Part shown: piece by piece, positions 1 to 35,520 of the stretch
How positions within the stretch are numbered: the stretch's first letter is position 1
Layout of the letters: the number at the start of each line of letters is the position of its first letter
Assembly (NCBI GenBank): GCA_026981865.1
Contig: JALSIA010000002.1
Span: 1 to 35,520, forward strand
Direction of reading: 5' to 3'
DNA: 35,520 bases
Source of the DNA: Thermaceae bacterium
GTDB taxonomy: Bacteria > Deinococcota > Deinococci > Deinococcales > Marinithermaceae
Notes under the pieces: generated by a model
What the model was told of the DNA's origin: nothing
The model's input: only the letters and a program-made list of their open reading frames with translations
The model's database searches: none
Made by a program: the position numbers and the translations under genes

Positions 1-1
1 T

Positions 2-112
2 TCATGGCTGGGCGGCCTCTTCTCCCGGGTGCAGACGGGCTACGTGCGCGCCTACGGCGCGCTCATGCTGCTCGGCTTGGTGGCCGTGCTGGTTTGGGGG
101 GTGCTGCGATGA
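2..112 (+). CDS. nuoL: NADH-quinone oxidoreductase subunit L, C-terminal end (partial)
   Basis: Only the last 36 codons are in the window. They encode a hydrophobic helix preceded by LFSRVQTGYVR and ending in VWGVLR, which matches the final transmembrane helix of the NuoL/ND5 antiporter-like subunit of complex I. The stop codon TGA at 110-112 overlaps the ATG of nuoM at 109-111, the coupling expected inside a nuo operon. The identification rests on this short tail together with the nuoM and nuoN genes that follow. The rest of the gene lies upstream of the window. Confidence 0.85.
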   Translation, partial: SWLGGLFSRVQTGYVRAYGALMLLGLVAVLVWGVLR

Positions 113-1527
113 TCCACGTCCTGATCTTTCTCCCGCTCGTCTTCGGATTGGCGGCCCTCGTCCTCCCCCGGCAGGCCCGCTTGCTCGGCCTCGTGGGCGC
201 GGGCGCGGCCCTGGTGCTTGGCCTGGTGAGCTTCGGCGCCTACCTGGAGGGTTCGAGCGGGGCCTACCAGGTACCGCTCCTGGCCGAGGCCGGCGTCCAC
301 TACGCCGTGGCCTGGGACGGCGTGGGCGCGGTGCTGATGCTCGCGGTCGTGGTCACGACCTTCCTCGCCCTGCTGGCGGCCCACGACGTGCCACCGGCGA
401 TGGTGGGGTTGGCCCTCCTCATGGAGTCGGGGCTCTTGGGGATCCTGGCCGCGCGCGACCTCGTGCTCTTCTACGTCTTTTTCGAAGCGACCCTGATTCC
501 CAGCCTGCTCATGCTTGGCCTCTTCGGCGGCGGCGGACGGGTGCGGGCGCTCGTCAAGTTCGCGATCTTCACCCTGGTGGGCAGTCTGCTGATGCTCGCG
601 GGCATCCTCGCCGTGCGCTACCTGGGCGGTGCGCCCAGCTTCTTGCTTTCCGACCTGGTGGCCCACCCGCTCACGGGTACCGCCGGGATGTGGGCGTTCG
701 CGGCCTTCCTGATCGCCTTCATGGTCAAGACGCCGCTCTTCCCGCTGCACGTCTGGCTGCCCGACTTCCACGCCGAGAACCACCCCTCGGGGCTGGCCGA
801 CGCGATGGGCACGCTCTACAAGGTGGGCCTGTTCGGGCTCTTCCGCTGGGCGCTGCCGCTTTTTCCCGAGGCCTTCCTCGCCTTCCAACCCTGGCTGCTG
901 GCGCTGGCGGCGCTGACGGCGCTGGGCGCGGCCTGGACCGCCTACGCCCAGACCGACTGGAAGCGGCTCCTCGCCTACGGCGCGCTCTCGCACATGGGCG
1001 TGGGGGCGCTGGGCCTCTTCAGCGGTACCCCTGAGGGGGCGCTGGGGGCGATCTTCCTGCTGGCGGCTTCGGCGGTCTACACCGGCGCGCTCTTCCTCTT
1101 CGCCGGCAGCCTGCACCGGCGCTTCGGCACCCTGGACCTGCGCCCCACCTCGGGCCTGGCCAAGTCGGCGCCGGCGCTGGCGGCGCTGGGGTTGATCCTG
1201 GTGCTGGCCATGGTGGGTCTTCCGGGGCTTTCGGGCTTCCCGGGCGAGTTCATGAACCTGCTCGGCGCCTGGCAGGCCAGCCCCGTCTGGACCTTCGTCG
1301 GCTTCCTGGCCGTCATCGCCGCGGCGGCGTACGCGCTGGGGGCGTACCAACAGATCTTCCACAACGCCCCCGACAAACCCGCGGACGACCTGGACGCTTT
1401 CGAATGGCAGTGGGGCGCGCTGGCCACGCTCGCGATCGTCTTCATGGGCGTCTACCCCAAGCTCTTCACGACGGCGCTCCAGCCCGCGGCCGAGGCGCTG
1501 GCCGCCCTGCTCGGAGGTGGACGGTGA
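109..1527 (+). CDS. nuoM: NADH-quinone oxidoreductase subunit M (proton-pumping membrane subunit)
   Basis: Encodes 472 residues, almost all in transmembrane helices (about 14), as expected for the antiporter-like subunit NuoM of respiratory complex I in the cytoplasmic membrane. Conserved charged residues of the proton channel are visible: Glu126 in FYVFFEATLIP, Lys207 in FMVKTPLFPLHVWLPD and Lys238 in GTLYKVGLFG. The open frame extends upstream to 4, but the ATG at 109 is chosen because it overlaps the nuoL stop as ATGA and gives the usual NuoM N-terminus. The stop overlaps the nuoN start (GTGA). It belongs to the end of the nuo operon, in the order L-M-N. Confidence 0.95.
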   Translation: MIHVLIFLPLVFGLAALVLPRQARLLGLVGAGAALVLGLVSFGAYLEGSSGAYQVPLLAEAGVHYAVAWDGVGAVLMLAVVVTTFLALLAAHDVPPAMVGLALLMESGLLGILAARDLVLFYVFFEATLIPSLLMLGLFGGGGRVRALVKFAIFTLVGSLLMLAGILAVRYLGGAPSFLLSDLVAHPLTGTAGMWAFAAFLIAFMVKTPLFPLHVWLPDFHAENHPSGLADAMGTLYKVGLFGLFRWALPLFPEAFLAFQPWLLALAALTALGAAWTAYAQTDWKRLLAYGALSHMGVGALGLFSGTPEGALGAIFLLAASAVYTGALFLFAGSLHRRFGTLDLRPTSGLAKSAPALAALGLILVLAMVGLPGLSGFPGEFMNLLGAWQASPVWTFVGFLAVIAAAAYALGAYQQIFHNAPDKPADDLDAFEWQWGALATLAIVFMGVYPKLFTTALQPAAEALAALLGGGR

Positions 1528-2882
1528 CCACGCTCTGGATCCTCTTCCTGACGGCCCTCGCGGCCACCTTCGTGGGCTTCTTCGCCCCCGCGCGCACGGC
1601 CAAGGTCTTCACGCTGCTGGGTCTCGTGGCCGCGCTCGTAAGCCTCGCGCTGCGCTGGGGTGAGCCTTTTTCCGCCTACGGAGGGCTCTACGTCCTCGAC
1701 TCCTTCGCCCAGGGGTTCACCCTGGTGATGATCGTGGGCGGCCTGCTGGCCCTGCTCGCCGACTGCGACTACTTCCAGCGCAGGGGCTGGCCTCCCTTCG
1801 AGTACTACGCGCTCGTCGCCTTCGCGGTCCTGGGCGGCCACGTGATGGCCAGCACCGCGCACCTGGGGGTGATCGTGGTGGGGCTCGAGCTCCTCTCGAT
1901 CCCGCTCTACGCGCTGGCGGCGAGCCGCCGCGACGAGGCGAGCTACGAGGCCAGCCTCAAGTACTTCCTGCTGGGGGCGGTGGCCTCGGCCGTCTTCCTC
2001 TACGGCATCGCGCTCTACTTCGGGGCCACCGGCGGCTTCGTGTTGGGGGCCGCGGGCTCGGGCCCGATCTACGCCGCGGCGGTCATGCTGCTGCTCGCGG
2101 GCCTGGCCTTCAAGACCGCGCTCGTCCCCTTCCACTGGTGGACGCCGGACGTCTACCAGGGCAGCCCCGCGCCGGTCACCCTCTTCATGGCGACCGCGGT
2201 CAAGGCGGCGGCCTTCGCCGCCTTCGCCCGGGTGCTGGCCGCGGTGGGGCTCGAGGGCCCCCTCTTCTACGCGCTGGCGGCGCTGGTGCTGCTCACCGTC
2301 TTCTGGGGCAACCTCACCGCGATGGTGCAGGGCGAGGCCAAGCGGATGCTCGCCTACTCCTCGGTGGCCCACGCGGGCTACATCGCCCTCGCACTCTTTG
2401 GCCCCGACCCGGCACCGGCGATGGGCTACTACCTGCTCGCTTACGCGCTCTCGACCGGGCTCGCCTTCGCTGTGCTAATGCAGCTCGACGACGGCCGGGG
2501 CGTGCGGCTCGGGGAGCTGGCGGGGCTTTGGAACCGTTCACCGCTGTTGGGCCTGGGCTGGACCGTCGCCCTCTTCTCGCTCGCGGGCCTGCCGCCGCTG
2601 GTGGGTTTCTGGGGCAAGTACCTGGTCTTCCTCGAGGCCGCCCGCGGCGGGCAGTACCTGCTCGTGGCCCTGGCGCTCTTCGCCGCGGTGATCGCCGCCT
2701 ACTACTACTTGAAGCTGCTGGGCGCGGCGCTCTTTGCGAAGGCGACGAAGGCCGAGAAGATCGTTCTTTCCGGTTCCACGCCGGTGGGGATCGCGCTGGC
2801 AACGCTGCTGGTCGTGCTGCTCGGCGTGCTGCCCGGGCTGGGCTTCGGCCTCTTCACGGCGGCGAACGCGATCGTTCGTTAG
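1524..2882 (+). CDS. nuoN: NADH-quinone oxidoreductase subunit N
   Basis: Encodes 452 residues with about 14 membrane helices, the third antiporter-like subunit of complex I. Key residues are Glu122 in GLELLSIPLYAL, Lys197 in GLAFKTALVPFHWWTPDV and Lys227 in the next helix, the pattern known for proton translocation in this family. The GTG at 1524 is chosen over in-frame upstream codons because a strong ribosome binding site (GGAGGTGG, 1513-1520) precedes it and it overlaps the nuoM stop by four bases. It is the last gene of the nuo operon and is followed by a long hairpin at 2897-2926. Confidence 0.94.
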   Translation: MTTLWILFLTALAATFVGFFAPARTAKVFTLLGLVAALVSLALRWGEPFSAYGGLYVLDSFAQGFTLVMIVGGLLALLADCDYFQRRGWPPFEYYALVAFAVLGGHVMASTAHLGVIVVGLELLSIPLYALAASRRDEASYEASLKYFLLGAVASAVFLYGIALYFGATGGFVLGAAGSGPIYAAAVMLLLAGLAFKTALVPFHWWTPDVYQGSPAPVTLFMATAVKAAAFAAFARVLAAVGLEGPLFYALAALVLLTVFWGNLTAMVQGEAKRMLAYSSVAHAGYIALALFGPDPAPAMGYYLLAYALSTGLAFAVLMQLDDGRGVRLGELAGLWNRSPLLGLGWTVALFSLAGLPPLVGFWGKYLVFLEAARGGQYLLVALALFAAVIAAYYYLKLLGAALFAKATKAEKIVLSGSTPVGIALATLLVVLLGVLPGLGFGLFTAANAIVR

Positions 2883-2896
2883 GCCGGCGTAAAGCC

Positions 2897-2926
2897 CGAG
2901 GGCGCGGAGCGTGCTCCGCGCCCTCG
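2897..2926. terminator. Strong hairpin between convergent nuoN and acyl-CoA dehydrogenase genes
   Basis: A perfect 14-bp GC-rich inverted repeat meets at a GT centre (loop of about 4 bases). It lies 15 bases after the nuoN stop and 15 bases beyond the stop of the opposing gene, so it can terminate both. No T-run follows on either strand, so it is not a classical intrinsic terminator on sequence alone. Confidence 0.7.
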
Positions 2927-2940
2927 CTCGTGTTACGGGT

Positions 2941-4101
2941 TCAGGTGAGGGCGTTCTCGCCGGTGACGTCGCGGCCCAGGATCAGGGTATGGATGTCGTG
3001 GGTGCCCTCGTAGGTGTCCACGGTCTCCAGGTTGAGCATGTGGCGGATGGCGTGGTACTCGACGGTGATCCCGTTGGCGCCCAGGATCTCGCGCGCGAGC
3101 CGCGCGCTTTGGAGAGCGACGCGGACGTTGTTGCGCTTGGCCAGGGAGACGTGGGTGTGCTTGAGGGTGCCCGCGTCCTTCATCTTGCCCAGCCTCCAGG
3201 CGAGCAGCAGCCCCTTGGTGTGTTCGCTCAGCATGTAGACGAGCTTGTCCTGGATCAGCTGCCGGGCGGCGATGGGGCGGCCGAACGTGATGCGGCTCTT
3301 TGAGAACTCGAGCGCCTCGGTGTAGACGGCCTCGAGCGCCCCCAGCACCCCCCAGGCGATGCCGTATCGGGCCTGGGTGAGGCAGGAGAGCGGCGCCCGC
3401 AGGCTGCCGGATTTCGGCAGCAGCTGGTCCTTGTGCACGCGCACGTCCTCAAGCACCAGCTCGCTGGTGACGCTGGCGCGCAGGCTCATCTTGTGGTGGA
3501 TCTCCGGCGCCGAGAAGCCCGGGGTGTCGGTGGGGACGATGAAGCCCAGGATCTTGCCCTCCTCGTCCTTGGCCCAGACGATGGCGATCTGGGCGATGGA
3601 GCCGTTGGTGATCCACATCTTGGTGCCGTTCAGGACGTAGTAATCGCCGTCCTTCACGGCCTTGGTCTTCATGTTCCCCCCAGGGTCGGAGCCGCCGTCG
3701 GGCTCGGTGAGGCCAAAGGCGCCGACGATCTCGCCCGCCGCCAGCTTGGGCAGGTACTCGCGTTTTTGCTCCTCGGAGCCGAAGGCGTAGATGGGGTACA
3801 TCACCAGGGCCCCCTGGACGCTGGCGAAGCTGCGCAGGCCCGAGTCGACGCGCTCCAGCTCGTACATGATCAAGCCGTAAGCGTTGGCCGAAACGCCCGC
3901 TGCCCCGTACTCTTCGGGTAGGTTCGAGCCCAGGAAGCCCATCTCGCCGAAGGCGCGCACCAGGTGGCGGGGGAACTCGCCCCGCTCCCACCAGTCGCGG
4001 ATGTGGGGCAGGACCTCGGCGTCCAGAAACTTGCGGGCCGCTGCTTGAACTTGCCGTTCTTCGGGGCTGAACAACTCCGTAGCCTGGTAGTAGTCGAGCA
4101 T
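2941..4101 (-). CDS. Acyl-CoA dehydrogenase, glutaryl-CoA dehydrogenase-like
   Basis: A 386-residue flavoprotein of the acyl-CoA dehydrogenase family. It has the N-terminal helical domain, the flavin-binding beta domain (FGLTEPDGGSDP near 129-140, WITNG near 163-167) and the C-terminal helical domain. The catalytic base is Glu365 in TYEGTHDIHTLILGR. That motif, with ARYGIAWG (244-251), is typical of glutaryl-CoA dehydrogenases, which convert glutaryl-CoA to crotonyl-CoA in lysine and tryptophan breakdown. Substrate specificity is inferred, and another short-chain acyl-CoA is possible. The start is either ATG 4101 or the adjacent GTG 4104; a GCGAGG-type binding site precedes both. It stands alone, divergent from the TRAP operon. 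Confidence 0.85.
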   Translation of the reverse strand: MLDYYQATELFSPEERQVQAAARKFLDAEVLPHIRDWWERGEFPRHLVRAFGEMGFLGSNLPEEYGAAGVSANAYGLIMYELERVDSGLRSFASVQGALVMYPIYAFGSEEQKREYLPKLAAGEIVGAFGLTEPDGGSDPGGNMKTKAVKDGDYYVLNGTKMWITNGSIAQIAIVWAKDEEGKILGFIVPTDTPGFSAPEIHHKMSLRASVTSELVLEDVRVHKDQLLPKSGSLRAPLSCLTQARYGIAWGVLGALEAVYTEALEFSKSRITFGRPIAARQLIQDKLVYMLSEHTKGLLLAWRLGKMKDAGTLKHTHVSLAKRNNVRVALQSARLAREILGANGITVEYHAIRHMLNLETVDTYEGTHDIHTLILGRDVTGENALT

Positions 4102-4189
4102 CACGAACCTCGCTTCCTAGCCCCAAGCATACGGAGAGCCCTCGCGGCTGGCAAGGGAACGGCGTCCGTCCGCCGCCCCCGCCGGGGCT

Positions 4190-4218
4190 TTGACAAGCCG
4201 CATAAAGATACGTACGAT
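4190..4218 (+). promoter_or_regulatory. Sigma-70-type promoter of the TAXI-TRAP operon
   Basis: TTGACA (4190-4195), a 17-base spacer and TACGAT (4213-4218) form a near-consensus housekeeping promoter. Transcription would begin near 4225. A ribosome binding site GGGAGGTG (4238-4245) precedes the ATG at 4249, so this is one of the few leadered promoters in the window. Confidence 0.8.
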
Positions 4219-4248
4219 GTAGGCGGACAGGATACTCGGGAGGTGTTT

Positions 4249-5220
4249 ATGAAGATCAAGCACGGAGTCGTCGTATTGGCCCTACTCCTAGCCGTAGGTA
4301 TCGCCTTCGGCCAGGTGAAGCGCATCTCGCTCGCCACCGGCGGTACCGGTGGCGTTTACTACCCCCTGGGCGGCGGCATCGCCCAGATCTGGACCGACTA
4401 CGTCCAGGGTGTCGAGGCCAGCGCCGAGGTGACCGGCGCCTCGGTCGAGAACGTCCGCCTGGTCGCGGGCGGAGAGGCGCAGGCGGCGCTGGGCACCAGC
4501 GGCGTGGTCGTGCAGGCCTACAAGGGGGAGGGCAAGTTCAAGGGCAAGCCCCAGCCCATCCTCGCCATCGGGGCCATGTACCCCAACGCCTGGCAGTTCG
4601 TGACCGTGGCCGAGACCGGCATCAAGAAGATCGCCGACATCAAGGGCAAGCGGGTTTCCACCGGCGCCCCCGGTTCGGGCACCGCGGTGATGACCCGGGC
4701 CATCCTCGAAACCCTCGGCTTCAAGCCCGGTAAGGACTTCAAGGAGTTCCGCCTATCCTTCGCCGAGCAGGTTTCGGCCCTCAAGGACGGCACCATCGAC
4801 GTCGGCTCCTGGTCCGTGGGCCTCGGCCCCGGTTCGCTGGTGGACCTCGCGACCACCCGCCAGATGGTCCTCGTCTGCATGACCCCCGAGGAGCAGGCCA
4901 AGGTTTCGGCGGAGAACCCCTACTACAAGCCCTTCACCATCCCCGCCGGCACCTACAAGGGCGTCGACTACGACTGCCTCACCGTGGGCACCCCCAACGT
5001 CCTCTTCGTGAACGCCGACGAGGACGCCGAGCTGGTCTACCAGCTCACCAAGGCGCTCTTCGAGCACGTGGACGAGCTGGGCCAGATTCACCCCGCGGGC
5101 AAGACGATCAGCCCCGAGTACGTGCTGAAGGCCACCCTGATCCCGCTGCACCCCGGCGCGATCAAGTACTACGAGGAAATCGGCTTGACCGTACCCGACC
5201 ACCTGAAGCCCGCCAAGTAA
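4249..5220 (+). CDS. TAXI family TRAP transporter solute-binding protein
   Basis: Encodes 323 residues beginning with a Lys-containing signal peptide and a hydrophobic core (1-20, probable cleavage after AFG). The mature protein opens with the family hallmark ISLATGGTGGVYYPLGG (about 24-40), followed by a two-lobe binding fold with SVENVRLVAGGEAQAALG and the GKRVSTGAPGSGT loop near 140-150. TAXI proteins bind organic anions such as glutamate or other carboxylates outside the membrane and deliver them to a sodium- or proton-driven permease; the ligand here cannot be read from sequence. The open frame runs upstream to 3964, but the ATG at 4249 has the ribosome binding site, promoter and signal peptide. 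It is the first gene of a three-gene operon. Confidence 0.95.
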   Translation: MKIKHGVVVLALLLAVGIAFGQVKRISLATGGTGGVYYPLGGGIAQIWTDYVQGVEASAEVTGASVENVRLVAGGEAQAALGTSGVVVQAYKGEGKFKGKPQPILAIGAMYPNAWQFVTVAETGIKKIADIKGKRVSTGAPGSGTAVMTRAILETLGFKPGKDFKEFRLSFAEQVSALKDGTIDVGSWSVGLGPGSLVDLATTRQMVLVCMTPEEQAKVSAENPYYKPFTIPAGTYKGVDYDCLTVGTPNVLFVNADEDAELVYQLTKALFEHVDELGQIHPAGKTISPEYVLKATLIPLHPGAIKYYEEIGLTVPDHLKPAK

Positions 5221-5230
5221 CCGACCTGCG

Positions 5231-5722
5231 ATGAACAGGGCCCCCGCTGCGCTCGCCGCCTTGGGGGCCCTGCTGCTCCTCTGGTTGGCTTGGCCGGTCA
5301 CGGTGCTGCAGGTCGGTATCGAGGGGGTTGGGCCGCTCTTCTTCCCGGTGCGGGAGGGGGGCGTGGTGGAGCTGAACTGGGTGCACTCGGTATCGGCCAT
5401 ACCCGTGCGTGAGGTCTTCCGGGTCGCAAACGGCGAGCTCTGGCTTGAGGAGACCCACAACCCCTGGTTCGCCGCGGGACTGGGCGAGATCTCGGGCCGC
5501 GGCCGCACCGTGGCCGAGGCCGACCACGCCGTGGCCATCGTCGGCATCCACGAGCGCGCCGAGGGCATGGCCCTGCGCATCGGCAGCCCCGAGATCCACC
5601 ACACGGTGGCGGTGGCCGGCGTGCGTTGCGACCTCTCCCGCCTCGCCCCGCACAAGCGGGCGGTCTTCGAGGTGCTGACCCTGCCCCGGGTCTACACGTT
5701 GCGAGGAGTGCGCTGTGAGTGA
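5231..5722 (+). CDS. DUF1850 protein of the TAXI-TRAP operon
   Basis: Encodes 163 residues with one N-terminal hydrophobic segment (about 6-27, signal anchor) and an extracytoplasmic beta-rich domain. The segment LNWVHSVSAIPVREVFRV (about 49-66) resembles the conserved core of DUF1850 proteins, which are regularly found between the binding protein and permease genes of TAXI-type TRAP systems. Function is unknown; an accessory role in assembly or ligand handover is inference from position only. It starts 10 bases after the binding-protein stop with no clear ribosome binding site, suggesting coupling, and its end overlaps the permease start by 8 bases. Confidence 0.85.
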   Translation: MNRAPAALAALGALLLLWLAWPVTVLQVGIEGVGPLFFPVREGGVVELNWVHSVSAIPVREVFRVANGELWLEETHNPWFAAGLGEISGRGRTVAEADHAVAIVGIHERAEGMALRIGSPEIHHTVAVAGVRCDLSRLAPHKRAVFEVLTLPRVYTLRGVRCE

Positions 5723-7721
5723 ACCTGAAAACCGCAAGAACGTGCTGGGCGCCCTCTTGGCGGTGGTCGCGCTGCTGCTCGTCGCCTTTCAGATCTACAC
5801 GGCGGGCTACGCGCCCATGACCGCGATCTTCCAGCGCTCGATCCATCTGACCTTCATCTTGGTGCTGCTCTTCCTTTCCACGCCGGCGAGCCGCCGCTGG
5901 CCCCCGGCGCTGCGCTGGCTCGTGGACGGCGTGCTCGTCGCGGCCAGCTTGGCGATGGGCGGCTACCTCTACTTCAACTACGACGCGATCATCGACCGCT
6001 TCGGCTGGTGGGAGCCGAGCGACGTCTACCTGGGCATCGTGGCCATCGTGCTGGTGCTCGAGGCCACCCGCCGCGCCATCGGCTGGCCCATGACGATCAT
6101 CGCCGCCCTCTTCATCGCCTACGCCTACTACGGTCCGCACATGCCCGGCGTGCTCGCGCACAAGGGCTACGGCACCGAGCGCCTGGTAGGGCAGCTCTAC
6201 CTGACGACCGAAGGGATCTTCGGCGTGCCCCTGGGGGTGGCCGCGACCTTCGTCTTCATCTTCATCCTCTTCGGCTCGCTGCTCGAGGCGACCGGCGCGG
6301 GCAAGTTCTTCATCGATCTGGCCTACGCCCTCGCCGGAAAGAGCCGCGGGGGCCCGGCGAAGGCCAGCGTGGTGGCCAGCGCCTTCATGGGTTCCCTTTC
6401 GGGTTCGGCCATCGCCAACGTGGTCACCACCGGCGCCTTCACGATTCCGCTCATGAAGAAGCTGGGCTACAAGCCCGAGGAGGCCGCCGGCGTGGAGGCG
6501 GCGGCCAGCACCGGCGGGCAGATCATGCCGCCGATCATGGGGGCAGGGGCCTTCCTGATCGCCGAGTACACCCAGACGCCCTACCTGACCGTCGTCAAAC
6601 TCTCGATCGTCCCCGCGATCCTCTACTTTCTCACCGTCTACCTCTTCGTCGACCTGATTGCGGCCAAACGCGGCATGCGCGGCCTGCCGGCCAGCGAGCT
6701 GCCTCCGGTGCGCAAGGTGTTGATCGAGGGGTGGCACTACCTGATCCCGCTCTTCATCCTCGTCTACTACCTCTTCAAGGGCGTGAGCGCGATGAAGGTG
6801 GGCTTCATTGGCGTGCTGGCCATCGTCCTGGCCAGCAACTTGCGGCCGCGGCCGGGCAGCTCCGGGGGGCGGCTCGTGCACTTGGCGCTGCACCTCGCCG
6901 CCATGGGCTACCTGCTCTACATCGGCTTTCAGCCGAGTCACGGCTTCGCGCTCTGGCAGTTCTACCTGGTGGTGGGGATGGTCTTCGCGAGCAGCCTCAG
7001 CCCTTACAGTCCGCTCAACCTGCCCCGCTTGCTCGAGGGCTTGATTGCCGGAGCCACCGCGGCCATCCCGGTCTCCGTGGCCACGGCGGCCGCGGGGATC
7101 GTCGTCGGGGTGGTGGGCCTGACCGGGGTGGGCCTCAAGTTCAGCCACCTCGTCGTTTCGGCTTCGGGCGGTCACCTGCTGCTGGCGCTTCTCCTGGTGG
7201 CGATCGCCAGCCTGGTGCTGGGGATGGGCCTGCCGGTCACGGCCTCCTACATCGTGCTCGTCGTGCTCGCCGGGCCGGCGCTGCAGGACCTTGGGGTGGC
7301 GCTGATCATCGCCCACCTGATCGTTTTCTGGTACAGCCAGGACTCGAACGTCACCCCGCCGGTGGCGCTCGCCGCCTACGCCGCCTCCGGCCTTGCCGGT
7401 ACCGACGCCATGCGCGCGGGGGTGCAGGCCTGGAAGTTCGCCAAGGGCCTCTACCTGATTCCCCTGCTCATGGTTTACGCGCCTGGCATCATGTTCACCG
7501 GCTCCCCGATGGAGATCGCCTGGGACCTGGCGCGCGGCGTCTTTGGCCTTTGGGCTTTCGCGGCGGCGCTCGAGGGGTACCTGTTCCGCGAAACGCGCCT
7601 CTACGAGCGGCTGCTCCTGGGCGCGGCGGGCGTGGGCCTCTTCTGGCCGGTTTTCGAGGCGGATCTGTTCGGCTTCGCGCTGCTCGGCCTCGCGGTCGTG
7701 CTGGGTCTGCGGCGCCCCTGA
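5715..7721 (+). CDS. TRAP transporter fused permease (DctQM-type, TAXI class)
   Basis: Encodes a 668-residue integral membrane protein. The first part (about 10-180) resembles the small four-helix DctQ component and the rest is the large DctM component. Family landmarks include GSLLEATGAGKFF, the GSLSGSAIANVVTTGAFTIP stretch (about 223-243), STGGQIMPPIMGAGAF (about 260-275), GMGLPVTASY and SNVTPPVALAAYA. It forms the transmembrane carrier that works with the TAXI binding protein. Start GTG 5715 is preceded by GAGGAG at 5703-5708 and overlaps the DUF1850 stop by 8 bases. A 14-bp hairpin follows at 7736-7767. Confidence 0.95.
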   Translation: MSEPENRKNVLGALLAVVALLLVAFQIYTAGYAPMTAIFQRSIHLTFILVLLFLSTPASRRWPPALRWLVDGVLVAASLAMGGYLYFNYDAIIDRFGWWEPSDVYLGIVAIVLVLEATRRAIGWPMTIIAALFIAYAYYGPHMPGVLAHKGYGTERLVGQLYLTTEGIFGVPLGVAATFVFIFILFGSLLEATGAGKFFIDLAYALAGKSRGGPAKASVVASAFMGSLSGSAIANVVTTGAFTIPLMKKLGYKPEEAAGVEAAASTGGQIMPPIMGAGAFLIAEYTQTPYLTVVKLSIVPAILYFLTVYLFVDLIAAKRGMRGLPASELPPVRKVLIEGWHYLIPLFILVYYLFKGVSAMKVGFIGVLAIVLASNLRPRPGSSGGRLVHLALHLAAMGYLLYIGFQPSHGFALWQFYLVVGMVFASSLSPYSPLNLPRLLEGLIAGATAAIPVSVATAAAGIVVGVVGLTGVGLKFSHLVVSASGGHLLLALLLVAIASLVLGMGLPVTASYIVLVVLAGPALQDLGVALIIAHLIVFWYSQDSNVTPPVALAAYAASGLAGTDAMRAGVQAWKFAKGLYLIPLLMVYAPGIMFTGSPMEIAWDLARGVFGLWAFAAALEGYLFRETRLYERLLLGAAGVGLFWPVFEADLFGFALLGLAVVLGLRRP

Positions 7722-7735
7722 GCGCCCGGCCGCAG

Positions 7736-7772
7736 GCCCCCGCCCGGCCGCAGGGCCGGGCGGGGGCGTTCT
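7736..7772. terminator. Hairpin terminator between TRAP permease and astacin genes
   Basis: A perfect 14-bp inverted repeat (7736-7749 with 7754-7767) closes a GCAG loop and is followed on the plus strand by GTTCTT. It lies 14 bases after the permease stop and about 10 bases beyond the stop of the convergent protease gene, so it may serve both strands. Confidence 0.75.
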
Positions 7773-7778
7773 TGGGGC

Positions 7779-9638
7779 TCAGATGAGCTGGTTGACCACG
7801 ATCTGCACCGTGGCCGTACGGGTGTTACCGTCGGAATCGGTGACCACGAAGCGGATCTCGTGGAGGGTCGCCGGTTGCCCGGCCTGGACGTAGAGCCGGA
7901 CGGTCAGGGTGTTGCCCGTGCCCAGGAGCTGGCTCCCGCTGGCGGGCGCGCCCGGTTGCACGTCGCCGCGGTCGGTGTACCAGCTGCCGGTCAGCGCCCC
8001 GTCCTCGGCGTCGCTGGCCGTGCCCTGAAGGGTGATCTCGTAGTAGCGCCCCTCGGAATCGCTGCCGTTCGCCCAGACGTTCAGGTCGCCGCTGGGGTTG
8101 GTGATCGCCACCTGCGGCGGGGTGTTGGTGCAGGCCTGGACGGTCAGGTCGATGCTGTCCGTGGCCGTAGCGCCGTCGGCGTCGTCCACGCGGGCGCTGA
8201 AGCGCACCGTCCCCGGGTCCGAGAGGGTGTAGGTCGTGGTTGCGGTGTTGGAAGCGAACAGCGCACCCGCGAGCGCGTCGGTGGGGTCGGGGTCGTACCC
8301 CCAGTCCACCCGATTGCTCACGTTGCCGCTGCTGAAGTAGGGCGCGGTGTCGGTGTCGCTGGCCAGGGCCCGGAGGGTGACGGTCTCGTTCTGGCAGTAG
8401 GGGCCGGCGCTCGTGGGCTGGGTAATGGTCACGGCCGGCGGAACGTTGGCCAGCGTCACGGTCTGGGTGAGCCGGTCGAGCTCCACTCCGGAGATCTCCA
8501 CCACGGCCTCGAGCGTGTGGGCGCCCGCCGCGTACTCCCAGCTGGGCAAGGACAGCGACCGGTTCGAGGCGCCCACCTGGACTCCGTCGAAGTACCACTT
8601 TACGTGGGGTTCGACGGCCGCGGTGTCCCGGTCGTACTCGCCGTGCACCTCGGCCGTGAGGGGCCGGTTTCGGCTCAGGTTGTCCGCTGCGCCGAGCGTG
8701 AGGTTGGGGTCGTAGATGCTCAGAACGCCCAAAACGTCGCCGTCGCTCATGCCGTTGCGCTGTCCGATGCCGTCGCAGCTGATCCCGGGGTCCTTGGGCT
8801 CGAGGGTGCGCAAGCCGGAACGCTTGGCGAAGGCCGTACAAGGGTAGTGCATGACCGAGCTGAAATCGTAGGGGCCGATGTCCACGTTGAAGTTGAGGAC
8901 CCTGTCCGGGTTTTCAAAGTTGGGCTTTTTGTCGGGCTTGATGTTGTCCCAAAGGATCCGCACGTAGTCGTTGCGGTCGTCGCGCGTCTGCTCGTGATAG
9001 AAGCCGAGCGCGTGCATCGTCTCGTGGATCGCGGTTCCTCGGGCGTAGCATCCGTAACGGTCGGGGCCCCAGGCCTCCAACCACACCTCCGCGATACTGC
9101 GGCGGGAACCGTCCTGGTTGTGACCGATCCGCTCGGCATAGCAGCCGTCGCCTTCGGGCGCCTTGCGGTAGCGGATGCGGGGGCCGGAGGTGGCGTACAC
9201 GAAGTCCAGGTTGGTCCTGCGTTCGATCTCGCCGATTGCGTTCAGCACCACGGAGCGCAGGGTGGGGTCGCCGGGGTAGACGGTCCCTTCGTCTACGATC
9301 TCGAAGCGCACCGTCTTGTTCGGCCACTTGTCGCACCACCAGCGGTCGTAGTCGCAGCTGTTGCTGAGGGGTCCGAGGCCGGCTCCGCTAAGGGTCGCTA
9401 CCTCGTCCACGGTCCCCAGCACGATGTCGCCTTCGAAGACGACGAGGCCGTCCTTGACGGCGGCCTCGAAGCTCGAGCCGTCGGCTAGGCGGAAGTTGCG
9501 CACCTCTCCCGGCACCCCGGGCCGGTACTCTTCGACGGGGTAGGGCTTGCCCTCGCTTCCCGAGCGGGGAATGGGGGTGGAACAGGCCGCCAGCAGCGCG
9601 GCGAGCAGAAATCCCAGGAAAATCAACGACCTTTTCAT
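7779..9638 (-). CDS. Astacin-family (M12A) zinc metalloprotease, predicted lipoprotein with Ig/PKD-like repeats
   Basis: Encodes 619 residues. The N-terminus is a lipoprotein signal with lipobox LAAC (Cys19), predicting lipid anchoring outside the cytoplasmic membrane. Residues about 95-310 form an astacin catalytic domain: HETMHALGFYHEQTRDDR gives zinc ligands His205, His209 and His215 and catalytic Glu206, and SVMHYP (262-266) is the Met-turn with Tyr265. Cysteine pairs suggest disulfides. Residues about 320-619 contain three beta-sandwich Ig/PKD-like repeats, each opening with a valine-rich strand and carrying a VDDADGATA or VTDSDGNT motif, probably for substrate or surface binding. Start ATG 9636-9638 follows GGAGG. 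The target protein is unknown. Confidence 0.9.
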   Translation of the reverse strand: MKRSLIFLGFLLAALLAACSTPIPRSGSEGKPYPVEEYRPGVPGEVRNFRLADGSSFEAAVKDGLVVFEGDIVLGTVDEVATLSGAGLGPLSNSCDYDRWWCDKWPNKTVRFEIVDEGTVYPGDPTLRSVVLNAIGEIERRTNLDFVYATSGPRIRYRKAPEGDGCYAERIGHNQDGSRRSIAEVWLEAWGPDRYGCYARGTAIHETMHALGFYHEQTRDDRNDYVRILWDNIKPDKKPNFENPDRVLNFNVDIGPYDFSSVMHYPCTAFAKRSGLRTLEPKDPGISCDGIGQRNGMSDGDVLGVLSIYDPNLTLGAADNLSRNRPLTAEVHGEYDRDTAAVEPHVKWYFDGVQVGASNRSLSLPSWEYAAGAHTLEAVVEISGVELDRLTQTVTLANVPPAVTITQPTSAGPYCQNETVTLRALASDTDTAPYFSSGNVSNRVDWGYDPDPTDALAGALFASNTATTTYTLSDPGTVRFSARVDDADGATATDSIDLTVQACTNTPPQVAITNPSGDLNVWANGSDSEGRYYEITLQGTASDAEDGALTGSWYTDRGDVQPGAPASGSQLLGTGNTLTVRLYVQAGQPATLHEIRFVVTDSDGNTRTATVQIVVNQLI

Positions 9639-9658
9639 CTGTGGCTACCTCCGTCCGG

Positions 9659-9692
9659 AGGGTAGCGGACCCGGCGTTGCATCGGCGTTGCA
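9659..9692 (-). promoter_or_regulatory. Candidate promoter with 11-bp tandem repeat upstream of the astacin gene
   Basis: Reading the minus strand, TACCCT (9659-9664) is a plausible -10 for the protease gene. No good -35 exists. Its place is taken by two tandem 11-base copies of CGGCGTTGCAT (9672-9682 and 9683-9692, the second one base short, plus-strand reading). An 11-base period equals one helical turn, as in response-regulator-type activator sites. The activator role is inference. Confidence 0.4.
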
Positions 9693-9707
9693 GTTCGCGC
9701 GAGGGAA

Positions 9708-9721
9708 TGACCGGCCGGTCA
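9708..9721. promoter_or_regulatory. 14-bp perfect palindrome, TetR-type operator candidate for the MFS gene
   Basis: TGACCGGCCGGTCA is a perfect palindrome covering the expected -35 position of the exporter gene at 9743 (17 bases before its -10). A closely related palindrome lies at the start of the ABC exporter gene at 22179-22192. TetR-family regulators commonly bind such sites next to efflux genes. No TetR gene is in the window. Confidence 0.5.
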
Positions 9722-9730
9722 GTATTGCGG

Positions 9731-9736
9731 TAGGCT
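9731..9736 (+). promoter_or_regulatory. -10 box of a leaderless promoter for the MFS gene
   Basis: TAGGCT ends 6 bases before the GTG start at 9743, so transcription would start at or next to the start codon. The context GCGGTAGGCTGGGG recurs with small changes before several other genes in the window. Confidence 0.6.
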
Positions 9737-9742
9737 GGGGAC

Positions 9743-10942
9743 GTGTCCGCGCTCGAGCTGCTTCGCGACCCCCACTACCGCAACTACTGGATCAGCCTCT
9801 TCGTCAGCCAGCTGGGCACCTGGATGCAGTCGGCCGCTCAGGCCTGGCTGGTGATCGAGCTCACCGGCTCGGCCGAGCGGCTGGGCCTGGTCGTGGCGTT
9901 GCAGTTCGCCCCTTCGCTGCTCTTCAGCCTGCCCGCAGGCGTGCTGGCCGACCGGTGGCCGCGCCGCACCCTGCTGCGCATCACCCAGGGGAGCATGGCC
10001 GCGTTGGCGCTGGCGATGGCGGCGCTGCTCTTCACGGGCCAGATCACCTACGGCTGGGTGCTCGTCTTCGCCACCCTCTACGGGCTGGCCAACGTCTTTG
10101 ACCTGCCCACGCGCCAGGCCTTCACGGTGGAGCTGGCGAGCCGCGAGCGCTACCCCGGCGCCATCGCCCTCAACTCCTTCAGCTTCAACGTGGCGCGCCT
10201 GGCGGGCCCGGCGATCGCCGGCCTCTTGATTGCGCGGCTGGGGATGGGCTGGGCGTTCCTGATCAACGGGCTGTCCTTCTTTCCCATGCTCGTCTTCCTG
10301 AGCGCGGTGCCGGTGGGGCTGGCCGCCGCCGGGGCCCGGGGCAACCCGCTGGCGCAGCTGGCCGCGGGCCTCGCCTACGTACGCCGCACCCCCGAGGTGC
10401 TCTCGGCGATCGTGCTGATCTTCTGGGTGGGCACCTTTGCCATCAACTTCCAGACCCTGGTGCCGGCCTACGCGCGCCTCGTCCTGGGTCTGGGCGCCGA
10501 GGGCTACGGCGGCATCATGAGCGCCATGGGGGCGGGCGCCCTCGTGGGCGCGGTGGGGCAGGCGCTGGCGTCCGGTTTCAGCCCCCGGCGCATCGACTAC
10601 GGGGTGGGCGTGCTGGCGGTCGCCCACCTGCTGCTCTTCCTGCCCCTCGGCCCCTGGGCGGCGGCCGCGGTGATGGGGCTTGCGGGGTTGGGGATGGTGC
10701 TCACGCTGGTGGGCACGAACACCCTGATCCAGACCGCGGTGCCCGACGACCTGCGGGGGCGGGTGATCTCGATCTACATGCTGGCGCTGCTCGGCTCCGG
10801 CCCCCCGGGTTCGTACCTCACGGGATGGCTCATGGACGTGCTGGGCGGGCGCGCCGCCGCGGGAGCGCTGGGCCTGCTGGCCTTCGCCGGCTGGGCCGGG
10901 GTGCGCCTGTGGGCGGCGCGCCGGGCCCGCACTTCGTGGTAG
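9743..10942 (+). CDS. MFS exporter, EntS/DHA3-like
   Basis: Encodes 399 residues with about 12 transmembrane helices. The opening LLRDPHYRNYWISLFVSQLG and GTWMQSAAQAWLV, then GVLADRWPRRTLL (the MFS loop 2-3 motif, about 65-80), place it in the MFS_3 group that includes the enterobactin exporter EntS and macrolide-type pumps. Substrate is unknown. Start GTG 9743 is leaderless, with a -10 box at 9731-9736 and a palindromic operator candidate just upstream, so substrate-induced derepression is plausible. It precedes the cyclase gene by 31 bases, but that gene has its own -10 box. Confidence 0.88.
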   Translation: MSALELLRDPHYRNYWISLFVSQLGTWMQSAAQAWLVIELTGSAERLGLVVALQFAPSLLFSLPAGVLADRWPRRTLLRITQGSMAALALAMAALLFTGQITYGWVLVFATLYGLANVFDLPTRQAFTVELASRERYPGAIALNSFSFNVARLAGPAIAGLLIARLGMGWAFLINGLSFFPMLVFLSAVPVGLAAAGARGNPLAQLAAGLAYVRRTPEVLSAIVLIFWVGTFAINFQTLVPAYARLVLGLGAEGYGGIMSAMGAGALVGAVGQALASGFSPRRIDYGVGVLAVAHLLLFLPLGPWAAAAVMGLAGLGMVLTLVGTNTLIQTAVPDDLRGRVISIYMLALLGSGPPGSYLTGWLMDVLGGRAAAGALGLLAFAGWAGVRLWAARRARTSW

Positions 10943-10945
10943 GCT
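10940..10945 (+). promoter_or_regulatory. -10 box of the cyclase gene built on the MFS stop codon
   Basis: TAGGCT begins with the TAG stop of the exporter gene, in a GTGGTAGGCTG context like the other promoters here. Transcription would begin near 10952, giving a leader of about 22 bases that contains a GGGAGGG ribosome binding site before ATG 10974. Confidence 0.45.
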
Positions 10946-10973
10946 GCCCTAAAACCCGCGTGGGGAGGGAAAC

Positions 10974-11735
10974 ATGCCACGGTTCATCGACTTGTCCGCG
11001 ACGATCGCGAACAGCCCCGAAGGTACCCCCGAGTTCTTCAGGGCCGAGATCCAGTACTCGGACCACGAAGCCGGCGCGCGGCAGATCCAGGCCCTCTTCG
11101 GGGTGCCGCCCGAGCTGCTGCGCGACGGCGAGGGGTGGGCCGTCGAGACGATCACCCGGCTCGGCACCCACGACGCCACCCACGTGGACGCGCCCTACCA
11201 CTACAACCGCCGCGTCGCCGGCGAGGCCGCGGCCACGGTGGACCGGTTGCCGCTCGAGTGGTTCTTTTCCGACGGCGTGGTGCTCGACATGACGGGCCGC
11301 GAGCGCGGCCAGGCGGTCGAGGTGGCCGACCTCGAGGCCGAGCTCGAGCGCATCGGCTACGCCCTCAAGCCGCTCGACATCGTGCTCGTGCGCACCGGCA
11401 TGGACGCCTTCTACGGCCACCCCGACTACTTTCTGATGGGCCCCGGCGTCAGCCCCGAGGCCACCCGCTGGCTCTTCGACCGGGGCGTGCGGGTGATGGG
11501 CATCGACGCCTGGAGCTGGGACGCCCCCCTCGACCTGCAGGCGGAAGCGGCGCTTCGGGAAAAACGCCCCGGGGTCTTCTGGGCGGCGCACCAGGCCGAT
11601 CTGCCCTATGCCCAGATCGAGCGGCTGGTCCACCTGGACGCGCTGCCCCCTTTCGGCTTCAAGGTCGCCGCCTTCCCGCTCAAGATCGAGCGCGCCAGCG
11701 CCGGACCGGCGCGGGTCGTGGCCATCCTCGACTAG
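10974..11735 (+). CDS. Cyclase family protein (kynurenine formamidase-like)
   Basis: Encodes 253 residues of the metal-dependent cyclase/arylformamidase family. The metal-binding motif is visible as THDATHVDAPYHY (about 64-76), matching HxGTHxDxPxH with Ala in place of Gly. Other family traits are the N-terminal FIDLSATI strand and GIDAWSWD (about 178-185). Known members hydrolyse N-formylkynurenine or related amides and esters; the exact substrate is not readable. A GGGAGGG ribosome binding site precedes ATG 10974. It is followed 10 bases later by an FAH-family hydrolase, which suggests a small catabolic operon for an aromatic or amino-acid-derived compound. Confidence 0.85.
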   Translation: MPRFIDLSATIANSPEGTPEFFRAEIQYSDHEAGARQIQALFGVPPELLRDGEGWAVETITRLGTHDATHVDAPYHYNRRVAGEAAATVDRLPLEWFFSDGVVLDMTGRERGQAVEVADLEAELERIGYALKPLDIVLVRTGMDAFYGHPDYFLMGPGVSPEATRWLFDRGVRVMGIDAWSWDAPLDLQAEAALREKRPGVFWAAHQADLPYAQIERLVHLDALPPFGFKVAAFPLKIERASAGPARVVAILD

Positions 11736-12691
11736 GGGGCGGGCGATGCGGCTGAAACGACTGCGGCTCGAGGACGGCGAGGCCAGCGTGGCCGCCTGGC
11801 ACGGGGGCGTCTGGTACCCCCTCGCCCCCTTCGAGGCCGAACTGGGGGCGGCGGCCCGCGACCTGCTCGCCTTCCTCGCCGGGGGCGAGGCGCTGCGGGC
11901 GCGCGCCGTGGAGCTGCTGGACCGCGCCCGCCAGGAGGGCCGGCCCCCGGAGCCGGCGCGCGCGGAGGCGCTGCTGCCCTTCGAGCCGACGAGCTTCCGC
12001 GACTTCATGCTCTACGAGGCCCACGCGATCGGCGCCACCAAGGGCTGGCTGAAGCGCTTCCTGCCCCGCGCCTACCGTTTCGTCGACCTCTTCGAGCGCA
12101 TTACCGGCCGCCCCCACGCCAAGGTGCGGCCCTCGGCGCTGTGGTACCGGCGGCCGATCCACTACCTGGGCAACCCCCGGGCCTTCCTCACCGAGGGGGC
12201 GGTGGTGCCCTGGCCGGGCTACACCCGTGCGCTCGACTACGAACTCGAGCTCGGGTTCGTGCTGGCGCGGCCGCTGCGCGATGCGGACCCGGACCAGGCC
12301 CTCGCGGCCATCGGCGGCTTTTTCGTCATCAACGACTACTCCGCCCGCGACGTCCAGGCCGCGGAGATGCGCTCGGGCTTCGGGCCCGTCAAGGCCAAGA
12401 ACTTCGCCACCGGCATCGGCGCCGAGGTGGTTACGCCCGACGAGGTGCTGCCCGACTGGCAGCGGCTTGGGGGGCGGGTGCGGCTCGAGGGCGAGGTCGT
12501 CTGTGAGGGCGCGGCGGCGGGGCCCCGCTTCGACCTGGGCGAGGCCGTGGCCTACGCCTCCCTGGGCGAGCCGCTCGAGGCCGGCGCGGTGCTGGCCACC
12601 GGCACCTTCCCGGGCTGCTCGGCGCTCGAATGCGAACGCTGGCCCGAACCAGGGCAGCAGGTCACCGTGGAGATCGACGGCGTGGGCCGGC

Positions 12692-13833
<1,142 letters not shown>

Positions 13834-13837
<4 letters not shown>

Positions 13838-14931
13838 GAACCCCTCCGGGCCGCGCGGCGGCGGCGCCAGCTGGCGAAGGCGAGCAGCAGGGCCGCCCCC
13901 GCGGCGCTGGTGAGGGTGACGGTCCAGCCCATGCCCTGGGTGCGCATGGCCAGGGTACCGCTCGCCAGCGTGAGCGCCCAGAGCACCACGGCGACACGGT
14001 GCTGGTCGAGGCCGCGCGCGAGCAGCCAGTGGTGCAGGTGGTCCTTTCCGGGGTGGGCGAGCGGGTTCTTGCGCACCGCCAGCCGCCGCAGCACCACCTG
14101 GGTGGTGTCGAGGATGGGGATGGCCAGAAAGAGCGCCGTGGGCACCAGGGCCCAGACGGTGCTGATCTTGAGGTTGCCCAGGATCGCGGTGGCGGCGAGC
14201 ACGTAGCCCAGGAAGTAGGCGCCGGCGTCGCCGAGGATGATGCGGCTGGGGTGGAGGTTGTGGCGCAAAAAGCCCAGCACCGCCCCCGCCACCGCGGCGA
14301 GCAGCAACGTGGCCGCGGCGCGCGCTTCGAACTGGGCGCTGGCCGCGAGCAGGAAGACCGCGGTGATCAGGCTCACCCCGCCGGCCAGGCCGTCCACGCC
14401 GTCGAGCAGGTTGACCGCGTTGGTGATGCCCACGATCCAGAGCACGGTCAGGCCCAGCGAGAAGGCGGGGTCGACGGGCGAGCCGAAGGCGGCGTCGATG
14501 CGCACGCCGCCGGCGTAGAGCAGCAGCGCCACGGCGACCTGCACGACGAGGCGGAAGAGGGCGGGCAGTTCGTACTGGTCGTCGATGAAGCCAAGCAACA
14601 CCATCAGCGAGCCCCCGAAGAGGATGACCAGGATCTTGATCAGCACGTCGTCGAGCACGGTGGGGCGCAGCAGCAGCGCGAAGATGAGCGCGAGCACCAC
14701 GCCGCCGAAGACCGCCAGCCCGCCCACGTTGGGCAGGGGCGCGGTGTTGAGGCGGCGCTCGCCCGGCAGATCCGCCCAGCCGACCCTGAGCGCGAAGCGC
14801 ACCAGCCCGGGCACGCTGCGCCAGGTGACCACGGCCGCGACCAGGAAGGTGAGCACGACGGTCCACCAACCGCGGCCCAGGGGATCGGCGATCCCCAGGG
14901 CGTTCAGGTAGCGGAGGAGGAGTTCGGGCAT
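13834..14931 (-). CDS. Polyprenyl-phosphate sugar-1-phosphate transferase (WecA/TagO/MraY family)
   Basis: Encodes 365 residues with about 10-11 membrane helices. The active-site landmarks of the family are present: [11 protein letters not shown] with Asp117-Asp118, [15 protein letters not shown] (171-185), [11 protein letters not shown] (227-237) and KDHLHHW (296-302) in the last cytoplasmic loop. The last motif favours the WecA/TagO branch, which moves GlcNAc-1-phosphate to undecaprenyl phosphate, over MraY. It is translationally coupled to the epimerase gene by a 4-base overlap. Upstream, an 82-base gap separates it from upp and is filled by an inverted heptamer array. No clear ribosome binding site precedes ATG 14931. 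Confidence 0.9.
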
Positions 14932-14940
14932 AGGGCGGTT

Positions 14941-15013
14941 CGTGGTTCGTAGTGCGTGGTTCGTAGTGCGTGGTTCGCCTTGGACTACGTACTACGCACC
15001 ACGTACCACGTAC
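14941..15013. repeat. Inverted array of 7-bp repeats between upp and the sugar-phosphate transferase gene
   Basis: Five direct heptamers alternate CGTGGTT and CGTAGTG (14941-14975). After an 8-base spacer comes a run of the opposite orientation: ACTACG, ACTACG, ACCACG, ACCACG, each followed by one spacer base (14984-15011). The two arms can pair into a long imperfect hairpin with several G-T pairs. The array fills nearly the whole intergenic gap and ends at the upp stop codon. Function unknown; attenuation, mRNA processing or a REP-like element are possibilities. Confidence 0.85.
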
Positions 15014-15640
15014 TCACTTGGTTCCATAAATCCGGTCGCCGGCGTCGCCCAGACCGGGGACGATGTAGCCCTTCTCGTTGAGGCGCTCGTCCACCGCGGC
15101 CACGCAGATGTCCACGTCGGGGTGGGCCTTCATGACCCGCTCGATGCCCTCGGGGGCGGCGATGATGCTCATCAGCTTGATGTGGGTCGCCCCTTTCTCC
15201 TTGAGGACGCCCAAGGCCTGCACCGCAGAGCCGCCGGTGGCGAGCATGGGGTCGGTGAGGAAGATGCGCCGCTCGGCGATGTCGAGCGGCAGCTTGGCGT
15301 AGTACTGGGTGGGTTCGAGCGTCTCCGGATCGCGGTAGAGGCCGATGTGACCCACGCGCGCCGCGGGAATGAGGCGCAGGATGCCGTCCACCATCACCAG
15401 CCCCGCGCGCAGGATGGCCACCAGCGCCAGCTTCTTGCCGGCCAGCACCTTCACCCGGGCCGGGGCCACGGGCGTTTCCACAACGGTCTCCTCGAGCTCG
15501 AGGTCGCGGGTGGCCTCGTAGGCCATGAGCATGCTGACCTCCGCCATGAGTTCGCGGAAGTCCTTGCTGCCGGTGTTCTTGTCGCGGATGAGGGCCAGCT
15601 TGTGCTGCACCAGGGGGTGGTCGACCGTGGTTACCTTCAT
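15014..15640 (-). CDS. upp: Uracil phosphoribosyltransferase
   Basis: Encodes 208 residues, the standard UPRT length. The PRPP-binding loop is [13 protein letters not shown] (127-139), and the C-terminal uracil-binding segment ends in [18 protein letters not shown]. The enzyme makes UMP from uracil and PRPP in pyrimidine salvage. ATG 15640 lies 7 bases after a -10 box (TAGCTT on the minus strand) whose first three bases are the stop codon of the upstream kinase gene, so upp is probably transcribed leaderless from its own promoter. Downstream lie the heptamer array and the transferase and epimerase genes on the same strand. Confidence 0.96.
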
Positions 15641-15647
15641 CTATCCC

Positions 15648-15653
15648 AAGCTA
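15648..15653 (-). promoter_or_regulatory. -10 box of upp, sharing the kinase stop codon
   Basis: On the minus strand GTGGTAGCTTGGG contains TAGCTT, 7 bases from the upp ATG. Its TAG is the stop codon of the upstream kinase gene. Context and spacing match the other leaderless promoter candidates in the window. Confidence 0.5.
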
Positions 15654-16502
15654 CCACGGGGTGGTCGGAAACGCGTGCAAGGCGCGCTCGATGCGCGGAA
15701 GTTTATCGGCCAGGGCCGCTTCGAAGCCCGCGGGTTCCTTCTCGCGGAACCAGTGCAGGTCGTGAAGTAGGGTCAGCGGGATCCAGATCCGCAGCCGCTC
15801 CCAAACGCCCCCCGGGTCGGGGTAGCAGCGCACGATCTTGCGCAGGGCCTCGAGGCAGCGTTCGTGCGGCAACAACCCCAGGCTGCCGGTCGTCAGGATG
15901 GCGAGGTCGCGCGCGGGGTCCTCGGCGCCGGCGCGGCTCCAGTCCACGACCAGCACCGCTCCGGTACGGGCGACCAGGACGTTGCCGGCCCAGAGGTCGT
16001 TGTGGGCGAAGACGCGCGGCACGCCGGCGAGCCGGGGCAGCCGGGGTCCCAGCGCCTCCAGCGCCCGTGCCGCGGCGGGCACGTCCGCGAGCGACTCGCG
16101 GAAGCGCCGCCAGCGCGCTTGGATGGGCCCGAGTCGGGTGCGGCCGGGTTCGGGAAGCCGGTGCAGCCGCAGCAGGAAGCCGGCGAGCTGGGCCAGCGCC
16201 CGCGGCCCGAAGCGTTCGGGCGCGAAGGGGCGGCCGGGAAAGCGCCGCAGCACCAGCGCGGCGTACCCCTCGAGCCGGTGGTCGCTCCAGACGGCCTCCA
16301 CCCATGCGCCCAACCCCGCGCGCGCCAGGTTGCGCGCCTCCAGCCGGGGCAGGTGGCGCTCGTGGGGGCCGTAGATCTTGATCACGCGCCCGTCGGTGAA
16401 AAAGACGCGCGCCTCCTGGCCTTCCGCCGCCGGGTGCAGCGGCGTGCCCAGGGCCGCTTCGAGGCGCTTCACGACGTAACCCGGCACGTTCAAGGTGGCC
16501 AC
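15651..16502 (-). CDS. APH-fold phosphotransferase (aminoglycoside/choline kinase-like)
   Basis: From GTG 16502 it encodes 283 residues. The phosphotransferase motif FAHNDLWAGNVLV gives the catalytic Asp and metal Asn, and VVDWSRAGAEDPARDLA supplies the second metal-binding Asp. The N-lobe contains VIKIYGPHERHLPRLEARNL, with the ATP-binding Lys and the helix-C Glu. Members phosphorylate small alcohols such as choline, homoserine, sugars or aminoglycosides, and nothing here points to drug resistance. The frame extends to 16577, but GTG 16502 is chosen because TATGAT lies 6 bases upstream (leaderless) and because a longer start would run into the divergent gene. It shares a promoter region with the radical SAM gene. 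Confidence 0.75.
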   Translation of the reverse strand: MATLNVPGYVVKRLEAALGTPLHPAAEGQEARVFFTDGRVIKIYGPHERHLPRLEARNLARAGLGAWVEAVWSDHRLEGYAALVLRRFPGRPFAPERFGPRALAQLAGFLLRLHRLPEPGRTRLGPIQARWRRFRESLADVPAAARALEALGPRLPRLAGVPRVFAHNDLWAGNVLVARTGAVLVVDWSRAGAEDPARDLAILTTGSLGLLPHERCLEALRKIVRCYPDPGGVWERLRIWIPLTLLHDLHWFREKEPAGFEAALADKLPRIERALHAFPTTPW

Positions 16503-16508
16503 CCGACC

Positions 16509-16540
16509 ATCATAAACGCGCCTGGGGCTGGGATTACAAT
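16509..16540. promoter_or_regulatory. Back-to-back leaderless promoters for the kinase and radical SAM genes
   Basis: On the minus strand TATGAT (16509-16514) lies 6 bases from GTG 16502. On the plus strand TACAAT (16535-16540) lies 8 bases from ATG 16549. The -10 boxes are only 20 bases apart, so polymerase binding at one would block the other. Confidence 0.55.
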
Positions 16541-16548
16541 ACGTCGGT

Positions 16549-17673
16549 ATGCGCGCCGAGTGCCGCGAGGCCTCCACCCTGATCCACCCCGATCCCCGGC
16601 ACGTCCTCAGCTTCGACCGCGAGGGGCGGCTCTACACCTTCTACGACGACGGCGTCCTCTACAAGCGCGCCCTCGACAGCACCCTCCACTGGCGCCGGCG
16701 CGCTCCGGGAGGGCCGCGGGAGCGCGGGGTGCTGGACCCGGCGGAGGCGCTGGCGGTCTTCGCCCGGGTGCACGTGCACGCCCGCCGCGCCGCCCGGCTC
16801 CTCGAACCCGGCTGCGCCGCCCGCGTGGAGCGCGAGATCCTTCCCTGGACGCCCGAACGGCTCGCCGCCGAGCGCGCGCGCTTCCAGACCGTCTACCGGC
16901 CCATCGCCATCCTGCCGCCCGACCAGTACTTTTCCATCGTCGTCCAGGCCACCGAGGGCTGCACCTGGAACAAGTGCACCTTCTGCAGCTTTTACCAGGG
17001 CCGCCCCTTCCACGCCAAGACGCCCGAGCAGCTCAGGGCGCACGCCGCGGCGGTGCGCGATTTCCTGGGCCGCCAGCTGCTGCTGCGCCGCGGCGTCTTC
17101 CTGGCCGACGGCAACGCCCTGGCGCTTTCGCGGGCGCGCCTGCTGCCCATCTTCGAGGCGGTGCGCGAGGTCTTTCCAGGGCGCCGGATCTACGGCTTCG
17201 TGGACCTCTACAGCGGCGAGCGGCACGACCCGGCCGACTGGGGCGAGCTGGCGCGGCTGGGGCTCGAGCGCGTCTACGTGGGCATGGAGACCGGCCTCGA
17301 CGAGCTGCTGGCCTTCCTCAACAAGCCGGGCTCGGCCGATGAGCTGGTGGCCTTCGTGCGCGAACTCAAGGGGGCCGGGGTGCGCGTCGGCCTGATCGCG
17401 ATGGTGGGGGTGGGGGGGAGGGGTTACCGCGAGGCCCACGCCCGGGCCACGCTCGCGGCGCTGGCGCGGATGCCGCTCGACCGCGGCGACCTCGTCTACC
17501 TCTCGCCCTTCGTCGAGCACCCCGACTCGGCCTACGCCCGCGAGCGCGCGGCCGCGGGGCTGGAGCCGATGACCCGGGACGAGATCGAAGCCGAGACCGC
17601 ACGCCTCGCCGCCGAGGTGCGCCGCTTGGGCGTGCGCGCGGCCCGCTACGACATTCGCGAGTTCATCTACTGA
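16549..17673 (+). CDS. Radical SAM protein with CX4CX2C cluster motif, function unknown
   Basis: Encodes 374 residues. The 4Fe-4S cysteines are Cys138, Cys143 and Cys146 in EGCTWNKCTFCSFYQ, a CX4CX2C spacing rather than the usual CX3CX2C. An aromatic residue beside the last Cys, a downstream glutamate (VGMETGLDELL, about 243-253) and GVRVGLIAMVGVGG support a radical SAM barrel. The 120-residue N-terminal part opens with HVLSFDREGRLYTFY and is not one I recognise. No substrate can be assigned; a role in anaerobic or tRNA/cofactor chemistry would be a guess. It is expressed divergently from the APH-like kinase and overlaps the convergent membrane protein gene by 7 bases. Confidence 0.8.
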   Translation: MRAECREASTLIHPDPRHVLSFDREGRLYTFYDDGVLYKRALDSTLHWRRRAPGGPRERGVLDPAEALAVFARVHVHARRAARLLEPGCAARVEREILPWTPERLAAERARFQTVYRPIAILPPDQYFSIVVQATEGCTWNKCTFCSFYQGRPFHAKTPEQLRAHAAAVRDFLGRQLLLRRGVFLADGNALALSRARLLPIFEAVREVFPGRRIYGFVDLYSGERHDPADWGELARLGLERVYVGMETGLDELLAFLNKPGSADELVAFVRELKGAGVRVGLIAMVGVGGRGYREAHARATLAALARMPLDRGDLVYLSPFVEHPDSAYARERAAAGLEPMTRDEIEAETARLAAEVRRLGVRAARYDIREFIY

Positions 17674-18728
17674 GCTTCGTCCCGGCCGAAAAGGGTCACG
17701 CCCATGGCTAGGGCGAAGTAGAGCACCACGGCCACGGCGCTGAGGAGCCCGCCCCAAAGCCGCAGCGGCGGCGCGGTCAGGTAGTCGCCCAGGATGCGCG
17801 CGAAGAGCGCTGCGTGCAGCAGCCAAAGGGGCAGGTACATGGCCGGGTGGAAGCGGATCTTGAGGCGCAGCACCGCCGGGAAGATGACCGGGGCGTGGCC
17901 GAAGACCATCGCGAAGGTGAAGCCCACGAAGACCGCGTGCAGGGGGCCGTCGTACCCCGGGCCCGCCGGCGGCAGGCCCGCGAGCAGCATCCAGGCGCCG
18001 CCCACCAGCAGCCAGACGTAGCCGGTGAGCAGGCTCACACCCATGAACTTGTGCACCCCCTCGCGCTTCAGGTTGACCCAGGCGATGTCGAACTTGAGGA
18101 GCCAGACGCCCTGCAGCAGGAAACCCAGCCCCACCCAGCGCTCGGCGTGGAAGACGTTCAGCGCGGCCAGGACCAGCCCCGCAAGGGTGAGCAGCGTCAC
18201 CGCGATGAAGCCGCGGATCGCGGCTGCGGGTTTGGGCACGAAGCGCGAGAGCTCGAGCCGCTCGCCGGCCACGATGAAGACGATGAAGGCCATCCACCAG
18301 AGGCTCGTCACCTGCGGCGGGGCCGAGTACAGCCAGAACACGTCGCCCAGCAGCAGGGCGAGCGCGCCCAGGCCCATGACCAGGGTGAAGTCGGCGGGTT
18401 GCAGCCGGTAAATGTAGACGGCCACGGCGACGTAGAAGGCCGCGCCGGCGGTGAGCACGAGCTGCACCCAGCGCAGGTCCAGCCCCGCGAGGAAGCCCAG
18501 CCCGCCCAGCGCCATCAACACCGGGCCCACGTAGGTCCAGGCTTTGTTCAGCCCCACGGCGCGCTCGAGCGCGATCAGCGTTCCGAAGAAGGCGGCGACC
18601 ATCAGAGGGCCGTGCTGCCCGGCCAGCCCGGCCGCGGGCAGCGCCCAGCCGAGCCGCACCACACCGGCCCAGAGGCCGGTTACCATCAGCACCACCGATG
18701 CCACCAGCAGACCCACACGCAGGAACAT
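17667..18728 (-). CDS. Multi-pass membrane protein, NnrS-like
   Basis: Encodes 353 residues that are nearly all hydrophobic, with about 10-12 helices. Conserved-looking features are GQHGPLMVAAFFGTLIALERA (about 37-57), VAGERLELSRF (about 149-159), REGVHKFMGVSLLTGYVW and GHAPVIFPAVLRLKIRFHP. The histidines in helices recall NnrS-type proteins linked to nitrogen oxide metabolism, but assignment is by pattern only. The frame continues upstream into the dsRNA-binding gene; ATG 18728 is chosen because it lies 8 bases after that gene's stop and gives a membrane N-terminus. It overlaps the radical SAM gene tail by 7 bases. Confidence 0.55.
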   Translation of the reverse strand: MFLRVGLLVASVVLMVTGLWAGVVRLGWALPAAGLAGQHGPLMVAAFFGTLIALERAVGLNKAWTYVGPVLMALGGLGFLAGLDLRWVQLVLTAGAAFYVAVAVYIYRLQPADFTLVMGLGALALLLGDVFWLYSAPPQVTSLWWMAFIVFIVAGERLELSRFVPKPAAAIRGFIAVTLLTLAGLVLAALNVFHAERWVGLGFLLQGVWLLKFDIAWVNLKREGVHKFMGVSLLTGYVWLLVGGAWMLLAGLPPAGPGYDGPLHAVFVGFTFAMVFGHAPVIFPAVLRLKIRFHPAMYLPLWLLHAALFARILGDYLTAPPLRLWGGLLSAVAVVLYFALAMGVTLFGRDEAQ

Positions 18729-18736
18729 GACCCGGT

Positions 18737-19231
18737 CTACCTCGCTTCCTGGCCCAGCTCCTCGAGCAGGGCCTTGTAAACGTCGCCGGCGAAACGCGCC
18801 AGCTCTTCGCGCACGTCGCGCCCCTTGAGCGCCTGCGGCAGCCGGGCGTCGGCGATGCGCAACGCTTCGGCCAGCACCTCGGGGTAGACGGGCCAGCCGC
18901 CGCCGGCTTCGGAGGGCGCCGGGGCTTCGGTTTCCACCGGGCCCCGTTCGCCCTCTCCACTGGCGGCACGGGGCTTGCGCCGGCGCTTCCGGCTCTTCGT
19001 CTGGGGTTCGCCGTGGGTGCGCCGCAAAAGCTCGAGCGCCAGCTCCGCGGCCACCTTTTCCGCCTCGCGCTTGCTGCACCCCTGGCCGGTGGCGAGCAGC
19101 TCACCGTTCAGCGAGACGTCGCTGATGAAGAGGGGGTCGTCTTCGGTGCCGGTGCCCCGGGTCTCGAACTTGGGCAGCGGCAGGTTCTTGCTCTGGCAGT
19201 AGGCGTTCAAGGCGGATTTGGGATGCGTCAC
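18737..19231 (-). CDS. Stand-alone double-stranded RNA-binding domain protein
   Basis: Encodes 164 residues from GTG 19231. Residues about 3-70 match the dsRNA-binding fold: HPKSALNAYCQSKNLPLP (helix 1), PLFISDVSLNGELLATGQG (strands) and GCSKREAEKVAAELALELL (basic helix 2 N-terminus and A-rich helix). In most bacteria this fold is found only at the C-terminus of RNase III; here no nuclease domain is attached. A basic, disordered linker (TKSRKRRRKPR, about 79-89) leads to a helical C-terminal domain of about 55 residues that I do not recognise. GAGG at 7 bases supports GTG 19231 over the frame-open 19294. It is followed by the NnrS-like gene after 8 bases. Confidence 0.8.
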   Translation of the reverse strand: MTHPKSALNAYCQSKNLPLPKFETRGTGTEDDPLFISDVSLNGELLATGQGCSKREAEKVAAELALELLRRTHGEPQTKSRKRRRKPRAASGEGERGPVETEAPAPSEAGGGWPVYPEVLAEALRIADARLPQALKGRDVREELARFAGDVYKALLEELGQEAR

Positions 19232-19280
19232 GGTGAACCTCGTTGGCGTGGAGTTTCCGCCACCTCGGGCGGCCGAGGGT

Positions 19281-19319
19281 ATTCTAGCACGCACGTGCGG
19301 GGGCGTTTCGTTTTACAAT
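19281..19319. promoter_or_regulatory. Divergent promoters with central CGCACGTGCG palindrome
   Basis: The minus-strand TAGAAT (19281-19286) suits the dsRNA-binding gene, giving a leader of about 44 bases that contains a small CCGCC/GGCGG hairpin. The plus-strand TACAAT (19314-19319) suits the response regulator, 7 bases before its ATG. The perfect 10-bp palindrome CGCACGTGCG (19290-19299) sits between them and is an operator candidate. Confidence 0.5.
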
Positions 19320-19326
19320 GAACGGG

Positions 19327-19977
19327 ATGATTCGAATCCTGATAGCCGACGACCACTCCCTCTTCCGCCAGGGCTTGCGTTCGCTGCTCGAGGCCGAGGG
19401 GGACCTGCGGGTGATCGGCGAAGCCGCGAGCGGGCGCGAAGCCCTCAGGGCCGCGCTCGAGACCCGACCCGACATCGTGCTCATGGACATTCAGATGCCC
19501 GGGCTCGACGGCGTGGAGGCCACCAAGGAGATCCTCAAGGAGTTCCCCGAGGCCAAAGTGATCATGCTCACCATGTACCGCCAGGACGCCTACGTCTTCG
19601 AGGCGGTCAAGGCGGGCGCGCGCGGCTACCTGCTCAAGGACGTGGACGCCGAGGCCCTGGTCGACGCGGTGCGCCGCGTCAACGAGGGCGAGGTGCTGCT
19701 CGACGCCGAGCTCGCCGAGCAGATCATCCACGACTTCCGGGCCAAGCGCGACGTGCTGCCCCAGGCCCACCACGCCGACCTCACCGACCGCGAGGTGCAG
19801 ATCCTGCGCCTTCTGGCCCAGGGGGCGACGAACCAGGAGATCGCCGACGAGCTCGGCATCTCGGAGAAGACGGTGCGCAACCGGCTCTCCGAGATCTTCT
19901 CGAAGCTGCACCTCAACAACCGCACCCAGGCTGCGCTGTACGCGATCCGCGAGGGCCTGGCCGACATCGAGGAATGA
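19327..19977 (+). CDS. NarL/FixJ-family response regulator (orphan)
   Basis: Encodes 216 residues. The receiver domain has the acidic pair Asp8-Asp9, phospho-acceptor Asp54 in VLMDIQMPG, the Thr in IMLTMYRQ and the Lys in GYLLKDVD. A LuxR-type helix-turn-helix follows (about 150-210: [23 protein letters not shown] and [14 protein letters not shown]). It would bind DNA after phosphorylation. An ATG at 19318 lies inside the -10 box TACAAT, so the next in-frame ATG, 19327, is taken as the start; it is 7 bases from the box and leaderless. No histidine kinase is adjacent. The stop overlaps the next gene's ATG by 4 bases. Confidence 0.93.
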
Positions 19978-20987
19978 CCCCCCAGGACTTCCTGCGCCGC
20001 TTCGGGGCGGTGGCCGGCGACGAGGCCAGGGCCGACTTCCTGGCCGAGTTTTTTTCCGACCGGGGCGAGCGCCCGATCCGTGACGAAGAGGGGAACCTCT
20101 GGGTGGGGGAGGGGCCCGTCGCCTTCGCCGCCCACATCGACACGGTGCTCACCCCGCGGCCGCTTACCCTCGAGTCCGAGCGCTGGTGGGGGCCGGCCGT
20201 GGGGGACAACTCCAGCGGCGTCGCCGTGCTGGCCACCGCCTGGTCGCGCGTCCCCGAGGGGGCGACGCTGGTCTTCACCGTGGGCGAGGAAGGCCTCGGC
20301 AACCTGCGCGGCGCCCGCGCCTTCGTGCGAGCCCGCCGCCCCGAGGTTTTCGTAGCCGTGGACGGCTACCTGGGCAACCTGGTCACCCGCGCCCTCGGCT
20401 CGGTGCGTTTCGAGGTGCGCTTCAGCGGTCCGGGCGGGCATTCCTGGGGCGACCGCAGCGCGCCCAACCCCGCCTGGGCGCTGGGGCGGCTGATCCGCGC
20501 GGTGCAGGCGCTGCCCTGTTGCGAGCGTTCCAGCCGCAGCGTGGCGCGGATCTGGGGCGGGGAGGCCATCAACGCCATTCCCCGCGAGGTCGGGCTGGCG
20601 CTGGACGTGCGCGCGACCGAAGAAGGACCGCTCGCCGAAGCAGAACGCGAGGTGCGCACCCGAGCCATGGAGGCGGCCCAGCTCGAGCGGGTCCAGGCCG
20701 AGATCGCCCTTTTGGGCCGCAGACCGGCGGGCTCGACGGCCACCGAGGCCCTGCGCGACTGCGCGCTGCAGGCGGCCGCGGGCACCGGCGTCGCCGCCGA
20801 GGAGGGCGTGGGTTCGACCGACATGGCCGCGGCGGTCGAGGCAGGCATACCGGCGATCACGCTCGGGGTCTACCGCGGCGGCGGCGCCCACACCGAGGCC
20901 GAGTGGGTGGACCCGGCCTCGCTGGACCTGGGCGCCGCCTGGTTGCGCGCCTTTTGGAGGTGTCTGCGTGGAAGCGCTGCTGCGTAA
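19974..20987 (+). CDS. M20-family metallopeptidase/amidohydrolase
   Basis: Encodes 337 residues with the di-metal site of M20 enzymes: AAHIDTV (about 53-59), [12 protein letters not shown] (bridging Asp, about 75-86), [12 protein letters not shown] (general-base Glu pair) and VDGYLGN. The dimerisation-domain motif GPGGHSWGD follows, and the last metal ligand is His in GGAHTEAEW. It resembles the PepT/carboxypeptidase-like branch; LysK/ArgE-type deacylases are alternatives, but their GRGxxDxKG motif is missing. ATG 19974 overlaps the response regulator stop (ATGA), an unusual coupling. It overlaps the next small gene by 20 bases. Confidence 0.85.
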
Positions 20988-21264
20988 GCTTCAGGAAGAC
21001 GGCGTCTACTACGTTGCCCAGACGGGCGACGCCGAGGGTGTGAGCTACGCCACCGTCGAGCTGGACGGCGAGCTCTTCATGTACGCTTTTTCCAGTGCGG
21101 AGGCGGCGCGGCCCCTCGCCGAGGCCGTGGGCGGGCGGGTGCACTGGCACCCGGTGCTGGCGGAGGTCTTCGAGGCCTTTCCCGAAGAGCTTGCGGGGCT
21201 CGTGGTGGACGTGGACCTGGAAACCGGCGAAGGCTGGCTGCTGCGACCGGACGAGGTGTCCTGA
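20968..21264 (+). CDS. Small protein, SseB N-terminal domain-like
   Basis: Encodes 98 acidic residues with no signal peptide or membrane segment. The pattern VELDGELFMYAFSSAEAARPLAEAVGG, followed by a middle section ending in GLVVDVDLETGEGWLL, resembles the SseB-like N-terminal domain, which has a strand-turn-FTS-helix start and a hydrophobic strand near the end. Similarity is by eye only. GTG 20968 is chosen because GGAGGTG precedes it. It overlaps the M20 gene by 20 bases and so is probably in the same operon. Function unknown. Confidence 0.6.
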   Translation: MEALLRKLQEDGVYYVAQTGDAEGVSYATVELDGELFMYAFSSAEAARPLAEAVGGRVHWHPVLAEVFEAFPEELAGLVVDVDLETGEGWLLRPDEVS

Positions 21265-21278
21265 CGCGCGGCTTGTGG

Positions 21279-21284
21279 TAGGTT
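21279..21284 (+). promoter_or_regulatory. -10 box upstream of the HgdB-like gene
   Basis: TAGGTT in a GTGGTAGGTTGGGGG context, 9 bases before ATG 21294. It matches the recurring leaderless promoter pattern seen before the MFS, cyclase and upp genes. Confidence 0.5.
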
Positions 21285-21293
21285 GGGGGTTCG

Positions 21294-22139
21294 ATGCGCC
21301 TAGGATTGGTCGACACCTGGATGAGCGAGCGGTACCTGCCCTTCTGGCGGGCCTACCTGCGCGAGCTGGGCGCCGAGTTGCTCGAGCCGCGGCTGCCGGT
21401 CAGCGAGGCGCTGGCGCGGCTCGAGGAGCCCTGGCCCCGTCCCGCACGGCTGCTGGCGGCGCGCGTGCTGGAGCTGAAAGCCCGCGGCGCCGAGGCGGTC
21501 CTCGTGCCCGAGGCGGCGGGGGAGAGCCCCAGGGGCACCGGAACCTGCCCCTGGGCGGTGGACCCGGCGAGCATGCTCGAGCGCGTTCTTCCCGGCCTCC
21601 CGCCGCTGGTGCGGGTACCCCCCGAACTTTCCGAGCGGGTGCTGGGTCTGGCGGCGCGCATCGGCCAGGAGCTGGTGCAGAACCCCCAGGAGGTCCGCCG
21701 CGCCCTCGACCGCACCCGGCAGCTGCTGAAACCCTACAAGCCCCCCGCCATGCCCCGCGGTGCGCGTCTGCTGGGCCTGGCGGCGATGCCCTACCTGCTC
21801 GGCGACGAGCGCCTCTACCCCGAGGTGCAGCAGGCCGCCGAGGCCGCGGGCTGGACGACCGCCCGGCCCGACGCGAGCCCCGAGCGGCTGCGCGAGGAGG
21901 GCGGGCGCACGGGGCTCAACATCGATCTACCCACCGACCTGGAGTTCGCCGGAGCGGCGCACTACCTGGGCCGGCTCGGCCGCGTGGGCGGGTTGCTGCT
22001 CGTCGTCTGCGACCACTGCCCGCCCGAGGAACGGCTGGCGCGCAGGCTCGCCGCGGCCGCGCCGGGGCCCGTGGCCGTGCACGTCCTCGGCGAGGACCCG
22101 CAGGCGGCGCTCGAGCGCATCCAGAAAGCCGCCGGCTAG
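21294..22139 (+). CDS. Protein resembling the 2-hydroxyacyl-CoA dehydratase component family (COG3580/DUF2229-like)
   Basis: Encodes 281 soluble residues. The N-terminus RLGLVDTWMSERYLPFWRAY followed by LRELGAELLEPRLPVSEA resembles COG3580/DUF2229 proteins, relatives of the D component of 2-hydroxyacyl-CoA dehydratases, where a parallel start is followed by cysteine cluster ligands. A second Rossmann-like section begins at LLGLAAMPYLLGDERLYPEV (about 160-179). The protein is short, and only two cysteines in plausible places are visible (GTCPWAVD near 83-90 and CDHCPPEE near 240-247), so cluster binding is doubtful. It may instead be a non-catalytic relative. The assignment is tentative. Confidence 0.4.
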   Translation: MRLGLVDTWMSERYLPFWRAYLRELGAELLEPRLPVSEALARLEEPWPRPARLLAARVLELKARGAEAVLVPEAAGESPRGTGTCPWAVDPASMLERVLPGLPPLVRVPPELSERVLGLAARIGQELVQNPQEVRRALDRTRQLLKPYKPPAMPRGARLLGLAAMPYLLGDERLYPEVQQAAEAAGWTTARPDASPERLREEGGRTGLNIDLPTDLEFAGAAHYLGRLGRVGGLLLVVCDHCPPEERLARRLAAAAPGPVAVHVLGEDPQAALERIQKAAG

Positions 22140-22159
22140 TCCGAAGCGGGGAAGGGGCG

Positions 22160-22192
22160 TAGAATGGCGGACGTGAAAACTGACCGGTCAGT
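22160..22192 (+). promoter_or_regulatory. Promoter and TetR-type operator at the start of the ABC exporter operon
   Basis: TAGAAT (22160-22165) is a strong -10 box. ACTGACCGGTCAGT (22179-22192) is a perfect 14-bp palindrome just downstream, inside the first codons of tmrB. It shares the ten bases CCGGTCAGTA with the palindrome at the MFS gene. A bound repressor would block polymerase just after the start site. Confidence 0.55.
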
Positions 22193-23921
22193 ACTCTCGT
22201 TCGTGCGCGGCATCCTGCCCTTCGCGCGCCCCTACCTCTGGAAGTACGCGGTCGGTCTCAGCTTCGGTCTGCTCGTGCAGTTCGGCGTCATCCTGGGTCC
22301 CTACTTCATTCGTAAGGCCATCGACGCCATCGGTTCCGGCGACGGCGGCTACGTCTACTGGGCCGCGGGCCTGATCGGCCTCTGGGGCGTGATCGCCGTG
22401 CTCAGCTGGGCGCAGCGCCGCCTCAGCGTCGTGGCCAGCCGCGAGATCGAGTATGAGATCCGCAGGGCGCTGTTTCACAAGCTGATCCACCTCGACTTCT
22501 ACTTCCACGCCCGCGAGCGCGTTGGGGACCTGATGAACAAGCTGAACACCGACCTGAACGCGGTGCGCGAGTTCCTGGGTCCCGGCCTCAACATGGGCTG
22601 GCGCATCGCCTGGTTTCTGGTCATGGCCGCGGTGGCCATGTTCCTGGTCAACGCCACCCTCGCCGCCTGGATGCTCGTGGCGGTGCCGCCGGTCTTCTTC
22701 GTGATGCGCTACCTGCTCTCGCTCATTCACCGACGCTACCGGGCGGCCCAGGAGGTCTTCGACAAGATCAGCACCTTCGCCCAGGAGAACTTCTCGGGGA
22801 TCCGCGTGGTCAAGGGCTTCGCGATCGAGGACCGGGAGACCGCGCGCTTCCAGGAGCTGAACCGGCAGTACATCGCCCGCAGCCTGGCGCTCGCGCGCGT
22901 GGAGGGGCCGCTGCACGCGATGATGAGCCTGCTCATGGGGGCGGCGGCGGTGCTCGTCCTCTGGCTCGGCGGCGGGATGGTCGTACGCGAGCAGATGACG
23001 CTGGGCGAGTTCGTGCAGTTCAACACCTACCTGCTGCAGCTCTCCTGGCCGATGCTGGGCCTCGGCTGGGTGATGGGGCTGTGGCAGCGGGGCCTGACCA
23101 GCTGGGTGCGCCTGGACGAGCTCTTCCAGGCCGTGCCCCGGATCGCCGACGGCCCACAGACCGACTTCGGCATCCGCAGCTACGCGCCCGAGGTCCGTTT
23201 CGAGGACGTCCACCTCGAGCTGGGCGGGCGCGAGGTGCTCTCGGGCCTCACCCTCACGATTCCTGCGGGGCGTACGCTGGGCGTCACCGGACGTACGGGC
23301 AGCGGCAAGACGATGCTCGCGCGCCTGATCCCCCGCATCCTCGAGCCCACCCGCGGCCGCGTCCTCGTCGGTGGTCACCCGATCGAACGCGTCCCCCTGG
23401 CGGTGCTGCGCGGGCAGATGGCCGGGGTGCAGCAGGAGCCCTTCCTCTTCTCTGAAACCATCGCCGAGAACATCGCCTTCGGGCTTCCCGAGCTGGACAT
23501 GGAACGGGTCGTCTGGGCCGCCAAGCTGGCGGGCGTGCACGACGACATCATGGCCTTCCCAGACGGTTACCATACGCTGTTGGGGGAGCGCGGCGTCACC
23601 CTCTCGGGCGGCCAACGCCAGCGCGTGGCGCTGGCGCGGGCGCTGGCCAAGAAGCCCGACATTCTCATCCTCGACGACGCCATGAGTGCGGTCGACACCG
23701 AAACCGAGGCGCGCATTCTCCAGGGCCTGCGCGAGGTGCTGGGGCGGCAGACCACGGTGCTCATCAGCCACCGCGTCTCCACCCTGGCGCACGCCGACTG
23801 GATCGTGGTGCTCGAGGACGGCCGCATCGTCGAGGAGGGCACCCACGAGCAGCTCCTCGCCGCCGGGGGGCACTACGCCGAGCTTGAGCGGATGCAGCGG
23901 CTGGAAGCGGAGGTGGGCTAG
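22164..23921 (+). CDS. tmrB: Heterodimeric ABC exporter subunit with degenerate ATP site (TmrB-like)
   Basis: Encodes up to 585 residues: a six-helix transmembrane domain (about 25-320), then an ATPase domain. Walker A is GRTGSGKT (376-383), the signature LSGGQ (480-484) is canonical, and Walker B is LILDD (501-505) with Asp505 where the catalytic Glu should be; the switch His is 536. This asymmetry matches TmrB of Thermus TmrAB, a multidrug and peptide exporter related to TAP. The start is uncertain: ATG 22164 lies inside the -10 box, although GAAGGGG precedes it; GTG 22173, 7 bases after the box, fits leaderless expression better. It overlaps tmrA by one base. Confidence 0.92.
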   Translation: MADVKTDRSVLSFVRGILPFARPYLWKYAVGLSFGLLVQFGVILGPYFIRKAIDAIGSGDGGYVYWAAGLIGLWGVIAVLSWAQRRLSVVASREIEYEIRRALFHKLIHLDFYFHARERVGDLMNKLNTDLNAVREFLGPGLNMGWRIAWFLVMAAVAMFLVNATLAAWMLVAVPPVFFVMRYLLSLIHRRYRAAQEVFDKISTFAQENFSGIRVVKGFAIEDRETARFQELNRQYIARSLALARVEGPLHAMMSLLMGAAAVLVLWLGGGMVVREQMTLGEFVQFNTYLLQLSWPMLGLGWVMGLWQRGLTSWVRLDELFQAVPRIADGPQTDFGIRSYAPEVRFEDVHLELGGREVLSGLTLTIPAGRTLGVTGRTGSGKTMLARLIPRILEPTRGRVLVGGHPIERVPLAVLRGQMAGVQQEPFLFSETIAENIAFGLPELDMERVVWAAKLAGVHDDIMAFPDGYHTLLGERGVTLSGGQRQRVALARALAKKPDILILDDAMSAVDTETEARILQGLREVLGRQTTVLISHRVSTLAHADWIVVLEDGRIVEEGTHEQLLAAGGHYAELERMQRLEAEVG

Positions 23922-25729
23922 TGCACGAAGACGAGGCCTTCAAAAAATCCTTCGATCCGCGCCTGGCCCGCCGCATCCTGCGCTACACCTTCCCCTACTG
24001 GAAGGTCGTGCTGGTGGCGCTGGTGGCGCTGATCGTCACCACCCTGACCGCCAACGTTTTTCCGCTCATCCTCAAGTACGCCATCGATCACGCCCTGGTG
24101 CCCACCCAGGTCACCGAACTGGCCGAGCGCTACCGGGTGCTGCTGCTGGCGAGCGCCCTCTTCATCGGGGTGCGGCTCGTGGACTTCGCGGCGCGGTACA
24201 CCCAAACCTATGCGCTGGCCTGGTTGGGGCAGCACGTCCTCTTCGACCTGCGCAGCGACATCTTCCAGAAGATCCAGCGCCTGCACCTGGGCTTCTTCGA
24301 CCGCACCCCGGTGGGCCGCCTGCTCACCCGCATCACCTCCGACGTCGACGCGATCAACAACTTCATCACCGGCGGGCTGGTGGGCTTTTTGGCCGACTTC
24401 TTCATGCTCGTCGGCATCATGGGCTTCATGCTCTACCTCAACTGGAAGATGGCGCTCATCACCTTCGCGGTAATGCCGCTGCTGTTGTGGGTGACCACCC
24501 GCATCCGCATCGGCATGCGGGACGCCTACCGGCTCATGCGGCTCAAGCTGGCGCGCGTCAACGCCGCGCTGCAGGAAAACCTCTCGGGGGTCGAGACCAC
24601 CCAACTCTTCGCTCAAGAGGACCGCCAGGAGCGCCGTTTCGACGCGGTGAACCGCGAGCTTCGGGACGCCTGGATCCTGGTCATCTGGTGGTTCTCGATG
24701 TTCTACCCGATCGTCAGCTTCCTGGGCGAGGCCACCGTGGCCGCAGTGGTCTGGTTCGGGGGCGGGGCGGTGATCCAGGGGGCGATCACCTTCGGCCTGC
24801 TCGTTGCCTTCCTCGACTACGTGCGCAACTTCTTCCAACCCATTCAGGACATGTCCGACAAGTTCAACATCTTCCAGGCGGCCATGGCCTCGGCCGAGCG
24901 CATCTTCAACCTCCTCGACACCCCGGAAGAGGTCACCGACAAGCCCGACGCGCTGCCGGTCGAGCGCTTTCGGGGCGAGATCCGCTTCGAGAACGTCTGG
25001 TTCGCCTACAAGGCCCCCGGCGAGGAGGTGGCCGAGGACGAGTGGGTGCTGCGGGACGTCAGCTTCCACATCCGCCCCGGAGAGAAGGTGGCGCTCGTGG
25101 GGGCCACCGGGGCCGGCAAGACGAGCACGGTCAGCCTCATCGCCCGCTTTTACGACGTGCAGCAGGGGCGGGTCATGATCGACGGCCACGACGTGCGCGA
25201 CTACCGCCAGCGCGACCTGCGCCGGGCGATCGGCATCGTGCTGCAAGATCCCTTCCTCTTTTCCGGGACGATCGAGTTCAACCTGCGCCTGGGCGACGAC
25301 CGCATTCCTATGGAGCGGCTCGTCGAGGTTTGCAAGTTCGTGGGGGCGCACGACTTTATCGAGAAGCTGCCCCAGGGCTACCGAACCGTGCTCACCGAGC
25401 GCGGCGGCGGCCTCTCCACCGGGCAGAAGCAGCTCATCGCGCTGGCGCGCGCGGTGCTGCACAACCCCGACATCCTGCTGATCCTCGACGAGGCCACCGC
25501 GAGCGTGGACACCGAGACCGAGCGCCAGATCCAGCGGGCGATGGCGCGGGTCATGGAGGGGCGCACCTCGATCATCATCGCCCACCGGCTCTCCACCATT
25601 CAGGGCGTGGACCGCATCCTCGTCTTCCGCAAGGGCCGCATCGTGGAGGAGGGCAGCCACGCCGAGCTGCTGGCCGCGGGCGGGTACTACGCGCGGCTCT
25701 ACGAGCTGCAGTACGCCGAGGCGGGCTAG
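23921..25729 (+). CDS. tmrA: Heterodimeric ABC exporter subunit with canonical ATP site (TmrA-like)
   Basis: Encodes 602 residues: a six-helix transmembrane domain (about 20-325), then an ATPase domain with Walker A GATGAGKT (394-401), Walker B ending in LILDE with catalytic Glu524, and switch His555. The signature is LSTGQ (498-502), not LSGGQ. Paired with its partner, the consensus ATP site combines this Walker B Glu with the partner's LSGGQ. The degenerate site combines the partner's Asp with LSTGQ. This complementary pattern is typical of TmrAB and other heterodimeric exporters. Start GTG 23921 shares one base with the tmrB stop. The gene end overlaps the convergent DUF454 gene by 4 bases. 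Confidence 0.93.
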   Translation: MHEDEAFKKSFDPRLARRILRYTFPYWKVVLVALVALIVTTLTANVFPLILKYAIDHALVPTQVTELAERYRVLLLASALFIGVRLVDFAARYTQTYALAWLGQHVLFDLRSDIFQKIQRLHLGFFDRTPVGRLLTRITSDVDAINNFITGGLVGFLADFFMLVGIMGFMLYLNWKMALITFAVMPLLLWVTTRIRIGMRDAYRLMRLKLARVNAALQENLSGVETTQLFAQEDRQERRFDAVNRELRDAWILVIWWFSMFYPIVSFLGEATVAAVVWFGGGAVIQGAITFGLLVAFLDYVRNFFQPIQDMSDKFNIFQAAMASAERIFNLLDTPEEVTDKPDALPVERFRGEIRFENVWFAYKAPGEEVAEDEWVLRDVSFHIRPGEKVALVGATGAGKTSTVSLIARFYDVQQGRVMIDGHDVRDYRQRDLRRAIGIVLQDPFLFSGTIEFNLRLGDDRIPMERLVEVCKFVGAHDFIEKLPQGYRTVLTERGGGLSTGQKQLIALARAVLHNPDILLILDEATASVDTETERQIQRAMARVMEGRTSIIIAHRLSTIQGVDRILVFRKGRIVEEGSHAELLAAGGYYARLYELQYAEAG

Positions 25730-26139
25730 CGGCGCTCGGGCGCTTCCTGGGTGCGCGGCTTGATCCGCTCGAGCGTGGGCCGGGTGTGCACGAAGAACAT
25801 CCCGTAGGCCATCAGCGCCACCGAGGTCCAGACGGCCCAGCGGGGCGCCTCGGAGAAGAAGACCAGGTAGAGGGCGGTGAGGGCCACGGTGACGCTGGCC
25901 AGGATCTTCCCGCGCCGGGGGATGGCCTTGTGCCGTTTCCAGTCGCGGGCGGCGGCGCCGAACCAACGGTGGTGGTAGACGTAGCGGTACATCCGCTCGG
26001 AGCCGCGCGCGAAGGCCCAGAGCGCCAGCAGCACCAGCGGGGTGGTCGGCAGCACCGGGAGCACCACCCCCAGGGCGGCCAGTCCCAGGAAGACGAACCC
26101 CAGGAGGTTGAAAAGCCAGCGCTTGTCGGAAGGTTCCAT
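25726..26139 (-). CDS. DUF454 (YbaN-like) inner membrane protein
   Basis: Encodes 137 residues. LFNLLGFVFLGLAALGVVLPVLPTTPLVLLALWAFARGS (about 9-47) is the DUF454 hallmark helix pair with the LPTTPF-type turn, followed by HHRWFGAAARDWKRHKAIPRRGK (about 56-78) and two more helices. Function in the family is unknown. Start ATG 26139 lies 10 bases after TAAAAT (26150-26155, minus strand), so transcription begins close to the start codon. The stop overlaps the stop of tmrA tail-to-tail. Confidence 0.85.
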   Translation of the reverse strand: MEPSDKRWLFNLLGFVFLGLAALGVVLPVLPTTPLVLLALWAFARGSERMYRYVYHHRWFGAAARDWKRHKAIPRRGKILASVTVALTALYLVFFSEAPRWAVWTSVALMAYGMFFVHTRPTLERIKPRTQEAPERR

Positions 26140-26149
26140 CGTGCGGCCC

Positions 26150-26157
26150 ATTTTATA
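26150..26157 (-). promoter_or_regulatory. -10 box of the DUF454 gene
   Basis: Minus-strand TATAAAAT contains both TATAAA and TAAAAT hexamers, 10-12 bases before ATG 26139. It is AT-rich in an otherwise GC-rich setting and falls between this gene and the FAH-family gene upstream. Confidence 0.5.
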
Positions 26158-26165
26158 CGAGGGGG

Positions 26166-26927
26166 CTAGACGATCGTTGCCTCGAGCGCCCGCCCCACCC
26201 CTTCGACCTCGACGCGGACGCGGTCGCCGCGCGCCAGCGGGCCCACCCCGCTGGGCGTGCCGGTGAGGACGACGTCGCCGGGCTCGAGCGTCATGAACCG
26301 CGACACGTAGCTGATCACGCGCGCCACCGGGAAGATCATCCGTTTGGTGCTCGCCTCCTGGCGCAGTTCGTCGTTCACCCAGGTGCGCACCGCCGTGGCG
26401 TTCGGGTCCAGCTCGGTCTCCAGCACCGGCCCCAGCGGCAAGAAGCCGTCGGCGCTCTTGGCGCGGATCCACTGCAGGTCGCTCTTCTGTTTGTCGCGCG
26501 CGGTCAGGTCGAGGGCGTTGGTGTAACCCAACACGAAGCCCAGCGCCTCCTCCTCGCTCACGTTCCGGGCGGTCTGGCCGATGACCGCGGCCAGCTCACC
26601 CTCGTAGTGGAGTTCTTCGGTCCAGTCGGGGTAGGTCACTTCGGCTCCCGAGGGCACCAGGGTGTTGGGCGCCTTGAGGAAGAGGCCGGGCTCGGCCGGC
26701 AGCTCTTCGCCGAAGTCGTGCCCCATCTCCTTGATGTGGTCCGCGTAGTTGCGGCCCACACAAACGATCTTGCTGGGCTCGGCGGGCGGAAGCAGCTCGA
26801 GATCGCGGATGGGGTAGACCTCGCCGGCGGGCTCGCCGTCCAGCTTGCGCATGGGGGTCACGTGCTCCTCGCCCATCAGCCAGCCCCACTGCACCCGGCC
26901 GTCCTTGCGGAAACGAAGCATCTTCAT
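26166..26927 (-). CDS. Fumarylacetoacetate hydrolase family protein (acylpyruvase/HpcE-like)
   Basis: Encodes 253 residues, the size of single-domain FAH enzymes such as acylpyruvases and 2-hydroxyhepta-2,4-diene-1,7-dioate isomerases. Features are KIVCVGRNYADHIKEMG (about 53-69), LFLKAPNTLV, the metal-binding HYEGELAAVIG (about 107-117), DLTARDKQ, the KSADGFLPLGP loop and LEPGDVVLTGTPSGVGPL near the C-terminus. Substrate unknown. The frame extends to 27071, but ATG 26927 is 7 bases from a minus-strand TACCAT box and gives the standard N-terminus. It lies 26 bases upstream of the DUF454 gene on the same strand. Confidence 0.88.
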   Translation of the reverse strand: MKMLRFRKDGRVQWGWLMGEEHVTPMRKLDGEPAGEVYPIRDLELLPPAEPSKIVCVGRNYADHIKEMGHDFGEELPAEPGLFLKAPNTLVPSGAEVTYPDWTEELHYEGELAAVIGQTARNVSEEEALGFVLGYTNALDLTARDKQKSDLQWIRAKSADGFLPLGPVLETELDPNATAVRTWVNDELRQEASTKRMIFPVARVISYVSRFMTLEPGDVVLTGTPSGVGPLARGDRVRVEVEGVGRALEATIV

Positions 26928-27209
26928 GGTTTCGATGGTAACAGAAGGGGCTGAGCGGTACCTGGTGCGTGGCAGGGGCGGACCCGGGGCCTTCTCGTAT
27001 GGCGCGCAGGGCCCGGTAACGGTACCGGCTCGTGGCGTGTGGCTTGGGGTATGCGGTGGGCCCGCCAACAAAAAGGGGCAGGGAGCAGGGGGTGGGTTTG
27101 ATTACGAAAAATGCCTACGAGCCTGAAATACAACGGAAAAGACGGGAAACCCGATCTTCCTCTTCCCTGCATCCCGCATCCCGACAATCCGCATCCGCGA
27201 CCAAGGGGA

Positions 27210-27294
27210 GCGCAGCGACCGCGAGCCGGGGTCTGCCCTGAACTTGCATTCAGGATCCACGCCGCCTCAATAGGCCGCGGTTGGGTCGCTGCGC
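27210..27294. repeat. 85-bp element with 11-bp inverted ends and an internal hairpin
   Basis: GCGCAGCGACC (27210-27220) is repeated as its exact complement GGTCGCTGCGC at 27284-27294. Between them CCTGAA (27237-27242) pairs with TTCAGG (27249-27254). The whole could fold as one branched stem. No coding frame and no clear target-site duplication are seen. Confidence 0.55.
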
Positions 27295-27305
27295 AATCAA
27301 AGCCA

Positions 27306-27331
27306 CCCCTGGGGGAGGGTTGGGGATGGGG
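27306..27331 (+). repeat. G-rich repeat, copy 1 (G-quadruplex motif)
   Basis: Begins CCCCTGGGGGAGGG and continues TTGGGGATGGGG, giving four runs of three or more G with loops of 1-3 bases, enough for an intramolecular G-quadruplex. It is near-identical to the copy at 27594-27623. Confidence 0.6.
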
Positions 27332-27593
27332 TTGCGGGATCCGCACCGCCCGGAAGTCGGGCTTCTGACCCGTGGCCAGTCCGCATCCCAACTCCTACCC
27401 CCCAGCTCCCGAGCAACAACCACCCTTCGGCCGCTTCGCGACCGCCGCCCAAGAGGGAGGCAAGAACCGGTGCGGGGTGCGCCGTTGCGGTTCGTGGTGC
27501 AAAGAAGGGAGCCTGCGGCAGGCAGCCTCGGGCTTCGACGGGCTTTCTTTGCGGCCGTACGTTCGTCAGGCTTTTGCCGCCGCCCAATCGCTC

Positions 27594-27623
27594 TCCCTGG
27601 GCGAGGGTTGGGGTGGGGGTTTT
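27594..27623 (+). repeat. G-rich repeat, copy 2 (G-quadruplex motif)
   Basis: Begins TCCCTGGGCGAGGG and continues TTGGGGTGGGGGTTT, differing from copy 1 at only a few positions. It also has four G-runs. It lies about 60 bases downstream of the ABC-F gene end (minus strand), so it would be in the 3' region of that transcript as a C-rich strand. Confidence 0.6.
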
Positions 27624-27684
27624 GAGCTTTGCGCGCCCGATGGTTAAGATTCCAATCCTAGTCCCGCCTCGTTCCAGCTCCTGC

Positions 27685-29556
<1,872 letters not shown>

Positions 29557-29558
29557 GG

Positions 29559-30137
29559 TTACCGTCGGCCTTGCAGCAGGCGCAGCCCCCGGGCCAGCAC
29601 CACGGCGGTGACCCCGAGCATGGCCCCGAAGCCCTGGGGGTCGCTGCGCAGCGCCCAGAGCGCGTAGGCGTAGCCGAAGAGGGCGGCGAAGGGGATCGGG
29701 TAGATGCCGAGGACGCCCCCACGCCGGCGCCACCAGGGGTAGTAGAGGAGCGCCACCGCAGCGACCACCACCAGGGCGGCGAGCGTGACCGAGGGGCGGT
29801 AGACGAGGAAGAAACCCAGGCTGGGGGCGAGCCCGCCTCCGCCCGAGAAGCCGAAGTAGACCGGCCAGCAGTGCCCTGCGACCACCGCGGTCGCCATCCA
29901 GGGGGCCAACCCCTCCGGAGCCTGAGCGGCCAGCAGGGCCACGAAGGCGCCCTTGGCGGCGTCGAGCAGCGCCGTCAGCACGCCCCAGACGGGGCCGAGC
30001 TGGCGGAAGACGCCCGAACCCCCGGGAAGGTCGCGGCGGCGCAGGTCCAGGCCGTGGGCAAAGCCAAAGATCAGCCCCCAGCTGATCGAGCCGACCAGGT
30101 AGCTGAGCAGGATCCAGAGCAGATCGACGGCGTTCAT
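29559..30137 (-). CDS. PlsY-like glycerol-3-phosphate acyltransferase, divergent
   Basis: Encodes 192 residues with about five membrane helices. The overall plan is that of PlsY: an N-terminal LSYLVGSISWGLIFG helix, a first loop (RRRDLPGGSGVFRQLG, about 34-49), LLDAAKGAFVALL, VVAGHCWPVYFGFSGGGGLAPSLG (about 87-110) and a third loop. Two catalytic motifs differ from the family norm: GSGNIGATN reads GSGVFRQLG, and GFxGGKGVAT reads GFSGGGGLAP with the Lys replaced by Gly. It may be an inactive or repurposed paralogue. Start ATG 30137 follows a GGGAAG site; the frame extends to 30341, but that would run into the divergent regulator. Confidence 0.7.
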   Translation of the reverse strand: MNAVDLLWILLSYLVGSISWGLIFGFAHGLDLRRRDLPGGSGVFRQLGPVWGVLTALLDAAKGAFVALLAAQAPEGLAPWMATAVVAGHCWPVYFGFSGGGGLAPSLGFFLVYRPSVTLAALVVVAAVALLYYPWWRRRGGVLGIYPIPFAALFGYAYALWALRSDPQGFGAMLGVTAVVLARGLRLLQGRR

Positions 30138-30155
30138 GATGGGCTTCCCTAGACG

Positions 30156-30198
30156 TCCTGGCCCAGGATACACTAAACCTGCGGTGGGAAACGGTTCC
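30156..30198. promoter_or_regulatory. Divergent promoter region of plsY-like and LacI-type genes with operator candidates
   Basis: TACACT (30169-30174, plus) and TAGTGT (30170-30175, minus) are overlapping -10 candidates for the regulator and the plsY-like gene. TCCTGG-C-CCAGGA (30156-30168) is a 13-base palindrome beside them. GGAAACGGTTCC (30187-30198), with the central CG typical of LacI-family operators, lies in the first codons of the regulator gene, suggesting self-repression. Confidence 0.4.
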
Positions 30199-31227
30199 AA
30201 AGCGCCCAAGAACGGAAGAAACGCCCCGACGATCGCCGACGTGGCCGAGCGCGCGGGGGTGGGGATCGGCACGGTGAGCCGGGTGATCAACAACTCGCCC
30301 GCGGTGCGCCCCCAGACCCGCGCAAAGGTGGTTGCGGTCATGGAGGAATTGGGCTACGTGCCCAACCCCCACGCACGCCGCATCGCTGGGGGCCGCAGCT
30401 ACACGGTCTCGGTGCTGCTGCCGTTCGTCGGCACCGAGTTCTACCTGCGCCTGCTCGAGGGTATCGAGGCCGAGCTGGGCGAGCAACGTTACGACCTGGC
30501 GCTCTTTCCGCTGCTCTCCAAGCAGCGGCTCGAGCGCTTCCTCAATTCCTCGGCGCTGGCCTACCACACCGACGGCCTGATCGTGGCCAGCTACGACCTT
30601 GCCGAGCGCTTCCCCGGCGGCCGGCTCCCCACCGACCGCCCCGTGGTCATGGTCGACGCCCGCAGCGAAGCCTACGACTCGGCCTACCTCGACAACGCCC
30701 TGGGCGGACGCCTCGCCGCGGAGCACCTGCTCGCGCTCGGAGGACCGGTCTTCGCGGTGCAGATCGAAGAGGAGCTGGACCGGGCGTTTGCGAGCACCGT
30801 CTTCTCGGCGCGCATCGGTGGTTTTCGCGAGGCGCTGGCGCAGGCCGGGGTGCCCCTGCCTGAAGACCGCGTCTTTCGGACGCGGCTTTCGGCCGAAGGG
30901 GGGCAGATTGCCCTGCAGCGGTTCCTCGAGCTGCACAGGCCGCCCCTCAACGTCTTCGCCGCCGCCGACGTGGTGGCGCTGGGCGTCGTCGAGGCGGCCG
31001 AGCGGCTGGGGCTTGAGGTGGGCCGCGAGGTGCGCGTCCTCGGATTCGACGGTCAGCCCTGGACGGCCGCGCGCGGGCTTTCCACCCTGGAGCAGCCCGT
31101 CGAAACGATGGGGCGGGCGGCGGCGCGCATGCTCATCGAGCGCCTCCAGGGCTCCGACGGCCCGCCGCGCCGCGAGCGCTTCGAGCCCCGCCTGGTGGTG
31201 CGTACCTCCACGCGGACCGGTTCCTGA
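30184..31227 (+). CDS. LacI-family transcriptional regulator
   Basis: Encodes 347 residues. The helix-turn-helix occupies about 15-60 (APTIADVAERAGVGIGTVSR and NNSPAVRPQTRAKV), with hinge NPHARRIAGG (61-70). The remaining 275 residues form a periplasmic-binding-protein-like ligand domain (ADVVALGVVEAAERLG, VLGFDGQPW, STLEQPVETMGRAAARML). Ligand unknown, probably a sugar or other metabolite. GTG 30184 is chosen over the ATG at 30136 because the latter overlaps the divergent gene's start and the promoter elements, while GTG lies 9 bases from TACACT. A CG-centred palindrome within its own first codons suggests autoregulation. No sugar transporter or sugar enzyme gene is adjacent. Confidence 0.9.
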   Translation: MGNGSKAPKNGRNAPTIADVAERAGVGIGTVSRVINNSPAVRPQTRAKVVAVMEELGYVPNPHARRIAGGRSYTVSVLLPFVGTEFYLRLLEGIEAELGEQRYDLALFPLLSKQRLERFLNSSALAYHTDGLIVASYDLAERFPGGRLPTDRPVVMVDARSEAYDSAYLDNALGGRLAAEHLLALGGPVFAVQIEEELDRAFASTVFSARIGGFREALAQAGVPLPEDRVFRTRLSAEGGQIALQRFLELHRPPLNVFAAADVVALGVVEAAERLGLEVGREVRVLGFDGQPWTAARGLSTLEQPVETMGRAAARMLIERLQGSDGPPRRERFEPRLVVRTSTRTGS

Positions 31228-31239
31228 GGCGCGGACCGC

Positions 31240-31245
31240 TAAACT
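31240..31245 (+). promoter_or_regulatory. -10 box of the MBL hydrolase operon
   Basis: TAAACT ends 6 bases before ATG 31252. A GGAGG is present at 31246-31250 but sits only one base from the ATG, too close to act as a normal ribosome binding site, so leaderless expression is likelier. Confidence 0.55.
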
Positions 31246-31251
31246 GGAGGC

Positions 31252-32154
31252 ATGATCCATACCCTGGACCTGCGGTTCGGCCGGCCGCACACGATCGCGG
31301 CCTACCTGGTGGAAACCTCCGCCGGGCCCGCGCTCGTCGAGACCGGGCCCGAGTCGACCTACCCCCGCCTCAAGGAGGCGCTGGCCGAGCACGGCGTCCT
31401 TCCCGCCGACCTGCGCGCGGTCTTCGTGAGCCACATCCACCTCGACCACGCCGGGGCCGCCTGGCGGCTCGTGGACGACGGCGCTCCGGTCGTTTTCGTC
31501 CACCCTAGGGGCGCGCCCCACCTCGTCGATCCCACGCGCCTCTGGGAGAGTGCGAGCCGCATCTACGGTGAGCGGATGGAGGCCCTTTGGGGCCGGCCGG
31601 GGCCCGTTCCCGAGGAGCGGGTTCGCGCCGTTCGGGACGGCGAGGAGGTCGCCGTGGGCACCTCCCGCTTCCTGGCTCTCGACACCCCCGGGCACGCGGG
31701 GCATCACCACGCCTGGGTCACCGACGGCGTGATCTTCTCGGGCGACGTCGGGGGGGTGCGCATCGGCGGTGGGCCGGTGGTGCCGCCCTTCCCGCCTCCG
31801 GAGATCCACCTGGAGCGCTGGAAGGCCTCGCTGGACCGGCTGCGCAACCTCGGAGCGTCGGAGATCCGACCCACCCACTTCGGTGCCTACGCCGATGTGG
31901 CCGCGCATCTGGACGACCTCGAGGACCGCATGTCCCGCTGGGCCGAACGGGTGCTCGACTGGATGCGCCAGGGCCTGGACGAAGAGGCGATGATCCCGCG
32001 CTTCGAGGATTTGGTGGCGGACGAGCTGCGTGCAGCGGGGCTGGACGAGGAGACGCTGGCCGAGTACGAGATCGCCGACCCTGCCTGGATGAGCGTGCCG
32101 GGCCTGGTACGCTACTGGCGCAAGGTCCACCCCGAAAGGGTCGCCGGTGCCTGA
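31252..32154 (+). CDS. Metallo-beta-lactamase fold hydrolase
   Basis: Encodes 300 residues with the MBL zinc site SHIHLDHAG (His61, His63, Asp65, His66), then TPGHAGHHH (about 143-151), FSGDVGG (about 159-165) and THFGAY (about 205-210). A C-terminal helical extension of about 80 residues is typical of glyoxalase-II-like hydrolases such as lactonase and thioesterase types. Substrate unknown. It is preceded by a leaderless promoter and overlaps the next gene by 8 bases, forming a three-gene unit with the HAD and PEGA genes. Confidence 0.87.
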   Translation: MIHTLDLRFGRPHTIAAYLVETSAGPALVETGPESTYPRLKEALAEHGVLPADLRAVFVSHIHLDHAGAAWRLVDDGAPVVFVHPRGAPHLVDPTRLWESASRIYGERMEALWGRPGPVPEERVRAVRDGEEVAVGTSRFLALDTPGHAGHHHAWVTDGVIFSGDVGGVRIGGGPVVPPFPPPEIHLERWKASLDRLRNLGASEIRPTHFGAYADVAAHLDDLEDRMSRWAERVLDWMRQGLDEEAMIPRFEDLVADELRAAGLDEETLAEYEIADPAWMSVPGLVRYWRKVHPERVAGA

Positions 32155-32824
32155 GGAGGTCTGGGTCTTCGACGTCGAGGGCACCCTGACCACGGGGGAG
32201 ACCTGGCGGGGGGTGGGGCGATGGCTCGAGCGGAACGGCCGGCGCGGGGCCTACCGCCGTTTCTTCCTGGCGCACCTGCCGGGGGCGCTGCTGGCCAAGG
32301 GCGGCTTAATCGACAAGCGCCGGTACCAGAACAAGTGGATGCGGGACCTCGCGGGCCTGTTCGCGGGCGTCGCCGCAGCCGAAGTCGAGGCCATGGCCGC
32401 CTGGGTCGTGGAGCACGAACTGTGGCCCGGGCGGCGCGAGGACGTGCTGGCCGAGTTGCGCGCCGGGCTGGGGCGCGGCGTGCGGATCGTCCTCGCCTCG
32501 GGCACCTTCCAGCCGGTGCTGGAGGCGTTCGCCCGGCGCCTGGCCCCCGAGGTGGAGGCACTGGGTACGCCCCTCGTTTGCGTAGACGGGGTCTGCCCCA
32601 AGAACCCTGCGGGTGCGGTTAACGTGGCCGCGGTCAAGGCGCGGCGGGTGCGGGAGCACCTGGGCGGGCGGGCGCCCGCCCGCGCCTACGGCGACACCAT
32701 CAGCGACCGTTACCTGCTCGAGCTTGCCCGCGAGCCCGTGGTCGTCTACCCCGACGCCGCGTTGGCGACGCTGGCGCGCTCGCGCGGCTGGCGCGTGCTG
32801 GGCGAAGGAGGGGGGGCGGCATGA
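32147..32824 (+). CDS. HAD-IB-type phosphatase (SerB/ThrH-like)
   Basis: Encodes 225 residues. Motif I is FDVEGTLT: Asp9 is the nucleophile, but Glu11 replaces the usual second Asp (DxD), as in ThrH-type proteins. Motif II is VLASGTFQP (Ser about 121), motif III has Lys in NVAAVKARR, and motif IV is YGDTISDRYLLE. A helical cap lies between motifs I and II (about 20-95). It would hydrolyse a phosphomonoester, perhaps phosphoserine or a lipid-linked phosphate; the substrate is open. GTG 32147 overlaps the MBL stop by 8 bases behind CGCCGG, and the gene ends in an ATGA overlap with the PEGA gene. Confidence 0.8.
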   Translation: MPEEVWVFDVEGTLTTGETWRGVGRWLERNGRRGAYRRFFLAHLPGALLAKGGLIDKRRYQNKWMRDLAGLFAGVAAAEVEAMAAWVVEHELWPGRREDVLAELRAGLGRGVRIVLASGTFQPVLEAFARRLAPEVEALGTPLVCVDGVCPKNPAGAVNVAAVKARRVREHLGGRAPARAYGDTISDRYLLELAREPVVVYPDAALATLARSRGWRVLGEGGGAA

Positions 32825-33948
32825 GCTGGCGAAAGCTTGCGGTGCTGGCGCTTGTTTTTGGGCTGGCGCTGGCGCAGCCCACGACGTTGCCGCGTGGGGG
32901 CACGCTGGCGGGCGTCTGGATCGAGCTTCAGGGCGGGTGTGACCGCGTCCTGACCCCCGGGGAGACGATCGCCTTTCGGGCGGGCGTTTCCGGGGCCGCG
33001 TACCTCTACGTCTTCGACGTGCGCGCCCCCGACGTGCTCGTGCGCCTCGTGCCGCGTGGCGAGGCGCCGGTGCGCAGCGCAGGAGGCGGCGAGGGGGTGC
33101 GCTTTCCCCAACCGGGCGCGGGGGTGCGTTACCAGGTGACGGGGCCGTCGGGCGAGGGGTACCTCTACCTGCTGGCCACCCGGGTGCCGCTGGCCCTGCC
33201 GCCCGAGGTCTCCGCGTTGGAGCTGGCGCGCCTTCTGGACGGCCTGGACTTCGCTTCCTGGGGCGCTGCCTGGTGTCGTTACCGGGTCGCCGCCCCGCCG
33301 ACGGCGCAGGCGGTCGTTGCCATCGAAACCGAGCCCGCCGGGCTCACGGTCTACGTCGACGGCGTCCACTTGGGCGCCAGCCCCCTTACCGCCTCGCTCG
33401 CTCCCGGGGTGCACCGCCTGCGTCTCGAAGGGGCTGGAGCCCTTCACGAGCAGTCCTTGCGGCTTGCCCCCGGCGACCGGTTCTCCTTGCGGTTGCGGTT
33501 GCCAATCGAGGCGTTGCCGGTCGCGCGCTTTGCCGTGTCCTCCGCTCCGGACGGAGCCTGGGCCTACCTTGACGGACGCTACGTTTGCGCCACGCCCTGC
33601 GAGCTGGAAGCCCGTCCCGGCGTCCACCTGTTGCGCCTCGAGCGGCCCGGCCAGCAGGTTTGGGGGGGCTACGTTCGGATCGGCGCGCAAGACGCCGCCT
33701 CCGGGATCACGGTGACCCTGAAGGAGGCCAGCGCCACGCTCACCGTTCGTACCGACGCCGACGCCGCCCTTTTTCTCGACGGCATGCCCCTTGGCTGGCT
33801 GCGTGCCGGGGAAGCGCGCACCCTGCCGGTCGCGTCGGGTTGGCATGAGGTCGTCGCCCTGGCGCCGGGGCGTGAAGCCGCGCGCGAACGGATCCTCATT
33901 CTCGATGGGGACCGCGAGGAAATGGAGCTCGATCTGGACGCGCTCTAG
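32821..33948 (+). CDS. Secreted DUF4384/PEGA-domain protein
   Basis: Encodes 375 residues with a signal peptide (about 1-19, cleavage near ALA-Q). Residues about 30-130 match DUF4384 (ELQGGCDRVLTPGETIAFRAG, YLYVFDVRAPDVLVRLVPRG, YQVTGPSGEGYLYLLAT). Three PEGA repeats follow, each with a DG turn and a PG(V)HxLRLE-type strand, beginning near 162, 234 and 301 (VVAIETEPAGLTVYVDG, ARFAVSSAPDGAWAYLDG, TLTVRTDADAALFLDG). Such proteins are anchored to or act at the cell envelope, often with S-layers. Function unknown. The ATG at 32821 overlaps the HAD stop as ATGA, so expression is coupled to a cytoplasmic phosphatase and hydrolase. Confidence 0.82.
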   Translation: MSWRKLAVLALVFGLALAQPTTLPRGGTLAGVWIELQGGCDRVLTPGETIAFRAGVSGAAYLYVFDVRAPDVLVRLVPRGEAPVRSAGGGEGVRFPQPGAGVRYQVTGPSGEGYLYLLATRVPLALPPEVSALELARLLDGLDFASWGAAWCRYRVAAPPTAQAVVAIETEPAGLTVYVDGVHLGASPLTASLAPGVHRLRLEGAGALHEQSLRLAPGDRFSLRLRLPIEALPVARFAVSSAPDGAWAYLDGRYVCATPCELEARPGVHLLRLERPGQQVWGGYVRIGAQDAASGITVTLKEASATLTVRTDADAALFLDGMPLGWLRAGEARTLPVASGWHEVVALAPGREAARERILILDGDREEMELDLDAL

Positions 33949-33965
33949 CTGGATCGCCGTTTTTG

Positions 33966-33995
33966 TTGACGCCTTCCGACGCCAGCGCCTATAGT
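33966..33995 (+). promoter_or_regulatory. Promoter of the tRNA-Leu/secG unit
   Basis: TTGACG (33966-33971), an 18-base spacer and TATAGT (33990-33995) give a near-consensus promoter about 15 bases before the tRNA. There is no other gene between it and the tRNA. Confidence 0.7.
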
Positions 33996-34010
33996 AGAGG
34001 GCGGACGCGC

Positions 34011-34097
34011 GCCGGGATGGCGGAATTGGTAGACGCAGTAGACTCAAAATCTACCGGCCGCGAGGCCGTGCGGGTTCGAGTCCCGCTCCCGGCACCA
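34011..34097 (+). tRNA. tRNA-Leu (anticodon CAA)
   Basis: An 87-base tRNA with paired acceptor ends GCCGGGA/TCCCGGC, discriminator A and encoded CCA. The anticodon arm GTAGA-CTCAAAA-TCTAC gives anticodon CAA (reads UUG), the variable arm is long (class II, GGCCGCGAGGCC) and the T loop is TTCGAGT. It is followed 20 bases later by secG, probably on the same transcript. Confidence 0.95.
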
Positions 34098-34116
34098 GAG
34101 GTACGAGGAGGACGAA

Positions 34117-34347
34117 ATGGGCATTTTGTACACGCTGTTGATTCTGCTTTACCTCGCCATAGCGGCGGGGCTGGTATGGGTGGTGCTCCTCCAGGAGCCC
34201 AAGCAGGGTGGGGGCGACATCCTGGGCGGCGGGGCTACCGACCTGTTCGCCGCCCGCGGCGTGACCGGAGGGCTGTACCGGGTGACGATCTGGCTGGGTG
34301 CGGCCTTCCTCGTGCTTTCGGTCATCATCAACAAAATCCCCCGGTAG
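34117..34347 (+). CDS. secG: Preprotein translocase subunit SecG
   Basis: Encodes 76 residues with two membrane helices (about 4-24 and 53-72) joined by the Gly-rich loop QEPKQGGGDILGGG that includes the SecG-typical LLQEPKQGG. It is the small accessory subunit of the SecYEG protein-export channel. A strong ribosome binding site GAGGAGG (34105-34111) sits 5 bases before the ATG. It follows tRNA-Leu directly and is closed by an intrinsic terminator at 34366-34389. Confidence 0.95.
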   Translation: MGILYTLLILLYLAIAAGLVWVVLLQEPKQGGGDILGGGATDLFAARGVTGGLYRVTIWLGAAFLVLSVIINKIPR

Positions 34348-34365
34348 CTGCAGCCGCACACCCAG

Positions 34366-34389
34366 GCGGGGCCCCGGGCCCCGCTTTTT
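34366..34389 (+). terminator. Intrinsic terminator after secG
   Basis: An 8-bp perfect stem (GCGGGGCC with GGCCCCGC) and a 3-base loop are followed directly by TTTTT. This is the clearest rho-independent terminator in the window and ends the tRNA-Leu/secG transcript. Confidence 0.92.
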
Positions 34390-34406
34390 CGTTTAGCGAT
34401 CGGGAT

Positions 34407-34464
34407 ATTCATGAATTTTATACGCGGTATATTCTTGACAGGCCCCTTGCCGAACGGGTAACGT
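34407..34464 (+). promoter_or_regulatory. Promoter of the solute-binding protein gene with AT-rich palindromes upstream
   Basis: TTGACA (34435-34440) and TAACGT (34459-34464) with an 18-base spacer form the promoter. The 30 bases above it are unusually AT-rich and hold two palindromes: ATTCATGAAT (34407-34416) and TATAC-GCG-GTATA (34419-34431). These could be operator sites or an UP element. Confidence 0.65.
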
Positions 34465-34469
34465 GCGAC

Positions 34470-34530
34470 TAAGCCCAAATCCGCTGGATAGCCAAACGCC
34501 GAAGGCGGACTGGGTCACGAAAGAGGAGGT
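34470..34530 (+). promoter_or_regulatory. Structured 5' leader before the solute-binding protein gene
   Basis: About 70 bases separate the predicted start site from the ATG at 34537. CCCA...TGGG and TCCGC...GCGGA pair across it, enclosing TGG-ATAG-CCA, with CGCC-GAA-GGCG as an alternative. The ribosome binding site AAGAGGAGGT follows at 34521-34530. I do not recognise a known riboswitch; this may simply be a stabilising hairpin. Confidence 0.35.
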
Positions 34531-34536
34531 ATCTAA

Positions 34537-35520
34537 ATGAGGAAACCTATTTGGATCTTGGTCGTGCTGGCTTTGGGGGCGTTGGCCCTGGCCCAGCCCA
34601 AAGTGTTCAAGGCGCCGAACGCAGACGAGACGCCGGTGTTCGGCGGAGACTTCCGCGACTGGTCGACCTCCGACCCCAAGACGTTCAACCCCTTCGTGGC
34701 CAAGGAAACGTCCTCGACCGACGTGATCGGCCTCATGCTCCCGGTGCTGACCGGCTACAACCCCTACACCCTCGAGCCCGAGGGCATGCTTGCCAAGAGC
34801 TGGGAGGTCAAGAACAACGGCCTGACCATCGTCTTCCACCTGCGTGAGGGCGCCAAGTGGTCGGACGGCCAGCCCATCACCGCCGACGACGTGATCTTCA
34901 GCGCCAAGGTACATTCCGATCCCGACGTGGGCTCGAACTCGATCAAGAGCTTCGAGATCGACGGTTCGCCGATCGTCTGGACCAAGATCGACGACTACAC
35001 CGTCCAGGCCGACTTCCCCAAGCCCTTCGCCCCGGCGCTGATCCAGGGCTGGTACATCGTGCCCAAGCACGTCTTCGAGAAGGCCTACCAGGAAGGCAAG
35101 GTCACGGAGATGTGGGACGTGGGCACCGATCCCGCCAAGCTCGTCTCCGGCGGCCCCTTCATGCTCGACCAGTACGTCCAGGGCGAGCGCGTCGTCCTCA
35201 AGAAGAACCCCAACTACTGGGGCGTCGACGAGAAGGGCAACCCGCTGCCCTACCTCGACCGCTACGTCTTCACCATCGTGGCCGACATGAACGCGGCGCT
35301 GGCCAAGTTCCTGGCCGGTGAGCTCGACCTCTTCGCGGCTTCGAACGCCGACCAGGTGGCCCAGATCATCGAGCGCATCGACGCCGGCAAGCTCGACGCC
35401 AGCATCTTCCCCAACGCCGACGTCACCACCGGTACCAACTTCATCTTCTTCAACTGGAACAGCGACGACCCCTGGAAGGCTCAGCTCTTCCGCAACAAGA
35501 AGTTCCGTCAGGCGATGGCC
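34537..35520 (+). CDS. ABC transporter substrate-binding protein, family 5 (peptide/nickel type), N-terminal part
   Basis: 328 codons are visible and the gene runs off the window. It starts with a signal peptide (about 1-20, cleavage before Gln after ALA). Family 5 traits follow: WSTSDPKTFNPF (near 43-54), GMLAKSWEVKNNGLTIVFHLREGAKWSDGQ (about 85-114), ADDVIFSAK, GPFMLDQYVQGERVVLKKNPNYWG (about 206-229) and LPYLDRYVF. These proteins capture peptides, nickel or oligosaccharides for an ABC importer; the ligand cannot be told. ATG 34537 has the strong ribosome binding site AAGAGGAGGT. It is presumably followed by permease genes outside the window. Confidence 0.92.
   Translation, partial: MRKPIWILVVLALGALALAQPKVFKAPNADETPVFGGDFRDWSTSDPKTFNPFVAKETSSTDVIGLMLPVLTGYNPYTLEPEGMLAKSWEVKNNGLTIVFHLREGAKWSDGQPITADDVIFSAKVHSDPDVGSNSIKSFEIDGSPIVWTKIDDYTVQADFPKPFAPALIQGWYIVPKHVFEKAYQEGKVTEMWDVGTDPAKLVSGGPFMLDQYVQGERVVLKKNPNYWGVDEKGNPLPYLDRYVFTIVADMNAALAKFLAGELDLFAASNADQVAQIIERIDAGKLDASIFPNADVTTGTNFIFFNWNSDDPWKAQLFRNKKFRQAMA

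Follow-up and report, generated by a model that had tools for sequence, protein, structure and literature searches.

The window analysed here (the whole stretch of 35,520 nucleotides from a Thermaceae bacterium, contig JALSIA010000002.1) carries on its minus strand a gene for a small protein with a double-stranded RNA-binding domain (dsRBD), next to a divergently oriented response regulator gene (Table 1). The dsRBD gene starts with GTG at position 19231 and ends with a stop codon at 18737–18739. The original prediction described its product as a free-standing dsRBD protein of 164 residues devoid of an RNase III domain, and this description holds. The open reading frame was confirmed, and PF00035 matched residues 4–69 over the entire 66-position profile (1–66; E 6.3e-15; 55.9 bits against a cut-off of 23 bits), while neither the Pfam profiles nor TIGR02191 revealed an RNase III catalytic domain with an ERLEFLGD-type signature. 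TIGR02191, the NCBIfam model of RNase III, aligned solely at positions 152–218 of its 219, that is, in its dsRBD part, and scored far under the cut-off. A chance open reading frame can be excluded, because full-length homologues exist in 55 genomes and dN/dS within the genus is low (see below).

Table 1. Features of the dsRBD locus (positions refer to the window).
Feature	Position	Strand	Basis or remark
Free-standing dsRBD protein gene	18737..19231	-	164 aa + stop, GTG start; 55 homologues, purifying selection
dsRBD, residues 4-69	19025..19222	-	PF00035, AlphaFold2, contact-residue table
dsRBD contact positions			Ala10 instead of alpha-1 Glu, GTED instead of GPxH loop, K54-R55 basic pair retained
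Linker, residues 81-110, disordered, Arg/Lys cluster	18902..18991	-	pLDDT <50, fastest evolving part, charge differs between families
C-terminal two-helix module, residues 111-164	18740..18901	-	Alignment A1, AlphaFold2, no Pfam/PDB match
Promoter-like extended -10 of dsRBD gene (TGCTAGAAT)	19281..19289	-	Upstream comparison
NarL/LuxR-type response regulator, divergent neighbour	19327..19977	+	Pfam Response_reg + GerE; adjacent in families f1, f3, f5

An AlphaFold2 model of the protein, built from a five-sequence alignment, predicts for the N-terminal domain a helix (4–14), three strands (21–28, 33–41 and 44–51) and a second helix (54–73) at pLDDT >90, which is the expected alpha-beta-beta-beta-alpha fold. 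After the disordered linker (81–110), two further helices are predicted at 117–130 and 140–158. In a Foldseek search against the PDB, the top match of the window protein was the dsRBD of Thermotoga maritima RNase III. Together with the TIGR02191 alignment, this bears out the proposed relation of the domain to the RNase III tail. The second part of the protein had been described as an unknown helical C-terminal domain, and this domain is real and conserved. Modelled alone, it forms a helical hairpin (pTM 0.67) that found no structural match in the PDB (best E 4.4), and a Pfam search with 22 members returned no family, except for weak single-member hits. Alignment A1 shows conserved W113, L120, A127, R130, Y152, K153 and G160 in this module. 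We also asked whether the C-terminal module conceals a nuclease and rejected this idea, since Pfam, PDB sequences and fold comparison all gave no match.

The distribution of the protein was followed in 111 Deinococcota genomes from 31 genera, 85 of these genomes being at least 90% complete; the counts refer to Deinococcota outside the genus Deinococcus itself. PF00035 matched once, and only once, in 55 genomes and not at all in the remaining 56, and a full-length profile made from alignment A1 recovered the identical 55 genomes (in three of them a long linker interrupted the match, and one had an additional C-terminal fragment). The protein thus occurs in 25 of the 31 genera. The six genera that lack it, as deduced from the listing, are g9 and g10–g14, the latter being all five genera of family f4, which we take to be the Thermus/Meiothermus type. 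Like the fold, the conservation that the original prediction proposed to check came out in its favour and reaches far past this genome, but as conservation across Thermaceae it breaks down in these five genera. Several genomes of positive families are negative as well (G015, G018 and G019, for example), and such gaps may reflect incomplete genomes. All 55 homologues have one dsRBD per protein and share a common plan: the dsRBD, a variable linker and a conserved C-terminal block (GPWPxF..VLA..L.VA..RV...LxG, then LYKxxLxxLGE). The homologue at locus L059 is 84% identical to the window protein. A degenerate-peptide scan of genome contigs found only four loci, apparently all from Deinococcota. 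No relative turned up among phages, plasmids and viral contigs, so nothing there suggests that the protein is mobile or of phage type.

Selection on the protein was estimated by region, comparing the window gene with four genomes within the genus. For the dsRBD, dN/dS was 0.05–0.08 against three genomes and 0.34 against the most distant one; the corresponding values for the C-terminal module were 0.06–0.09 and 0.24, and those for the linker (residues 76–110) were 0.20–0.51. These values point to strong purifying selection on the dsRBD and the C-terminal module, though not on the linker. In the protein tree, family f1—that of the window—forms one group with support of 100/97, and the tree needs four label changes for four families, where three is the minimum. 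Since f1 forms one group and the number of label changes is near-minimal, vertical inheritance of the protein looks likely.

No operon partner or RNA-enzyme neighbour of the dsRBD gene is conserved; the conserved neighbour is the divergent response regulator. Its identity to the window copy is 63–83% in most families and 44% in one f3 genome. The two genes stand apart in family f2, and a gap of about 1.8 kb separates them in genome G108. In an f4 genome (G022, locus L091), the order of ABC transporters, a homologue of the window's 21294 gene, M20 peptidase and response regulator, followed by APH kinase and UPRT, is kept, and a TetR-like gene with a small SMR-like transporter (names given by reading the sequences) occupies the slot of the dsRBD gene. 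As f1, f3 and f5 have the dsRBD–regulator pair in common, the simplest reading is that f4 would have lost the dsRBD gene. A sigma-70 scan requiring a -35 element found no promoter upstream of this gene; a variant of an extended -10 (TGCTAGAAT, TGCTAAAAT or TGTTACAAT) is present in each f1 upstream region. An autoregulatory hairpin conserved in the 5' leader was considered too and was rejected, the short stems there being unlike between species. On the regulator side, TACAAT lies seven bases upstream of the ATG at 19327 (19314–19329), and homologues begin at that ATG (MIRI...). The regulator thus looks to be transcribed leaderless, and the start listed for it, 19318, probably lies too far upstream. 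The Marinithermus-like genome G009 has two close copies of this regulator (C1:2136311-2136952, locus L101, and 1592333-1592983), which are 82–83% identical to that of the window; only one of them adjoins a dsRBD gene.

The original prediction had suggested checking whether the protein co-occurs with RNase III. The catalytic profiles PF14622 and PF00636 matched none of the 111 genomes (0 of the 85 at 90% completeness or above), with 8 of 14 controls positive. Deinobacterium chartae, a named control, had a PF00035 match and neither RNase III profile. A query with E. coli RNase III (205 residues, the first ~20 missing) against 12 genomes found no full-length relative; the sole matches at E<0.001 were the free-standing dsRBDs of three f1 genomes, aligned through the dsRBD of the query, and in the window's own genome the enzyme likewise matched only this domain. 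The lack of RNase III in D. radiodurans has already been published (PMC8708148; PMC3531473); new here are the extent of this absence across the phylum sample and the companion dsRBD protein. We found no published report on the dsRBD family, our coverage leaving most subscription journals outside.

By single-domain score, the closest solved relative of the window dsRBD is T. maritima RNase III (33.4 bits), and that of an f5 member is M. tuberculosis RNase III (35.4 bits); eukaryotic multi-dsRBD proteins score high solely through summed domains. From such similarities we infer that the dsRBD may derive from the tail of RNase III; the scores fit this descent, yet a domain of 66 residues is no proof of it. 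Given that all Deinococcota genomes searched are without RNase III, this domain seems either to have survived the enzyme or to have taken its place. In a fuller scenario, Deinococcota would have split RNase III, losing the catalytic half phylum-wide and joining the dsRNA-gripping half to a new partner module; the resulting protein would hand over dsRNA or the stems of pre-rRNA to a nuclease of unrelated origin. We regard such a two-part replacement of RNase III as unlikely. Far less credible is the opposite extreme, a functionless, degenerate remnant of RNase III. The absence of the protein from f4 and of RNase III from the phylum sample would suit such a relic, but dN/dS of 0.05–0.09 in both folded parts (three of four pairs) contradicts it, as does the keeping of a single copy in 25 of 31 genera together with a conserved neighbour and promoter motif.

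How well the protein could hold RNA is a separate matter. A dsRBD contacts RNA at three places: the glutamate of its first helix (alpha-1), the GPxH loop between beta1 and beta2, and the basic residues that open its second helix. In f5, the largest family, the loop histidine is present in 37 of 37 members and the alpha-1 glutamate in 31 of 37; both are present in all four members of f2. In f1, by contrast, the helix-1 position holds Ala (10/11) or Gly (1/11) and the loop histidine survives in a single member, while the basic pair is found in 11 of 11. The basic helix motif, earlier called intact, is indeed there (K54 and R55), but the other two contact regions are altered in the window protein and its close relatives, so that one of three is kept. 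With the alpha-1 glutamate lost in 11 of 11 members and the loop histidine in 10 of 11, affinity for dsRNA may be low in the window's family. The Arg/Lys-rich linker that had been pointed out is likewise real in f1, where its net charge is +4 to +8 (median +5), but it is not family-wide; since the value in f5 is about -2, a basic linker appears to be largely a trait of the window's clade. Such a linker may compensate for the dsRBD contacts lost in f1. Very long Lys/Ala-rich linkers of up to ~156 residues, resembling histone H1 tails, occur in f5 (L013, L014, L015, L026 and L031).

The same residues raise the question of whether the f1 dsRBD has become a domain for protein–protein interaction that has given up dsRNA binding. 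Losing the alpha-1 glutamate and the GPxH loop with the rest under strong selection, and a median net charge of -1 for the f1 dsRBD, would agree with such a change of role. Against it, the basic pair at 54–55 is retained in all f1 members, and the linker is more basic exactly there. Moreover, the alignment shows that T. maritima RNase III has no GPxH loop either, and loss of the loop alone therefore does not rule out dsRNA binding. We consider this change of role improbable.

Ribosomal RNA was examined as a possible target. In G011 (f1) and in G030 and G037 (f4), long distances separate the 16S from the 23S genes; elsewhere, some rRNA was not located and is possibly masked. A gapless helix search found stem cores of 12–17 bp flanking several rRNA genes in f1/f5 and f4 genomes alike, several of these cores falling inside the shuffled range; duplex energies computed on long rRNA flanks were uninformative. 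With stems present in genomes both with and without the dsRBD protein, and several within the shuffled range, this search does not single rRNA out as the target. As f4 lacks the protein and yet has the stems, the protein is not required everywhere for cutting them. Earlier work cited in PMC7761764 linked unlinked rRNA genes to fewer RNase III genes; that paper's own analysis gives no significant difference. Unlinked rRNA genes could make the loss of RNase III understandable, without tying the dsRBD protein to rRNA. A side observation concerns the 5' flanks of 23S and 16S at L060, L067, L068 and L069, where GATCTTGAAAG or GAATCTTGAAAG opens the 5' side of the stem; the motif is common to both rRNAs and to two families and is possibly a processing signal in this RNase III-less phylum.

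A related proposal, by analogy with mL44, a protein of the mitochondrial ribosome that combines an RNase III-like fold with a dsRBD, is a ribosome-associated factor that would bind an rRNA stem during assembly. The dsRBDs of mL44 were among the top Foldseek matches, and rRNA genes in the phylum are unlinked, often with 12–17 bp flanking stems. However, other dsRBDs matched at least as well as those of mL44, and f4 makes ribosomes without the protein, which leaves us with strong doubts about this role.

Among known systems, the C-terminal dsRBD of bacterial RNase III (T. maritima 1o0w, M. tuberculosis 2a11, E. coli rnc) has the same fold and the K/R-K/R-x-A-E helix, and that of the E. coli enzyme aligns with the window protein at 34% identity. 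In contrast to these enzymes, the window protein has no catalytic domain, its dsRBD is N-terminal with the new helical module behind it, and the minor-groove residues are missing in its family. Mini-III of B. subtilis, an RNase III catalytic domain without a dsRBD, is the opposite half of that split (PMC8708148). The sample of 111 genomes gave no match to an RNase III domain of whatever kind. DRB2/3/4, HYL1, TRBP, Loquacious, Staufen and vaccinia E3, to which sequence matches were found, are likewise dsRBD proteins without a nuclease. Several of these serve as nuclease adaptors. Unlike the Deinococcota protein with its one dsRBD, these eukaryotic and viral proteins mostly have at least two and differ in their C-terminal parts, and shared descent of the whole proteins is unsupported.

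Overall, we infer that the protein binds structured RNA, and our guess is that its C-terminal module serves either for dimerisation or for the recruitment of a partner. Our preferred reading, to which we give a probability of about one half, is a non-catalytic protein that acts on structured RNA as an adaptor or chaperone and whose C-terminal module is the partner site. The dsRBD, aided by the basic linker in the f1 clade, would hold RNA helices, for instance antisense duplexes or the stems of rRNA; the two-helix module would hold the partner, either through dimerisation or by recruiting another RNA-processing factor. A single dsRBD of the bacterial RNase III type persists here in a lineage devoid of the catalytic domain. 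We favour this reading because of the PF00035 match and the predicted fold, the structural and single-domain matches to bacterial RNase III, the single copy in 55 of 111 genomes, the absence of RNase III, the conservation of the folded parts and the canonical contact residues that f2 and most of f5 retain. It is weakened by the contact residues lost in f1, by the lack of an operon partner and by f4, which lacks the protein but has the stems.

Somewhat less doubtful than the other alternatives, though still not probable in our opinion, is a plain dsRNA shield or RNA chaperone that coats antisense duplexes or rRNA stems without any partner, its C-terminal module merely dimerising. One dsRBD, a disordered linker and a small hairpin that, as modelled, might be able to dimerise would suffice for such a task, and neither a nuclease domain nor a conserved RNA-enzyme neighbour is present. 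However, the C-terminal module is conserved as strongly as the dsRBD, and since this conservation includes the polar R130, Y152 and mostly K153, a specific contact is suggested.

To the matter of how RNase III-less bacteria handle dsRNA and trim rRNA precursors, the family contributes a concrete, phylum-wide candidate, whose gene can be deleted in cultured relatives. It is also an example of a bacterial dsRBD maintained as a protein of its own alongside a conserved, partner-like module, an arrangement otherwise familiar from the adaptors of RNA silencing in eukaryotes.

Finally, we would like to mention some other genes of the window. The products of 17667-18728 (-), 20968-21261 (+) and 21294-22136 (+) matched no Pfam family, and one of them is, by eye, a multi-helix membrane protein. 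The 21294 protein has counterparts at the equivalent position in Meiothermus-type genomes (40–43% identity) and in the Marinithermus-like genome (54%). Astacins are mainly an animal-type peptidase family, and 7782-9638 (-) encodes a lipoprotein-like astacin metalloprotease with Ig-like domains (Pfam Astacin, 1.6e-36).
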